In this document: piece by piece, positions 1 through 64,000 of the stretch
Layout of the letters: every line of letters begins with the position of its first letter
How positions within the stretch are numbered: position 1 is the stretch's first letter
Origin: Brevundimonas vitisensis
Lineage (GTDB): Bacteria > Pseudomonadota > Alphaproteobacteria > Caulobacterales > Caulobacteraceae
Length of the DNA: 64,000 nt
Direction: 5' to 3'
Assembly: GCF_016656965.1 (NCBI RefSeq)
Contig: NZ_CP067977.1
Span: 2,647,501-2,711,500 of the forward strand
Position numbers and translations under genes: made by a program
Notes under the pieces: model-generated
What the model was told of the DNA's origin: nothing
Seen by the model: only the letters and a program-made list of their open reading frames with translations
The model's database searches: none

Positions 1-2500
<2,500 letters not shown>

Positions 2501-2557
2501 TTCTCAGCAAAACTCATTCGGTTCTACTTGCCGATAAATATCGCGACGATGTCTTCT

Positions 2558-2713
2558 CATTCTTATGTATCCGGTTGACCTGGTGGCTATGTCGGAGGTT
2601 CCCCACCCGATCCCATTTCGAACTCGGTCGTTAAGCCCTCCAGAGCCAATGGTACTTCGTCTCAAGGCGCGGGAGAGTAGGTCGCCGCCGGGTCTACCAG
2701 ATACATAAGAATG
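2558..2713. other. Inverted repeat enclosing the 5S gene (precursor processing stem)
   Basis: The 14 bases at 2558-2571 (CATTCTTATGTATC) are the exact reverse complement of 2700-2713. The arms lie just outside the 5S gene, so in the rrn transcript they would pair and extend its terminal helix. Known rrn operons carry similar stems cut by RNase III or RNase E. The enzyme used here is inferred. Confidence 0.8.
2577..2694 (+). rRNA. rrf: 5S ribosomal RNA
   Basis: 5S rRNA of about 118 bases, 75 bases after the 23S gene. The first and last 11 bases pair to form helix I, and the internal CCCGATCCCATTTCGAACTC segment is the conserved loop B/C region. The ends are set by the helix I pairing and may shift by one or two bases. 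It lies inside the 14-bp processing stem at 2558-2713. Confidence 0.93.
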
Positions 2714-2752
2714 TCTCCCTCGAACCCTCTTCCTTCACTTACTACCGTTTGC

Positions 2753-2829
<77 letters not shown>

Positions 2830-2836
2830 AAATCAA

Positions 2837-2863
2837 CCCCGCAGCCTCGCTGCGGGGTTTTTT
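2837..2863 (+). terminator. Rho-independent terminator of the rrn operon
   Basis: Perfect 8-bp stem CCCCGCAG/CTGCGGGG (2837-2844 with 2850-2857), five-base loop, then six T residues, starting seven bases after tRNA-fMet. Confidence 0.93.
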
Positions 2864-2941
2864 GTTGCCCGGATCCCAGGTCGTCTGTGCCCGTGCACAG
2901 CGCCCGCCCGCCAGCCGGTGCATGGTGCCCGGTGATCCCCC

Positions 2942-3376
2942 TCACTCCTTCGGCTTGAAGCGGCGGATGATGCCCGAATAGGTCATCAGCGTTCGCCCGG
3001 ACGCCGTAATCTGACCCCGCACAAAAACCAGGCTGCCGCCCGCACGCACAACCTCACCCGTCGCCTCCACGAGTTCGCCAGCATAGGCCCCGTCGATGAA
3101 GTTGGAATCCAGCTGGATGGTCACGCCACTGCGTCCTTCCATCTCGTTATAGGCTGTCTGAAACAGGGCGATGTCGGCGAATGTCATCAAGGCTCCGCCA
3201 TGCATGCGGCCACCCGCATTCATGTGGCGCGGCTCAGCGCGGAATGCGGACCGGGCCCGTCCGTCCTCCTCGATGCGGAAATAGAAGGGGCCGACGGTTT
3301 GATCGAACGTCCCTTTCAGGTCCCAGGTCAGCCAGCCGGCGAACTCACCTTCCGTCACCGTGATCGTGCCGACCAT
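2942..3376 (-). CDS. PaaI-family hotdog-fold thioesterase
   Basis: The 144-residue protein has the length and layout of a single hotdog domain of the PaaI/YbgC acyl-CoA thioesterase group. The segment HMNAGGRMHGGALMTFADIA (about residues 51-70) is the family motif: N/H followed by HGG at the start of the central helix, where the thioester is held. Known relatives hydrolyse acyl- or aryl-CoA in the cytoplasm. The substrate cannot be read from the sequence. It is divergent from the DUF3253 gene with about 65 bases between them, so the two probably share a promoter region. No signal peptide is visible. Confidence 0.82.
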   Translation of the reverse strand: MVGTITVTEGEFAGWLTWDLKGTFDQTVGPFYFRIEEDGRARSAFRAEPRHMNAGGRMHGGALMTFADIALFQTAYNEMEGRSGVTIQLDSNFIDGAYAGELVEATGEVVRAGGSLVFVRGQITASGRTLMTYSGIIRRFKPKE

Positions 3377-3441
3377 TTCGCCTTTTGCCTCTTGAATCGT
3401 GCGGACTTCTTATCTGTCTCGCAATGCAGCATATAGGGGCG

Positions 3442-3762
3442 ATGAGCGACCCCATCGAAACAGCCATCTTCGAAAAATTATCAGCAGCCGATCCAAAAGG
3501 CGTCGGCGGCAAGAGCATAGAGCCTGCCGAGGTGGCCAAGGCTCTGCAGCCTGAACAATGGCAGCGCATGCTGCCCAGGGTGAAGGCCGTCGCCTTGGGT
3601 CTGATGCGTCAGGGCCGGCTGACCATCACCAAGAAGGGCAAGGCAGTTGATCCGTCCAGCGTCAAAGGCGTGATCCGTCTGCGGCTGCCGACCGAGGCCG
3701 AGACGGCGGCGGCTCTCGCCGCCCTTCCGACCGCCACTGCGGACGATGACGACTTCGCCTGA
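3442..3762 (+). CDS. DUF3253 small protein
   Basis: A 106-residue protein of the DUF3253 type, an uncharacterised winged-helix-like family common in alphaproteobacteria. It opens with MSDPIETAIFEKLSA, and its middle (MLPRVKAVALGLMRQGRLTI) looks like a small helix-turn-helix fold with a basic beta-wing, TKKGKAVD. The tail is acidic (DDDDFA). I chose the ATG at 3442; an upstream in-frame ATG at 3424 would add a poorly conserved extension. Its stop lies 17 bases inside the following glycosylase gene, which suggests coupled translation and perhaps a joint role, but its function is unknown. Confidence 0.7.
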   Translation: MSDPIETAIFEKLSAADPKGVGGKSIEPAEVAKALQPEQWQRMLPRVKAVALGLMRQGRLTITKKGKAVDPSSVKGVIRLRLPTEAETAAALAALPTATADDDDFA

Positions 3763-4360
3763 TCGTTCATCGGATCTGGATGACGTCCTGGCCGACATCC
3801 GCGCTTGCCGCGCCTGTGCCGGAGAATTGCCGCATGTGCCGCGCCCCGTCGTCCGGGTCTTTCACCAGACGCGCCTGCTGATCTGTGGCCAGGCCCCGGG
3901 GCGGCGGGTGCATGAAAGCGGTCTGCCATTCACTGATCCATCCGGCGACCGGCTACGCGATTGGATGGGCGTCGACTATGCCACCTTCTATGCTGACCGA
4001 CGCATTGGCGTGGCGGCGCAGGCCTTCTGCTATCCGGGCACGGCGGTGAAGGGTGGGGATTATCCGCCGCCCAGACGCTGCGCCGAACTATGGCGGCCAC
4101 GTCTGTTGGCGGCGCTGCCGCGGATGGAGTTGACGCTGCTCGTCGGCGGCTATGCCCAGGCCTGGGCCCTGGGCGACCGGGTGAAACGGACGATGACCGA
4201 CACCGTAAGGGCCTGGCGCGATTACGGTCCGTCGATCCTGCCTTTGCCCCATCCGTCGTGGCGCAACACGGCGTGGCTGCGGCGCAATCCGTGGTTTGAG
4301 GAAGAGATCCTGCCCTATCTCCGGGACAGGGTCGGCGGTATCCTCCGTGCCGATGCTTAG
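3746..4360 (+). CDS. Uracil-DNA glycosylase superfamily protein with Fe-S ligands
   Basis: A 204-residue member of the uracil-DNA glycosylase superfamily, closest in layout to the Fe-S families 4 and 5. Motif A is CGQAPGRRVHESG (from about residue 47) and motif C is PLPHPSW (about 166-172). Four cysteines at 21, 24, 95 and 112 have the CxxC plus C-x16-C spacing that binds a 4Fe-4S cluster in those families. Known members remove uracil or other damaged bases in base-excision repair. Motif A has Gln where family 4 usually has Glu (GEAPG), so the substrate may differ. It overlaps the DUF3253 gene by 17 bases and the next gene by 8. Confidence 0.75.
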   Translation: MTTSPDRSSDLDDVLADIRACRACAGELPHVPRPVVRVFHQTRLLICGQAPGRRVHESGLPFTDPSGDRLRDWMGVDYATFYADRRIGVAAQAFCYPGTAVKGGDYPPPRRCAELWRPRLLAALPRMELTLLVGGYAQAWALGDRVKRTMTDTVRAWRDYGPSILPLPHPSWRNTAWLRRNPWFEEEILPYLRDRVGGILRADA

Positions 4361-5366
4361 ACCAGCGCTTCGCTCGATCGGCCCGGTTCTGGCGTTGGCC
4401 CTGGCCTTGGTCGGCTGCGCCACGCCGCACGTTCAAGCGGCCCTGACCCCGCCGCCGGACTTTGCCGGCCCGCAGATCGCGGACCGCGCCTTCGTGATGC
4501 AGGACGGGGCCCGGCTGCCCTTCCTGTATTGGGCACCGCAAGGGGTAGAGCCCGCCGTCGTGATCGTGGCCCTGCACGGGATGAACGATCACAAGGCCTC
4601 ATACCGGCTGGCGGGGCCTTGGTGGGCCGAGCAGCGTATCGCGACCTATGCCTATGACCAGAGGGGGTTCGGCCAAGCCCCAGGGCGCGGCGAGTGGGCC
4701 GGCGCGTTGCTGCTGGAGGACCTGCGCACGATCGTGGCCCTGGTTCGGGCGCGGCATCCTGGTGCCAGGGTGGCCATTGTGGGCGAAAGCATGGGCGGGG
4801 CGGTGGCGATCGCCGCCATGACCTCGGACCGGGCCCCCACTGCCGACCAGGTGGTCTTGCTCGCGCCGGCCGTCTGGGGCTGGTCCAGTCAGTCGCCCCT
4901 GAATCGCGTCAGCCTGTGGGTCGCGGCCCGGGCCTTGGGCGACAGGGCGGTCGAGGCGCCGGAATGGGCCGTCCGGCGGATCGTGTCATCGGACAATACA
5001 GTCGAACTGATCCGCAACGGCCGTGATCCTGACAGCCTCCTGTCCACGCGGTTTGACACCCTGTCCGGTCTGGTCGGGCTGATGGAGACGGCCAGCATCA
5101 GCCTCGGCCGGGTCCCCGTGCCGACGCTGCTGATGTATGGTGCCGACGATCAGATCATCCAGGCCGGGCCCATGCGTCGCGCCCTGGAGCGTGCCGGCGC
5201 GCCGCCGACGCTGCGCACGGCCTATTACGCCGATGGCTATCACATCCTGAACCGTGATCTGCAGGCAGAGGTCGTCTATCGCGATGTTGCGGCGTTCGTC
5301 AGGGACCCGTCAGCGCCGCTGCCGTCGGCCGCGCCACCTGTTCTTGAGGCCCTGAGGTCGCGCTGA
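4353..5366 (+). CDS. Alpha/beta-hydrolase lipoprotein, monoacylglycerol lipase or lysophospholipase-like
   Basis: The 337-residue protein starts with a hydrophobic stretch ending in a lipobox-like VGC (near residue 20), so it is probably a lipid-anchored envelope protein. The alpha/beta-hydrolase fold shows the oxyanion segment LHGMNDHKASY, the strand motif YDQRGFG, the nucleophile elbow GESMGG, the acid region YGADDQII and the histidine region DGYHILNRD. This matches the monoacylglycerol lipase/PldB group that cleaves mono- or lysolipids. The ATG at 4353 overlaps the previous stop. An upstream in-frame start at 4296 would hide the signal peptide, so I rejected it. Confidence 0.8.
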   Translation: MLRPALRSIGPVLALALALVGCATPHVQAALTPPPDFAGPQIADRAFVMQDGARLPFLYWAPQGVEPAVVIVALHGMNDHKASYRLAGPWWAEQRIATYAYDQRGFGQAPGRGEWAGALLLEDLRTIVALVRARHPGARVAIVGESMGGAVAIAAMTSDRAPTADQVVLLAPAVWGWSSQSPLNRVSLWVAARALGDRAVEAPEWAVRRIVSSDNTVELIRNGRDPDSLLSTRFDTLSGLVGLMETASISLGRVPVPTLLMYGADDQIIQAGPMRRALERAGAPPTLRTAYYADGYHILNRDLQAEVVYRDVAAFVRDPSAPLPSAAPPVLEALRSR

Positions 5367-5447
5367 CGCGAAACCGCCACGCTTGCCGTGTTAGACGCCC
5401 GGGCCTAATCATCTTCCAACAAAAAAATACCCAGGGAGACGCCTGCT

Positions 5448-6533
5448 ATGGGCATGACGCTGTTCGATTCGCCGTCTTTTTCGAATCATGAGGGCGTGCA
5501 CGCCTTTTATGACGACAAGACCGGTCTCAAGGCGATCGTGGCGGTCCATTCGACCGCGCGCGGACCGGCCTGCGGTGGCACGCGGATGTGGAACTATGCC
5601 TCCTCAGCCGAGGCGCTGGAGGATGTGCTGCGGCTGTCCAAGGGCATGAGCTACAAGAATGCCGTGGCGGATCTGGAGATGGGGGGCGGCAAGTCGGTCA
5701 TCATCGGGGACGCCCGCACCCAGAAGACGCCCGAGCTGTTCCAGGCGTTCGGTCGTGCCGTCGAAAGCCTGGGCGGCGTTTACTACGCAGCCGAGGACGT
5801 CGGGGTGTCGGTGGCCGACATGGCCGTGGCACGCCAGGAGACGGCCTATGTCCTGGGCCTCAAGGATGGTCCTGAAGCCTCGGGCGACCCGAGCCCGGTG
5901 ACGGCCGAGGGCGTCTATCGCTCCACCCTGGCGGTCGTGCGGCGTCTTTGGAAGCAGGACGATCTGACCGGTCTGACCGTGGCCATCCAGGGGATCGGCC
6001 ATGTCGGCGGCTACCTGGCCGACAAGCTGGCGGCGGCGGGGGCCAAGCTGGTGATGACCGACGTCAATGCGGGCCTGCTGGCCGAGGTCGCCTCGCGGAC
6101 CGGTGCCCGGATCGTGGCTCCTGACGCCATTTATGACGTGCCGGCCGATATCTATGCGCCGTGCGCCCTGGGCGCGACGCTGAATGCGACGACCCTGGAT
6201 CGCCTGTCGGTCAAGGCCGTGGTCGGTGCCGCAAACAATCAGCTGGCGACGGCCGAGATCGGCCAGGCCCTGTTCGAACGTGGCGTCCTCTATGCCCCTG
6301 ATTATGTCGTCAATGGCGGCGGTATCATCAATGTGGCGTCCGAACTGCGGGCGCGCCAGACGGGGACGGCCTACGATCCGGCCTGGGTCGAGGCCAAGCT
6401 GGCCCGGTTGATCGAGACCTTCGAGGAGATTCTGGATCGCTCGGCCAGCCAGCGCATGCCGACCCATCAGGTCGCCGACGCCGTGGCCGAGGGGCGCATT
6501 CATGCGGCCGAGGCTATGAAGCTGGCCGCCTGA
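5448..6533 (+). CDS. Glu/Leu/Phe/Val dehydrogenase, leucine dehydrogenase type
   Basis: The 361-residue length fits octameric leucine dehydrogenases, which reversibly deaminate branched-chain amino acids to 2-oxo acids with NAD. The N-terminal catalytic domain carries GGTRMWNYAS and the catalytic lysine in GMSYKNAVADLEMGGGKSV. The C-terminal Rossmann domain has IQGIGHVGGYLAD (GxGxxG) and the conserved NNQL region after VVGAA. A GGGAG ribosome-binding site lies just upstream of the ATG. It probably serves branched-chain amino acid breakdown. A phenylalanine or valine preference cannot be excluded. Confidence 0.85.
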   Translation: MGMTLFDSPSFSNHEGVHAFYDDKTGLKAIVAVHSTARGPACGGTRMWNYASSAEALEDVLRLSKGMSYKNAVADLEMGGGKSVIIGDARTQKTPELFQAFGRAVESLGGVYYAAEDVGVSVADMAVARQETAYVLGLKDGPEASGDPSPVTAEGVYRSTLAVVRRLWKQDDLTGLTVAIQGIGHVGGYLADKLAAAGAKLVMTDVNAGLLAEVASRTGARIVAPDAIYDVPADIYAPCALGATLNATTLDRLSVKAVVGAANNQLATAEIGQALFERGVLYAPDYVVNGGGIINVASELRARQTGTAYDPAWVEAKLARLIETFEEILDRSASQRMPTHQVADAVAEGRIHAAEAMKLAA

Positions 6534-6570
6534 TCCGATAGGGTCGCCCCTTCGCTTCGAGGGGCCGACC

Positions 6571-6945
6571 ATGGCCGACCATGCCACGCCGAATCTGCCG
6601 TCCAGCGACTTCGACCGGACGTTCGCCTTCTATGCTCCCCTGGGGTTTGTGGAAGGCTGGCGCGATAAGGGCTGGATGATCCTGACCCGCGGGGATCTGG
6701 TGCTGGAGTTCTTTCCCTATCCGGACATCGACCCGCGGACGAGTTCGTTCAGCTGCTGCCTGCGGCTGGACGACCTCGACAGTTTCTATGCCGTTTGCAA
6801 GGCGACGGGTCTGCCCGAGACCCACCTGGGGCGTCCGCGCCTGCATCCGCCCCGGACCGAACCCTGGGGCGGCCGGGTCGGTGCCCTGATCGATCCGGAC
6901 GGGACATTGCTGCGTCTGATCCAGAACGGATCAGAGACCATCTGA
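6571..6945 (+). CDS. VOC-superfamily protein (bleomycin resistance/glyoxalase fold)
   Basis: A 124-residue protein with the paired beta-alpha-beta-beta-beta pattern of the vicinal oxygen chelate fold. It starts with a short NLPSSDFDRTFAFYAPLGF segment and ends with IDPDGTLLRLIQNG, which is typical of bleomycin-binding proteins (the Ble group). Ble proteins sequester drug as dimers, but many chromosomal VOC proteins have other roles, so resistance is only a family-level guess. It follows the dehydrogenase after 37 bases and precedes the flagellar promoter region. Confidence 0.75.
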   Translation: MADHATPNLPSSDFDRTFAFYAPLGFVEGWRDKGWMILTRGDLVLEFFPYPDIDPRTSSFSCCLRLDDLDSFYAVCKATGLPETHLGRPRLHPPRTEPWGGRVGALIDPDGTLLRLIQNGSETI

Positions 6946-6961
6946 GGCCGAACACCCTTCC

Positions 6962-6999
6962 TTAACGCCACGTTTACCATGGGGGCGGCAGTTTCTGCC
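6962..6999 (+). promoter_or_regulatory. Probable CtrA box and FlbD (ftr)-like palindrome in front of fliF
   Basis: TTAA-N7-TTTA at 6962-6976 fits the CtrA consensus TTAA-N7-TTAA with one mismatch. Ten bases later lies a perfect palindrome GGCAG-TTT-CTGCC (6987-6999). In Caulobacter the fliF promoter is switched on by CtrA and repressed by FlbD at an ftr site next to it. The order and position here, 50-85 bases before the fliF start, match that design. The binding itself is inferred. Confidence 0.62.
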
Positions 7000-7045
7000 T
7001 AGCGGGGCAGGTCGGCAGCTTCGTCAGTAGAGTTGGCGGGGACGC

Positions 7046-8695
7046 GTGGGCGGCTTCACGGGGGCATTGCAGAGGTTCGGGATCGGTCGCCTGGCGGCCA
7101 TCCTTGGCGTGGCCGCTGGCGTCACGGCCGTTCTGATCTTTCTGATGATGCGTGTGGGCCAGGCCCCCGACGCCCTGCTGTATTCCAATCTGGACCTGCG
7201 CGAGGCGTCGGAAATCACCGCCGCCCTGGACGCCGGCGGTATCAAATATTCATCCAAGGGGGACGGCTCGACGATCTTCGTCAGTCGCGACCAGGTCGGA
7301 GAGGCCCGGCTGATGCTGGCCGGCAAGGGTCTGGTGACGTCCGGATCGGTCGGATACGAGCTATTCGACAACCAGTCGGTCCTGGGTCAGACCGAGTTCC
7401 AGCAGAACCTGAACGCCCAGCGTGCTCTGCAGGGCGAGTTGCAGCGCACGATCATGTCGATGCGCGGTATCACCTCGGCGCGCGTGTCCATCGCCATGCC
7501 GCAGCGGGCGCTGTTTCAGTCCGAAGCTGCCGATCCGACCGCCGCCGTGGTGGTGGGCCTGGGCGGTCGCGACCTGACGGGCGATCAGGTGCGCGCCATT
7601 CGAAACGTCGTCGCCTCGTCCGTGCCGAACCTGAAGCCGGACCGCGTGACCGTGGTGGACGACACCAACCGCACCTTGGCCGCCGGTGCCGAAGACGAGG
7701 GCTTTACGTCCGCCTCTGCCGAAGAGGCGAAGGCGACGACCGAGAGCCAGTTGCAGGCCCGCATCAAGGATATCGTCGAGGGTGTCGTCGGTGCTGGCGC
7801 GGCCCGCGTGCAGGTCACAGCGGAGATCGACCACAGCCGCTCGACCACGCAGGAGCAGAAGTTCGATCCGGATGGCCAGGTGGTTCGCTCCACCTCGAGC
7901 AATGGATCCACCTCTCAGGACACGACCGGCGTGCCCAATGGCGGTGTGACGGCGGCCGAAAACATTCCCGGCGGCGAAGCGCCCGGTGCGGCCGTGGCGG
8001 GCTCGACCTCCCAGGACCAGACCGAGACGATCAACTACGAAATCTCCAACGCCACGACCACGACGGTAAAGGAGCCGGGCGAGGTCAAGAAGCTGTCGGT
8101 TTCGGTGGCGGTCGATGGCCGCTGGACCCCTGCGGCCAACGGCGAGGGTGAGCCCACCTATGCGGCGCGCACGCCCGAGGAGATCGAGCAGATCAAGGCC
8201 CTGGTCGCTGCCGCCGTCGGCATCGATCCGGCGCGGGGCGACAAGATCGAGGTGCTGAATGTGCGCTTCAACCGCGATGCGGCTCCGGCCCTGGCGGGCG
8301 AGGGCGGCTCTTCGATGTTCGACTTCGGCCGAGCCGACATCATGCGCGGCGTGGAGCTTCTGGTTCTGCTGATCACCGGCCTGCTCTTGATCTTCTTCGT
8401 GCTGCGTCCGCTGTTGAAGACCGCGTCCGGCGCAGGGGCTCAGGGCATGGTTGCCGGGCCCGGCGGAATGTCGGTCACGACCTTGCAGACCTCGCCCGTT
8501 GGCGGGGCAGCGGCCGGCATGCTGGCGGGGCCCGCAGGCCAGCTGATGGGGCCAAGCGACATGGAGCAGCGGCTGGACATCGCCCGCATCGAGGGACAGG
8601 TGAAGGCGTCCTCGGTCAAGAAGGTGGCGGACTTCGTCGAGAAGCATCCGGAGGAATCCACCTCTATCCTCCGCACCTGGGTGCATGAAGGCTGA
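7046..8695 (+). CDS. fliF: Flagellar MS-ring protein FliF
   Basis: FliF (549 residues) builds the MS ring, the inner-membrane base of the flagellar motor that carries FliG. A first membrane helix spans about residues 14-36 ([19 protein letters not shown]), followed by the large periplasmic ring-building domain of the YscJ/FliF type. A second helix, [19 protein letters not shown], lies near residue 437-455. The C-terminal cytoplasmic tail binds FliG. Translation starts at GTG 7046. It opens the fliF-fliG-flbE-fliN-flbD operon, behind a CtrA/FlbD-type control region. Its stop overlaps the fliG ATG by one base. Confidence 0.97.
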
Positions 8696-9729
8696 TGGCG
8701 CGACTGGTCTCCAAGAAGCCGGCGATCGACGATGCCCGCAAGCTGACAGGGCCGGAGAAGGCGGCCGTCATCCTGCTGGCGCTGGGCGAGGAGCACACCC
8801 GCCTGTGGCAGGGGCTGGACGAGGACGAGATCAAGGAAATCTCTCAGGCCATGGCGACCCTGGGCACGGTCAGCGCCCAGGCCGTCGAGGATCTGATGCT
8901 GGAGTTCGTCTCGGGCATGAGCGGCTCGGGCGCGGTCATGGGCAGCTTCGAACAGACGCAGAAGCTGCTGGCCTCCTTCATGCCGGTCGACAGGGTCGAG
9001 TCGATGATGGAGGAGATCCGCGGACCGGCCGGCCGGACCATGTGGGACAAGCTGGGCAATGTGAACGAGGCGGTCCTCGCCAACTATCTGAAGAACGAAT
9101 ACCCCCAGACGGTCGCGGTGGTCCTGTCCAAGATCAAGCCCGACCACGCCTCGCGGGTGCTGACCAGCCTGCCCGAAGACTTCGCCCTGGAGTGCGTCCA
9201 GCGGATGCTGCGGATGGAGCCGGTCCAGCGCGAGATCCTGGACAAGATCGAACAGACCCTGCGGACCGAGTTCATGTCCAATCTGGCGCGCACCTCCAAG
9301 CGCGACAGCCACGAGATGATGGCGGACATCTTCAACAGCTTCGATCGTCAGACCGAGGCCCGTTTCATCGGGGCCCTGGAAGAGCGCAACCGCGAGGCGG
9401 CCGAGCGTATCCGCGCCCTGATGTTCGTGTTCGAAGACCTGTCGCGACTGGACCCCGGCGGCGTCCAGACCCTGTTGCGGGCGGTCGAGAAGGACCAGCT
9501 GGGCCTGGCCCTGAAAGGGGCGTCCGAGACGCTGCGCGAGATGTTCTTCTCCAACATGAGCGAGCGCGCCGCCAAGATCATGCGCGAGGACATGAACAGC
9601 ATGGGCCCGGTCCGTCTGAAGGACGTCGACCTGGCCCAGATGGCAATGGTCCAGGTGGCCAAGGATCTGGCGGCCAAGGGCGAGATCATGCTGGCCGGCC
9701 AGGGCGGCGATGACGAGCTGATTTACTGA
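8695..9729 (+). CDS. fliG: Flagellar motor switch protein FliG
   Basis: FliG (344 residues) is the switch protein that couples stator ion flow to rotor torque. It has the usual three armadillo-like domains. [14 protein letters not shown] is this protein's version of the conserved EHPQ motif of the middle domain, and the charged torque helix of the C-terminal domain is near [20 protein letters not shown]. It sits on the cytoplasmic face of the FliF ring and binds FliM/FliN. Its ATG overlaps the fliF stop (TGATG), so translation is probably coupled. The length is normal. Confidence 0.97.
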
Positions 9730-9730
9730 C

Positions 9731-10393
9731 ATGAGCACCCCTGTCCCCATTCTCAGCCGACCCTTCGTTTTCGACACCGAGTTCGACGGCGTCGGCGATG
9801 TCGTTCGCGCCTCCTCGTTCCGTCCGGCCAAGCGATCCTATCTGCCAGCCGAGGTAGACGCCCTGGTCGCGCAGGCCCGGCTGGAGGGCCGCGAGGCCGC
9901 CCTGGCCGAGGCCGACAGTCTGCGTTCCATGGCCTTCAGCACGATCGGCCAGGCCTTGGCGACCGGCCTGCCGGCCCTGGCCGAGGTTGCGCGGGCGCAT
10001 CGGGAACAGTCGGCCGAGCTGGCCCTGGCCGCTGCGCGCGTGATCGCCTCCGCCGCCCTGGATCGTCTGCCGACCGGACCCCTGCAGGCGGCGCTGGAAA
10101 GCCTGGCGCAGGAGGTCGACGCATCGCCGCGCCTGACGATCCGCAGCCGAACGCTGGACGAGGCGGGTCGTGCCGATATCGAGCGTCTGTGTTCGGAAGC
10201 CGGCTTTACCGGAGCCGTGGCCTTCCGGGAGGAGCCGGGCATGCCCGTCGCCGCCTTCTGCCTGGAATGGGCGGACGGGCGGGCCGAATACGATCCCGAA
10301 GCCGCCGCAGACCGGCTTGCCGAGGCCCTGGCCTCTGCGCTCGCTGCCGAAGCTGGACACGCCGAACCCTTTCCTAATGGGACTCGAAACTGA
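9731..10393 (+). CDS. flbE: FliH-type flagellar export regulator (FlbE)
   Basis: A 220-residue protein at the fliH position; in Caulobacter this gene is called flbE/fliH. FliH proteins bind the FliI ATPase and tether it to the export gate. The middle is an Ala/Glu-rich helix (about residues 40-120) that probably forms the stalk-like coiled coil. The C-terminal part (LTIRSRTLDEAGRADIERL onward) resembles the FliH/YscL globular domain. It starts one base after the fliG stop and overlaps fliN by one base. Sequence conservation in this family is low, so the call leans on gene order. Confidence 0.85.
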   Translation: MSTPVPILSRPFVFDTEFDGVGDVVRASSFRPAKRSYLPAEVDALVAQARLEGREAALAEADSLRSMAFSTIGQALATGLPALAEVARAHREQSAELALAAARVIASAALDRLPTGPLQAALESLAQEVDASPRLTIRSRTLDEAGRADIERLCSEAGFTGAVAFREEPGMPVAAFCLEWADGRAEYDPEAAADRLAEALASALAAEAGHAEPFPNGTRN

Positions 10394-10722
10394 TGGCTGC
10401 CGACATGCCCCTGGAGGAGTTCGCCTCCTCGACCGCCCTGGCGACGACCGATGACGGCCACGACAAGACGGCGTCCGATCTCGCGCCGGTCTTCGACGTG
10501 CCCGTGAACATCTCGGCTGTGCTGGGCAAGGCCCACATGACCGTCGCCCAGCTGCTGAAGCTGAACAAGGGCAGCGTGCTGGAGCTGGACCGAAAGGTCG
10601 GCGAGGCCATCGACATCTTCGTCAACAACCGCCTGGTCGCCCGCGGGGAGGTCGTCGTCGTCGAGGATCGCCTGGGCGTGACCATGACGGAAATCATCAA
10701 GACCGAGGACACGGGCGCCTAG
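10393..10722 (+). CDS. fliN: Flagellar motor switch protein FliN
   Basis: FliN (109 residues) forms the lower C-ring together with FliM. After a variable N-terminus the SpoA/CheC-like domain begins at VFDVPVNISAVLGKAHMTVA and continues with LLKLNKGSVLELDRKVGEAI and the basic/hydrophobic core IFVNNRLVARGEVVVVEDRL. The length and motif order are standard. It starts at the overlapping ATG in the flbE stop and is followed 38 bases later by flbD. Confidence 0.95.
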   Translation: MAADMPLEEFASSTALATTDDGHDKTASDLAPVFDVPVNISAVLGKAHMTVAQLLKLNKGSVLELDRKVGEAIDIFVNNRLVARGEVVVVEDRLGVTMTEIIKTEDTGA

Positions 10723-10760
10723 GCGTCCGCATCCTGAGTACGGATTAAGGGAGAAGACCC

Positions 10761-12149
10761 ATGCGGCTTCTGGTGGTCGGCAGACTGAGCGGACAGCTCG
10801 CTTCGGCGGTGAAAATGGCCATGGCGCACGGTGCCAAGGTCCAGCATGTCGAGCGCGGCGATCAGGCGACGGAGCAACTGCGCCGCGGGCAGGGGGCCGA
10901 CCTTCTGATGGTCGACTACCGTATCGACATCGCCGCCCTGATCGCAGCGAACGAGGCCGAGCGGATCCATGTGCCGGTGGTGGCCTGCGGCGTCGATGCG
11001 GCAGCGGCAGAGGCGGCTGCGGCCATCAAGGCCGGAGCCAAGGAATTCATCCCCTTGCCGCCGGATGCGGATTTGATCGCGGCGGTGCTGGCGGCCGTGG
11101 CCGACGACGACCGGCCCATGATCTCGGCCGACCCGGCGATGAAGGCGGTGATCGGACTGGCCGATCAGGTCGCCCGCTCCGAAGCCTCCATCCTGATCAC
11201 CGGCGAAAGCGGCGTCGGCAAGGAGGTGATGGCCCGCTATCTGCACCAGAATTCGCGGCGCGCGGAGCGTCCCTTCATCAGCGTCAACTGCGCGGCCATT
11301 CCCGACAACCTGCTAGAGTCGGAGCTGTTCGGCCACGAGAAGGGGGCCTTCACCGGCGCCGTCGCCCGCCGCATCGGCAAGTTCGAGGAGGCCGACGGCG
11401 GCACGCTTCTGCTGGACGAAATCAGCGAGATGGACGCCCGCCTGCAGGCCAAGCTGCTGCGCGCCATCCAGGAGCGGGTAATCGACCGGGTCGGGGGCTC
11501 CAAGCCGGTGCCCGTCAACATCCGCATCATTGCCACTTCCAACCGCGACCTGGCCAAGGCGGTGGCCGAGGGCACCTTCCGCGAAGACCTGCTGTATCGG
11601 CTGAACGTGGTGAACCTGCGCCTGCCGTCGCTGCGCGAGAGACCCGGCGACATCGCCGTGCTGGCCGATCATTTCGTGCGCAAATACGCCGCCGCCAACG
11701 GTGTGCCGCCCCGTCCGCTGTCGCCCGAGGCGCACCGGGCTCTGGTCGCTCATCGGTGGAACGGCAACGTCCGCGAGCTGGAGAACGCCATGCACCGGGC
11801 GGTGCTGCTGGCCGTGGGCCCGGAGATCGACGTGGAGGCCATCCGCCTGCCGGACGGCCAGCCGCTGAGCGGGGGGATCAGCCCGTATGATGCCGGCCCG
11901 GCCGGCCGCGCGGCCCAGACGGCCGACACCGTGTCGCGCGCCGCCGTGGGCCAGACCGTCGCCCAGATGGAAAAGACCCTGATCCTGGACACGCTCAGCC
12001 ACTGCCTCGGCAACCGGACGCATGCCGCCACCATCCTGGGCATCTCGATCCGCACCCTGCGCAACAAGCTCAACGAATACGCCGACGAAGGCACGGTCAT
12101 CCCCGCGCCCCAGAGCGGAATCGCCGCCAGCGGCTATGCGGCGGCCTGA
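10761..12149 (+). CDS. flbD: Flagellar sigma-54 activator FlbD
   Basis: FlbD (462 residues) activates sigma-54 promoters of late flagellar genes and represses fliF. An N-terminal receiver-like domain (1-115) keeps an Asp at position 52 but lacks the acidic pair that normally follows the first strand (VVGR instead), so it is atypical, as known for Caulobacter FlbD, which is controlled by FliX. The AAA+ domain has Walker A GESGVGKE, the sigma-54 loop GAFTGA and Walker B GGTLLLDE. The C-terminus is a Fis-type helix-turn-helix (THAATILGISIRTLRNKL). A GGGAG site precedes the ATG. Confidence 0.93.
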   Translation: MRLLVVGRLSGQLASAVKMAMAHGAKVQHVERGDQATEQLRRGQGADLLMVDYRIDIAALIAANEAERIHVPVVACGVDAAAAEAAAAIKAGAKEFIPLPPDADLIAAVLAAVADDDRPMISADPAMKAVIGLADQVARSEASILITGESGVGKEVMARYLHQNSRRAERPFISVNCAAIPDNLLESELFGHEKGAFTGAVARRIGKFEEADGGTLLLDEISEMDARLQAKLLRAIQERVIDRVGGSKPVPVNIRIIATSNRDLAKAVAEGTFREDLLYRLNVVNLRLPSLRERPGDIAVLADHFVRKYAAANGVPPRPLSPEAHRALVAHRWNGNVRELENAMHRAVLLAVGPEIDVEAIRLPDGQPLSGGISPYDAGPAGRAAQTADTVSRAAVGQTVAQMEKTLILDTLSHCLGNRTHAATILGISIRTLRNKLNEYADEGTVIPAPQSGIAASGYAAA

Positions 12150-12152
12150 TCC

Positions 12153-13046
12153 ATGGGCATGCGCGCGGACCGCAGAAGCGTTCTGACTGGATTGGCGGGT
12201 CTCGGACTGGTCGGATGCGACCGCGCGCCGCTCAGCGACGTGCGGGTCACACCGTTCGACACAACGCTGGACCTGTCCGCGCTGGAGGCCCGCCATGGCG
12301 GGCGTATCGGTCTGTCCGCCTTCAACGACGACGGCCGCGTGACATGGAGAGGCGGCGAGCGGTTCGTCTATTGCTCGACCTTCAAGATGTTTCTGGCCGC
12401 CGCCACCCTGCTGCGCGTCCAGGCAGGTCAGGAGCGGTTGGACCGGGCCATCCCGATTACGGCCGCCGACATGATCGTTCATGCTCCGGTCACCGAGCCC
12501 GCCGTGGGCGGCGCCCTGACGGTGTCCCAACTGATGCAGGGCACGGTCGAGGTCAGCGACAATCCGGCCGCCAACATACTGATCCGCGAGATGGGCGGGC
12601 TGGAGGCCTTCGGTGCCTTCTATCGCGGCATCGGCGACACGGTCACCCGCGTCGATCGTCTGGAGCCCGAGATGAACCGGCTCGACGGTGACAAGGACAC
12701 GATTACCCCGATCCAGTCGGCAACCAACATCAGCCGCCTTCTGGTGTCGCCGAACACGCCTCTGGACACGGCCTCGAAGGCCCTGCTGACGCGCTGGATG
12801 ACCGATAGCCCGACCGGGCTGGGCCGGATCAAGGCCGGGGTGCCGACCGGCTGGGGTGTGGCGCACAAGACTGGAACCGGCGGCTATGGCCCGGTCAACG
12901 ACATCGGTGTGATCTATCCGCCGTCGGGCGATCCGGTCGTGATCGCCATCTACTTCCATGCCGAGCGCACCACCCGGACGGCTGATGCGGAAGCCGTCGT
13001 TGCCGAGGCCACGCGACTGGCCCTGACGGGTCTGGGGATCACATGA
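12153..13046 (+). CDS. Class A beta-lactamase, Tat-type lipoprotein, inside the flagellar operon
   Basis: A 297-residue serine hydrolase with all class A signatures: S75-T-F-K78 (Ambler S70xxK73) preceded by Cys74, S135-D-N (SDN loop), E171-P-E-M-N175 (E166xxxN170) and K239-T-G (KTG box). Class A enzymes hydrolyse penicillins and often cephalosporins in the periplasm. The N-terminus has paired arginines (RADRRSVLTG) and a lipobox ending in C22, so it is probably Tat-exported and lipid-anchored. It starts 3 bases after flbD and overlaps flhA by 4 bases (ATGA), so it is part of the flagellar transcript. No LysR-type ampR-like regulator lies nearby. A role in peptidoglycan rather than drug hydrolysis is possible. 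Confidence 0.92.
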   Translation: MGMRADRRSVLTGLAGLGLVGCDRAPLSDVRVTPFDTTLDLSALEARHGGRIGLSAFNDDGRVTWRGGERFVYCSTFKMFLAAATLLRVQAGQERLDRAIPITAADMIVHAPVTEPAVGGALTVSQLMQGTVEVSDNPAANILIREMGGLEAFGAFYRGIGDTVTRVDRLEPEMNRLDGDKDTITPIQSATNISRLLVSPNTPLDTASKALLTRWMTDSPTGLGRIKAGVPTGWGVAHKTGTGGYGPVNDIGVIYPPSGDPVVIAIYFHAERTTRTADAEAVVAEATRLALTGLGIT

Positions 13047-15166
13047 CCGACATCCCTGCTGCCCCTTTGCTGAAGGACGGGATGGCGCGTCCGTCCGGGG
13101 CCGACATCCGCGGCTGGCTGATGCGCGGCGAGGTCGGCATGGCGGTCGGCGTGATCGGCGTGATTCTGCTGCTGATCCTGCCGATCCCGAAGTTTCTGCT
13201 GGATCTGCTGCTGGCTATTTCGCTGGTGTCCAGCGTGCTGATCCTGATGACCGCCCTGATGATGAAGCGGCCGCTGGACTTCGCCATCTTTCCGACGGTG
13301 CTGCTGGTCTCGACCCTGTTCCGGCTGGGTCTCAACCTGGCCTCGACGCGCCTGGTTCTGTCTCACGGGCATGAAGGGCACGATGCCGCCGGCCAAGTGA
13401 TCGCCGCCTTCGGCTCGCTGATGATGGGCGGCAGCTTCATCATCGGGCTGATCATCTTTGCCATCATTCTGGTGGTGAATTTCGTGGTCATCACCAAGGG
13501 CTCGACCCGGATCGCCGAGGTCAGCGCCCGCTTCACCCTGGACTCCATGCCGGGCAAGCAGATGGCCATCGACGCGGACCTGTCCGCCGGGCTGATCACC
13601 GAGGATCAGGCCAAGCTGCGCCGCAAGGAGCTGGAACAGGAATCCACCTTCTTCGGGGCCATGGACGGTGCGTCCAAATTCGTGCGCGGCGACGCGGTCG
13701 CGGGCCTGATCATCGTTTTCATCAATGTGATCGGCGGCATCCTGATCGGGGTCATCCAGCATGGCCTGCCGATCGGCGATGCGGCCAACACCTATGTGCA
13801 GCTGTCGGTCGGCGACGGCCTGGTGACCCAGGTGCCGGCCATCATCATCTCGATCGCCGCCGGCTTCCTGGTGTCCAAGGCCGGGGTGGAGGGATCGGCG
13901 GACAAGGCCCTGGTCTCCCAGCTGGCCACCAACCCCGTCAGCCTGGGCGTGGTCGCGGGGGCATCCGCCTTCCTGGCTGTGATCCCGGGAATGCCGATCA
14001 TCCCGTTCATGGCATTGGCCGCGGGGGCTGGCTTCATGGCGTGGCGTCTGGGCCGCGCCCGCCTCAAGCCTCAGCCGACCGAGGCCGAGATCGCCGCCGC
14101 CGCATCGGCGGGCAAACCTAAGGAAGACGTCGAAGAGCCGATCGGCACCGCCCTGACCATCGACGAGGTCAAGATCGAGCTGGGCTATTCACTCCTGTCC
14201 CTGATCAACGACCTGGAAGGGCGCCGCCTGACCGATCAGGTCCGGGCCCTGCGCCGCTCGATGGCCCAGGAGTATGGCTTCGTCATGCCTTCGGTGCGCA
14301 TCCTGGACAATATGCGGCTGGGCACCCAGGGCTATGCCATCCGCATCAAGGAGATGGAGGCCGGGGCTGGAGAAGTGCGCCTGGGCCAGCTGCTCGCCAT
14401 GGACCCTGCCGGTCGCCAGGTCGAACTGCCCGGCGAGCACACCAAGGAACCGGCCTTCGGCCTGCCCGCCACCTGGATCGACGAGTCCCTGCGCGAGGAG
14501 GCGACATTCCGGGGATACACGATCGTGGATCCCTCCACGGTCCTGACCACCCATTTGACCGAGATCCTCAAGGAGAACATGGCCGACCTGCTGTCATTCG
14601 CGGCGGTGCAGAAGCTGCTGAAGGAACTGGACGGCGAAGAGAAGAAGCTGGTCGACGAACTGATCCCCACGGTGGTCACGGTCACGACCCTGCAGCGGGT
14701 GCTGCAATCGCTGCTGCGCGAGAAGGTCTCGATCCGCGATCTGGCAGCGATCCTGGAGGGTCTGGCCGAAGCCGCGCCGCACACCACCTCGGTCACCGCC
14801 CTGGTCGAGCATGTCCGGGCCCGGCTGTCGCGTCAGCTGTGCTGGCAGCACCGGGGCGACGACGGGGCTCTGCCGATCGTGACCCTGTCGCCGGAATGGG
14901 AGGCCGCCTTTGCCGAAAGCCTGATCGGTCAGGGCGAGGACCGGCAGCTGGCCATGGCCCCCTCGCGGCTTCAGGACTTCATCCGCAACGTCCGCGACGT
15001 GTTCGAGCGCGCCGCCATGGCGGGCGAGACGGCAGTGCTGCTGACCGGCCCCATGGTCCGCCCCTATGTCCGCTCGATCATCGAACGGTTCAGGGGCCAG
15101 ACGGTGGTGATGAGCCAGAACGAGGTCCACCCCAAGGCCCGCCTGCGGACCATCGGCACGGTCTGA
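13043..15166 (+). CDS. flhA: Flagellar export gate protein FlhA
   Basis: FlhA (707 residues) is the main export-gate subunit of the flagellar type III secretion system. The N-terminal half carries about eight membrane helices, from GVIGVILLLILPIPKFLLDL on. The FHIPEP-family core is seen in TVLLVSTLFRLGLNLASTRL, and a long cytoplasmic domain follows from about residue 345. That domain docks chaperone-substrate complexes. The start ATG overlaps the beta-lactamase stop by four bases, so its translation appears coupled to that gene instead of flbD. Confidence 0.97.
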   Translation: MTDIPAAPLLKDGMARPSGADIRGWLMRGEVGMAVGVIGVILLLILPIPKFLLDLLLAISLVSSVLILMTALMMKRPLDFAIFPTVLLVSTLFRLGLNLASTRLVLSHGHEGHDAAGQVIAAFGSLMMGGSFIIGLIIFAIILVVNFVVITKGSTRIAEVSARFTLDSMPGKQMAIDADLSAGLITEDQAKLRRKELEQESTFFGAMDGASKFVRGDAVAGLIIVFINVIGGILIGVIQHGLPIGDAANTYVQLSVGDGLVTQVPAIIISIAAGFLVSKAGVEGSADKALVSQLATNPVSLGVVAGASAFLAVIPGMPIIPFMALAAGAGFMAWRLGRARLKPQPTEAEIAAAASAGKPKEDVEEPIGTALTIDEVKIELGYSLLSLINDLEGRRLTDQVRALRRSMAQEYGFVMPSVRILDNMRLGTQGYAIRIKEMEAGAGEVRLGQLLAMDPAGRQVELPGEHTKEPAFGLPATWIDESLREEATFRGYTIVDPSTVLTTHLTEILKENMADLLSFAAVQKLLKELDGEEKKLVDELIPTVVTVTTLQRVLQSLLREKVSIRDLAAILEGLAEAAPHTTSVTALVEHVRARLSRQLCWQHRGDDGALPIVTLSPEWEAAFAESLIGQGEDRQLAMAPSRLQDFIRNVRDVFERAAMAGETAVLLTGPMVRPYVRSIIERFRGQTVVMSQNEVHPKARLRTIGTV

Positions 15167-15242
15167 TCCCGTCAGGTTTCGACGGTGGCGAACAGCGATC
15201 TGAACGTCAGTGTAGGCACCCTTGCCGACGGAGAGTCTGTTG

Positions 15243-15704
15243 TTGAAATCCCTGACGTTTTCAGCGCTGGCCGTAACGGTTGCTGCCCTGGCTCCGCCCG
15301 CCCAGGCCCAGCACACCAGGCTGGAGGACGCGTGGAATGTTTGCGCGGGGATCGCAGGATCAGGGCGCGCCGAAGCCGCTCTGGCCTCGTCCGCAACGGC
15401 AGCAGGCTTTCCTCAGCTGGAGCCGGGCTTCCACGGTCTGCGTGACGAGCAGGGGCAGGTGGTGGTGTTGGGCATCGAGCGTCCGTTGGACGGCGTGGTC
15501 CACTGTATGGTGGGTCACAATGGCGGAGAACAAGCCGATCTGGCCGCTAGGGCAGAGCGCTTCTGGCGGGCGCGGGGCTATGTAGCGACCAACAGGCGAA
15601 GCGCGATCTATTCCGGCGTCGAGAGCCTTCGGTTCACCTCCGTCGCCGTGAGCGCGGAAGGACCCGACTTCTGGGAAACCAGCGTGGAATGGGACCTGGA
15701 CTGA
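15243..15704 (+). CDS. Exported protein of unknown function
   Basis: I do not recognise a family. The protein starts with a clear Sec signal peptide (LKSLTFSALAVTVAALAPP, cleavage after AQA), so it is periplasmic or secreted. About 130 mature residues follow with two cysteines (VCAGIAG and HCMVGHNG) that could form a disulfide. A GGAGAG ribosome-binding site at 15230-15235 favours the TTG at 15243; TTGs at 15240 and 15222 are alternatives. It lies 76 bases after flhA on the same strand and could be the last gene of that transcript. Opposing genes meet after its stop. Confidence 0.6.
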   Translation: MKSLTFSALAVTVAALAPPAQAQHTRLEDAWNVCAGIAGSGRAEAALASSATAAGFPQLEPGFHGLRDEQGQVVVLGIERPLDGVVHCMVGHNGGEQADLAARAERFWRARGYVATNRRSAIYSGVESLRFTSVAVSAEGPDFWETSVEWDLD

Positions 15705-15716
15705 CGCCGGGCCGCC

Positions 15717-16439
15717 TCAGTTCACCGTGGTCCAGCCGCCGGCCGAAGCGTTGCGGGCCTGGGCGTTCACCGGACGGGCGATCAGGCCGGACTGGGTGAT
15801 CCAGACCTCATAACGGGCACCATCGGCCATCGGCATATAGGCGGCGCTGCCGTAGAGGGTGTCCACGGTATCGACGCGGTGGCGATAGCGGCGCGCGGCA
15901 TCCCACACGCTGACCTTCCACGGCAGAGGCGTCCCCATGACCGTTGGAGGCTGGTCGCCGCCAGACAGCGGATGCACGCTGCGCGGGGCATTCAGTTCCT
16001 GTTCGATCGACTGATAGCGCCCCGACAGTCGGTCCAGACGGTACTGGCTGTCCAGGCCGAGGACATTGGCCCACGGCTTCCATTTCAGGACCTGGGCCTC
16101 CATCCGCCACTCGTCGCCGTGCAGGGGCAGGACCACGGTTTGCGGCGGATCGGTCTCGGTCCGGCCCGGTTGCGTTACGGTGGCCTCGAAATACTGCGGG
16201 CCCAGTTTCTTGATCTGCAGGGTGGCGACCGGGCGCTCATAGGTCAGGCGGGCGTAGGTCTGGATGTTCATGCCGGCCAGTGCCGCGATCACGGCACCGG
16301 CGACCAGGCCACCGCCCCCGACCGCACCCAAAGCCCCGCTGAACAGACGGCCTCGGAACAGGCTGCCCAGACCGCTGACCAGGAACACCACGCCGATCAC
16401 GCCGACCACAGCAGGAAGGATCCACCACCACCAGATCAT
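15717..16439 (-). CDS. Membrane-anchored protein of unknown function
   Basis: A 240-residue protein with two N-terminal membrane helices (WWWILPAVVGVIGVVFLVSG and a Gly/Ala-rich one near 36-56, GALGAVGGGGLVAGAVIAAL). A soluble domain follows, probably in the periplasm, with beta-strand-like segments (TYERPVATLQIKKLGPQYFE) and a Trp-rich patch (EWRMEAQVLKWKPWANVLG). Similar Caulobacterales proteins are sometimes labelled cation or multidrug efflux pumps, but nothing here resembles a known pump. It converges with the exported protein at 15243-15704, with 12 bases between the stops. Function unknown. Confidence 0.65.
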   Translation of the reverse strand: MIWWWWILPAVVGVIGVVFLVSGLGSLFRGRLFSGALGAVGGGGLVAGAVIAALAGMNIQTYARLTYERPVATLQIKKLGPQYFEATVTQPGRTETDPPQTVVLPLHGDEWRMEAQVLKWKPWANVLGLDSQYRLDRLSGRYQSIEQELNAPRSVHPLSGGDQPPTVMGTPLPWKVSVWDAARRYRHRVDTVDTLYGSAAYMPMADGARYEVWITQSGLIARPVNAQARNASAGGWTTVN

Positions 16440-16550
16440 GCAAAAACCTCCATACAGCCTGCGCCAGCATAGACCGCTTCCGCCTCGCGGGTCGAATGTT
16501 CACCCCAGACGCGACTGGACTTGCGGCGCACGTGCCGTAAACGTCGCCGA

Positions 16551-18083
16551 ATGATCTCCAAAATCCGCCAAGGGCTGGCTGCGATCGGCCGTTTTTTACG
16601 TGTCCCCACCTTGGGCAGGACGGTGGTCGGCATGCTCACCCTGGCGTTGGCCCTGCTGCTGATCGTCAATGCGGCGACCTTCGTGATGATCCTGCGGACC
16701 GCCGACTTCAACGACGAGGTCGAACGCGGGAATGAAATCCGGGTCACGGCCAAGGATGTCCTGGCGCGGCTGGTTGACGCCGAGACGGGTCAGCGAGGCT
16801 TTCTGCTGGTCGGCCGGGGCGATTATCTGACCATCCATGGCGAGGCGATCCGCGAACTGCCCGTGCTTTTCGATGAGCTGGAACGGCTGGCTGCCGGCGA
16901 TGCCGTCCTGATGAGCCATGTCGAGCGTATCCGGGACTTTTCGCAACAGCGTCTGGTGGTAATGGAGCGAAGCATCGCCCTGGCTCAGGCGGGGCGGGGG
17001 GGCGAGGCCGTCAATATCGTGCGCGGCGGCCAGGGCAAGGAGGCGATGGACGCCATGCGGGCGGAGATCGCCGCCATCGACCAGATCGTGATGGAGCGCC
17101 TGAGCTCCCGGACCCAGCAGTCGGAACTGGCCGCGAAGCTGACCATGGGAATCAATGCCCTGGCTGGGGTGCTTGTGCTGCTGCTGGCCGCCATCAGCGT
17201 CTGGCTGGTCCGGCGCTATATCGCCGACGTCCAGGCCGCCAGCTATGAACTGGACCGCGTCAATGCGGGGCTGGAGGAGGAGGTCCGCAATCGTACCGGG
17301 GCCCTGACCCGAGCGAACGAGGAAATCCAGCGTTTCGCCTATATCGTAAGCCACGATCTGCGCGCGCCCCTGGTCAACGTGATGGGCTATACCTCCGAGC
17401 TGGAACAGGCCGGAAAGGTCATCGATCGCCAGATCATCCGGATGGAGAGCGAGGCTCCGGATCTGATCGAGCGCGATGCCGTCCTTGCCGTGCGCGAGGA
17501 CATGCCTGAGGCCGTCGGCTTCATCCGCGCCTCGACCGAGAAGATGGACCGGCTGATCAATGCCATTCTCAAGCTGTCGCGCGAGGGGCGTCGCAATCTG
17601 GCACCGGAACTTCTCGATGTGACCGCCATGGTCGGCAAGATCGCCGACAGCGTGCGGCACCAGACCGAAGCGGCCGACGCAGAAATCGTGGTCGAGCCGC
17701 TGCCGACGATCGAAAGCGACCGTCTGTCGATGGAACAGATTCTGGGCAATCTGATCGACAACGCCGTGAAATACCTGGAGCCGTCGCGCCCTGGCCGGAT
17801 CGTGATCGAAGGCCATGAGGTCCCCGGTGGATGGGTGGTCTATCGCGTTGTCGACAACGGCCGTGGTATTTCAGAGCGCGATCACGAGCGGATTTTCGAA
17901 CTGTTCCGGCGCTCGGGGCGGCAGGACCGCTCGGGCGAGGGCGTGGGTCTGGCCTTTGTCCGTAACAGCGTGCGTCGCCTGGGGGGCACCATCGATCTGG
18001 AGTCCGAACTGGGCAAGGGCTCGACTTTCCATCTCAAATTCCCCAAACGCCTGATCCTGTCAGAGGCTGGAGACCTAACATGA
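16551..18083 (+). CDS. CHASE3-domain sensor histidine kinase
   Basis: A 510-residue membrane kinase. The first helix (about 22-45, VGMLTLALALLLIVNAATF) is followed by a periplasmic CHASE3 domain, recognised by LVDAETGQRGFLLVGRGDYL, then a second helix (INALAGVLVLLLAAISVWLV). The HisKA domain has the phospho-acceptor H268 in IVSHDLRAPLVNVMGY. The ATPase domain shows the N box (NLIDNAVKYLEP), G1 (VVDNGRGI) and G2 (GEGVGLAFVRNSV). The ATG at 16551 is preferred over an upstream TTG. Its stop overlaps the next receiver gene (ATGA), so the two probably form a pair. The signal is unknown. Confidence 0.9.
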   Translation: MISKIRQGLAAIGRFLRVPTLGRTVVGMLTLALALLLIVNAATFVMILRTADFNDEVERGNEIRVTAKDVLARLVDAETGQRGFLLVGRGDYLTIHGEAIRELPVLFDELERLAAGDAVLMSHVERIRDFSQQRLVVMERSIALAQAGRGGEAVNIVRGGQGKEAMDAMRAEIAAIDQIVMERLSSRTQQSELAAKLTMGINALAGVLVLLLAAISVWLVRRYIADVQAASYELDRVNAGLEEEVRNRTGALTRANEEIQRFAYIVSHDLRAPLVNVMGYTSELEQAGKVIDRQIIRMESEAPDLIERDAVLAVREDMPEAVGFIRASTEKMDRLINAILKLSREGRRNLAPELLDVTAMVGKIADSVRHQTEAADAEIVVEPLPTIESDRLSMEQILGNLIDNAVKYLEPSRPGRIVIEGHEVPGGWVVYRVVDNGRGISERDHERIFELFRRSGRQDRSGEGVGLAFVRNSVRRLGGTIDLESELGKGSTFHLKFPKRLILSEAGDLT

Positions 18084-18505
18084 CCACTGCCGTTAAGATC
18101 GTGATGGTCGAGGATGATCTTGGCCACGCCAAGCTGATCGAAAAGAACATCCGCCGCGCCAATATCAACAACGAGATCCGGCATTTCGCCGACGGCGGTA
18201 CGGCTCTGGACTATCTGTTCAGCGAGGAGGTGCGCGCCAACGGGCCGATGCTGATCCTGCTGGACCTGAACCTGCCGGACATGTCCGGCACGGACATCCT
18301 GGAACGGGTCAAGGCGGACGAGCGCCTGCGCCGCGCGCCGGTGGTGGTTCTGACCACCACGGACGACAAGGTCGAGATCCAGCGCTGCTATGACCTGGGT
18401 TGTAATGTCTATATCACCAAGCCGGTGGACTATGAGTCTTTCGCCGGTGCCATTCGGCAGCTGGGTCTGTTCTTGTCGGTGATCCAGGCCCCCGACATTG
18501 AGTGA
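18080..18505 (+). CDS. Single-domain response regulator (Rcp1-like)
   Basis: A 141-residue receiver domain with no output domain. The acidic pair E11-D12-D13, phospho-acceptor D62 (LILLDLNLPDMSG), the Thr region TTTDD and Lys114 (YITKPVD) are all present, so it should accept phosphate. The GTALDYLF segment is typical of Rcp1-type receivers paired with phytochrome-like kinases. It overlaps the kinase gene by four bases and precedes a hybrid receiver-kinase by 24 bases. A phosphate shuttle between the two is a reasonable inference. Confidence 0.9.
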   Translation: MTTAVKIVMVEDDLGHAKLIEKNIRRANINNEIRHFADGGTALDYLFSEEVRANGPMLILLDLNLPDMSGTDILERVKADERLRRAPVVVLTTTDDKVEIQRCYDLGCNVYITKPVDYESFAGAIRQLGLFLSVIQAPDIE

Positions 18506-18529
18506 TCGATATCGAGTGAAGGGGACTGC

Positions 18530-19570
18530 GTGAGCCAGCCCGAACGGGTCATCCGCCTGCTCTACATCGACGATGATCGCGGTCTGTCGCGCCTCGTCCA
18601 GAAGGAGCTTGCCCGCCACGGCTATGAGGTGACCTGTGCACCGGATGGCGATGCGGGCCTTGAGGCCCTGCGCGGCGGCGGGTTCGATGTCTGTGCGCTG
18701 GACCATTACATGCCGGGCCGCGAGGGGCTGGACGTCCTGCCCGACATCCTCGCGATCGAGGATGCGCCGCCTGTCGTCTATGTGACCGGAACCCAGGAGG
18801 GCCGCATTGCCGTGGCCGCCCTGCGGGCCGGTGCTGCAGACTATGTCATCAAGGACGTGTCCGAGGATTTCACGGCCCTGCTGCGAAACGCCATCGAGGA
18901 CGCTCTGATCCGCCGTAGCCTGCAACGCCAGGCGGACGAGGCCCAAGAAGAGGTCCGGCTGGCCCGCGACCGGGCCGAAGCCATGCTGCGCGAAGTCAAC
19001 CACCGCGTCGGCAACTCGCTGCAGCTGGTGTCCAGTTTCATGTCGCTGCAACTGCGCCATCTAGCCGACGAAGGGGCTCGCATTGCCCTGAAGGAGTCTC
19101 AGGCGCGGATCGAAGCGGTCGCCCATGTGCACAGGCGCCTCTACACCTCGGGCGAGATGGGCAGCGTGGCCATGGACGAGTATCTGGAAGGCCTGATCGA
19201 GGAATTGGGCGCGTCGCTGGGGCCTGAGGCCAACGGCCCCCGCCTGACCTTGCAGGTCGAGCCCATGCGCGTCTCGACCGACCAGGCCGTGTCGCTGGGC
19301 GTGGTGGTCACCGAACTGGTCACCAATGCCGTGAAATATGCCTATGCGCCGGGCGAGGCGGGCGAAATCCGTATCATCCTGCGCCCGGACGCGGACGGCC
19401 GCGCCTTGCTGACGGTCGAGGACGACGGGCCGGGCATGGGCGAGGGCAAGCCCAAGGGTACGGGACTGGGCGGCAAGATCATTTCGGCCATGGCCAGCGG
19501 CCTGCGCTCGGCAGTGGAGTTCGATCCCGGGCACAAGGGCGTCCGCGCCCGGCTGGCATTCGACCTCTAG
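18530..19570 (+). CDS. Receiver-HisKA_2 histidine kinase
   Basis: A 346-residue soluble protein. Residues 1-125 form a receiver with D58 as phospho-acceptor ([12 protein letters not shown]) and K at [10 protein letters not shown] linker helix leads to a HisKA_2 dimerisation domain with H158 in [14 protein letters not shown], then an ATPase domain with N box ([15 protein letters not shown]) and G1 (VEDDGPGMG). In alphaproteobacteria, HisKA_2/HWE kinases often feed the PhyR-NepR-EcfG general stress response. GTG at 18530 follows a GAAGGGGA ribosome-binding site. The third gene of the signalling set; its partner is unknown. Confidence 0.88.
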
Positions 19571-19576
19571 GGCGTC

Positions 19577-20014
19577 ATGCTGTCGTTCGGCACCCCTGAT
19601 CCGGCCTTGGACTATCTGCGTCGGCCTGCCGTCTTCGGCCTGGTGATCGAGTATGGCCTGCTGGCCTGCGTCCAGGTGGATCGGGGCGAGGGGACGTATC
19701 TGGACCTGCCCGGTGGTGCCATCGACGGGGACGAGACCGAGGTTGAGGCCCTGGTGCGCGAGTTTGTCGAGGAAACGGGCATGACCGTTCAGCCGATCGC
19801 GCGCATTGCCGAGGCGTCCCAGACCTTTCTGAAGACGGACGGCTCGCCCGTCCGCAATGTCGGCGGCTTCTGGACCTGTCGCCGCGTGTCGATCGATCCC
19901 GCCGCCAAGGTCGAGGACGACCACGCCTTGGTCTGGCTGGACCCGGCCCAGGCCCTGGCCCGCCTGCGCCACGACGCCCACGCCTGGGCCGTGGCGGCGT
20001 GGCTGAGACGCTGA
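19577..20014 (+). CDS. NUDIX hydrolase
   Basis: A 145-residue single-domain NUDIX protein. The Nudix box GGAIDGDETEVEALV-REFVEETGM fits Gx5Ex7REUxEExGU exactly, so a metal-dependent diphosphatase on a nucleoside diphosphate-linked compound is expected. Its substrate cannot be read from the sequence. It begins six bases after the HisKA_2 kinase stop and probably shares that transcript. No export signal is visible. Confidence 0.85.
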   Translation: MLSFGTPDPALDYLRRPAVFGLVIEYGLLACVQVDRGEGTYLDLPGGAIDGDETEVEALVREFVEETGMTVQPIARIAEASQTFLKTDGSPVRNVGGFWTCRRVSIDPAAKVEDDHALVWLDPAQALARLRHDAHAWAVAAWLRR

Positions 20015-20030
20015 CCAAGCGCTGCCATAC

Positions 20031-20055
20031 GGAACGGTGGACGAGACTGCCGGTT
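20031..20055 (+). promoter_or_regulatory. Probable EcfG/SigT general-stress promoter for csbD
   Basis: GGAAC (20031-20035), a 16-base spacer, then GGTT (20052-20055). The EcfG/SigT consensus of alphaproteobacteria is GGAAC-N16/17-CGTT, so only one base differs. It lies 53 bases before the CsbD start, in a short gap after the NUDIX gene, which fits CsbD as a stress gene. Sigma factor use is inferred. Confidence 0.6.
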
Positions 20056-20107
20056 CTTTATGGCGAAGCGCGGTCGCCCTGACCGTGTCCAACGAAGGGA
20101 TTGCATC

Positions 20108-20290
20108 ATGGCTGATCATGACCGCGTCGAAGGCGCCGCCAAGAACATGGGTGGCAAGATCAAGGAAGCCGCTGGCAAGGTAACCGGCGACGAAAAGCTG
20201 AAAGCCGAAGGCCGCGCCGATCAGGTCGAGGGCAAGGTTCAGAACACGGTCGGCGGCGTCAAAGACGCCCTGAAGGACAACCGCCACTAA
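20108..20290 (+). CDS. CsbD-family stress protein
   Basis: A 60-residue hydrophilic protein with the CsbD pattern: DRVEGAAKNMGGKIKEAAGK, a GDEKLKAEGRADQVEGK segment and a closing KDALKDN. CsbD proteins are small, abundant and induced by general stress in many bacteria; their molecular role is unclear. The ATG at 20108 gives the standard family start. An in-frame upstream start at 20060 would fall just behind the predicted stress promoter and lacks homology. A strong terminator follows. Confidence 0.88.
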   Translation: MADHDRVEGAAKNMGGKIKEAAGKVTGDEKLKAEGRADQVEGKVQNTVGGVKDALKDNRH

Positions 20291-20327
20291 GACGTCATCG
20301 GATCCTCTCCGATCCAGAAATGCCCAG

Positions 20328-20366
20328 AGGGTGCAGGTCGCAATCGCGGTCTGCACCCTTTCTTTT
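20328..20366 (+). terminator. Rho-independent terminator after csbD
   Basis: Nine-base stem AGGGTGCAG/CTGCACCCT (20328-20336 with 20351-20359), a 14-base loop and a T-rich tail TTTCTTTT. It separates the csbD transcript from the division cluster. Confidence 0.85.
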
Positions 20367-20630
20367 CGGCCCATCGACTGCGGTTAACCCCTTGGGCTGA
20401 AAGGCGGCCCATGATCGGTCCACAGCCTGTTAATACTTGATGTGTTCTGTGTATGTTCCGCTCTGAACTGCTTTCGCGACCTAAACGACAACACAGTTAA
20501 GAAGCGTCAACCATTCCCATTGTGGCCCATTTCATCCCATGCTATCCCAATCGCATGATTTGGGGATGAGCGCGGCCCGTTCGGCGCGCGGAACAGCAGG
20601 GGCGGACCGAAGGGTCCGAATGGGCAGGGC
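20367..20630 (+). promoter_or_regulatory. Upstream region of the dcw cluster with four MraZ boxes
   Basis: This gene-free stretch holds four CCCA (TGGG on the other strand) elements at 20516, 20526, 20536 and 20546, spaced exactly 10 bases apart. MraZ of E. coli binds direct TGGGN repeats separated by five bases, also a 10-base period, to repress its own operon. The block ends about 80 bases before the mraZ start. A promoter must lie upstream (the region near 20430-20500 is relatively AT-rich), but I cannot place it exactly. Confidence 0.75.
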
Positions 20631-21137
20631 GTGTTTCTCTCGACCTTCGAGAAACAACTGGACGGCAAGCGCCGCCTGCTGATCCCCCAGGAATTCCGCA
20701 CGGCCGAAAATGGCGCGGAAACGGGAATCTTCTGCTTTCTCTCGATCCAGTTCGACTGTCTGGAAGCGGGCGGCGACCATCTGATGGCTGAGTATGAGGC
20801 CATGATCGAGGACCTGCCGTTCGGCGACGACTACCGCACCGCGCTCGAAGAAACCGTCTATGCCGGTCAGAAGCCGCTGGCCTATGACAGTGGCGGGCGG
20901 ATCACTCTGACCGAAAGCCTGTGCCGTCAGGCCGGGCTGGGCGATGACGTGGTCATCGCCGGTCTCGGTCGCCGGTTCCAGATCTGGGATCGCGCACGCT
21001 GGGAGGCGCGCCGCGAGGAGCGCCGCCTGCTGGCGCGTCAGGCCGTCAAGGAGCGCGGCGAGGCTGGGCGTCTGCTGGCCCGCAGCCGCCCCGGCCTGCG
21101 TGTCGTTTCGCCCTCGGACGGCGAGGGCGGCGCATGA
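20631..21137 (+). CDS. mraZ: Transcriptional regulator MraZ
   Basis: MraZ (168 residues) is the first gene of the dcw cluster and represses it by binding repeats in its own promoter. Two AbrB-like swapped-hairpin repeats are visible: the first begins [20 protein letters not shown], the second contains [20 protein letters not shown]. The C-terminus is a basic helix ([18 protein letters not shown]). Translation starts at GTG 20631. It overlaps rsmH by four bases. Four MraZ boxes lie upstream. Confidence 0.93.
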
Positions 21138-22093
21138 GCCTGCAATCCTCCAGCCCGCACGCGCCCGTCCTTCTTGACGAGGTTATCGAGGCCCTGGCCC
21201 CGACCGCCGGCGATGTCATCGTCGATGCCACCTTCGGTGCGGGCGGCTATAGCCGGGCGATCCTGGCCCGCGGGGCGCAGGTGATCGGCCTGGATCGGGA
21301 TCCGACGGTCCAGCCTTTCGCCGATGCGGTCGCCGCCGATTTTCCCGACCGCTTCAGCCTGGTCCGCACGCCTTTCTCCGGCCTGTCCCAGGCCGTGGCC
21401 GGCGTGCCCCGGCTGGACGGGGCTGTGTTCGACATCGGCGTGTCGTCGATGCAGCTGGATCAGGCCGAGCGCGGCTTCTCCTTCATGCGTGACGGTCCCC
21501 TGGACATGCGGATGGGCGACGAGGGGCTGACGGCAGCCGACATCGTCAACACCTGGGATCACGGGCCCATGGCCCATATCTTCAAACTGTACGGGGACGA
21601 GCGTCAGTCCGGCCGGGTGGCCACGGCGATCCTGCGTCGGCGTGCCGAGCGTCCCTTTTCGCGAACTCTGGACCTGGCCGAAGTGGTCGAAAAGGCGCTA
21701 GGCGGACGTCGCGGCGCCCCGATCCATCCGGCCACGCGCGTGTTCCAGGCCCTGCGGATCGCCGTCAATGACGAACTGGGCGAGCTGTCGGCCGGTCTGG
21801 CCGCCGCTGAGGCTGCTCTTTCTCCCGGTGGGCGGCTGGCGGTGGTGACGTTCCACTCGCTGGAGGACCGGATCGTGAAGGCCTTCCTGACCGAGCGCAC
21901 GGGCAACAGTCCGGCCGGGTCGCGCCACGCCCCGGTGACGATCGATCCGCGCAAGCCCAGCTTCACCCTGGCTTTCAAGGGTGCGCGTGAGGCGAGCGAT
22001 GCGGAACGCGCGATCAATCCGCGTGCCCGCTCGGCCAAGCTGCGGGCCGCAGTCCGCACCGCGGCCCCCGCGTGGGGGAGGATGGCGGCATGA
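21134..22093 (+). CDS. rsmH: 16S rRNA (cytosine(1402)-N4)-methyltransferase RsmH
   Basis: RsmH (formerly MraW, 319 residues) methylates N4 of C1402 in 16S rRNA using S-adenosylmethionine. Family motifs are [13 protein letters not shown] at the start, the SAM loop [33 protein letters not shown] and [13 protein letters not shown]. The length is normal. It overlaps mraZ and ftsL by four bases on each side, as expected for a tightly coupled dcw cluster. Confidence 0.97.
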
Positions 22094-22524
22094 GCGGTAT
22101 CCTGAGCCTGCTGGATCGCAAAATCTGGGGCATTCGCTGGGTCGAAATCTTTGGCGGCGTGATGGTCGCCGCCATGGTCACCTCCATCTATGTGGCCAAG
22201 GCCGCAGCGGCGCGTGAGACCTCGCGGATCGCCGAGATCGAGCGCCAGATTGACGAGAGCGGCGAGAGGGTTCGCCTCCTCCGCGCCGAGGTTGCCCGTC
22301 TGGAACAGCCCGGGCGGTTGGAGGCCTTGTCACGGCAGGTGGGTCTGGGCCCGGTCGGCGTGGCTCAAAGATCGGACGAAAAGCAGCTGGGGGCCCTGGC
22401 TTCCGGGGATGGACCTGCAGTCGCCAAAGCCGCGCCGGTCGCGGCCCCGCCGGTGGTCGATGCACCCGATCCCGTTGTCGAACCCGAAGCTCGACCCGAA
22501 GTCGTGGCGGAGGGCGATCTGTGA
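22090..22524 (+). CDS. ftsL: Cell division protein FtsL
   Basis: A 144-residue single-pass protein at the ftsL position between rsmH and ftsI. A short cytoplasmic part, one membrane helix (about 18-36, [20 protein letters not shown]) and a coiled coil ([19 protein letters not shown]) follow the FtsL pattern. FtsL works with FtsB and FtsQ to activate septal synthesis by FtsWI. The Pro/Ala-rich tail (about 110-144) is long and low in complexity. The sequence is weakly conserved, so gene order supports the call. The ATG overlaps the rsmH stop. Confidence 0.85.
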
Positions 22525-24263
22525 CCGTTCACGATCCGTCACCGCGCACCTATCGCCCGGCTCCCCGCGTCAGCGGCGCGCTGCGCCTGCTGCCGTCCTG
22601 GCGGTGGCTGACCGAAGGCATCCTGCGTATCGAACATGCGTTCGAGCGGGCGAGGGCCGAGGCCCGCCCGGAAGAGGACACCCGCGTCCGCATCTTCTTC
22701 ATCATGACGGTGTTCTGCGTCGTCTTTTCCGTCCTGGCGGTGTTCGCCGGACGCGCCGCCCTGTTCGTTCCGGCTGGTGGGGCGCCTGGCTCGTCAGTGG
22801 GTCAGTTGACCCGCGCCGACCTGGTCGACCGCAACGGACAGATACTGGCCACCAACATCACGCACTATGGGCTGTACATCGACCCGCGCGAGGTCTGGGA
22901 CCTGGACCTGGCCCGCCGTCAGATCCGCAGGGCTCTGCCCGAGGTGCCGGTCGAGCGCCTGGATCGGGTGCTGGCTGGAAAGCGCCGCCTGGTGGTCATG
23001 AACGGCCTGACCCCGGCGCAGCGCGAGGCGGTGCATAACCTGGCCCTGGGTGGCGTGACGTTCGAGCCTGAAAACCGTCGCTCCTATCCGCTGGGGGATG
23101 CGACGTCTCACGTGATTGGCCGCGCCGATACCGGTGGGGTCGGCATCTCCGGTTCCGAACTGGCATTCGACAGCGAAATCCGGGCGGGCGGTGCGACCGG
23201 CGAGCCGTTTGCCCTGTCCATCGACCTGCGGGTTCAGGGGGTGCTGGAAACCGAACTGGCGGCAGCAGCGGCTGAAACCGGGGCCAAGGCGGCGGTGGGC
23301 ATCATCACCGATGTCCAGACCGGCGAGGTTCTGGGCATGGCCAGCTGGCCGTTCGATCAGTCCAAGAACCTGGCTGTTTCCGGCCACTATGAAATGGGCT
23401 CGGTCTTCAAGAGCATCACCATCGCGGCGGGTCTGGATACCGGCCGGGCGGACATGAACACCCTGTTTGATGCGTCGCAGACCCTGATGATCGGCAATCG
23501 GCGGATCGACGACTTCCACGCCCAGAACCGGGTCATGACGCTGGAAGACGTCTATCTGCACTCATCCAACATCGGCACTTCGCGGCTGGCGATCGAGATG
23601 GGACCGGTGGTGATGGAGGACTATTTCCGTCGCCTGGGCTTCCTTGATGCGGCCCAGATCGAGCTCAAGGAATCCGCTCACCCGATCCGGCCCCGCGAAT
23701 GGTCCGATTCAACCTTGGCTTCTCTGTCCTTCGGTTACGGCATTTCGATTACGCCCGCCCAGATGGTCGCCGCCATGGGGGCCCTGACCAATGGGGGACG
23801 GTTCCTGCCGCTGAGCCTGCGCAAGGGTGGGGCGCGTCAGCCGCAGGTGCGCCAGGTCGTCTCCGAGGAGACGTCCCTGACCGTGCTGGACCTGATGCGA
23901 CGCAATGTTGTGCGACCGGCGGGCTCGGGCGGTCGGGCCGTCGCCCCCGGCTTGCGCTTGGGCGGCAAGACCGGCTCGGCCAACAAGTGGTTCGAGGGAC
24001 GATACGATCCGATGCATGCGGTCGGCACCTTTGCGGCCGTCTTCCCCACCGACGGCCCGCTGAACGCCAAACGTTATGCGATCCTGATCCTGATCGACGA
24101 GCCGTCCTCGTATCCCCGCACGGGCGGCTTCGTGGCCGCACCGGCCGTGGGGCGTATCGCGGATCGCATCGCGCCCTTCCTGGGGGTCGAGCGCCGTGCC
24201 GACCGCTGGTCCACCGCCGACGGCAGGCGCATTCCTCAACCGGACGACGAGGTGGCCCCATGA
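22521..24263 (+). CDS. ftsI: Septal peptidoglycan transpeptidase FtsI (PBP3)
   Basis: FtsI (580 residues) cross-links septal peptidoglycan together with FtsW. One membrane helix lies near 55-75 (IFFIMTVFCVVFSVLAVFAG), followed by the dimerisation domain (ADLVDRNGQILATN) and the transpeptidase domain with S294-V-F-K297, the SSN motif (HSSNIGTS) and K483-T-G. The GTG start overlaps the ftsL stop and the ATGA overlap with murE continues the coupling. Its N-terminal cytoplasmic part is about 50 residues, a little long. Confidence 0.96.
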   Translation: MTVHDPSPRTYRPAPRVSGALRLLPSWRWLTEGILRIEHAFERARAEARPEEDTRVRIFFIMTVFCVVFSVLAVFAGRAALFVPAGGAPGSSVGQLTRADLVDRNGQILATNITHYGLYIDPREVWDLDLARRQIRRALPEVPVERLDRVLAGKRRLVVMNGLTPAQREAVHNLALGGVTFEPENRRSYPLGDATSHVIGRADTGGVGISGSELAFDSEIRAGGATGEPFALSIDLRVQGVLETELAAAAAETGAKAAVGIITDVQTGEVLGMASWPFDQSKNLAVSGHYEMGSVFKSITIAAGLDTGRADMNTLFDASQTLMIGNRRIDDFHAQNRVMTLEDVYLHSSNIGTSRLAIEMGPVVMEDYFRRLGFLDAAQIELKESAHPIRPREWSDSTLASLSFGYGISITPAQMVAAMGALTNGGRFLPLSLRKGGARQPQVRQVVSEETSLTVLDLMRRNVVRPAGSGGRAVAPGLRLGGKTGSANKWFEGRYDPMHAVGTFAAVFPTDGPLNAKRYAILILIDEPSSYPRTGGFVAAPAVGRIADRIAPFLGVERRADRWSTADGRRIPQPDDEVAP

Positions 24264-25714
24264 GCCCCCTGCGTCTGTCAGAACTTTTGAACCGCGACGT
24301 ACCCGCAGATCCCGTCATCACCGGTGTGACCGCCGACAGTCGCAAGGTTGTGCCCGGCACGCTGTTCGTGGCTCTGCCGGGCACGGTGGCGGATGGTCGG
24401 GCCTTTATCCCGCAGGCCCTTGCTCGGGGCGCGGCGGCCGTCCTGGCCCCCAACGATACGCCGCAGGGAACCGCCCCCCTGATGGTAACGGCCGGCGACA
24501 TCCGGCGCGCCTATGCCCTGGCGGCGCGAGGCTTCTATGGAGCCCAGCCCCGGACCTGCGTCGCCGTGACCGGAACCAACGGCAAGACGTCCGTGGCGGC
24601 CTTCTGCCGCCAGATATGGGCGCAGCTGGGGATCAAGGCCGCCAGCATGGGCACCTTGGGTGTCACCGCACAGCGCGGTCAGGAGACGGCCAATCTGACA
24701 GGTCCGGGTCTGACCAGCCCCGACCCGGCCGACGCTGCGCGGATGCTGGCCGAGCTGGCAGCCCAGGGTGTGACCCATCTGGCGCTGGAAGCCTCGTCAC
24801 ACGGTATCGACCAGCGCCGCCTGGACGGGGTCACATTGAAGGCGGCGGCCTTTACCAACCTCAGCCAGGATCACCTCGACTATCATGGCGACATGGCCGC
24901 CTATCGTGCGGCCAAGCTGCGGCTGTTTGAGACCCTGCTGCCGCGCGGGCGGACGGCGGTGCTGAATGCCGATTCCGAGGATTTCTCCAGTTTCGCGGCT
25001 GTCAGCCTGATGTCCGGCCTGGGCATCATGAGCGTGGGCGAGCGGGGCCGCGACCTGAGCCTGGTCGCACGGCGCGCAACGCCCGAGGGCCAGCGCCTGA
25101 GCGTCGACGTGCGCGGCACGACCCATGGGGTGCTGCTACCCCTGGCCGGCGCCTTCCAGGCATCCAATGCCCTGGTCGCAGCGGGCCTGTGCATTGCGGC
25201 GGGTGAGGACCCCGAGCGTGTCCTGGCCGCCCTGGCTTCGATCAAGGGGGCGCAGGGGCGGATGCAGCGCATTCCGGGACCGGGTCGTGGCGAGGTCTAT
25301 GTCGACTATGCCCACACGCCCGATGGCCTGGAGACGGTGCTGAAGGCTCTGCGGCCCCATGCGACCGGGCGGCTGATCGTGGTATTCGGCGCGGGGGGTG
25401 ATCGGGATACCGGCAAACGGCCCTTGATGGGCGAGATCGCCGGGCGACTGGCCGACGTCGCCATTGTCACCGATGACAATCCTCGCTCCGAAGACCCTGC
25501 CGCCATTCGGCGCGCCGTCCGCGCGGGCTGTCCGGATGCGGTCGAGATCGGCGATCGGCGCAAGGCCATTCGGCACGCCGTGTCGATGATGCGTGACGGC
25601 GATGTGGTGGTGATCGCCGGAAAAGGGCATGAACAGGGGCAGATCGTGGGAGGGACGACTCATCCTTTCGACGATGCCACCGAAGCGACCGAGGCCCTCG
25701 CCGTCCATGCTTGA
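24260..25714 (+). CDS. murE: UDP-MurNAc-tripeptide synthetase MurE (meso-DAP adding)
   Basis: MurE (484 residues) adds the third amino acid to UDP-MurNAc-dipeptide. The ATP loop is GTNGKTSVAAF (from about residue 105), and D406-N-P-R in TDDNPRSEDPAAIRR is the signature of enzymes that add meso-diaminopimelate. VYVDYAHTPDGLETVL and IAGKGHEQGQ are further conserved motifs. A much longer in-frame opening exists inside ftsI, but the ATG at 24260, overlapping the ftsI stop, gives the normal N-terminus. It overlaps murF by eight bases. Confidence 0.97.
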   Translation: MSPLRLSELLNRDVPADPVITGVTADSRKVVPGTLFVALPGTVADGRAFIPQALARGAAAVLAPNDTPQGTAPLMVTAGDIRRAYALAARGFYGAQPRTCVAVTGTNGKTSVAAFCRQIWAQLGIKAASMGTLGVTAQRGQETANLTGPGLTSPDPADAARMLAELAAQGVTHLALEASSHGIDQRRLDGVTLKAAAFTNLSQDHLDYHGDMAAYRAAKLRLFETLLPRGRTAVLNADSEDFSSFAAVSLMSGLGIMSVGERGRDLSLVARRATPEGQRLSVDVRGTTHGVLLPLAGAFQASNALVAAGLCIAAGEDPERVLAALASIKGAQGRMQRIPGPGRGEVYVDYAHTPDGLETVLKALRPHATGRLIVVFGAGGDRDTGKRPLMGEIAGRLADVAIVTDDNPRSEDPAAIRRAVRAGCPDAVEIGDRRKAIRHAVSMMRDGDVVVIAGKGHEQGQIVGGTTHPFDDATEATEALAVHA

Positions 25715-27137
25715 TTCCGTCCCCACCGCCCTGTGGACAGCCACTGATATTGCCCTGGCCACCGGCGGCCGGATCGAGGGCGGAGCCTTTGACGCGACCG
25801 GGGTCGTGTTCAACAGCCGCGAGACCGCGCCCGGTGATCTGTTCGTGGCTCTCAAGGGCGCCCGCGACGGGCATGAGTTCGTGGCCTCTGCGTTCGCCGC
25901 CGGCGCGGTCGGAGCCCTGGTCGAGCGACCGATCGACGGCGGCCCCTGCATCGTCGTGCCCGATACTCTGAAAGCCCTAGAGGCGCTGGGCGCAGCAGCG
26001 CGGGATCGGGCACCGCACATCCGCCGGGGGGCCGTCACCGGCTCTGTCGGCAAGACCAGCGTAACCCAGGCGATCAAGGCGGGGCTGGATCTGGCGGGCC
26101 CGGCCCATGCCTCGGTCAAGAGCTACAACAATCATATCGGTGTGCCCCTGACCCTGGCACGCATGCCGATAGGGGTTCAGCGGGCCGTCTTCGAGATCGG
26201 CATGAACGCCCCCGGCGAGATCGGGCCTCTGTCACGCATGGTCCAGCCGCACGCCGCCTGCGTCACTACCGTTGGTCCTGTCCATATCGAGGCCTTTGCC
26301 GATGGCGAGGCGGGTGTGGCGAGGGAAAAGGCCGACATCTTCGACGGCCTGGGCCCCGGCGGCGTGGCGGTCATCAATGGCGACAATGCCTGGACCGAGG
26401 TCTTACGGGCCCATGCCCTGCGGGCGGGTGCGAGGGTGGTCAGCTTCGGCTCAGCCCCCGAGCACGAGGCCCGTCTGATCGACTTTGTCCCCGGCCCCGA
26501 CGGCGCGCGGGTCAAGGCCGAGGTCTTTGGCCGGACCCATCTGTTCGATCTGAAACAGTCGGGCTTTCACTGGGGTCTGAACAGTCTGGCCGTCATCCTG
26601 ATGCTGGATGCTCTGGACGTGCCGATCGAGATTGCCCTGGCAGCCCTGGCCGAGTTCCAGCCCCTGGCCGGACGGGGACAGGAAAAGACCGTTCGCATCC
26701 ACGGCGGGGCCTTCACCCTGATCGACGAGAGCTACAACGCCAATCCGCTGTCGATGAAGGCCGGGTTCATGAGCCTTGGGGCGCGTCCCGTGGCCACCGG
26801 CGCGCGGCGGGTCGTGGTCCTGAGCGACATGCTGGAACTGGGCGATCATTCGCGCGCCCTGCACGAAGGGCTGGCCGAGGGGATCGACGCCGCCGCCATC
26901 GATGTGGTCCACACCGCCGGGCCCCAGATGCGTGCCCTGCACGACGCCCTCCCTGTCGAACGGCGCGGCGAATGGCGCGAAACCGCTGCCGAACTGGCCG
27001 CCATCGCGCCGGACCTGGTCCGTTCGGGCGACGTGGTCATGGTCAAGGGCTCGAACGGATCAAAGGCCTCCCTGGTCGCTGCGGCCTTGGCCGACCTGGA
27101 ACGCCGCCTGGAAACCGACGCGATGGAGAGCGTCTGA
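25707..27137 (+). CDS. murF: UDP-MurNAc-tripeptide-D-Ala-D-Ala ligase MurF
   Basis: MurF (476 residues) attaches D-Ala-D-Ala to UDP-MurNAc-tripeptide, completing the soluble precursor. The ATP-binding loop is [13 protein letters not shown], the central domain holds [19 protein letters not shown], and the C-terminal domain has [14 protein letters not shown], all typical. The ATG at 25707 overlaps the end of murE by eight bases. The region before it has no conservation with MurF, so longer starts were rejected. mraY follows two bases after the stop codon. Confidence 0.96.
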
Positions 27138-27138
27138 C

Positions 27139-28248
27139 ATGTTTTATCTGCTGTATCTCTATTACGCCGACGTGGCGCAGGATTACCCCCTGCTGAACCT
27201 GGTCCAGTACCAGACGGTGCGTGTGGCTCTCGCGATGGCCACGGCCATGATCGTGGCGGTGGCTATGGGCAGCCGCTTCATCGCCTGGATGCGGTCGCGT
27301 CAGGGCAAGGGTCAGCCGATCCGCGAGGACGGCCCCGTCAGCCATCTGTCCAAGGCCGGGACCCCCACCATGGGCGGGCTGATGATCCTGGCCGGGATCG
27401 CGGTGGCGGTCCTGCTGTGGGGCGACCTGACCAATCCCTATATCTGGATCGTCAGCCTGGTGACGGCGGCCTTTGCCGTTCTGGGCTTCGTCGACGACTA
27501 TGCCAAGGTGACGAAACAGACCTCCGCCGGCCTGTCCTCGCGCCAGAAGCTGGTGGCCCAGACCGTGGTGGCCGTGATCGCCGGGGTCCTGACCGTCCTG
27601 TGGATGACCCAGTCGCCGACCTCGCCGGGTCTGGAGACGTCGATCGCCTTCCCCTTCTTCAAGGCCGTGCTGCTGAACATCGGCTGGTTTTACGTCGTGT
27701 TCGCCGCCTTCACGATCGTGGGCTTCTCCAATGCCGTGAACCTGACCGACGGCCTGGATGGTCTGGCCATCGTGCCGGTCATGATGGCGGCGGCGGCATT
27801 CGGGGTGATCGCCTATCTGGCAGGCAATTTCGTCTTCTCCGACTACCTGCAGATCCACCACGTCCCGGGCTCGGGCGAGCTGGCCATCTTCCTGGCCGCC
27901 ATCATCGGCGGGGGAACGGGCTTCCTCTGGTACAATGCGCCTCCGGCCAAGATCTTCATGGGCGACACCGGCTCCCTGGCTCTCGGCGGAGCGCTGGGTG
28001 CGGTCGCGGTGACCACCAAACATGAGCTGGTGCTGGGCATCGTCGGCGGCCTGTTCGTGCTGGAGGCCGCCTCGGTCATGATCCAGGTCGCCTATTTCAA
28101 GGCGACGGGTAAGCGCGTCTTCCTGATGGCCCCGATCCACCATCATTTCGAGAAGATGGGCTGGCCGGAATCGACGGTGGTGATCCGGTTCTGGATCGTC
28201 TCGGCCATGCTGGCGCTGCTGGGCCTGGCCACGCTGAAGCTGCGATAG
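27139..28248 (+). CDS. mraY: Phospho-MurNAc-pentapeptide transferase MraY
   Basis: MraY (369 residues) transfers phospho-MurNAc-pentapeptide to undecaprenyl phosphate to make lipid I at the inner membrane. About ten membrane helices are visible. Key motifs are [18 protein letters not shown], the catalytic Asp cluster [10 protein letters not shown] and the histidine cluster [12 protein letters not shown] near the C-terminus. The short ATG start at 27139 gives the standard protein. It ends directly against the murD ATG with no gap. Confidence 0.97.
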
Positions 28249-29760
28249 ATGATCCCTGTTCCGGGCTTTGAGGGGCAGCGCGTCGCGGTCTTTGGCCTGG
28301 GCCGGTCGGGACTGACGGCGGCGCGCGCGCTGAAGGCCGGCGGAGCCGTGCCCATCCTGTGGGACGACAGCGTCTCTGGCCGGATGCAGGCCCAGGCCGA
28401 GGGGTTTGTGATCGAGGACCTGACCGGCGCCGACTGGTCCGGGTTCGCGGCCCTGGTCCTGTCGCCCGGTGCGCCCCTGACCCACCCCAAGCCCCACTGG
28501 ACCGTGGACAAGGCGACGGCGGCCGGGATCGAGATCATCGGCGATATCGAACTGTTCGCCCGTGCCATCGCAGCCTTGCCGGAAGACCAGCGGCCCCAAG
28601 TCGTCGCCATCACCGGCACCAATGGCAAATCGACCACCACCGCCCTGATCGGCTGGGTGCTGAACCGGGCAGGGATGACCGTCCATGTCGGCGGCAACAT
28701 CGGCATCGGCGTGCTGGCCCTTCCGGCTCCGACCCCCGAAGCCGTCTATGTGATCGAGGTGTCCAGCTATCAGCTGGACCTGACGACGACCTTTGCGCCG
28801 GACGTGGCGATCCTGACCAATGTCAGTCCTGATCATCTGGACCGCCACGGTGGGATGGACGGCTATGTCGCGGCGAAGCGACGGCTGTTTCAGCGCATGA
28901 CGCCCAGTCGCGTGGCTTTGATCGGCGTGGATGACGACTGGGGCTGGCAGGTCGTGTCCGATCTGAATGCCCGGAAGTTGCGGGTCTCCACGATCACGAC
29001 ACGGACGCCGGACGCCGGAGGCGGGCCGCACCGCAACGCCATCCCGGTCGAGGACCTGGCTGCTCAAAGGCCAGATAGCCTTCCAGCGTTTGAGCAGGGG
29101 CGGTTCATCATCGTCGATGCGACGGGGGGCCTGCTGTCGGCGGACAGTGTGCGCATTGCGGATCTGAGCTGTGCCCGCTCGTTGCCCGGTCGTCACAACG
29201 CCCAGAACGCCGCCTTCGCCTATGCCGCTGCGCGTGCCGTGGGCGTCGGTCACGATGCGGCCGTCGACGGCCTGATGACCTTCCCCGGTCTGGCCCACCG
29301 CATGGAGCACGTCGGCACACTGGGCCGAGTGCGCTTCGTCAACGATTCCAAGGCCACCAATGCCGATGCGGCGCGTCAGGCCCTGGCCAGCTATGACCGC
29401 AGCTTCTGGATCGCCGGCGGGCGGGCCAAGGCAGGCGGTATCGACGACCTTTCGGACCTATTCCCGCGCGTGGCCCAGGCCTTTCTGATCGGCGAGGCGG
29501 CCGAACCCTTTGCGGCGACCCTCGGCCAGACGCCGCATCGCATCAGCGGGGACATGGCCAGTGCCGTGCAACAGGCCGCAGAGGCCGCTGCCGCCACCGG
29601 CGGCGACGAGGTCGTCCTGCTGTCGCCCGCAGCTGCCAGTTTCGACCAGTATCCGGATTTCGAGGCCCGGGGCGAAGCGTTCCGCGCCGCCGTCCTGGCC
29701 CTGGGGACCCAGCCGCCCCAGGCCGAGTCCACCGGCACCGTCCCGGGAGACCCTGTATGA
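28249..29760 (+). CDS. murD: UDP-MurNAc-L-alanine:D-glutamate ligase MurD
   Basis: MurD (503 residues) adds D-glutamate to UDP-MurNAc-L-Ala. The ATP loop is ITGTNGKSTTTALIGW, the NVSPDHLDRH motif follows, and the C-terminal domain has FVNDSKATNADAARQAL and VLLSPAAASFDQYPDFEARG. It is about 40-60 residues longer than many MurD proteins. Part of the excess is a segment near 240-285 (RTPDAGGGPHRNAIPVEDLA) that looks like a loop insertion. It starts immediately after mraY and overlaps ftsW by four bases. Confidence 0.96.
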   Translation: MIPVPGFEGQRVAVFGLGRSGLTAARALKAGGAVPILWDDSVSGRMQAQAEGFVIEDLTGADWSGFAALVLSPGAPLTHPKPHWTVDKATAAGIEIIGDIELFARAIAALPEDQRPQVVAITGTNGKSTTTALIGWVLNRAGMTVHVGGNIGIGVLALPAPTPEAVYVIEVSSYQLDLTTTFAPDVAILTNVSPDHLDRHGGMDGYVAAKRRLFQRMTPSRVALIGVDDDWGWQVVSDLNARKLRVSTITTRTPDAGGGPHRNAIPVEDLAAQRPDSLPAFEQGRFIIVDATGGLLSADSVRIADLSCARSLPGRHNAQNAAFAYAAARAVGVGHDAAVDGLMTFPGLAHRMEHVGTLGRVRFVNDSKATNADAARQALASYDRSFWIAGGRAKAGGIDDLSDLFPRVAQAFLIGEAAEPFAATLGQTPHRISGDMASAVQQAAEAAAATGGDEVVLLSPAAASFDQYPDFEARGEAFRAAVLALGTQPPQAESTGTVPGDPV

Positions 29761-30935
29761 GCAGCTCCTACGCCCCCACGTTTTCGCGCAATGACAAGGG
29801 TCCGATCGCGACCTGGTTCTGGACCGTCGATCGTGGCCTGCTCGGCGCGGCCCTGGGCCTGATGGCCATCGGCGTGGCGCTCAGCTTCGCCTCGAGCCCA
29901 GCGGCCATCACCGCGGACGATTCCATCGCCGACCCCTTCCACTATTCCTGGCGGATGCTGGTCTGGGCCAGCGGTGGGGTGGGGCTGATGCTGCTGACCT
30001 CGCTGCTGTCGCCCAAGGGTGTGCGACGCATTGCAGTGGTGGCCCTGCTGCTGGCCATCGCCGTCATGGCCCTGCTGCCCTTCATCGGCGATGAGGTGAA
30101 GGGGGCGGCACGCTGGATCAACCTGGGTCCGTTCAGCCTTCAGCCCAGTGAGTTCGCCAAGCCGTCCCTGATCGTCTTCGCCGCCTGGATGTTCGCCGAG
30201 GCCCAGAAGGGGCAGGGGGTGCCCGGCGTGTCGATCGCCTTTGGCGTCTACGCCCTGACGGTCGGCCTTCTGGTGATCCAGCCGGATATCGGCCAGACCC
30301 TGCTGATCACCACCACCTTCATCGCGGTCTTCTTCATGGCGGGTGTGCCGCTGAAATGGATGGCGGTGATCGGCACGGTAGGCGTGGCCGGGATCGTGTC
30401 CATCTATGCCCTGTTCGGCCATGTTCGTGACCGGGTCGCCGTCTTCCTGAACCCCGGTGCCGAGGACAGCCATCAGATCGATCGCGCGTCCGAGGCCATC
30501 CGCGCCGGGGGCCTGGTCGGGCGGGGCGTGGGCGAGGGCGTGATGAAGCGCCATGTGCCCGACCTGCATACCGACTTCATCTATTCGGTCGGTGCCGAGG
30601 AGTTTGGCCTGATCCTGTCTCTGCTGATGATCGGCCTTTATGCCTTCATCGTCGTGCGCGGCATGAGCCGGGCGATGAAGCTCAGCGACAGTTTCGCCCA
30701 GACGGCGGCGGCGGGCCTGTTCATGCTGATCGGACTTCAGGCCTGCATCAATGTGGCAGTGAACCTGAACCTGATCCCGACCAAGGGAATGACATTGCCC
30801 TTCATCAGCTATGGCGGCTCGTCCATGCTGGCCATGGGTTTGACCATGGGCTTTGCATTGGCCCTGACGCGCAAGCGGCCTGGGGCCTATGAGCCCGGGG
30901 CCGGCGCCTGGCCTGGCGGGCGGCTGCTGCCCTGA
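29757..30935 (+). CDS. ftsW: Septal peptidoglycan glycosyltransferase FtsW
   Basis: FtsW (392 residues) is a SEDS-family polymerase that makes septal glycan strands with FtsI. About ten membrane helices are present. GAARWINLGPFSLQPSEFAK is the SEDS signature around the catalytic region, and HVPDLHTDFIYSVGAEEFG is the family's extracellular loop motif. LPFISYGGSSML near the end is also diagnostic. The overlap with murD (ATGA) keeps it in the dcw transcript. Confidence 0.96.
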   Translation: MSSSYAPTFSRNDKGPIATWFWTVDRGLLGAALGLMAIGVALSFASSPAAITADDSIADPFHYSWRMLVWASGGVGLMLLTSLLSPKGVRRIAVVALLLAIAVMALLPFIGDEVKGAARWINLGPFSLQPSEFAKPSLIVFAAWMFAEAQKGQGVPGVSIAFGVYALTVGLLVIQPDIGQTLLITTTFIAVFFMAGVPLKWMAVIGTVGVAGIVSIYALFGHVRDRVAVFLNPGAEDSHQIDRASEAIRAGGLVGRGVGEGVMKRHVPDLHTDFIYSVGAEEFGLILSLLMIGLYAFIVVRGMSRAMKLSDSFAQTAAAGLFMLIGLQACINVAVNLNLIPTKGMTLPFISYGGSSMLAMGLTMGFALALTRKRPGAYEPGAGAWPGGRLLP

Positions 30936-30944
30936 GGATCGATC

Positions 30945-32009
30945 ATGAAGACCAGAACCTGTGTCGTCGCCGCCGGTGGAACCGGTGGGCATATGTTCCC
31001 GGCCGAGGCTCTGGCCCGAGCCATGATCGCGCGCGGCTGGCATGTGGTTCTGGCCAGCGATCACCGCGGCGAGCAGTATGCCCAGGCCTTTCTGGCGGAA
31101 CATCGGCTGGCGCTGGATGCCGCGACGGGGTCGGGTCCTCTGGGCCTGATCAAGGCCGGGATCGCCATCGCCAGGGGCGTCGCCCAGGCCCGGCGCGAGT
31201 TCTCGGCACGGGGCGCTGACGTCGTGGTCGGCTTCGGCGGCTACCCCTCGGCCCCGGCTCTGGTCGCGGCCATCACCCAGGGTCGGCCGACCGTGATCCA
31301 TGAGCAGAATGCCGTCCTGGGCCGGACCAACCGTATCCTGGCTCCCTTCGTCGGCACGGTGGCCGGTTCGTTCGCGGCCCTGACGCGCGCCAAACTGGTC
31401 GGCAGTCCGGTCAGGGCGGAAATTCGCAGCCTGATGGACCGGGCCTACGCTCCCCCCTCAGCCGATGGTCCCATCCATGTGCTGGTCACGGGCGGCAGTC
31501 AGGGTGCACGCATTCTGTCCGAGACCACGCCGCGCGCCCTGGCAGCCTTGCCCCAGTCCCTGCGTTCCCGCCTGCGCGTCCAGCAGCAGTCCCGGCCCGA
31601 GACGCTGGAGGCGGCGCGGCAGATCTATCTGGAAGCGGGGATCGAGGCCGAGGTCGCTCCCTTCTTCCGCGACATGGCCGCGCGTCTGGCGGCCGCCCAT
31701 CTGGTGGTCGGCCGCTCCGGTGCCTCGACCTGCGCCGAACTGGCCGTGGCGGCCCTGCCGTCGATCCTGATTCCGCTGAAGATCGCCACCGACGACCACC
31801 AGAGACTGAATGCCAAGGGTCTGGTCGAGGCCGGGGCGGCGGTGATGATCCTGGAGGACGATGTCACGGTTGATCGGCTGCGGGCCGCCCTGGCCGAGGT
31901 GCTGGGCGATCCGGGCCGTTTGGCCGCCATGTCCGCCGCCGCTCGATCGGTCGCCATTCCAGACGCTGCGGAGCGTCTGGCCGATCTGGTCGAGGCAGCG
32001 GCGCGCTAA
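30945..32009 (+). CDS. murG: UDP-GlcNAc-lipid I glucosaminyltransferase MurG
   Basis: MurG (354 residues) adds GlcNAc to lipid I to make lipid II on the inner face of the membrane. The N-terminal glycine loop GGTGGHMFPA (11-20), the HEQNAVLGRTNR motif and the second glycine loop TGGSQGARIL are all present, with GASTCAEL and LIPLKIATDDHQRLNAK in the sugar-nucleotide domain. It starts nine bases after ftsW. This is the last dcw gene here: the next gene converges on it, overlapping by four bases, and murC does not follow. Confidence 0.97.
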   Translation: MKTRTCVVAAGGTGGHMFPAEALARAMIARGWHVVLASDHRGEQYAQAFLAEHRLALDAATGSGPLGLIKAGIAIARGVAQARREFSARGADVVVGFGGYPSAPALVAAITQGRPTVIHEQNAVLGRTNRILAPFVGTVAGSFAALTRAKLVGSPVRAEIRSLMDRAYAPPSADGPIHVLVTGGSQGARILSETTPRALAALPQSLRSRLRVQQQSRPETLEAARQIYLEAGIEAEVAPFFRDMAARLAAAHLVVGRSGASTCAELAVAALPSILIPLKIATDDHQRLNAKGLVEAGAAVMILEDDVTVDRLRAALAEVLGDPGRLAAMSAAARSVAIPDAAERLADLVEAAAR

Positions 32010-32401
32010 ACCGGCCGCAGGCCGCCGTCGACGCATTCCTTCTCGGCAGCGCTCCAGCCGTTGATGACGTCCATCCGCGCCATGGGCCCCTCGGCTTCGT
32101 CCACCATCGCGGTCAGGGAGACCGAAGTTTCGGCAATCCGTTCGATAATGGTGTCGGTAGGAAGGCCCTGGCGCTCCGACAGAATCTCGGCCCGCCGCAT
32201 GAAGGTGGCCGTAAACTCGCGATAGACCTCGACGCCCTCAGGGTAGCTGGCATTTTCGGGTAGTTTCGACTGGGCGAAGAACAGCCCGGCACACAGGATA
32301 GAGTCGTCGATCGTCAGGGGGGCAGGGTCCTGCGCCAGCGCGGGACCTGCACCGATCGTGAAAGTGGCGGCGATCGCCAGACCCAGAGTTCGAACAGCCA
32401 T
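32006..32401 (-). CDS. Small exported protein, two-cysteine family, copy 1
   Basis: A 131-residue protein with a signal peptide (LGLAIAATFTIGAGPALA, then QDPAP). I do not recognise a named family. The mature part is mostly helical, with one Cys near the start (ILCAGLFFAQS) and one near the end (EKECVDGG). The middle carries a RRAEILSERQGLPTDTIIER segment. The neighbour at 32480-32863 has the same layout and related motifs, so they are diverged tandem duplicates. It converges on murG with a four-base overlap. Function unknown; probably periplasmic. Confidence 0.65.
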   Translation of the reverse strand: MAVRTLGLAIAATFTIGAGPALAQDPAPLTIDDSILCAGLFFAQSKLPENASYPEGVEVYREFTATFMRRAEILSERQGLPTDTIIERIAETSVSLTAMVDEAEGPMARMDVINGWSAAEKECVDGGLRPV

Positions 32402-32479
32402 GATGCCCTCATCGGATTGGAGGGTCAGCGTAGCTTAGGTTGGCTTTGCGCCCCTCTGACGGCTTCTGACGTTTTTCGG

Positions 32480-32863
32480 TTACTCGCCCAGGGCGGCAGT
32501 GATGCAGCGGTCCATGCCGATACCCCAGTTCCAGATGATCTGGTTGCGCTGATCGGCGGGAGCGGCATTGGTCCGGGTCAGGATCAGGTCCGCCTCCGCC
32601 GCCGCCCGATCGATGACCTGATCGCTGGTAAAGCCCTGGCGCTCGCCCAGCGGCGCCGCGCGGCTCAGCATCAGGCCCGTCGCGGCCTCGAAAGCATCTA
32701 TCTGTTCCTGATCGGTCGAGGTCGCCGACTGAGCATAGAAGATGGCCGCGCAGGCGATGTGGTCTTCCAGGCTGACGACCTCCTGGGGCGCGGCGGCCGC
32801 CGGCGAGGCGACGCCCAAGATCATCAGGGCAGAGGCAGCGACAGCGAGCGGCAGGCGGGACAT
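32480..32863 (-). CDS. Small exported protein, two-cysteine family, copy 2
   Basis: A 127-residue paralogue of the gene at 32006-32401. It has a signal peptide ending near ASPAAAA, a first cysteine in IACAAIFYAQS, a middle SRAAPLGERQGFTSDQVIDR segment and a last cysteine in GMDRCITAALGE. Shared positions include the C-A-x-x-F-x-A-Q-S block and the E-R-Q-G turn. Both genes read leftward, 78 bases apart, with this copy upstream. Function unknown; the paired cysteines suggest a disulfide-stabilised periplasmic helical bundle. Confidence 0.65.
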   Translation of the reverse strand: MSRLPLAVAASALMILGVASPAAAAPQEVVSLEDHIACAAIFYAQSATSTDQEQIDAFEAATGLMLSRAAPLGERQGFTSDQVIDRAAAEADLILTRTNAAPADQRNQIIWNWGIGMDRCITAALGE

Positions 32864-32975
32864 GGATCAGGCTCCGAGACGAGTGTTTCGACACACTAGG
32901 CCGAGCCATCCCACGATGCCAGCCTGACCAGAGATGACAGTGGCGCAGGGCCGTCCCGCTCCCTAGGTTGTGGCC

Positions 32976-34097
32976 ATGCCCGAGTTCGTCACTGACCTGA
33001 GCCGCGAGATTTTCCGCCTGTGGCAGACTTTCGACTGGCTGCCGGAATGGGCGGTGGTAGCGCTCATCGTCACCGCCTTCGTTCTGATCGGCTGGGCCGC
33101 GAACCAGGTGGTCTTTGGTCTGCTGAAATGGCTGGTGCGAAAGCGTGACCTGTTCTGGCGCGGCATCGTCGGTCGGGCCCGGCTGAAGGTCCGGATCGCG
33201 GTGATGATCGTCGCCCTGGCGCTGGCAGTGACCGTATCGCCGCTCGACCCTGGGCCGTCCGAGACGATCCGCCAGGCCCTGGTCTTTGTCTTCATCCTGG
33301 TGATGGGCTGGATGCTGATCGGGGCGTCCGACATGTGGGCGGTGGTCTATCTGCGCCGCTTCAACATGGCGACCGAAGACAATCTGCTCGCGCGAAAACA
33401 TGTGACGCAGGCTCGCATCCTGCAGCGGATTGCGGCCCTGCTGATCGGGATCGTCACCTTGGGGCTGGCGCTGTTGACCATCGGGGCGGTGCGCCAATGG
33501 GGCATGAGCCTGCTCGCCTCGGCCGGCGTGGTGGGGATCATCGCCGGCTTTGCCCTGCAGCCCCTGCTGACCAATATGATCGCCGGGGTCCAGATCGCGA
33601 CGGACCAGCCGATCCGTCTGGATGACGCCGTCATCGTTGAGGGGGAATGGGGCGTGATCGAGGAGATCACCTCCACCTATGTGGTGGTCAAGTTGTGGGA
33701 CTGGCGGCGGATGATCCTGCCCCTGACCTACTTCATCACCAAGCCGTTCCAGAACTGGACCCGAGAGACGGCGCGTCTGATCGGCACGGCCTTCCTCTAT
33801 GTCGACTATGAGGCCCCGATCGACCGGCTGCGGGCCGAGTTGGAGCGCATCTGCCGCGACAGCCCCCTGTGGGACGGCGATGTGGTCAATCTGCAGGTGA
33901 CGGAGATCACCGACCGGGTGGCCCAGGTCCGCTGTCTGGCCAGTGCACGGAATGCTCCGACCGCGTTCGACCTGCGATGCGAAATCCGCGAGAAGATGCT
34001 GGCCTTCATGCGCGATCAGTGCCCCGAGGCTCTTCCCAAGGACCGCCTCGCGCTGGATCGGATCAATACGCCGCCAGGTTCGACCGCCCCAGGATGA
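32976..34097 (+). CDS. MscS-family small-conductance mechanosensitive channel
   Basis: A protein of about 373 residues with four or five membrane helices (for example VVALIVTAFVLIGWAANQVV, then LKVRIAVMIVALALAVTVSP). The pore-lining helix is near SLLASAGVVGIIAGFALQPL, followed by the MscS beta domain IRLDDAVIVEGEWGVIEEIT and WDWRRMILPLTYFITKPFQN. MscS-type channels relieve turgor on osmotic downshock, though many diverged members have unknown gating. GTG at 32970 is an alternative start. Its 3' end overlaps the convergent gene at 34063-34524 by 35 bases. Confidence 0.9.
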   Translation: MPEFVTDLSREIFRLWQTFDWLPEWAVVALIVTAFVLIGWAANQVVFGLLKWLVRKRDLFWRGIVGRARLKVRIAVMIVALALAVTVSPLDPGPSETIRQALVFVFILVMGWMLIGASDMWAVVYLRRFNMATEDNLLARKHVTQARILQRIAALLIGIVTLGLALLTIGAVRQWGMSLLASAGVVGIIAGFALQPLLTNMIAGVQIATDQPIRLDDAVIVEGEWGVIEEITSTYVVVKLWDWRRMILPLTYFITKPFQNWTRETARLIGTAFLYVDYEAPIDRLRAELERICRDSPLWDGDVVNLQVTEITDRVAQVRCLASARNAPTAFDLRCEIREKMLAFMRDQCPEALPKDRLALDRINTPPGSTAPG

Positions 34098-34524
34098 CCG
34101 CCTCGCGCAGCATTACGGCATCGGTGTCATAGTCGTCCGGGTTGCAGGCTGCGACCAGCAGTTCGAAGGCATCCCCGCCCTGGGCGGCGACATGGCCCGG
34201 CTCCGTGTCAGGGGTGGCGGGGCCTTCCTCGCCAGTCTCGCGCACGGCAGCGAAGTCCAGCCGGTCCATCGTGCCCGCCTGGCAGTCGAACGCCCACCAC
34301 GACCATCCACCCCAATAGGCCCGGTCGCCCGCACGAAAGTCGGGCTCCACCACCTGAAAGGCCCGGATCCGGCCTCCCTCCGGCGTGGCCACGATGCTGG
34401 CCGTGTCGGCAAAGTTTGCGAACCGTCCGACACCCGTCATGACGAACCGGTGCGCGTCCTGGGCCTGGGCCGAGCCCGACAGGGCAAGCCCGAACAGGAC
34501 AAGACTCATTAACCGCATCTGCAA
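34063..34524 (-). CDS. Exported protein of unknown function
   Basis: A 153-residue protein with a signal peptide (MSLVLFGLALSGSAQAQ; ATG at 34524 or 34518). No family is recognised. The mature part looks beta-rich (HRFVMTGVGRFANFADTASI, YWGGWSWWAFDCQAG) with two cysteines, FDCQAG and VAACNP, that could form a disulfide. Its last 35 bases are antisense to the end of the MscS gene, and it lies divergently 36 bases from the glycosyltransferase gene. Probably periplasmic; function unknown. Confidence 0.6.
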   Translation of the reverse strand: MQMRLMSLVLFGLALSGSAQAQDAHRFVMTGVGRFANFADTASIVATPEGGRIRAFQVVEPDFRAGDRAYWGGWSWWAFDCQAGTMDRLDFAAVRETGEEGPATPDTEPGHVAAQGGDAFELLVAACNPDDYDTDAVMLREAVILGRSNLAAY

Positions 34525-34560
34525 ACCCGACCTTCAGCGCCAGCACGCTATCGGTTCGCC

Positions 34561-35415
34561 ATGTATCACGAACGCGCCGGATTCGATCTTGCCGCCGCCG
34601 AGCCCGACCGGCGCCGCCGGCCGCGTACGCCCTATCGGATGCAGCGCCGCGCGACCGAGCGCGTCACCCTGCTGGGTCAGCCGATCGACCTCGTTCGCTG
34701 CGAAGAGGTGATGCATCATGTCCAACACTGGGTTGCCGAGGGCCAGAAGGCTCTGGTCGCCAATCACAATCTGCACAGCCTGTATCTGCTGCGCCGCGAT
34801 CCGTCGCTGAAACGCTTCTACGATCTGGCCGACATGGTCGAACTGGATTCCACGCCGCTGGTCTGGTTCGGACGGCTGGTGGGCCTGGCCAATCGATCCT
34901 TTCATCGCTGCACCTATCTGGACTGGCGTCACCATTTCTGGAGCGTCGCCAATCGACGGGGGTGGCGGGTCATGTACATCGGCGGCGCCGACGGCGTGGC
35001 TGCGACCGCCGCCGAGAACCTGACCGTCCGCTATCCCCATGCCGTGATCGCGACCCGCTCCGGCTATTTCGATGCCGATCCCGGGTCGACCGAGAATGCC
35101 CAGGTGGTCGATGCCGTGCGGGCCTTCGACCCCCACATCCTGTTTGTTGGCATGGGCATGCCGCGTCAGGAAAAGTGGATCGCGGATGTCTATGCATCCC
35201 TGCCGGACTGCGTGGTCTTCAGCGTCGGGGCGGCCTTCGACTATGAGGCGGGAGTGCAAAGCGCTGCACCGCGCTGGATCGGTCAGCTGGGCCTGGAATG
35301 GCTGTTTCGGCTGGTCGCCGACCCCGGCCGCTTGTTCACCCGCTATTGCATCGAGCCCTGGTTCCTGATCGGTCCGGCCATGCGCGATATCCGCGCGGCC
35401 TTGGCAAGGCGCTGA
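34561..35415 (+). CDS. WecG/TagA/CpsF-family glycosyltransferase
   Basis: A 284-residue GT26-type enzyme. The family motifs are visible in LVANHNLHSLYLLRRD (about 67-82), MVELDSTPLVWFGRL, the Rossmann-like WRVMYIGGADGVA, and HILFVGMGMPRQEKWI followed by VFSVGAAFDYEAG. Such enzymes add a sugar (ManNAc, ManNAcA and similar) to an undecaprenyl-linked intermediate during surface polysaccharide synthesis. No other polysaccharide gene is nearby, so acceptor and product are unknown. It has an Arg-rich, probably disordered N-terminus of about 30 residues. Confidence 0.88.
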   Translation: MYHERAGFDLAAAEPDRRRRPRTPYRMQRRATERVTLLGQPIDLVRCEEVMHHVQHWVAEGQKALVANHNLHSLYLLRRDPSLKRFYDLADMVELDSTPLVWFGRLVGLANRSFHRCTYLDWRHHFWSVANRRGWRVMYIGGADGVAATAAENLTVRYPHAVIATRSGYFDADPGSTENAQVVDAVRAFDPHILFVGMGMPRQEKWIADVYASLPDCVVFSVGAAFDYEAGVQSAAPRWIGQLGLEWLFRLVADPGRLFTRYCIEPWFLIGPAMRDIRAALARR

Positions 35416-35449
35416 GTATCCCTCCCCCGATGGGGGCAGAATGGCGGCT

Positions 35450-38400
35450 TTACGCCACCAGGGTTTCGGCCTGCTTCAGGTCCACACTGACCAGTTGAGA
35501 AACGCCGCGCTCGGGCATGGTGACACCGAACAGGCGATCCATCCGGCTCATGGTGACCGGATTGTGGGTAATGACGATGAAGCGGGTGTCGGTGCGGTTC
35601 CGCATCTCGTTCAGCATCCGGCAGAAGCGGTCCACATTGGCATCGTCCAGCGGCGCGTCGACCTCGTCCAGCACACAGACCGGTGCCGGATTGGCCAGGA
35701 AGACCGCAAAGATCAGTGCGGCGGCCGTCAGCGCCTGTTCGCCCCCGCTCATCAGGCTCATGACCGACAGACGCTTGCCGGGCGGACAGGCGAAGATCTC
35801 CAACCCGGCCTCCAGTGGATCATCGGATTCCACCAGCTTCAGTTCGGCCTGGCCGCCCCCGAACAGGGCCTCGAACAGGCTCTTGAAGTTGTCGTTGATG
35901 ATGTCGAAGGCGGCGATCAGTCGCTCGCGGCCCTCGGCATTCAGCTCGTCGATCCCATCACGCAGCTTGGCGATGGCCCCCGTCAGGTCCGAGCGCTCGA
36001 CCCGCATGGTGTTCAGCCGCTCGCCGTATTCTTCGGCCTCGTCCTCGGCGCGCAGATTGACCGCACCGAGAAGCTCGCGCTCCCGTTCCAAACCGTACAG
36101 CAGGCTTTCCGCCCCCGCCGCATCGGCAGGACGCGCCACAGCGTCGTCGATCAGCTTCTGGCCCAAGTCCTGCGGCGACATCTGGGCGGTTTCGCGGACA
36201 TTGGCTTCGGCTTCGGCCAACCGTTCGGTGGTGGCTTCGGCGCGGGCGGCCAGACCGGCTCGGGCTTCGCGGGCAGATGCCGCGTCCGCATCGGCGGCGC
36301 GCGACGCCCGATCCGCCTCGCCTGCCTCGCTTTCGGCCTGCGACAGGGCATCGGCGGCGGCCTTGCGGCGCGTTTCGGCCGTCGTCAGGGTGTCCAGCAA
36401 CCGGGAGCGTTGAGCCGCCAGTGCGTCCGGCGCATCCGCCGCCTGGGCCAGCAGGGCCCCTGTTTTGGTAGCCTCGGTCTCCAGCGCCTTGATCCGGGCA
36501 GCGCTGTCCCGGGCGCGAGCGGTCCAGCCTTCGGCCTCGCGCGTAAGAGCCGCCAGACGCGCCTCGCGCCCTGCGCGGTTCCGCGCCTCGGTATCGCGGT
36601 CGGCGCGGGCGGTGGCCGAGGTGGCACGGGCTGTGTCGGCGGCGGCGCGGGCAGTGCCCAGTTCGGCCTTCAGCCCTTCCAGAGTCTCGGACGGCGCCTC
36701 GACTGAAAGAGCTTCTGTCAGGGCGGCCTGAGCGGCCGTCACCTCTTCGGACAGCCGGCCGAGTGTCTCGTCCAGGGCCTGGGCGCGGGCTTCGCGGCGG
36801 GCCTGATCGCGCGCCAGGCTCTCGACCCGGTCGCGCGCGCCCGTCACGGCCTTGTCGGCGGCAAAGGGGAGCAGACGCGCCGCCTTGACCGCCTCTTCCG
36901 CCACGCGAAACGCCTCGGTCGCGGCTTTCAGCCTGGCTTGCGCTGTTTCCAGCATGGGCTTGCCCAGGTCGATATCGGCTTCCAGTTCCGACAGCCGCGT
37001 GCGCTGGGCCAGTCGCACGGCAGCGGGCCGGGGGGCCTCGGCGCGACTGACAAAGCCGTCCCAGCGGAACAGGTCGCCCTCGCGCGTGACCAGCCGGGCA
37101 CCGGGCGGCAATGCCTGGGCCAGACGCGGCGCATCGGCTCTAGCGGCGATAGCGCACAGGGCCAGACGCGCGGACAGTTCCGGCGGCGCGCTGACGTGTT
37201 CGGCCAGCGGCTCGACCCCTTGCGGCCACGTCGGCGTCGGCACGTCGGCCCCGCCCCAATGGGCCGCCGCGCGGCGATCCAGCGCGGCATCCAGATCGTC
37301 GCCCAGGGCCGCTGCCAGCGCGGCCTCATAGCCCTTGGCCGCCGACACCCGGTCCAGGGCCGGAGGATGGTCGCGGCGCGTCGAGACCAGCAGCGCTGCC
37401 AGCCCGCGCGCCTCGGTCTGCAAACGGCCCAGGCGGTCCTCTGCGGCGCGGGCTTCGGACCGGGCTTCCTGTTCGGCTCGGGCCAGGTCGCTGCGGCGCG
37501 CCTCGGCCGCCTCGACCTCGGCACGGGCAGCGGCCAGGGCGGCGGTTGCCGTCTCCAGGGCCTCGCGCGCAGCGATCAGATCGGGCGTCTCGAGGGGCCC
37601 CAGGGCCTCACGCTCGCGGCGGGCATTGCTCAGGGCGGCTTCGGCACGGGCGACGCGCGCCTCGGCGTCACGCTTGCGGGCGGTTTCGGCATTGGCCCTG
37701 GCTTCGACCGCCGCCAGCGTACCGGCTACCCGCTCCACCTCGGCGTCAGCGGCCCGGCGCGCGGCCTCTGCCTCTTCCAGCGCGCGTTCCAGCTCAGGCC
37801 GCCGCTGCGGCGCGGCGGCGATCTCGGCGGACAGGGCCTCGCGTTCCGCCGTCAGCCGGGCCAGTTCACTGTCGGCATCGCCAGCGAGCGCGATCTCTCG
37901 CTCCGTGTCGTTGGCGATACGCTGGCGTTCGGCCGTCAGACGCTCGACCTCGGCCCGTGCCTGGCGTTCGGCCATATCCAGCCGGTCCCGCTCCAGGGTG
38001 GCGCGATGCAGCAGGGCGGCGGCCACGGCGTCTTCCTCACGCGCGGGCTTCAGCCCCTCCTGCGCCGACAGGGCGGCGGTCTGGGCCCGGGCCGCTGCAG
38101 CGGTGGCCTCGGCCACGGCCCGGTCGGCGGCACGCAGTTCCTCGGTCGCGGCCTCGGCGGCCAGCCGCGCATCGTTCCAGCGGACATAGAGCAGGGCTGC
38201 TTGCAGAGCCCGGATCTCGGCCGAAATCTTCTTGTACTTCTCGGCCTGCCGCGCCTCGCGCTTCAGCCGGGTCAGGGCGGTTTCCAGCTCCCGCCCGATG
38301 TCGTCCAGACGCTCCAGATTGGTCTCGGCCGCCTTCAGTCGCAGTTCGGCCTCGTGGCGCCGGGTGTGCAGACCTGCGACGCCGCCCGCTTCTTCCAGGA

Positions 38401-38887
38401 TGCGGCGCCGGTTCTGGGGCTTGGCCGCGATCAGTTCGCTGATCTGCCCCTGACGCACCAGGGCAGGGGAGTTGGCGCCCGTCGACGCATCGGCGAACAG
38501 CAGTTGCACGTCCCGCGCCCGGACTTCCTTACCGTTGATGCGATAGGTCGAGCCCTGGCCCCGGTCGATCCGGCGCGACACCTCGATGATGGCGCTGTCG
38601 GTGAAGGGCTGGGGGGCGCGGCGCTGGGCATTGTCGATGGTCAGCTGGACTTCGGCGTGATTGCGCGGCGGTCGGCCTGCGGCACCGGCGAAGATGACGT
38701 CGTCCATGCCCGTGCCGCGCATGGCCTTGGCCGAGTTGGCGCCCATGACCCAGCGCATGGATTCCAGGACATTGGACTTGCCGCAGCCGTTAGGGCCGAC
38801 GATGCCGGTCAGGCCCGGCTCGATATGCACCTCGGCCGGGTCGACGAAGGATTTGAACCCGACAAGCCGAAGGCGCTGGAACTGCAT
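35450..38887 (-). CDS. smc: Chromosome segregation ATPase Smc
   Basis: Smc (1145 residues) is the core of the SMC-ScpAB condensin that organises and separates chromosomes. Walker A GPNGCGKS is at 31-38. Long Ala/Glu/Arg-rich coiled coils flank a central hinge near 500-660, and the C-terminus has the signature [18 protein letters not shown] and Walker [15 protein letters not shown] longer in-frame start upstream overlaps the dsbA-like gene and lacks conservation, so I took [14 protein letters not shown] as the N-terminus. The dsbA-like gene ends 10 bases upstream on the same strand. Confidence 0.97.
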
Positions 38888-38897
38888 CGCCGCGCGA

Positions 38898-39503
38898 TCA
38901 GCGCCCCGCCAGCAAGGGCTGGGCAGCAGCGTCGAAGGCTTCGATATTGTCAGCGTCGATACGGCGACCATTCAGGAAGAAGGCCGGAGTGCCCTGAACG
39001 CCGTCATACAGGGCCTGGGTGGCGGCGGCTTCGATCGCGGCAAAGTTGGCCGGATCCGCCAGGCAGGCACTCATGGCCAGCACATCCAGCCCGCCCGCCG
39101 TGCCGCCCGCGATCAGCCAGGCGTCCACATCACCCTGCGCCCGCATGCGCGACTGATCGCGGAACAGGCCGTCCATCACGTCCTCATAGCGGTCTTCGGC
39201 AGCGCAGCGCGCGATCACGGCTCCGGCGGAAGCCACGCGCTGAGGCGAGGTCGGCAGGTCGCGATAGACCACCCGCACCAGACCCCGATCGACATAGGCC
39301 GACCGGATCAGCGGATAGACGTCCAGATGCCAGCGTGCGCAATGCGGGCAAGTCGTCGACAGATAGACCGTCAGGGTCAGCGGCGCAGAGGCCGAACCCA
39401 CGACCCGGTCCTGGGCCGTTTCAGGCGCGATCTGGGCCATGGCCGCGACCGGGGCCGACAGCGACAGCAACAGGGCCAGAAACAGCAGTTTGAACCGGGT
39501 CAT
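38898..39503 (-). CDS. DsbA-family periplasmic thiol-disulfide protein
   Basis: A 201-residue thioredoxin-fold protein with a signal peptide ([16 protein letters not shown]). The active site is CPHC in [12 protein letters not shown], and the cis-proline loop is GTPAFFLNG. Between them sits the helical insertion of DsbA proteins. Such enzymes oxidise or reshuffle disulfides of exported proteins. It follows a second DsbA-like gene after only eight bases and precedes smc, so all three could share a transcript. The Dsb-smc order also occurs in Caulobacter, from memory. Confidence 0.87.
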
Positions 39504-39511
39504 GAGGTCGC

Positions 39512-40156
39512 TCAGCTCTTGGCCAGTTCGGCGTCGATCGCCGTGGACAGGCCGTCCAGGGTGATGTCGGTCACGCGCTGTCCATTGACCATGAAGGTCG
39601 GGGTGCCGGTGATGCCCATGCCCTGGGCAGCCTGAATGCGGGCTTCCATCTGTTTCACCGCCTCGGTGTCGGTGACGCAGGCCTGGAACTCGGCCTGGCT
39701 CAGGCCGGCACCGGTGGCGATGGTGCGGACGCTATCGGCAGGCTGGACCCCGGCGGCCCATTCCTTCTGGCTGGCCATGATGGCGTCGACGACGTCGAAA
39801 TACTTGTCCTCGCCGGCGCAGCGGGCGACCAGGAAGCCGGCCACGGCCACGTCCTGCGGCGGGGTCGGAAACTCGCGGAAGACATAGCGGATCTTGCCGG
39901 TGTCGACATACTTGGCCTTGAACTGCGGCCAGACCTGCTCCTGCCAGGCGGCGCAATGGCCGCAGGTGACCGAGGCATATTCCACCACGGTGACCTTGGC
40001 ACCCTCGGCGGCCCCCAGGGCCATGTCGCCCTGGGCCGCACCGGCTGCCCCTGCGCTTTCGCCGCAGCCGGCCAAGGCCGCCATGGAGGCCAGGGCCGCT
40101 CCGGTCAGCGCCGCGCGGCGGCTCATGGAGGCGAAACGGAAACGGTTGTCGCGCAT
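39512..40156 (-). CDS. DsbA-family lipoprotein
   Basis: A 214-residue thioredoxin-fold protein with active site CGHC (SVTCGHCAAWQEQVW) and cis-proline loop GTPTFMVNG. The N-terminus has twin arginines (MSRRAALTG) and a lipobox ending LAGC, so it is probably a Tat-type lipoprotein facing the periplasm. The ATG at 40126 is a reasonable alternative start. CGHC differs from the CPHC of its neighbour, which should change its redox potential. Similar proteins act in oxidative folding or as thiol reductants; which one applies here is open. Confidence 0.85.
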   Translation of the reverse strand: MRDNRFRFASMSRRAALTGAALASMAALAGCGESAGAAGAAQGDMALGAAEGAKVTVVEYASVTCGHCAAWQEQVWPQFKAKYVDTGKIRYVFREFPTPPQDVAVAGFLVARCAGEDKYFDVVDAIMASQKEWAAGVQPADSVRTIATGAGLSQAEFQACVTDTEAVKQMEARIQAAQGMGITGTPTFMVNGQRVTDITLDGLSTAIDAELAKS

Positions 40157-40253
40157 CAGGCAGGTCCTTGTGCGGTGAGAACAGTGAGGATCGCGCGATT
40201 CCCCGCGAAACGCGCGCCCATCCCTTGTCGAGAACAGGTGCGGCGAAGTTTTG

Positions 40254-40802
40254 TCAACGCCGCCGCGTCCGATCCTCGCCCAGGACGGCGCGTCCCAGGC
40301 GCAGCAGGGCCTCGCGGATGGGCTCGGGCGACTGTTCCAGCGACGCCTTCAGTTCGGCCTCGACGGCGGCGGGCAGGGGGGGCGGGGGCACTGGTCGGGC
40401 CACGCTGACGCTGGACAGGGGGCGTATGGGGCCCTGGGTGATCCGCAGACGTTCGACCGTCCCGGTCCCCAGAAACAGGTTCACCCGCGCCAGTATGTCC
40501 GCCGACTTGTGCTGGACCAGCAGGGCCGCCGCCCCGGGCACGCGCAGTTCCAGCACCCCGCCAGAGGCACCGCGCCCGCGCGTCAGCTTGATGGGGCGGG
40601 TGATGCGGGCGTCCTGTTCCCCCACGATCTCGGCCCAGCGCGGTTCCAGCGCCTGGACGCCGCGTCCGTATTTCTGGTCCAGGTCGCGGATCACGCTGCT
40701 CAGAGCTTTACCGGCGCGCGGGGTCGGGCGCGGCACGGGGCGTGTCCGGCGGCGAGCCAGGATCTCGCGGGCTTCGGCCTCGGTCGGCAGGGGGCGGCGC
40801 AT
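40254..40802 (-). CDS. DUF721 protein, DciA-like replicative helicase loader
   Basis: About 182 residues. The KH-like DUF721 domain is recognised in ALEPRWAEIVGEQDARITRP and LELRVPGAAALLVQHKSADI. DUF721 proteins include DciA, the helicase operator of bacteria that lack DnaC-type loaders, so it may help load DnaB at replication start. The C-terminal third is Pro/Ala-rich and variable. The start is chosen at 40802 (MRRPLPTEAEAREIL); in-frame ATGs at 40820 and 40862 are possible. It is divergent from mutY with overlapping leader regions. Confidence 0.78.
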   Translation of the reverse strand: MRRPLPTEAEAREILARRRTRPVPRPTPRAGKALSSVIRDLDQKYGRGVQALEPRWAEIVGEQDARITRPIKLTRGRGASGGVLELRVPGAAALLVQHKSADILARVNLFLGTGTVERLRITQGPIRPLSSVSVARPVPPPPLPAAVEAELKASLEQSPEPIREALLRLGRAVLGEDRTRRR

Positions 40803-40891
40803 GAGCGGACCATAGCCCATTGTCGGCCCCGCGTAATGTGCGACAGGCGGCGCAGATGGCATCGGCCTGCAACTGTCGTAGGAGTGCTGCC

Positions 40892-41914
40892 ATGCCCGAC
40901 ACCCCCTCCGCCGTCCGCCGCCGTCTGCTGGCCTGGTATGACGCCCATGGCCGGACCCTGCCGTGGCGAGCCGCCCCCGGCGCGGCGCGGACGGACCCCT
41001 ATCGGGTCTGGCTGTCCGAGGTGATGCTGCAACAGACCACCGTGCCCCATGCCACCCCTTATTTTCAGGCCTTCACCGCCCGCTGGCCGACGGTCGTCGA
41101 TCTGGCCGATGCGCAGGACAGCGATCTGATGGCCGCCTGGGCGGGGCTGGGATACTACGCCCGCGCCCGCAATCTGCTGGCCTGCGCCCGGGCGGTCGCG
41201 CGCGATCATGACGGCGTCTTTCCGGATACGGAGGCGGGTCTGCTGGCCCTGCCGGGGGTCGGGGCCTATACGGCGGCCGCCGTTGCCGCCATCGCCTTCG
41301 GCCGCGCCGCCAATGTGGTCGACGGCAATGTGGAGCGGGTCATGGCCCGGCTGCATGCGGTCCAGACGCCGCTGCCCGCCGCGCGGCCCGAGCTGAAACG
41401 TCTGGCCGCTGCCTATGTGACCGACGACCGTCCTGGCGACTGGCCCCAGGCGCTGATGGATCTGGGGGCCACCGTCTGTCGTCCGAAGTCACCGCTGTGC
41501 CCGTCCTGCCCGATCCGGATCGACTGCGCCGCCTATGCCGAGGGCGATCCCGGCCGCTATCCGCTGAAGAGCTCGAAGGCACAGCGCCCCCACCGGCAGG
41601 GCATCGCCTGGGTGATCCGCAACGCGTCAGGACAGGTCGCCCTGGTCCGGCGGCCTGACAAGGGCCTGCTGGGTGGCATGGTCGGACTGCCCACCAGCGA
41701 CTGGAGCGAGACGGCCCCCACCGACAATCCGCCGCTGTCCGGCCCCTGGACCGAGGCCGGGGCCATCGAACACGTCTTCACCCACTTTTCCCTGACGCTG
41801 GCGGTGCGAACCGCGGAAGGGGAGGGCGACTACATCTGGATGGCCCCCAAAGAGGCACTGAAGGCCCTGCCCACCGTCTTTTCCAAGGCGCTGACGCGGG
41901 GGTTGGGAGCCTAA
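40892..41914 (+). CDS. mutY: A/G-specific adenine DNA glycosylase MutY
   Basis: MutY (340 residues) removes adenine mispaired with 8-oxoguanine. Catalytic Glu43 is in SEVMLQQTTVPHATPYF, the helix-hairpin-helix is LPGVGAYTAAA, and Asp144 is in VDGNVERVMARLHAV. The 4Fe-4S ligands C196, C203, C206 and C212 show the classic C-x6-C-x2-C-x5-C spacing. The C-terminal NUDIX-like domain that reads 8-oxoG starts near 240. An AGGAG site precedes the ATG at 40892. Its stop overlaps the convergent gene by four bases. Confidence 0.96.
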   Translation: MPDTPSAVRRRLLAWYDAHGRTLPWRAAPGAARTDPYRVWLSEVMLQQTTVPHATPYFQAFTARWPTVVDLADAQDSDLMAAWAGLGYYARARNLLACARAVARDHDGVFPDTEAGLLALPGVGAYTAAAVAAIAFGRAANVVDGNVERVMARLHAVQTPLPAARPELKRLAAAYVTDDRPGDWPQALMDLGATVCRPKSPLCPSCPIRIDCAAYAEGDPGRYPLKSSKAQRPHRQGIAWVIRNASGQVALVRRPDKGLLGGMVGLPTSDWSETAPTDNPPLSGPWTEAGAIEHVFTHFSLTLAVRTAEGEGDYIWMAPKEALKALPTVFSKALTRGLGA

Positions 41915-44061
41915 CGCAGCGACCGCACCCTGACCGTTCCGCCGCGCTTACGGGGCATGGCGACGACGTGGTGGTCGATGCGCTGGAAGGCCAGGTCCAG
42001 CACGGCATTGCCGACCGACAGGTTCGATACCGTCAGCCGCTCGATACCCTCGGGCAGGGCAGGGGTGTCGACATCGACCGTGCCTTCGATGGCGTCGATC
42101 TTCACCCCCAGCACGCCCTGCAGCATCAGAAACACCGACCCCGCCGCCCAGGCCTGGGGCAGGCAGGCGACCGGATAGGCGATCGGCGGTTCCCCCGGCT
42201 GGCGCTCAAAGCCACAGAACAGCTCGGGCAGACGCATCGAGAAATGCGAGGCGGCGGAATAAATCTCTCCCAGCAACATGGCCACCGGGCCCCGCTCGCC
42301 ATATCGGGCGATGCCCGCCGCCGCCATGGCCGTGTCGTGCGGCCAGACCGAGCCGTTGTGATAGCTCATCGGGTTATAGCGGGCCTGACCCTTTGCCAGG
42401 GTCCGCAGGCCCCAGCCGGAGCGAAACTCGGCCGACAGCATCCGCCGTGTCACCGCCTGCGCCCGCGCCGCCGAGGGCAGGCCGCTGAACAACAGATGGC
42501 CGGCGTTGGACGCGATCGAGCGGCAGGCCTGCCCCTCGCCGTCCAGGGCGATGGCATAGAACTGCTCGTCCTCCATCCAGAACCGGTCCTCGACCAGGAC
42601 GCGGACACGCTCGGCCCGTGCAGCCCATTCGGTCGCCCGGTCATCGCCGGTCAGCATCGCCAGATCGGCCATCGCTTGCCAGGCGGCAAAGGCATAGCCC
42701 TGGACCTCCAGCAGGGCGACAGGCCCCGTCGGGAACCGGCCGTCGCGATGGAAGATGGAATCCTCGGAGTCCTTCCAGCCCTGGTTCGACAGGCCCGTCT
42801 CGGCGGCCCGGGCATAGTCGATCAAGCCGTCGCCATTGCTGTCGCCATACTGGGTCATCCAGTCGGTGGCCGCGATCAGGTTGGGCCACAGGCGCCGGAT
42901 CAGGTCCAGATCACCCGTCCGGCGCGCATAGGCACCGGCAAGAGCCACGAACAGACAGGTCGTATCGACCCCGCCGTAGTACAGGCCGAACGGGACTTCG
43001 TGCAGGGCGCTCATCTCGCCGCCCCGCGTCTCATGCATGATCTTGCCGGGCTGGGAATCCCGATAGGCCGAGACCTCGGTGGCCTGACGCCCCGCCAGAT
43101 AGGTCAGCACACCGCGCGCCAGGCTGGGGTCCAGCCACAGCATCTGCCAGGCCGTGATGATGCCGTCCCGCCCGAATGGGGTCGAGAACCAGGGCGTCCC
43201 GGCATAGGGATAGGGGCCGGTCGGCAGATCCGTGGTCAGAAGGGCGACGTCGGCCCGCGACTGATCCAGCCAGGCATTGAAGCGCGGACTACGCGGCCCG
43301 CGCACCGACGCCCCGCGCCGACGCTTGGTCCGCATGTCCAGGCGCGCCGCGACTGCATTGCACCGCCAGCGTTCGCCGGATGGCGCGTCGCAGGCCCCGA
43401 CGCCGCATTCCAGATAAAGGTCCAGCCGTCGGCCCTGCGGCAGGCTGAACATGAACTCCGCCCGCGTGGCCCCTATCCTGGCCGGTGGTTCGGAAAAGGC
43501 CAGGCAGCTGGCCCGCCGGACGCCATCCAGTCCGTCATAGGCAAAGGTGACGCGCCGCCCGTCGTGAGTAGGGGCATGCAGGGTGCCGCGCTTGTCGCGC
43601 CGCGTGCCACGCACCTGAAAGATGTCGGCGAAATCGGCCCCGAATTCATAGGCCAGGGGCAGGAGGACGTCCTCGATGCCGTGGTTGGACATCCGCACGC
43701 GTTCGAACAGCCGCCCGTCCCACAAAAAGCGGCGGCGCTCGATGTGGATCACGCCTGCTGGGGCCGACCGGCCTCCGATCGGCGGAAGGGGGCGGTTGGT
43801 GGAGTGGGCTGTGAAATACACATTGTCCCGGGACACGCCCGAGCTCAACCGAGACGGACGTGCCTGGCCGACCGTCAGGATCAACCGCGACAGGACCCGG
43901 GTGTCGTTGTGAAACAGGCCATCGGCCCCGCCCCTCAGGTCGCCCCAGCCATCGGCGACCAGAAAGGTGTCGCCTGCCTTGAGCGCCTGAAGCTGGTCGA
44001 GAGCCTCAGGCTCTCCTCCGGCTTCCAGGGCGGTGGTCTGTACGGAATAGGCGTCGTCCAT
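41911..44061 (-). CDS. Amylo-alpha-1,6-glucosidase-type glycogen debranching protein
   Basis: A 716-residue protein with the GDE_N-like beta domain at the start (DTFLVADGWGDLRGGADGLF, NDTRVLSRL) and an (alpha/alpha)6 barrel typical of GH63/GDE-C enzymes: TPWFSTPFGRDGIITAWQML, GKIMHETRGGEMSALHEVPF, SNQGWKDSEDSI and YHNGSVWPHDTAMAAAG. Relatives cleave alpha-1,6 branches or related glucosides. No glycogen synthase or branching enzyme is seen nearby, so the substrate may be a small glucoside. It follows the GT4 gene after 65 bases in the same direction, probably as one transcript. Confidence 0.82.
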   Translation of the reverse strand: MDDAYSVQTTALEAGGEPEALDQLQALKAGDTFLVADGWGDLRGGADGLFHNDTRVLSRLILTVGQARPSRLSSGVSRDNVYFTAHSTNRPLPPIGGRSAPAGVIHIERRRFLWDGRLFERVRMSNHGIEDVLLPLAYEFGADFADIFQVRGTRRDKRGTLHAPTHDGRRVTFAYDGLDGVRRASCLAFSEPPARIGATRAEFMFSLPQGRRLDLYLECGVGACDAPSGERWRCNAVAARLDMRTKRRRGASVRGPRSPRFNAWLDQSRADVALLTTDLPTGPYPYAGTPWFSTPFGRDGIITAWQMLWLDPSLARGVLTYLAGRQATEVSAYRDSQPGKIMHETRGGEMSALHEVPFGLYYGGVDTTCLFVALAGAYARRTGDLDLIRRLWPNLIAATDWMTQYGDSNGDGLIDYARAAETGLSNQGWKDSEDSIFHRDGRFPTGPVALLEVQGYAFAAWQAMADLAMLTGDDRATEWAARAERVRVLVEDRFWMEDEQFYAIALDGEGQACRSIASNAGHLLFSGLPSAARAQAVTRRMLSAEFRSGWGLRTLAKGQARYNPMSYHNGSVWPHDTAMAAAGIARYGERGPVAMLLGEIYSAASHFSMRLPELFCGFERQPGEPPIAYPVACLPQAWAAGSVFLMLQGVLGVKIDAIEGTVDVDTPALPEGIERLTVSNLSVGNAVLDLAFQRIDHHVVAMPRKRGGTVRVRSLR

Positions 44062-44126
44062 CGGGGCTCCTTCGCATCGCAACGCGAACGCATGATGGCG
44101 ACAGCGGTTTCCGCCTCAGCTTGGCC

Positions 44127-45242
44127 TTATCCCACCATGCCGAAGCTGCGAGGCTCCTCGATGGGCCGAAGCGGCATGACCACATCAGCCAGGGGAGCCT
44201 CTGCGAAGGGGCGTTTGGCCGTCATGTCCGCATAGACATCGACATAGCGCCGCGCCATGGCCGTGGCCGAGAAGCGCAGGTCGAAACGGGCACGGATGGC
44301 CTCTCGGTCCAGGGTACGGGCGCGATCGGCGGCGGCCACGGCCTGTTCCAGCGTATCGACCAGGAAGCCGGTCGCCCCGTCCTCGATCACCTCGGGCGTC
44401 GAACCGCAACGGAAGGCGATCACCGGCGTCCCGCAGGCCATCGCCTCGATCATCACCAGGCCGAAGGGTTCGGGCCAGTCGATCGGGAACAGCAGCGCCT
44501 CTGCCCCGCCCAGGAAGGCCGACTTCTGGTGATCGCCGATCTCGCCAATGAACTCGATCAAGGGGTTGCCCTCGATCATCGGCTTGATCTTGGTCTCCCA
44601 ATAGACCTTGTCCGCCGCATCGACCTTGGCCGCCATCTTCAGGCGGCGACCCAGCTTTGTAGCAATTTCGATGGCCCGGTCGGGGCGCTTCTCCGGCGAG
44701 ATGCGGCCGAGGAAGGCGAAATAGCCGTCCGATTGCGGCGAGAAGGTGTACAGATCGCCGGGCATTCCGTGATGTACGGTCGCACGCCAGTTGGCGAAGG
44801 GCAGGGGACGGCGCTGGTCATCCGAAATAGACACCAGTCCGAACTGGCTCCAGCGCTCATAGACGCCGCCGATATCCTTCATGTCCAGCCGCCCGTGCAG
44901 GGTGGTCAGGGTCCGGTCGGCCCAGCGCTCGAACATCGGGAACTGGATCATGTCGGTGTGGAAATGGATGACGTCGAACTCTTCGGCCCGATCCAGGACC
45001 TGGGACAGCATCACCATATGAGCGGCCAGGTCCGACTTGAACGGCGCGGGATCCAGGCGGATCGCCTGATCGCGCACGGGCACCAGCCGGGCCTTGGTGT
45101 GGGCATCGGCACTGGCGAACAGAGTAACGTCGTGACCCAGATCGACCAGGGCGTCGGTCAGGTGCGCGACCACCCGTTCGGTCCCGCCATAAAGCCGAGG
45201 GGGAACAGCCTCATACAACGGGGTGATCTGGGCGATTTTCAT
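44127..45242 (-). CDS. GT4-family glycosyltransferase
   Basis: A 371-residue GT-B enzyme of the GT4 family. The N-terminus MKIAQITPLYEAVPPRLYGG has the glycine-rich acceptor loop, and the nucleotide-sugar domain shows FLGRISPEKRPDRAIEIA, EPFGLVMIEAMACGTPVIAF (the E-x7-E motif) and STPEVIEDGATGFLVD. Products of such enzymes range from glycolipids to glucosylglycerate-type solutes. The start at 45242 is chosen because it gives this canonical N-terminus. It is the first gene of a probable two-gene unit with the debranching-type enzyme, behind a possible stress promoter. Confidence 0.86.
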   Translation of the reverse strand: MKIAQITPLYEAVPPRLYGGTERVVAHLTDALVDLGHDVTLFASADAHTKARLVPVRDQAIRLDPAPFKSDLAAHMVMLSQVLDRAEEFDVIHFHTDMIQFPMFERWADRTLTTLHGRLDMKDIGGVYERWSQFGLVSISDDQRRPLPFANWRATVHHGMPGDLYTFSPQSDGYFAFLGRISPEKRPDRAIEIATKLGRRLKMAAKVDAADKVYWETKIKPMIEGNPLIEFIGEIGDHQKSAFLGGAEALLFPIDWPEPFGLVMIEAMACGTPVIAFRCGSTPEVIEDGATGFLVDTLEQAVAAADRARTLDREAIRARFDLRFSATAMARRYVDVYADMTAKRPFAEAPLADVVMPLRPIEEPRSFGMVG

Positions 45243-45285
45243 GTTGGGCTCCGGCGCGTCTGACAGGTTCGCGCATCGCCCATGT

Positions 45286-45310
45286 AACAACGCAATCGAG
45301 CGTCTGTTCC
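45286..45310 (-). promoter_or_regulatory. Possible EcfG/SigT-type promoter upstream of the GT4 gene
   Basis: Reading leftward, GGAAC (45310-45306), a 16-base spacer and TGTT (45289-45286) approach the GGAAC-N16/17-CGTT consensus with one mismatch. It lies about 45 bases before the start codon. A CGTT is also present but at a spacing of 13, which is too short. A tentative call. Confidence 0.4.
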
Positions 45311-45320
45311 CGAGCCGTTT

Positions 45321-46892
45321 CTACTGTGCGGCAGCGTACCGACGCTCGGGCGATCGCCTGAGCATCAGGGTGATCAGAACCGCCACCACCGCCGCTGCGC
45401 CGCCCCAGGTCCAGCCTGCGACAGCCATCCCTGTTGCCGCCGCCCAAAGGGTCTGCACAAGGAACTCAGCCAGGCCGACGAACCAGTTGCCGCGCTTCTG
45501 CTGATTGAACGCCTTGCGGTTGGCCGGGGCCTGTTGCCACAGATTGATCAGCCCGGACGACACCGCCGAGGCGATGCAGCCCGCAAACACCACGATCGCT
45601 GCCAGAGGGGCCAGCCAGGCGATCCCGGCCAGCGCCAGGGCCGTCAGGGCCAGGGTCGGGATGAGCGCTGCGGTCAGCTTGGCCCGGTCAGCCGCCGTCC
45701 GGTCGATGGGGGCTGCGGCCAGCAGATCGGGCGCATCTTCAGCCGACAGGGTGATCCAGGAAAAACTTCCCGCCAACTGCCCGGCCATGATGACCACCGC
45801 CCCGGCACCAAAGGCGATCCCACCCAGGCTGTCGGCGTTGCGGTACAGCACAAAACCCAGCGGCAGCAGATACAGCAGCCGCAGCAGAATCTGACTGATC
45901 AGTTGGGGATCGCGCGCTAGCAGCCGCAGTTCCTTGCGAACCATGGCCCGGTGCAGACCGTCAGCGAAATCGCTGTCGCTGCCACGCAACGCCTTGTTTC
46001 TCGGGCTGGCTGTATTGCCCGCCGCACCGGCTGCGGCCCGCGCGAAATAGGGCCCAAGTGCTACGACGGCGAGGGCAAACGGGATCAGTCCGGCCAGGGT
46101 CACCACGCTGACCGCAAGAAGATCACCCGTCACCGCCCGCAGGGGCCACCCCAGCAGACCGTCGGGCTGAAAGGCTCCACCGGCCAAAGCGTTCTGATAG
46201 GCGTTGGTCAGGGCGGTGGTTTCGCCATCATCCCCACGGGTAAAATTATAGGCCTGGCTGGCCAGGAAGACCGCGCCGCCGACCAGCCCGCCCAGGATCT
46301 GCGCCACCGTTCGCGTCTTGCGCGGTCCGATCGCGGCAAACAGGGCCAGGGTCAGCACCATCCCCAGCGCTGCCGCCAGCAGCGTCAGGCCCGCCAGCAA
46401 CCCATAAAGGCCCAGCCACTCGGGCCGGCCCAGAAGCGTCGCCGTAACGATGAACGGGGTGACGATGCCGATGTAGAGGACGCCGGTGACCAGGGCGATG
46501 GCGATGGCCCGCACCGTCAGGACGACGCGGGGCCTCAGCGGCGACGACAGCAACAGGTCCAGGTCCCGCCGCTCGTAGAGCGCCTGCACGCTCATATTGA
46601 TCGTCTGCGACAGCAGCAGCGTCAGCAGCACCAGCCCGCCGCCGGTCAGGATCAGGGTGACCATCTCGGTCCGGGGCAGGGGAAACCGCCCTGCCAGAAA
46701 GCCCAGGCTGACGCCGCCCAGCACCACAGCGCCGATGCCGATGGCCGCCAGCAGCCACAGCACGACCTTGCCGATCGACCCGGTGGGCTTCTTTGTGCCG
46801 TCACGGGGCCGCGATCCCATGCCGCGCCAGCCCAGGCGCATCTCATGCGCCAGAAGCCAGGGCACCGAGCCCGCCGGAAACAACCGCATCAT
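45321..46892 (-). CDS. ABC transporter permease (multi-pass)
   Basis: A 523-residue protein with about 12 hydrophobic helices in two halves, split by a cytoplasmic stretch near residue 300-330 (FADGLHRAMVRKELRLLARD) that contains the repeated coupling-helix theme. The N-terminal half has TINMSVQALYERRDLDLLLS, a pattern of ABC-2-type permeases. It overlaps the ATP-binding gene by four bases and the two must work together. Likely an exporter, as there is no binding protein. Cargo unknown. Confidence 0.8.
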   Translation of the reverse strand: MMRLFPAGSVPWLLAHEMRLGWRGMGSRPRDGTKKPTGSIGKVVLWLLAAIGIGAVVLGGVSLGFLAGRFPLPRTEMVTLILTGGGLVLLTLLLSQTINMSVQALYERRDLDLLLSSPLRPRVVLTVRAIAIALVTGVLYIGIVTPFIVTATLLGRPEWLGLYGLLAGLTLLAAALGMVLTLALFAAIGPRKTRTVAQILGGLVGGAVFLASQAYNFTRGDDGETTALTNAYQNALAGGAFQPDGLLGWPLRAVTGDLLAVSVVTLAGLIPFALAVVALGPYFARAAAGAAGNTASPRNKALRGSDSDFADGLHRAMVRKELRLLARDPQLISQILLRLLYLLPLGFVLYRNADSLGGIAFGAGAVVIMAGQLAGSFSWITLSAEDAPDLLAAAPIDRTAADRAKLTAALIPTLALTALALAGIAWLAPLAAIVVFAGCIASAVSSGLINLWQQAPANRKAFNQQKRGNWFVGLAEFLVQTLWAAATGMAVAGWTWGGAAAVVAVLITLMLRRSPERRYAAAQ

Positions 46893-47641
46893 ACGGCCGG
46901 GGCCGGGGCGGGCGCGGACACCAGGTCCAGGAAGACGTCCTCCAGCGTCATGCCGGCCTTGCCCGAGCGCGTGCGCAGCTCGTCCAGCGTGCCTTCGGCT
47001 AGCAGCTTGCCGTGCTGGATGATGCCGATGCGGTCACTCATGCGCTCGGCAACATCAAGGATGTGGGTGGTCAGGATGACCGTGGCCCCAGCCCTTACCC
47101 GGTCCTGCAACAGGTCCTTGACCTGCCGCGCCATGGCCGCATCCAGCCCGGTCAGGGGTTCGTCCAGCATCAGCAATTTGGGGTCATGGATCAGGGCGCC
47201 GGCCAGGGCCGCCTTTTGCTTCATGCCGCGCGAAAAGCCCTCGCACCGCTCGCGGCGATGCTCCCACAGGGCCAGCCATTCCAGCAGTTCCTGCGCCCGC
47301 GCCCGCGCCACCTTGCCGGGGACGCCCCACAGCCCGGCCACGAACTCCAGATATTCCATCGGGTTCAGCTTGTCGTACAGCATCGGCTCGTCGGGCAGCC
47401 AGGCGATCAATCGCTTGGCTGCCACCGGATCGGCCAGGGCATCGACCCCGAACACCCGGATGGTGCCCGAATCCGGCTTGGTCAGGCCCGCCGTCATCCG
47501 AAGGGTCGTGGTCTTGCCCGCACCGTTCGGGCCAAGCAGGGCATAGAGTTCGCCCGCCCGGACCGTCAGATCCAGGTCATCGACCGCCACCCGCGTGAAA
47601 GTCTTCCGCAGAGCCCGAAGCTCCAGCGCGGCGTCCGTCAT
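46889..47641 (-). CDS. ABC transporter ATP-binding protein
   Basis: A 250-residue ATPase of the CcmA/NatA type that energises the adjacent permease. Walker A is GPNGAGKTT (about 37-45), the signature is the FSRGMKQKAALAGALIHDPK region (SRGMKQ in place of LSGGQ), Walker B is LLMLDEPLTGLD, and the H-loop is TTHILDV. The length is standard for a single domain. It precedes the permease with a stop-start overlap. No regulator or substrate gene is nearby, so the cargo is not known. Confidence 0.92.
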   Translation of the reverse strand: MTDAALELRALRKTFTRVAVDDLDLTVRAGELYALLGPNGAGKTTTLRMTAGLTKPDSGTIRVFGVDALADPVAAKRLIAWLPDEPMLYDKLNPMEYLEFVAGLWGVPGKVARARAQELLEWLALWEHRRERCEGFSRGMKQKAALAGALIHDPKLLMLDEPLTGLDAAMARQVKDLLQDRVRAGATVILTTHILDVAERMSDRIGIIQHGKLLAEGTLDELRTRSGKAGMTLEDVFLDLVSAPAPAPAV

Positions 47642-47734
47642 AGGCTATCCCCCAGCATCCCCCGACCGTGCCGCCCCCAGGCAGTCAGGTCAAATGAAGT
47701 GCCTGTAATTGTTCGGGGTCGCCCGACCGATCCA

Positions 47735-48910
<1,176 letters not shown>

Positions 48911-48954
48911 TCAGGTCTGCCACAGTCGCGCCTCCACCCCTTCGAGGCTGTCTC

Positions 48955-50208
48955 ATGATCCGTACCCTGCTCGCCGCCGCATCTGTCATGGCCCTGGCCG
49001 CGCCTGCCCTGGCCCAGGATGCCGAGGATGCCGCGCGACAGGAGCGGGTTCGCCGTATCCTCAGCCGCACCCCTCTGATCGACGGCCACAACGACCTGCC
49101 CTGGGCCCTGCGTCAGAGCCACGGCAACGACCCCCACGCCGTGGACCTGACGACCAATCTGGACGCAGGCACCGATCTGCACACCGACATCCCGCGCCTG
49201 CGCGCCGGGGGTGTGGGGGGACAGTTCTGGTCAGTCTATGTGCCGGCCAGCCTCAGCCCGCCCGATGCCGCCGTCGCCACCTTCGAACAGATCGACACGG
49301 TCAAGCGGATCGTGGCCGCCCATCCCGACGTCTTCGCCCTGGCCTATACCGCCGACGATGTGGTGCGCATCCATCGCTCCGGCCGGATCGCCAGCCTGAT
49401 CGGCATGGAGGGGGGCTATTCGATCGCCGATTCCCTCGGCCTGCTGCGCGAGTTCTATGATGCCGGGGCCCGCTACATCACCCTGACCCATTCGCGCACC
49501 ACGACCTGGGCCGACAGCGCCACTGACGCCCCGAAGTGGGGCGGCCTGTCGCCTTTTGGCGAAGAGGTGATCCGCGAGATGAACCGCCTGGGCATGATGG
49601 TCGACCTCAGCCATGTGTCCGAAGAGACGATGCTGGACGCCATGCGGGTGTCGGCTGCGCCCGTGATCTTTTCCCACTCCTCTGCGCGGGCGGTGACGGA
49701 CCATCCCCGCAACGTCCCCGACAGCGTGCTTCGCCTGATGGCAGAGGACGGCGGCATCGTCATGGTGACCTTCGTGCCAGGCTTTGTCAGCGAGGAGGTC
49801 CGCAGCTGGAACGCTGCCCGCGCGGCCGAGGAGGCTCGGCTGAAGTCCCTGAACCCCGGCGCGCCGGATTTTGTGACGGCCGGCATGGCCGCCTGGAATG
49901 CGGCTCATCCCTTGCCCACCGCCACCCTGGCCGATGTTGCCGATCACATCGAGCACGTCCGAGACGTCGCCGGGATCGACCACGTCGGCATCGGCGGTGA
50001 CTTCGACGGCGTGGACTCCCTGCCGATCGGTCTGGAAGGCGTTGAGACCTATCCTGCTCTGCTGTCCGAACTGATCCGGCGCGGCTGGTCCGAGGCCGAC
50101 ATCCGCAAGCTGGCGGGCGAGAATCTGCTGCGCGTGATGCGTGCCGTCGAAGCCGTGGCGTCATCTCAGCGCGACCAGCGTCCCAGTCTGGCGCGTATCG
50201 CAGAGTAG
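48955..50208 (+). CDS. Exported M19-family dipeptidase
   Basis: A 417-residue zinc dipeptidase of the renal/membrane dipeptidase family (M19). A signal peptide (LLAAASVMALAAPALA) is followed by the metal-site motif IDGHNDLPWALRQ (HxD) and further metal and active-site regions EGGYSIADSLGLLREFYDAG, SHSSARAV and HVGIGGDFDG. Such enzymes cleave dipeptides, including D-amino-acid ones, in the periplasm. It is divergent from ccrM with about 130 bases between them. Substrate range cannot be inferred. Confidence 0.92.
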   Translation: MIRTLLAAASVMALAAPALAQDAEDAARQERVRRILSRTPLIDGHNDLPWALRQSHGNDPHAVDLTTNLDAGTDLHTDIPRLRAGGVGGQFWSVYVPASLSPPDAAVATFEQIDTVKRIVAAHPDVFALAYTADDVVRIHRSGRIASLIGMEGGYSIADSLGLLREFYDAGARYITLTHSRTTTWADSATDAPKWGGLSPFGEEVIREMNRLGMMVDLSHVSEETMLDAMRVSAAPVIFSHSSARAVTDHPRNVPDSVLRLMAEDGGIVMVTFVPGFVSEEVRSWNAARAAEEARLKSLNPGAPDFVTAGMAAWNAAHPLPTATLADVADHIEHVRDVAGIDHVGIGGDFDGVDSLPIGLEGVETYPALLSELIRRGWSEADIRKLAGENLLRVMRAVEAVASSQRDQRPSLARIAE

Positions 50209-50307
50209 GGCGGGTTCCGAAGCGCCCCGTCCGTCACGGCGCGAAGCCGCGCCACCTCCCCATCGCTGCGCGACAGGCAGGAGACAGCAGGGCGGGCCCG
50301 GGCCGAC

Positions 50308-51597
50308 CTATTGCGCGATGCGGATCAGTTCGTCGGCCAGTTCGGCAGTCAGATAGCCGTCGGCCAGCCGTCCGGTTGCGGCCTGCCAGCGCCGCAGGGC
50401 GTTGCGCGTATTGGCCCCGACCACACCGTCGATGCCCTGGGTGTCGTAACCCAGCCGCGTCAGCGCGGACTGTGCCCCAATCCTCTGCTCGCGCGACAGG
50501 GGCGCATCATTGGGCCAGGTCGCCACCAAGCCCGGTTTGTCCATGACCCCATCAGCCGTCAGGCCGATGGCCAGGGCATAGGAGACCGAGTTGTTGTAGC
50601 GCCGGATCACATAATGGTTGGGCAGGGCCAGGAAGGCTGGTCCCCGCGCGCCCTGCGGCAACAGGATGGTGGCCCCTTCTGCGGCCTCGGCAGGACTGAG
50701 TGAGCCACCGTGGGCGAGGGCCACGCCCCGCTGCGCCCAATAACTCCAGGGCTGGCGGTCAGCCTCGGCCAGTGAATAGTCGAACCCGGCAGGCAGGACG
50801 ACTTCATAGGCCCAACCCTGACCGCGCTTCCAACCCGCCTGGGCCAGCAGATTGGCGGCCGAGGCCAGGGCGTCGGCGTCCGAGCCCCAGATGTCGACCT
50901 TGCCGTCGCCGGTCTGGTCGATACCCAGCCGCAGATAGTTGTCGGGCATGAACTGGGTCTGGCCCATGGCCCCGGCCCAGCTGCCCTTCAGGCCGCTGCG
51001 TTCGCGACGACCGTCGACGACAATATCCAGGGCGTTTCTCAGCTGATCCTCGGCCCAGTCCCGGCGGCGTCCGTCATAGGCCAGGGTGGCCAGGGACCGG
51101 ATCACGTCCTGATCGCCCTGAACCGCCCCGAACGCGCTTTCCTGGGCCCAGATGGCGACCAGAATCTCGGATGGCACGCCGAATCGCTGGACGACCTCCC
51201 ACGGTACGGCACCGATCCGCTGGCGTGCCTGGGCCACGCGTGACGCGCTGACGGCATTCTGGACATAGGCACCGGCAGGGCGGCTGAACTCGGGTTGATT
51301 GCGATCCAGGCGGATCACCGACGGATCGGGCGTCAGGCCCTGAAGCTCGCGCTCATAGGCGGCCCGGCGCGCTCCGCCGTGACGGTTCAGGAAGCCCTGT
51401 TTCCAGCCCTCGAAGCCCGCTTCGTCAAAGACGTCGGTGCCCGGTGCCGGCGTGGTCTGGCCGGGCGTCGCAGGCTGATACGGAGGCACGGCTGCGGGGG
51501 GCGGCGTGCCGGGCCCGGTCATGACCGGGGGTTCGGGCAGCATCGGCGCGCATGCGGCGACGGACCCGATCAGAAGTAGGCGAAGGCTGATACGCAT
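50308..51597 (-). CDS. Lytic murein transglycosylase (MltB type) with peptidoglycan-binding domain
   Basis: A 429-residue lipoprotein with a signal ending in a lipobox (SVAAC). After a Pro-rich linker the SLT_2 domain starts near residue 60, with the catalytic Glu in VAIWAQESAFGAV and the family block SWAGAMGQTQFMPDNYLRLG. The last 60 residues form a PG_binding_1 domain (ALTRLGYDTQGIDGVVGANT). It cleaves the MurNAc-GlcNAc bond and yields 1,6-anhydro ends, for wall turnover or insertion of envelope machines. Confidence 0.93.
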   Translation of the reverse strand: MRISLRLLLIGSVAACAPMLPEPPVMTGPGTPPPAAVPPYQPATPGQTTPAPGTDVFDEAGFEGWKQGFLNRHGGARRAAYERELQGLTPDPSVIRLDRNQPEFSRPAGAYVQNAVSASRVAQARQRIGAVPWEVVQRFGVPSEILVAIWAQESAFGAVQGDQDVIRSLATLAYDGRRRDWAEDQLRNALDIVVDGRRERSGLKGSWAGAMGQTQFMPDNYLRLGIDQTGDGKVDIWGSDADALASAANLLAQAGWKRGQGWAYEVVLPAGFDYSLAEADRQPWSYWAQRGVALAHGGSLSPAEAAEGATILLPQGARGPAFLALPNHYVIRRYNNSVSYALAIGLTADGVMDKPGLVATWPNDAPLSREQRIGAQSALTRLGYDTQGIDGVVGANTRNALRRWQAATGRLADGYLTAELADELIRIAQ

Positions 51598-51860
51598 AGG
51601 TCTAGGCTACCGTCCCCCGGCTGAATGCCGCAATCACAAGCGTGCGAGGGCTGCAATCGTTGCCCTGGCCTCGTGAAAGGCCCATCAAGGATTGTGCCAG
51701 TCGTATCTTGCCTTGGCGGTTGACGCTTTCGGCTGTCGTCTCTATACGCACCGCTCCGCCGCGAGGTTCGTCCCCGCGGCTCTTTCATTTTGTTTTGCCT
51801 CGCGGGTGCTCAAGGATCGAGTGGCTGCGTGGTGAGTGCCAGCGCATCAAGGATTCGACC

Positions 51861-51986
51861 ATGAAGGTCCGCAGCTCGCTCAAGTCGCTCAAGACCCGCC
51901 ACCGCGACTGCAAGGTCGTGCGCCGCAAGGGCATCGTTTACGTGATCAACAAGACGGACCCGCGCTTCAAGGCGAAGCAGGGCTGA
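51861..51986 (+). CDS. rpmJ: 50S ribosomal protein L36 (zinc-free type)
   Basis: The 41-residue protein [20 protein letters not shown]... is the L36 form common in alphaproteobacteria. It ends [16 protein letters not shown]. Classic L36 binds zinc through three Cys and one His; here only one Cys remains, so it is the zinc-free (C-minus) version. The start is ATG 51861; longer openings upstream are not conserved. A terminator follows 43 bases after the stop. Confidence 0.95.
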
Positions 51987-52029
51987 TTGGCGGCGCGTCC
52001 GACGGGCGCGCCTGGTCCAGCCATCCACA

Positions 52030-52058
52030 GGTCGCGGACGGTTGTCCGCGGCCTTTTT
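52030..52058 (+). terminator. Rho-independent terminator after rpmJ
   Basis: Ten-pair stem (52030-52039 with 52044-52053, one G-U pair), GGTT tetraloop, then five T residues. Confidence 0.88.
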
Positions 52059-52174
52059 CGTGTCCGACGTTGAGCCTGTCGATCCGGCATGGTTAGCGTC
52101 TCGACCGACAGACTCAAATCGCGCTCAAGTCGCGAGGCTCCGCGAGCCGAGCATAGCGCCCCAAAGGAAACACC

Positions 52175-52450
52175 ATGGCTGATGATGCGGCGTTTGACGC
52201 CAGTCCCGACGTCCTGACCTCGGCCGCCCAGGGCCGCCTGCGCACGATCATCGAGCGGATCGAGCGTCTTGAAGAAGACAAGGCCGCCGTCATGGCTGAC
52301 ATGAAGGAGGTCTTCGACGAGGCCAAGGGCGAGGGCTACGACGTCAAGATCCTGCGCAAGGTCATCCGCATCCGCAAGCAGGACAAGGCCAAGCGTCAGG
52401 AAGAGGATGCCATCCTGGACCTCTACCTCTCGGCCCTCGGCGAGATCTGA
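52175..52450 (+). CDS. gapR: Nucleoid-associated protein GapR (DUF2312)
   Basis: A 91-residue protein matching the DUF2312/GapR family: a long helix IIERIERLEEDKAAVMADMK, then EVFDEAKGEGYDVKILRKVI and a short acidic end (EEDAILDLYLSALGEI). In Caulobacter GapR is an essential tetramer that clamps overtwisted, AT-rich DNA ahead of replication and transcription machinery and helps topoisomerases. The upstream region contains GACTC (52111-52115), a CcrM site. From memory, rpmJ and tacA are also near gapR in Caulobacter. Confidence 0.93.
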   Translation: MADDAAFDASPDVLTSAAQGRLRTIIERIERLEEDKAAVMADMKEVFDEAKGEGYDVKILRKVIRIRKQDKAKRQEEDAILDLYLSALGEI

Positions 52451-52518
52451 CACTGAAGCGGACGGGGTTCTCGTCCGGGTTCAAGGGGGGCGGCGACACG
52501 CCGCCCCGAACGTCGTCC

Positions 52519-52591
52519 CTCACCCGCTCAAGCAGCCCGAAGGGCGGTAGCGGCGGACTCACGCGCTCAAGCAGCCCAAAGGGCGGTAGCG
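52519..52591. repeat. Two-copy 39-bp-period direct repeat
   Basis: Bases 52519-52552 and 52558-52591 agree at 32 of 34 positions. The unit includes a small GCCC-GAA-GGGC hairpin (GCCC-AAA-GGGC in copy 2). The 39-base period equals 13 codons, so the frame of the downstream ORF stays open through both copies (TRSSSPKGGS twice). It looks like an interspersed intergenic element that entered the gap after gapR. Confidence 0.8.
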
Positions 52592-52686
52592 TCTCTCCCT
52601 TCGAGGCTGAGAGAAAGGCCAATCAGCGCGCGGCGCTCAATGCGCTGAAGCGGGCCAAGCGCGCTGCGGACAAGGCGGGCATCCCC

Positions 52687-52884
52687 TTGTCCGAATGGGA
52701 GGGCGAGTTCATCGCCTCCGTCTCCGACCGTATCCAGACCCACGGCCGCGCCTTCGGCGATCCTGAAAAGGGTGCGCCCGGCCAAGCTCTGTCGGCCATG
52801 CAGGGCCGCAAGCTGAAGGAAATCACCCGCAAGGCCAACGGCGAGGAGCCGAAGCGCCGCTGGGGCCGCAAGCCCAAGGACTGA
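52687..52884 (+). CDS. Small basic protein of unknown function, start uncertain
   Basis: The 65 residues from TTG 52687 are hydrophilic: LSEWEGEFIASVSDRIQTHG, then GRAFGDPEKGAPGQALS and a very basic tail (KEITRKANGEEPKRRWGRK). The frame stays open upstream to beyond 52441, and residues such as ERKANQRAALNALKRAKRAA (52606 on) look like real coding sequence. However, there is no ATG, GTG or TTG between 52441 and 52687. The direct repeat fills that stretch. It could be a natural short gene or one separated from its start. Function unknown. Confidence 0.5.
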   Translation: MSEWEGEFIASVSDRIQTHGRAFGDPEKGAPGQALSAMQGRKLKEITRKANGEEPKRRWGRKPKD

Positions 52885-52941
52885 ATGTCTCCTCCCCGCC
52901 GCGCAGCGAGGGGGAGGGGGCCGTGGAGTGGTGGAGGGGGC

Positions 52942-54387
52942 TTACCCCACCTCTTTCAACTGCCCTTCCAGGCCCTGTTCACGCACCTTGCGGTAAAGGG
53001 TCGATCGGCCGATCCCCAGGCGGCGCGCGATCTCGCTCATGTGGCCGGCATAGACCTCGATGGCATGCTGGATCAGGTCGTGCTCGATCTCTTCCAGGGT
53101 CCGCAGATGGCCCCGTTCGTCCAGGATGCGGATCGGCGTGTCGGGCAGGGGCGGCAGGTCGGCATAGGAGGCTACGGCGGCGGACCGGTCCGGCTCGGCT
53201 TCGATCGGGGCGGCCTGACCCGAGATGGCCGGGAAGTCGTGCGGCTGCAGGAACGGCGCATCGGCCAGGATGATGGCGCGATAGACCGCATTCTCCAGCT
53301 GCCGGACGTTGCCGGGCCAGTCGAAGGCCTGCAGCATGGCCAGGGTCTCGGGCGCGCAACCGGCGATCCGCTTTCCTTCCTCGACATTGAACCGGGCCAC
53401 GAAATGCTCGACCAGGGCCGGCACGTCCTCACGCCGGTCGCGCAGGGATGGCGCCTCGATCGGGAACACGTTCAGCCGATAGAACAGGTCTTCGCGGAAG
53501 GCCCCGTCTGCCACCTGCTGGCCCAGGTCGCGATTGGTCGCCGAGACGATTCGCACATCGATACGCACCGGCCGCTTGGCCCCGACCGGATCGATCTCGC
53601 CTTCCTGCAAGGCTCTCAGCAGCTTGACCTGCATGTCCAGCGGCAGCTCGCCAATTTCATCGAGGAACAGGGTGCCGCCGTCGGCCTCCTTGAACTTGCC
53701 CAGGTGTTTGTCGCTGGCCCCGGTGAAGCTGCCCTTCTCGTGGCCGAACAGGATGGACTCGACCAGATTGACCGGCAGGGCTCCGCAGTTCACGGCCACG
53801 AAGGGCTTGCCCGCCCGGTCGGACGCCCCGTGCAGGGCGCGGGCGATGACTTCCTTGCCAACGCCGCTCTCGCCGGTGATCAGGACCGGGATCGTGGACT
53901 TGGCCGCGCGCGCGCCCAGGGCCTTGACCATCCGCATCGGGCCGCTGTTACCGACCAGGTCATCGAAGGTGGCGCGCCCGGCAACATGCTTCTTCAGCCG
54001 CCCGACCTCGGCGGTCAGCTGCGTCAGCTGCAGCGCGTTGCGGACCCCGATCAGCAGGCGTTCGGCCGCCACCGGCTTGACGAAGAAGTCCTGCGCCCCG
54101 GCCTGCATGGCCTTGACCACCGTCTCGATGCCCCCGTTTCCGGTCAGCACGATCACCGGCGTGGTGACCCCTGCCGAACGGATTTCGGCCAGGGCCTCCA
54201 TGCCCGACATCTTGGGCATGACCAGGTCCAGCAGCACGACATCGGCCCCGCCGCCCTTGGTCAGCCGGTCGATCGCCTCGCCGCCGCTCTCGGCATGCAC
54301 CACGACAAAGCCCTCGCGGTCGAGCACCGCCTGGATCAGGCGGCGTTGGGTCGGATCGTCATCGACGACCAGAACGGTCTTGGCCAT
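52942..54387 (-). CDS. tacA: Sigma-54-dependent response regulator TacA
   Basis: A 481-residue NtrC-type regulator. The receiver (1-120) has D9-D10-D11 and phospho-acceptor D54, the same number as Caulobacter TacA. The AAA+ domain shows Walker A GESGVGKE, the sigma-54 loop GSFTGA and GGTLFLDE, and a Fis-type helix (MSEIARRLGIGRSTLYRKV) closes it. In Caulobacter TacA is phosphorylated through ShkA-ShpA and turns on stalk genes such as staR. The neighbours (gapR, rpmJ) match the Caulobacter locus as I recall it. The start MAKTVLVVDDD at 54387 is preferred. Confidence 0.9.
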   Translation of the reverse strand: MAKTVLVVDDDPTQRRLIQAVLDREGFVVVHAESGGEAIDRLTKGGGADVVLLDLVMPKMSGMEALAEIRSAGVTTPVIVLTGNGGIETVVKAMQAGAQDFFVKPVAAERLLIGVRNALQLTQLTAEVGRLKKHVAGRATFDDLVGNSGPMRMVKALGARAAKSTIPVLITGESGVGKEVIARALHGASDRAGKPFVAVNCGALPVNLVESILFGHEKGSFTGASDKHLGKFKEADGGTLFLDEIGELPLDMQVKLLRALQEGEIDPVGAKRPVRIDVRIVSATNRDLGQQVADGAFREDLFYRLNVFPIEAPSLRDRREDVPALVEHFVARFNVEEGKRIAGCAPETLAMLQAFDWPGNVRQLENAVYRAIILADAPFLQPHDFPAISGQAAPIEAEPDRSAAVASYADLPPLPDTPIRILDERGHLRTLEEIEHDLIQHAIEVYAGHMSEIARRLGIGRSTLYRKVREQGLEGQLKEVG

Positions 54388-54507
54388 GCGGGGCACCTTC
54401 GTCTTCACCGGTTGGGGCGCTCCGCCAGGTCGCGGAGTGCCTCGTTTCGGGACGGCTTTAGGCCGGACGCGGTGAAGATCAGGTTGGGGGGCGTGGTGAG
54501 CGCAGGG

Positions 54508-56358
54508 TTAACGGGGCGGTGCCGGTGCGGCCACGGGGGGCTTGGCGACGGCCTGTGCGCGTTCGCAATCGGCACTGCGGTTGATGGGATTGACGACGCC
54601 AGCCACTTCCAGATCGGCCCAGGGGGAGGGAACGGGGCGCAGGCCACCGGATCGCATCGTCTCTCGGGGATCCTGCCTGGGCCCGCCGCAGCGAGCCAGA
54701 TCGACGGTGCCGACCTCGACCCAGGCTCCATCGGCCTGCTGGAACAGCATCAGCATCCAGGGATTTGCCAGCAGGACCTCAACCTGCCCGTCGCCGTTCA
54801 TGTCCAGGCTCTGGGCCAGGCATTTGCCAGCCGTGTCGCAGGTGGCACGAATATCGGACGACATTACGGGTACCGCGAACCCCTGCGGCAATGCCGTTCC
54901 GGCCGGATAGGCTTCGATCACGACCTGAGACAGGACCGAAGGGGGCTCGATTTCATAACGGCTCTCTGCGGCCTGGGCCTCTTTGGCCCGGGTCGCCACT
55001 GCCGCATCGGATGAAGCGGCCAGACGCGCCAGCGCCTTCTCGCCCACTCGCCCGCTTTCGAAGCGCAGGAAGCGATAGTCGAAGGCCTCGGGGCTGACCG
55101 CCCCCCGCTCCAGCCGCGCCATCTGGTCGGCGACCGACAGCCGGGCCGGGTCGGCGAGTGGGCTGAACAGGACCAGGATGGTGGCGACGGTCGCCACGGC
55201 GGCGCCGACATTGGTTCGCTCCAGCGGTTGCATCCACCCGGCGCGATGGACGGGCAGGGCCGCATACCCATAGCCGACGGCGTAAATGCCTCCGACCACG
55301 GCACAGGCCGCCGCGATGATCCGGTCGGGCGTCAGGCCATACTGGCCGATCCGCAGTGCAAGGCCCCAGATCGCCAGCACCACCAGCGGCGTCAGAAGCA
55401 GGGCCGCCACCCGAACCGCGATCTTCAGCACGGCGGGCGGCGCATTCTCTGGCCGTCCATCCTGATAGGCGGTGTTGATCAGCACGATCAGGGCCCCCGC
55501 CGCTGCCAGCACCAGGGCTGTCGCACTGCCCGTCGCCCACAGCCCGTCCAGCCCGGTGAAGGGCAGGGCGGCCATGAAGCCGGCCACCAGCACCGTCATG
55601 ACCAGCAACAGCCACGACAGCAGCATCAGCGCCACCGACCGCACGCCCCGGATCAGCCCGTCGCGCACATCGGTCAGATGCACGGCCACGGCAAAGGTCA
55701 GCGTCGTCACGGGAATGGCGAACCACGGCTCCTGGATCAGATCGCCCAGGAACCTCAGACCGATCACATTGAACAGGGCTGCGCCCAGGAACAGCAGCAA
55801 CCAAAAGGCCACGGTGAAGCCGATCGACAGCGCCAGCTGAACCCCTGCCTTCCACGCTGTGTCGAAATAGGCGGCGAAACTGGCGATCCACCGCCGCTCT
55901 TGATCCGCTGGCACGATCAGGTGATGGGCGATGAACAGGGCCACCGCCGCAAAGGGAAACAGGGGCAGGTCCAGATAGGGGGCCTCATCCGGTCCGTTCC
56001 CCACCGCCTGCCGCACCACATCGTGCCAGCCCAGCAGGCCCAGAACCACCGCTGCGATCCCCGCCCAGACCGCCAGGGTCATCGGCCGCAACCGCCCGAC
56101 CCCCGCCAACAGCACGACCGGCAGATAAAGGGCGACCAGCATTAGAGGCCCGAACAGGCCCGGCACCGTCGCCGGCCAGATCATGGCCCGCCCGATTCCC
56201 TGATCCTCGGTGGTGCGATACAGCAGATACAGCACCAGGCCCTGGGTCACGCCGATGGCAATCCGCGCGACGGCCATGGCCCGCTGGTTCTCGACCCCCA
56301 GGCTGGATCGGTCCGCCCCGTCGCGGGGTGCGGTCTCATTGGCACCAAAGATCGTCAT
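54508..56358 (-). CDS. DUF4153 membrane protein
   Basis: A 616-residue protein with about 12 membrane helices in the first two thirds (for example LMLVALYLPVVLLAGVGRL, FTVAFWLLLFLGAALFNVIG), typical of DUF4153 proteins. A soluble C-terminal part begins around residue 415 (DPARLSVADQMARLERGAV) and contains a DMNGDGQVEVLLANPWML calcium-loop-like segment and a short Cys-bearing region. Function unknown. The ATG at 56358 is chosen over an upstream one. It is divergent from the oligoendopeptidase gene with about 100 bases between. Confidence 0.78.
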   Translation of the reverse strand: MTIFGANETAPRDGADRSSLGVENQRAMAVARIAIGVTQGLVLYLLYRTTEDQGIGRAMIWPATVPGLFGPLMLVALYLPVVLLAGVGRLRPMTLAVWAGIAAVVLGLLGWHDVVRQAVGNGPDEAPYLDLPLFPFAAVALFIAHHLIVPADQERRWIASFAAYFDTAWKAGVQLALSIGFTVAFWLLLFLGAALFNVIGLRFLGDLIQEPWFAIPVTTLTFAVAVHLTDVRDGLIRGVRSVALMLLSWLLLVMTVLVAGFMAALPFTGLDGLWATGSATALVLAAAGALIVLINTAYQDGRPENAPPAVLKIAVRVAALLLTPLVVLAIWGLALRIGQYGLTPDRIIAAACAVVGGIYAVGYGYAALPVHRAGWMQPLERTNVGAAVATVATILVLFSPLADPARLSVADQMARLERGAVSPEAFDYRFLRFESGRVGEKALARLAASSDAAVATRAKEAQAAESRYEIEPPSVLSQVVIEAYPAGTALPQGFAVPVMSSDIRATCDTAGKCLAQSLDMNGDGQVEVLLANPWMLMLFQQADGAWVEVGTVDLARCGGPRQDPRETMRSGGLRPVPSPWADLEVAGVVNPINRSADCERAQAVAKPPVAAPAPPR

Positions 56359-56460
56359 GTCCGCTTCCCCGCCCCGACAAGTCATCAGACCTGAAATCTG
56401 CGACCTTGGGAAGCGACGACGCCGGTTGCGCCCCGGTCACCGCCACCCCACAACAGAGAC

Positions 56461-58266
56461 ATGAACGCCCCCTTCAAAGCCCCGCCTGCTCCCTCGACCG
56501 AAGCCCCCCTGTGGGATCTTGGCGATCTCTATGCCTCGCCGACCGATCCGCGCATCGCCGCCGATCTGGAAGCAGGGCGCGCGCGGGTGGCAGAGCTGAA
56601 TGCCCTGCAAGGCCGTCTGGTCGCCCAGCGGGCCGAGCCTGCCGCCCTGGGCCGCGATCTGGACCGCGCCATCGCCTTGTATGAACAGGCGACCGATGTG
56701 CTGGGGGGCCTCGGGGCCTATGCCTTCCTCTCGGCCTCCACCGCCCGCGACGATGCGGCGGCCCAGGGGTTTGAGGCCGATATCCGCGAGAAGATGACCG
56801 CCATTGCCACGCCGACGGTCTGGCTGACGCTGGAGGTCAACCAGCTGGAGGATGCAGAGATCGACGCCGCCCTGGCCGCCCATCCCGCCGCCGCCCGCTG
56901 GACCCCCTGGCTGCGCCGGGTCCGGGCGATGAAGCCGCATGAGCTGTCGGCCGAGCTGGAAACCTTCATCGCTGAGCGGGCGCCCATTTCCGCCCAGTGG
57001 CCGCGCCTGTTCGACGAAACCCTGGCCGCCCTGCGCGTCAAGGCGGGCAAGGACAGCCTGACCCTGGCCCAGGCCCTGAACCAGCTGTCGGATCCCCGCG
57101 GCGCTCGCCGCAAGGCGGCGGCCGAGGGCCTGTCACAGGCGCTGGGCGACCGGGTCCAGACCATGGCCCTGGTGCTGAACACCGTCGCCGCCGACAAGGC
57201 GATGGAGGATCGCTGGCGCGGCTTCAAACGTCCCGCCGACAGCCGGCACCTAGCCAATGAGGTCGACGGTGAGGCCGTGGACGCCATGGCCGAGGCGGTC
57301 GCCGCCGCCTATCCGAAGTTGTCGCACCGCTATTATGCGCTGAAGGCGCGGGCCATGGGCAAGGACCGGCTGGATCAGTGGGACCGCAACGCGCCCCTCG
57401 ACACCTCTGCGCCGCGTGCCTTCGACTGGAGCCAGGGCCGATCGCTGGTGCTGGAGAGTTTCGCCGACCTGGGGCCCGAATTCGCCGACCGCGCGCGGGG
57501 CTTCTTCGACCGGCCCTGGATCGACGGCCGTGCCCGTCCGGGCAAGCAGTCGGGGGCCTATGCCCATCCCGTCACCGCCAACCGCCATCCCTATGTCTTC
57601 CTGAACTGGATGGGAGAGCGGCGTGACGTCCTGACCCTGGCTCACGAACTGGGCCATGGCGTGCATCAGACCCTGGCCGCTGATCGCGGCACCCTGCTGG
57701 CCGATACCCCCCTGACGCTGGCCGAGACGGCCTCCATCTTCGCCGAGGGCCTGACCTTCGATCGGCTGCTGGCCACCGCGCCCCGGTCCGAACAGCGCGG
57801 CCTGCTCGCCGGGCGGATCGAGGATGGGCTGAATACGGTCGTGCGCCAGATCGCCTTTCACCGGTTCGAAACGCGGTTCCATGACGAGCGGGCGGGCGGA
57901 GAGGTTTCGGCCGAGCGAATCGGTCAGATCTGGCTGGAGGAACTGGGGGCCTCGCTCGGCCCGGCGGTCACCCTCAATCCGGGTTATGAGCACTGGTGGA
58001 GCTATGTCAGCCACTTCGTCCACTCGCCCTTCTATGTCTATGCCTATGCCTTCGGCGACCTTTTGGTGGCGGCGCTGATGGAGACCCGGGCCAAGGATCC
58101 TGAGGCCTTTACGCCGCTGTATCGCGACCTGCTGGCCGGGGGCGGCACCCGCACCTATGGCGAGGCCCTGGCTCCGTTCGGCCTTGATCCCCGCGACCCG
58201 GCCTTCTGGCAGATCGGCTGCCGCCGGCTGGAGCGCCTGGTGGACCAGTTCGAGGCCCTGGGCTGA
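56461..58266 (+). CDS. pepF: Oligoendopeptidase F (M3 family)
   Basis: A 601-residue zinc metallopeptidase of the M3B group. The zinc site H395-E-L-G-H399 lies in LTLAHELGHGVHQTLA with the third ligand Glu in the TLAETASIFAEGLTFDRL helix. The N-terminal alpha-helical domain (from WDLGDLYASPTDPRIAADLE) and GYEHWWSYVSHFVHSPFYVY near the end are typical of PepF. It degrades oligopeptides, probably in the cytoplasm, since no signal peptide is present. It stands upstream of the F0 ATP synthase genes. Confidence 0.93.
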   Translation: MNAPFKAPPAPSTEAPLWDLGDLYASPTDPRIAADLEAGRARVAELNALQGRLVAQRAEPAALGRDLDRAIALYEQATDVLGGLGAYAFLSASTARDDAAAQGFEADIREKMTAIATPTVWLTLEVNQLEDAEIDAALAAHPAAARWTPWLRRVRAMKPHELSAELETFIAERAPISAQWPRLFDETLAALRVKAGKDSLTLAQALNQLSDPRGARRKAAAEGLSQALGDRVQTMALVLNTVAADKAMEDRWRGFKRPADSRHLANEVDGEAVDAMAEAVAAAYPKLSHRYYALKARAMGKDRLDQWDRNAPLDTSAPRAFDWSQGRSLVLESFADLGPEFADRARGFFDRPWIDGRARPGKQSGAYAHPVTANRHPYVFLNWMGERRDVLTLAHELGHGVHQTLAADRGTLLADTPLTLAETASIFAEGLTFDRLLATAPRSEQRGLLAGRIEDGLNTVVRQIAFHRFETRFHDERAGGEVSAERIGQIWLEELGASLGPAVTLNPGYEHWWSYVSHFVHSPFYVYAYAFGDLLVAALMETRAKDPEAFTPLYRDLLAGGGTRTYGEALAPFGLDPRDPAFWQIGCRRLERLVDQFEALG

Positions 58267-58448
58267 CCTCGCGGGCGACGCTTCGCCACACCGGAGCGAC
58301 ACATTGGCGAAAGTGAAGGGTTTTCAGTGCCTTGCTGATGACCAGACGCGCCTTGACCGATGCGGGTCGCGCCTATAGGTTCCGCGCCGAATTCAGACCC
58401 CGTTCCGGGACAGTTTTGCCTGTCCGGGGACGCTGATCCAGCAGGGCC

Positions 58449-58814
58449 ATGTCACCGACACCGGAATCGCGCGAAGAGGCAATCGCACGCCTCAACCAAA
58501 GCGCATCCGACCTGGAGGCGCGGACCACGTCCGACAAGTCCGCCGACGTCGTCGCGCAGGCCGTGGCGGGCAAGGCTTATCGGATCATCGCCGAGCTGAT
58601 CGGCGGTGTCCTGGTGGGTCTGGCGCTGGGATTCGTCGTTGACCGCTTCGCCGGAACGACGCCCTGGGGACTGATAGGCGGCGTCCTTTTTGGGTTCGCC
58701 GTTTCAATTTGGATGGCGTGGCAGACGACCAAACGTCTGCAGGCCGAAGCCGATGCCGCCGGGGTGGTCCCAAAGTCCATCCCGTTCGACGATGAAGAAG
58801 ACGAGGAGCGATAG
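58449..58814 (+). CDS. atpI: ATP synthase accessory protein AtpI
   Basis: A 121-residue protein with two membrane helices (IIAELIGGVLVGLALGFVVD and WGLIGGVLFGFAVSIWMAW), the AtpI layout. AtpI helps assemble the c-ring and may handle Mg/Ca. The acidic tail (DDEEDEER) is typical of alphaproteobacterial members. It opens the F0 operon. A GC-rich hairpin (about 58405-58425) sits in the leader. The next gene starts three bases after its stop. Confidence 0.92.
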   Translation: MSPTPESREEAIARLNQSASDLEARTTSDKSADVVAQAVAGKAYRIIAELIGGVLVGLALGFVVDRFAGTTPWGLIGGVLFGFAVSIWMAWQTTKRLQAEADAAGVVPKSIPFDDEEDEER

Positions 58815-58817
58815 GCC

Positions 58818-59609
58818 TTGGCCGATCCGATCGAACAGTTTGCGGTGCATCCGATCCCGGGCCTGGAGTTCGGCGAGGTCACTCTGCCGATCCTGGGAAC
58901 TCAGCAGATCGCGGTGACCAACTCGCACGTCGCCATGACCATCGCCTTCGGTCTGGTTGTGCTGTTCCTCACCCTGGTGACGTCTGGTGCCAAGGTCGTT
59001 CCGGGTCGCCTGCAGTCTGCGGGCGAGACCCTGTTCGGCATGATCGATGGCGTGACCGATTCGATCATCGGTCACGAGGGCCGCAAGTATTTCCCGTTCG
59101 TCTTCACCCTGTTCACCCTTGTCCTGGGCATGAACCTGCTGGGGATGTTCCTGACGTTCACGGCGACTTCGCAGCTGGCGGTCACCCTGACCCTGGCCCT
59201 GATCACCATCCTGCTGGTGATCGGCATCGGCTTTGCCAAGCACGGCCTGAAGTTCTTCCTGCTGTTCTGGCCGACCAGTGCGCCGTTTGCGATCCGCCCG
59301 ATCGTGGGTCTGATCGAGTTTCTTTCCTTCCTCCTGCGCCCCATCACCCTGGCACTTCGTCTGTTCGGCAACATGCTGGGCGGTCACATTGCGCTGAAGA
59401 TCTTCGCCGGCTTCGTCGTCTCGATGGGCGGTCTGGTGGCCGCCGGTGGTCTGGGCTGGCTGGGGCTGCCCGTGGCGGCCTTGTCCATGGGCATGGTTGT
59501 GGGTCTGACCGCGCTGGAGTTCCTCGTGGCCTTCCTTCAAGCCTTCGTTTTCGCCGTTCTGGCCAGCATCTATCTCAATGATGTGGTCAACCTGGGCCAC
59601 GGGCACTAA
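58818..59609 (+). CDS. atpB: F0 ATP synthase subunit a
   Basis: Subunit a (263 residues) forms the proton half-channels against the c-ring. The essential Arg is R181 in LALRLFGNMLGGH, and the GLTALEFLVAFLQAFVFAVL segment is conserved. About five membrane helices are seen. It uses a TTG start at 58818, with GAGGAG inside the end of atpI as its ribosome-binding site. It is followed after 58 bases by atpE. Confidence 0.96.
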   Translation: MADPIEQFAVHPIPGLEFGEVTLPILGTQQIAVTNSHVAMTIAFGLVVLFLTLVTSGAKVVPGRLQSAGETLFGMIDGVTDSIIGHEGRKYFPFVFTLFTLVLGMNLLGMFLTFTATSQLAVTLTLALITILLVIGIGFAKHGLKFFLLFWPTSAPFAIRPIVGLIEFLSFLLRPITLALRLFGNMLGGHIALKIFAGFVVSMGGLVAAGGLGWLGLPVAALSMGMVVGLTALEFLVAFLQAFVFAVLASIYLNDVVNLGHGH

Positions 59610-59667
59610 GCCAGCGGTTCAGCCGACAAACCCTTATTTCCAACCCTGACTGCATAGGAACTTCATC

Positions 59668-59892
59668 ATGGAAGCTGAATCCTTCAAGTACTTCGGTATT
59701 GGCCTGGCCACCCTGGGCATGCTCGGCGCCGGCATCGGCGTGGGCAACATCTTCGGTCAGTTCCTGGCCGGTGCTCTGCGCAACCCGTCGGCTGCCGCTT
59801 CGCAAGTCGGTAACCTGTTCGTCGGCGCCGCCCTGGTCGAAGCCCTGGGCATTCTGGCCTTCGTGCTGGGTATCCTGGCCTGGCTGGGCTAA
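59668..59892 (+). CDS. atpE: F0 ATP synthase subunit c
   Basis: Subunit c (74 residues) is a helical hairpin whose Glu58 ([10 protein letters not shown]) carries protons. The polar loop is [27 protein letters not shown] is the packed first helix with Gly spacing. Many copies are needed per enzyme. A hairpin lies shortly after the gene and may raise its relative expression by stabilising or ending the mRNA. Confidence 0.97.
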
Positions 59893-59920
59893 GGCCCACG
59901 CCGCCACAGTGACTACCGGC

Positions 59921-59961
59921 GGCGCTTCCTCCCCGTGGGGAAGCGCCGTCGTCCTGTTTTT
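59921..59961 (+). promoter_or_regulatory. Hairpin in the atpE-atpX gap
   Basis: Nine-base perfect stem GGCGCTTCC/GGAAGCGCC (59921-59929 with 59939-59947), nine-base loop, and a TTTTT run that starts nine bases later (59957-59961). The T-run is too far from the stem for a standard terminator. It may be a leaky terminator or a stabiliser of the 3' end of the atpE mRNA, which needs more copies than its neighbours. Confidence 0.55.
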
Positions 59962-59981
59962 CCTTCCCGCAGACGGACGCC

Positions 59982-60605
59982 ATGGCCGCTCCTGAAACAT
60001 CCAACGAGCACGGCGCAACCCACGCCACGACTGAAGCCGAAGCCGGGGGCCTGCCCCAGTTCGACACCTCGGTCTGGGGTGGGCAGATCGTCTATCTGCT
60101 GTTCCTGTTCGTCGTTCTCTACCTGCTGATCAGCAAGGTGTTCGCGCCGCGCCTGCGCCGCGTGATCGACGAACGTGCCGATACCATTTCCACCGCCGTG
60201 GCGACCGCCCGTACGGTCCAGGCCGAGGCCGCCACCCAGGCCACCGCCGCCAAGGCCGAGGTCGATCAGGCCCGTGCTGCCTCGCGCCGCGTCGCCTCCG
60301 AGGCCAAGGCCCGCGTCACCGCTGAGGCCGAAACGCGCCGCGCCGCCGAAGAAGCCCAGGTCAACGCCCGCATCGAGGCCGCCGAGGCCCAGATCGCCGT
60401 CACCCGCGACCAGGCCATGACCCACGTCGCCGCCATCGCCGCCGAGACCGCCGACGCCATCGTCGCCCGCCTGACCATCCCGACGGCAGCCGAGACGATC
60501 GCGGCCGACGTCGTGGCCAAGCGCCCGCGTGGCATGGGCAAGAAGACCGCTGAGATCGAGTTGCCGATCGTGACCAAGACCGAGACCGGCGAGGGAGCCG
60601 CCTGA
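59982..60605 (+). CDS. atpG: F0 ATP synthase subunit b'
   Basis: Subunit b' (207 residues; the gene is called atpG or atpX) pairs with b in the peripheral stalk of alphaproteobacterial and photosynthetic F0. A short N-terminal region, one membrane helix (WGGQIVYLLFLFVVLYLLIS), then a long alanine-rich coiled coil (TVQAEAATQATAAKAEVDQA) are seen. It has a 30-residue variable start and overlaps atpF by one base. The helix lacks the GWL-type motifs of b. Confidence 0.9.
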   Translation: MAAPETSNEHGATHATTEAEAGGLPQFDTSVWGGQIVYLLFLFVVLYLLISKVFAPRLRRVIDERADTISTAVATARTVQAEAATQATAAKAEVDQARAASRRVASEAKARVTAEAETRRAAEEAQVNARIEAAEAQIAVTRDQAMTHVAAIAAETADAIVARLTIPTAAETIAADVVAKRPRGMGKKTAEIELPIVTKTETGEGAA

Positions 60606-61117
60606 TGCCGCATTTCCTCGATCCCCACATGTATGACCTGGCCAACCCGGAGCTGTGGGTCGGCATCGGTCTGCTGCTGTTCTTCGGCATTCTGCTGCTC
60701 GCGGGCGTGCCCAAGCTGGTCGCCGGCGTGCTGGACGCCAAGGCCGCCAAGATTCAGGCCGAGCTGGACGAGGCCGCGCGCCTGCGCGCCGAGGCCGAGG
60801 CCCTGTTGGCCCAGATCCGTCAGGAGAAGGCCGAAGCCGAGGCCCAGGCCGCCGAGATGCTCGCCGCCGCCGAGGCCGACGCCCGCCGTCTGGAAGCTGA
60901 AGCCAAGGTCAAGCTGGAAGAGGACATGGCCCGCCGCCAGCAACTGGCCGAGCGGCGCATCGCCCAGGCCGAGGCCCAGGCGACCGCCGACGTCCGTGCT
61001 GCCGCGACCGATCAGGCCGTGCGTGCCGCTGAAGACATCCTGGCCGCGCGTCTGGCCGCCCAAGGCGACCCCCAGGCCGACGCCGCCATTGCCCAGATCG
61101 CCGCGCGCCTGAACTGA
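60605..61117 (+). CDS. atpF: F0 ATP synthase subunit b
   Basis: Subunit b (170 residues) forms the peripheral stalk. The N-terminal helix PELWVGIGLLLFFGILLLAG anchors it, followed by a long right-handed coiled coil (AKIQAELDEAARLRAEAEAL...). The pairing with b' in one operon is standard for this class. Its ATG overlaps the b' stop. A strong inverted repeat follows nine bases after the stop codon. Confidence 0.93.
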   Translation: MPHFLDPHMYDLANPELWVGIGLLLFFGILLLAGVPKLVAGVLDAKAAKIQAELDEAARLRAEAEALLAQIRQEKAEAEAQAAEMLAAAEADARRLEAEAKVKLEEDMARRQQLAERRIAQAEAQATADVRAAATDQAVRAAEDILAARLAAQGDPQADAAIAQIAARLN

Positions 61118-61126
61118 TCGGGACGG

Positions 61127-61156
61127 GAGCGGCCGTCCGTCAGTGGACGGCCGCTC
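61127..61156. terminator. Bidirectional hairpin between atpF and a convergent gene
   Basis: A perfect 12-bp stem (61127-61138 with 61145-61156) with a six-base loop. Its downstream arm encodes the last residues of the leftward membrane protein. It has no long T-run on either side, so it may block transcription from both directions, or act as an RNA stabiliser. Confidence 0.6.
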
Positions 61157-61610
61157 CGCCGATAACGACCGGCCCGCGCTTCTCGCGAGCCATCAGCCGG
61201 GCCATGACATTGCCCAGCACCACCCCGAACAGGGCGTGAGTCAGAATCATCCAGGCCAGGGCCACAAATCCGGCCCGCATGAAGAACATGCCGACCCCCG
61301 CCAGCGGCGCGACGGTCAGGCTGAGCACCACGAAGGCCGCGACGCTAAAGGTGATGCCCTTGGCCTCGGGTGTCTGGCCCGGGATGGACTTGTACATCAA
61401 GGCAAACAGCGGCCCCAGCACCAGGGTCCCGGCGATGGCGTGGGCGATCCAGCCCAGCGCAACATTGTCTGGCATCTGCAAGGTGACTGACAACAGTCGG
61501 GGAAAGCTGACGACCCAAGGTCCCAGCAACAGATTGACCGCTTCAAGCAGAAAGATCGCTGTGGTCGAGGCCAGTCCGGCAAGCATACCCATTTTTACGC
61601 GTGACATCAT
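61140..61610 (-). CDS. Small multi-pass membrane protein, DUF6789-like
   Basis: About 156 residues with four membrane helices (MLAGLASTTAIFLLEAVNLL, IAHAIAGTLVLGPLFALMY, FSVAAFVVLSLTVAPLAGVG, AWMILTHALFGVVLGNVMAR). The pattern of small Gly/His helices resembles DUF6789 proteins. I chose ATG 61610 because a GGGAGG ribosome-binding site lies about 10 bases upstream. The upstream in-frame ATG at 61664 gives an extension without helices. Function unknown. Its end lies within the hairpin shared with atpF. Confidence 0.7.
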   Translation of the reverse strand: MMSRVKMGMLAGLASTTAIFLLEAVNLLLGPWVVSFPRLLSVTLQMPDNVALGWIAHAIAGTLVLGPLFALMYKSIPGQTPEAKGITFSVAAFVVLSLTVAPLAGVGMFFMRAGFVALAWMILTHALFGVVLGNVMARLMAREKRGPVVIGGAAVH

Positions 61611-61751
61611 GACGACAGCGCCTCCCAACGCTGGATTCCGTGCTGATAACGCGAGGGCAAGCATACGCCCGTCTTCGACGACGGGCGTTCACACTCCTGT
61701 GCTTAGCAAATGCGATATGGCGACTGCGAAGTCGCCATAAAGCCGGGCAGA

Positions 61752-63320
61752 TCAGGCCGCGATATTCGACCCTTCGGGCGCGGTCCAGCGCAGGCGGGGC
61801 GAACGCGCCGCGCGTGTCTCGTCCAGGCGGCGCATCGGGGCGTGGAAGGGAGCCCCCTTGAACCGTTCGCTGTCGCCGGCCTTGGCGGCCTCGGCCAGCA
61901 GGCGCATGGCGTGGATGAAGCGGTCCAGTTCGGCCTTGGACTCCGTCTCTGTCGGCTCGATCAGCATGGCCCCGTGCACGACCAGCGGGAAGTACATGGT
62001 CATGGGGTGGAAGCCTTCGTCGATCATGGCCTTGGCGAAGTCCAGGGTCGTGATGTCGGTACCCTTCAGCCAGCTGTCGTCGAACAGGGCCTCGTGCATG
62101 CAGGGGCCGTCTGGGAAGGCGGCGCTCATCACGTCCGACAGCCGTGCCTTGATGTAATTGGCATTCAGCACCGCATCCTCGGCCACCTGACGCAGGCCGT
62201 CCGAGCCATGGCTCATCATGTAGGACAGGGCCCGCACGAACATGCCCATCTGGCCGTTGAAGGCGCACATTCGTCCGAACGCCTGGGCTGCCTCATCCTC
62301 GGCCCGCTCGACCAGGTTGAAGCCGTCCCCATCATTGACCACCCACGGGGCAGGGGCGAACGGGGCCAGAGCCGCCGACAGCACCACGGGGCCCGAGCCC
62401 GGACCACCCCCGCCGTGCGGCGTGGAAAAGGTCTTGTGCAGATTGATGTGCATGGCATCGACGCCCAGGTCGCCGGGACGCACCCGCCCGACGATGGCGT
62501 TGAAGTTCGCGCCGTCGCAATAGAAATAGGCTCCAGCCTCATGCGTCAGGCGGCTGATCTCCAGGATGTCGCGCTCGAACAGGCCGCAGGTGTTGGGATT
62601 GGTCACCATGATGGCGGCGACGTCGTCGCCCAGCTTGGAGGCCAGGTCCGCCACATCCACCCGGCCGTCGTCGGTCTGGGCCACCTCGACGACAGTATAG
62701 CCGACGAAGGCTGCCGTGGCCGGGTTCGTGCCGTGGGCGCTGGTCGGCACCAGAACCTTCCGGCGCTTTTCGTGCTGACCGCTGGCTTCGTGGGCGGCAC
62801 GAATGGCCATCAGGCCGCACAGCTCGCCATGGGCACCCGCCTTGGGCGACAGGGCGACCGCGGGCATGCCGGTCAGGGTCTTCAGCCAGTGCGCCAACTG
62901 ATCCATCAGCTCCAGCGCCCCCTGCACGGTCGAGACCGGCTGCAGCGGGTGGATGTCGGAATAGCCGGGCAGGCGCGCCATCTTCTCATTCAGGCGCGGG
63001 TTGTGCTTCATCGTGCAAGAGCCCAGCGGATAGAGGGCCAGATCGATGGCGTGGTTCTTCTGGGACAGACGCACATAGTGGCGCATCGCCTCGGGCTCCG
63101 ACAGGCCGGGCAGGCCGATCGGATCCTTGCGGACCAGGTCGCCCAGATCGGATGCCGACCCCTTGGGCTCGGGCAGATCGACGCCCGTTTTGCCCCATCC
63201 ATCGCCCTCGAAGATCAGGGCTTCGTTCTGCAGCAGGCCACGGCCGCCGCTCAGGGTTTCGGGCTTGGAGGCCACGGCGTTCGGCGTGGTGGGACGGCCA
63301 ACGGTGTTCATGGTGCTCAT
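61752..63320 (-). CDS. gcvPB: Glycine dehydrogenase subunit 2 (P protein, beta)
   Basis: GcvPB (522 residues) is one half of the split PLP-dependent P protein of the glycine cleavage system. It decarboxylates glycine and passes the aminomethyl group to the H-protein lipoyl arm. The PLP lysine is K296 in INLHKTFSTPHGGGGPG. LYPLGSCTMKHNPRLNEK and PKAGAHGELCGLMAIRAAHE are conserved blocks. A GAGGAG site precedes the ATG at 63320 (MSTMNTVGRP). It follows gcvPA after 11 bases, as in other alphaproteobacteria with the two-subunit form. Confidence 0.96.
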   Translation of the reverse strand: MSTMNTVGRPTTPNAVASKPETLSGGRGLLQNEALIFEGDGWGKTGVDLPEPKGSASDLGDLVRKDPIGLPGLSEPEAMRHYVRLSQKNHAIDLALYPLGSCTMKHNPRLNEKMARLPGYSDIHPLQPVSTVQGALELMDQLAHWLKTLTGMPAVALSPKAGAHGELCGLMAIRAAHEASGQHEKRRKVLVPTSAHGTNPATAAFVGYTVVEVAQTDDGRVDVADLASKLGDDVAAIMVTNPNTCGLFERDILEISRLTHEAGAYFYCDGANFNAIVGRVRPGDLGVDAMHINLHKTFSTPHGGGGPGSGPVVLSAALAPFAPAPWVVNDGDGFNLVERAEDEAAQAFGRMCAFNGQMGMFVRALSYMMSHGSDGLRQVAEDAVLNANYIKARLSDVMSAAFPDGPCMHEALFDDSWLKGTDITTLDFAKAMIDEGFHPMTMYFPLVVHGAMLIEPTETESKAELDRFIHAMRLLAEAAKAGDSERFKGAPFHAPMRRLDETRAARSPRLRWTAPEGSNIAA

Positions 63321-63331
63321 CGTTCCGCTCC

Positions 63332-64000
63332 TCAGTTCGCCAGGACCTTGGCGAGCGCACCCGCCAAAATCTTGATGTCGGCATCCAGTGTCGTCTCGGT
63401 CGCGCAGACCAGCAGGACATCGTCCATGCCCGCATTGGGGGCCAGACGGCTGTAGGGCACGCCCGCCAGAATGCGGTGCGCGGCCAGGGCATCCACCACC
63501 TCGGCGGCATTGCGGGGCAGGCGCACGGCAAACTCGTTGAAGAACCGGCCGGTCAGGATCTCGACCCCAGGAATGGCGGCCAGGGCATCGCGGGTCGCCA
63601 GCGCCTTCTCGTGGTTCAGCAGAGCCATGCGGCGCAGGCCGGTCTCGCCCAGCAGGCTCATGTGAATGGTGAAGGCCAGCGAGCACAGGCCCGAGTTGGT
63701 GCAGATGTTCGACGTCGCCTTATCCCGGCGGATGTGCTGTTCGCGCGTCGACAGGGTCAGGACGAAGCCGCGCTGGCCATCGGCATCCACCGTCTCGCCG
63801 CACAGACGGCCCGGCATCTGGCGGATCAGCTTCTCGCGGCAGGCGAACAGGCCGATGTACGGACCGCCATAGTTCAGGGCATTGCCGATCGACTGGCCCT
63901 CGGCGGCCACGATGTCGGCCCCCATCTCGCCAGGCGATTTCAGCAGGCCCATCGACACGGCCTCGGTCACGACCACGATCAGCAGAGCCCCGGCCGCATG
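63332..64000 (-). CDS. gcvPA: Glycine dehydrogenase subunit 1 (P protein, alpha), N-terminus outside the window
   Basis: The C-terminal 222 residues of the alpha half of the split P protein. Recognised segments are [60 protein letters not shown] and [11 protein letters not shown] near the end. It reads leftward and runs off the right edge, so about half the protein is missing here. It forms the heterotetramer with GcvPB. gcvT and gcvH are expected further upstream, outside this window. Confidence 0.94.

Follow-up and report, generated by a model that had tools for sequence, protein, structure and literature searches.

In the window, a 64 kb stretch of the Brevundimonas vitisensis chromosome, a gene encoding a complete and intact chromosomal class A beta-lactamase (bla, 12153–13046, + strand) is embedded in an operon of flagellar genes, and its conserved place there suggests that bla is switched by the cell cycle rather than by drugs. 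We regard it as fairly probable that this is an ordinary exported lactamase under flagellar and cell-cycle control, the job of which is beta-lactam defence and to which the flagellum merely lends transcription. According to this reading, bla would have become a stable member of a fliF-fliG-flbE-fliN-flbD-[bla]-flhA operon, would most likely be transcribed from a CtrA-dependent promoter before fliF, and would be translated jointly with its neighbors flbD and flhA. Its supply would then track the flagellar and cell-cycle programme and not the sensing of beta-lactams. Cotranscription, the timing of expression, enzymatic activity, lipid anchoring, and selection by beta-lactams are inferred from the evidence presented below. 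The enzyme itself adds one more member to a well-known family, and genes of this kind are already annotated as class A lactamase or penP, as in the resistome table of PMC10269605; what is new is the regulatory setting. Among the matches listed for the open-licence PMC literature, no report of a lactamase in a flagellar operon was found in titles and the starts of abstracts, and the word lactamase is absent from the main text of a study on gene control in Brevundimonas subvibrioides (PMC7987155).

The Encoded Enzyme

The gene codes for 297 amino acids, with an alternative in-frame ATG at 12159, and its product reaches 251 bits against the NCBIfam class A model NF033103 (cut-off 200) and 125.8 bits against Pfam PF13354 (cut-off 22); it stays below the cut-off of every named class A subfamily model among the 25 best listed. 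The sequence-only reading had assigned the gene to class A by its motifs, and all of these are present on the + strand: STFK (12375–12386, residues 75–78, Ambler S70-x-x-K73), SDN (12555–12563, residues 135–137, Ambler 130–132), the ExxxN motif EPEMN of the deacylation step (12663–12677, residues 171–175, Ambler E166-xxx-N170), and KTG (12867–12875, residues 239–241, Ambler 234–236), the Ambler numbers being derived from the motifs. The residues S70, K73, S130, E166, N170, K234, T235, and G236 are invariant in all 78 sequences of a family sample, and the exception to motif invariance is N132, which is changed in two copies that lie outside the flagellar operon. An AlphaFold2 model built from an input of 17 sequences (mean pLDDT 89.5) is confident across the enzyme domain and predicts a class A fold, its best match among solved structures being 4c6y_B, a reconstructed ancestral class A enzyme (TM-score 0.91 by target, 45% identity). 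From its sequence, the product would be expected to hydrolyze beta-lactams enzymatically. In a search of the 2.98 Mb genome with the bla protein (E <= 0.001) the sole match was bla itself, and a second, weaker PF13354 match is a D-Ala-D-Ala carboxypeptidase.

The N-terminus holds a predicted twin-arginine lipoprotein signal (12171–12218, + strand), in which, read from the sequence by eye, two arginines (residues 7–8) are followed by a hydrophobic stretch and a lipobox-like LVGC (residues 19–22) with cysteine 22. The arginine pair and the cysteine were seen at the equivalent place in 23 Brevundimonas orthologues, again by eye, and the lipobox is mostly absent, by the same kind of inspection, from the bla genes at this operon position outside Brevundimonas. 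The product is probably exported via a twin-arginine-type signal and, in Brevundimonas, lipid-anchored.

In fold, catalytic motifs, and export signal the enzyme is like the chromosomal class A lactamases of Proteobacteria of the PenA/PenI, L2, and BOR types, and its identity to the 50 solved structures listed, among them reconstructed ancestral enzymes, PenI, and a Bordetella enzyme, is 34–45%. Unlike these types, bla has no AmpR/PenR partner gene and is embedded in a flagellar operon. A resistome table lists a penP of Brevundimonas brasiliensis as a class A enzyme of 299 amino acids with 60% identity (PMC10269605), which is likely an orthologue of bla.

The Flagellar Operon and Its Presumed Promoter

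Upstream of bla, all on the + strand, lie fliF for the MS ring (7046–8695; TIGR00206, 248 bits, cut-off 130), the motor switch gene fliG (8695–9729; TIGR00207, 242.5 bits, cut-off 226.7), a gene for a FliH/FlbE-like flagellar assembly protein which we take to be flbE (9731–10393; NF004693, 267 bits, just below the cut-off of 288), the motor switch gene fliN (10393–10722; TIGR02480, 101.8 bits, cut-off 84), and flbD for the sigma-54 activator of flagellar genes (10761–12149; NF050807, 804 bits, cut-off 750). Downstream follows flhA for the flagellar export gate (13043–15166, + strand; TIGR01398, 911 bits, cut-off 772). The tight junctions described by the sequence-only reading are borne out by the coordinates: three nucleotides separate the flbD stop at 12149 from the bla start at 12153, and the bla stop and flhA start share the 4 nt ATGA at 13043–13046 (+ strand).

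This packing was compared in 33 loci in which bla lies in the flbD–flhA slot (linked loci), namely all 23 Brevundimonas loci of the family sample, nine loci from the 12 linked genomes of other genera, and one from Phenylobacterium SCN 70-31. Among the 32 with a computable distance, bla and flhA overlap in 25, by 8 nt in 12 loci, 4 nt in 10, 1 nt in two, and 20 nt in one, and the remaining seven distances are 0, 10, 47, 47, 56, 59, and 389 nt; start codons were picked by nearness to the alignment, and single distances may therefore shift. Outside Brevundimonas the overlap is found in seven of nine computable loci, at approximately 40% protein identity. It had also been claimed that flhA translation depends on bla; this claim is overstated, with five of 23 Brevundimonas loci lacking the overlap at 0 to 59 nt distance. 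In four of these five (L003, L004, L006, L017) the bla–flhA spacer measures 47–59 nt; GCGAATCCTGTCATCAGGCGG is common to three of them and a shorter CGAATCCTGTCATCAG is found in the fourth.

The presumed operon promoter is a CtrA-type box, TTAACGCCACGTTTACCAT (6962–6980, + strand; TTAA-N7-TTTACCAT), located before the fliF start at 7046. It agrees in 11 of 12 positions with TTAA-N7-TTAACCAT, presumably a longer form of the CtrA consensus, and is the best such site within the 64 kb window. A like box with 9–11 of 12 positions is found 80–85 nt before fliF in all 21 Brevundimonas genomes compared (20 relatives and the window), and shuffles of each region give means of 6.2–6.7 and maxima of 8–10, by which single boxes are not all beyond chance. 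Because the shuffle maxima reach these values, the constant place of the box is the stronger argument, and by its motif a predicted CtrA-type box stands ahead of the operon. The CtrA consensus is given as TTAA-N7-TTAA in PMC11264516 and PMC9437464, and for Caulobacter it is described that early flagellar genes are activated by CtrA and that fliF is repressed by FlbD (PMC3930126, PMC3096577). Across 23 loci, no stretch from the 200 nt upstream of bla through the gene itself to the start of flhA matches the CtrA box at more than 8 of 12 positions.

The sequence-only reading had named a dedicated terminator and promoter beside bla as the feature that would speak against cotranscription, and the scan of 11700–13300 returned neither: no sigma-70-like promoter was found, a weak negative in a GC-rich alphaproteobacterium, and no terminator, which is weak as well since the scan is also blank after flhA. 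A sigma-54 promoter for bla was considered and dropped, as no site matches, again a weak negative given that the pattern is absent throughout 14.5 kb. Cotranscription of bla with fliF and flhA is likely because the genes are tightly packed, no terminator or promoter was detected at the junctions, and a conserved CtrA-type box was detected in front of fliF alone.

The main rival to flagellar control holds that bla is a passenger in a tolerant flbD–flhA slot, constantly expressed from a hidden internal promoter of its own, which would render the flagellar timing meaningless. We judge this to be unlikely. A precedent and a point against flagellar control is blaA of Caulobacter crescentus (PMC13046382), a lactamase gene that, like bla, is set in an operon of unrelated function and that is not induced by drugs, as is proposed for bla; it differs from bla in being a metallo-enzyme in a methionine-biosynthesis operon, where a strong, constitutive internal promoter is presumed. 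Against a passenger stand the scan of 11700–13300 with no promoter-like site and the overlap with flhA in seven of nine loci of other genera at approximately 40% protein identity.

Conservation of the Place in Brevundimonas

In a survey of 131 Brevundimonas genomes, in which the place was judged by bla and flhA, bla is present in 123, and in 121 of these carriers it precedes flhA in the same orientation, within 102 nt in 116 genomes and at 156–727 nt in five, two of which have only a partial flhA match. The two exceptions are one genome in which the genes are split over two contigs and one without an flhA match. Chance is excluded because both the gene and its position are conserved. The possibility that bla arrived recently as a mobile resistance gene was considered and is ruled out by the place shared among 121 of 123 carriers. 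In one of the five genomes with the wider distance (G434, locus L287), bla and flhA are 671 nt apart and the interval codes for a HicB-like antitoxin in the opposite orientation, a point against the preferred reading. In another Brevundimonas genome (G417:C229:22280-23160) the bla match is divided into two segments and contains one in-frame stop, through either gene decay or an assembly error.

Eight Brevundimonas genomes have no bla match. In the five whose slot can be judged (G122, G392, G419, G423, G441), flbD and flhA are retained at a distance of 45–200 nt and bla is missing from the gap; in G393 flhA is located at the edge of a contig, and G397 and G443 have no flhA match. These genomes bear on the proposal of the sequence-only reading that the enzyme acts on the wall where the flagellar rod passes, or, in a wider form, that it acts on peptidoglycan or penicillin-binding proteins at the rod crossing or aids assembly. 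The position in the operon and the conserved packing are the only points in its favor. The five genomes just named and many genomes of other genera lack bla and keep flbD and flhA; E166 and N170, the residues of the deacylation step, do not vary; bla evolves faster than its neighbors; and ten genomes in which neither flbD nor flhA was detected, several of them drafts, carry a related bla. Since operons retaining flbD and flhA in the absence of bla are common, a flagellar or peptidoglycan role is set low, and we consider it very improbable. A beta-lactam defence fits since the deacylation residues are invariant, selection is purifying, and alleles were apparently exchanged.

Occurrence in Other Genera and Linkage to AmpR

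In the family sample, 77 of 149 genomes have a bla match (78 matches), and 35 of the 78 occupy the flbD–flhA slot in eight genera, with 23 linked copies in g1, one in g5, one in g6, three in g10, two in g12, one in g13, three in g19, and one in g21 (g codes denote genera, g1 being Brevundimonas and g22 possibly Caulobacter, and G handles denote single genomes). The sequence-only reading had proposed a comparison of the flbD–flhA gap among related genomes and knew of no such gene at this place in Caulobacter; bla keeps this place across Brevundimonas, and its placement is neither recent nor unique, since seven further genera of the family have the gene in the same slot. Many genomes of other genera have flbD and flhA and no bla. 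Among named sequence stretches encoding a relative, of which the best 80 of 578 were taken, FlbD and/or FlhA adjoin bla in 26 loci, namely 25 Brevundimonas-type loci, a few of them labelled otherwise, and Phenylobacterium sp. SCN 70-31. Among the nearest relatives, most named records are Brevundimonas and a few have other labels. Two further contigs, L140 (labelled Pseudoxanthobacter) and L136 (Xanthobacteraceae bacterium Astr-EGSB), encode a bla 55–57% identical to that of the window with no FlbD or FlhA in the available flanks; at 57% the L136 gene is as close as some Brevundimonas copies, and a divergent AmpR-like gene (54% identical) lies upstream of it. In other families of the order, bla was seen near flhA, by eye, in none of the 48 genomes with a class A match, 47 of which have an flhA match, and the nearest pair on one contig is approximately 61 kb apart (G221).

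A different history of this distribution is that the slot captured class A genes on several occasions, separately in different genera, and not once in an ancestor, an account that we regard as possible, leaning somewhat against it. The best bla tree has five changes of the linked label on a weak backbone, the lipobox is mostly absent by eye from linked genes outside Brevundimonas, and the 57% identical bla of L136 lies outside the slot beside its AmpR-like gene, all of which favors independent captures. On the other side, the tree test does not reject a single clade of all linked copies (p-AU 0.344), different genera repeatedly show stop/start overlaps, and possible relics in bla-less slots, with their borderline statistics, suggest losses.

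Beside bla, a divergent AmpR-type (LysR-type) gene is found in ten of 43 unlinked copies and in none of the 35 linked copies, one of the latter having too little upstream sequence to judge. The ten are all seven copies of g22, both of g3, and the one of g9, and in each the regulator gene is divergent and located 95–270 nt upstream. The remaining unlinked copies comprise 31 without AmpR, counting G008 with an AmpR-like gene 1.5 kb upstream, and two with too little sequence. As an example of the regulators, that of G116 matches the solved AmpR structure 5mmh with E 1.8e-79 and scores 419 bits against the PenR model, below its cut-off of 625. In the window, no divergent ampR gene as in an AmpR-inducible system adjoins bla, the upstream neighbor being flbD, and the best AmpR-like gene of the genome, far from bla and 37% identical to the AmpR query, is GcvA (308.9 bits, cut-off 288). 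The earlier suggestion that bla expression follows the flagellar programme instead of drug exposure agrees with the absence of a neighboring AmpR from all 35 linked copies. A point against this reading is that AmpR is also missing beside 31 of the 43 unlinked copies; its absence is thus common to linked and most unlinked copies, and the linked copies contrast specifically with those of g22, g3, and g9. The AmpR-linked class A lactamases of these three genera belong to the same bacterial family, are 38–43% identical to bla, and are each the single copy in their genome at E <= 1e-20; they differ from bla in their divergent AmpR-type gene and in lying outside the flagellar slot. In six of the seven g22 genomes (L026, L065, L073, L076, L087, L090) the AmpR-linked bla is found 20–27 kb from flbD–flhA on the opposite strand, a near-constant distance for which we have no explanation.

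Slots Without bla

Among 67 bla-less slots, a twin-arginine start pattern occurs in six, with 0.77 expected from shuffles, and no more than 16 of the 23 intact bla genes of Brevundimonas show this pattern. Two slots with a candidate relic (G098, G123) were discarded, as the pattern there resembles an out-of-frame reading of the flhA start, and relics in G392 and G122 of Brevundimonas and in G017 and G031 of g17, the latter two probably one lineage, are suggestive only. Their peptide scores are borderline against the maximum of 200 shuffles, with 51 (52) for G392, 51 (52) for G017, 59 (70) for G031, and 35 (46) for G122. In a profile search G031 and G017 rank first with weak E-values (0.011 and 0.047; best shuffle 0.17), G392 falls among the shuffles (E 2.3), and G122 is not among the 15 matches listed. 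In two g17 loci (L058, L233) the flbD–flhA gap holds a short ORF with a start like the bla signal and an end like the bla C-terminus, which, with borderline statistics, is possibly a remnant of bla after an internal deletion.

The flbD–flhA junctions of seven g14 loci (L281, L282, L284, L285, L286, L289, L290) hold other genes: on the operon strand a diacylglycerol kinase (G042), Ogt-type methyltransferases (G014, G119), and an AAA protein (G114), and on the opposite strand a DUF1989 protein (G145), an amidohydrolase (G137), and a GFO/IDH oxidoreductase (G029).

That this junction accepts seven varied genes favors bla being a passenger with a hidden promoter; however, the g14 inserts vary by genome and three of seven lie on the opposite strand, whereas Brevundimonas has the same gene on the same strand in 121 of 123 carriers.

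Selection and Exchange of Alleles

Selection on bla is purifying, with dN/dS values of 0.14–0.31 in the eight closest pairs of Brevundimonas, which have genomes in common and so are not independent of each other, compared with 0.07–0.26 for the flanking genes. The mean identity to the window is 63% for bla, 88% for FlbD, and 86% for the available part of FlhA, and the distances of the flanks correlate only weakly with those of bla (r 0.27 and 0.35), another point against the preferred reading. The FlbD+FlhA tree unites G083 with G092 and also G066 with G002 and G049 (100/100 each), and both groups are rejected by bla (p 1.3e-7 and p 1e-63, respectively). The bla pairing of G083 with G066 is in turn rejected by the flanks (p 5.8e-9), and a flank group of G078, G087, and G131 is rejected by bla (p 0.005); all groups were picked after viewing the trees, and the p-values are therefore post hoc. 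One vertical history common to bla and its flanks was considered and is ruled out by this tree conflict, with the groups being post hoc. Given the conflict between bla and the flanks, bla alleles have apparently been swapped without a change of position, probably via recombination in the flanking genes, and strong rate differences are less likely as its cause. The first two of these rejections also count in favor of bla being a passenger.

Implications

If bla is an ordinary exported lactamase under flagellar control, a more far-reaching picture can be drawn, which we offer tentatively and to which we give somewhat less than even weight. CtrA drives division genes too, and the enzyme would then be supplied as a pulse in the predivisional cell, when septal wall synthesis would be most open to beta-lactams, so that tolerance would be a cell-cycle trait. 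Genera of the family would differ in having an AmpR or a CtrA/FlbD setting of the lactamase, and species would trade alleles through recombination, with the conserved flagellar genes as its anchor.

Chromosomal beta-lactamases are usually viewed as constitutive or as AmpR-induced by wall damage. The bla locus presents a resistance gene between highly conserved genes, the position of which is fixed and the sequence of which is still exchanged, and the related genera offer a testable contrast of AmpR-linked and flagellum-linked lactamases. If the proposed control is true, intrinsic resistance would be under developmental control in these bacteria, and their tolerance would be set by the stage of the cell cycle and by flagellar regulation.
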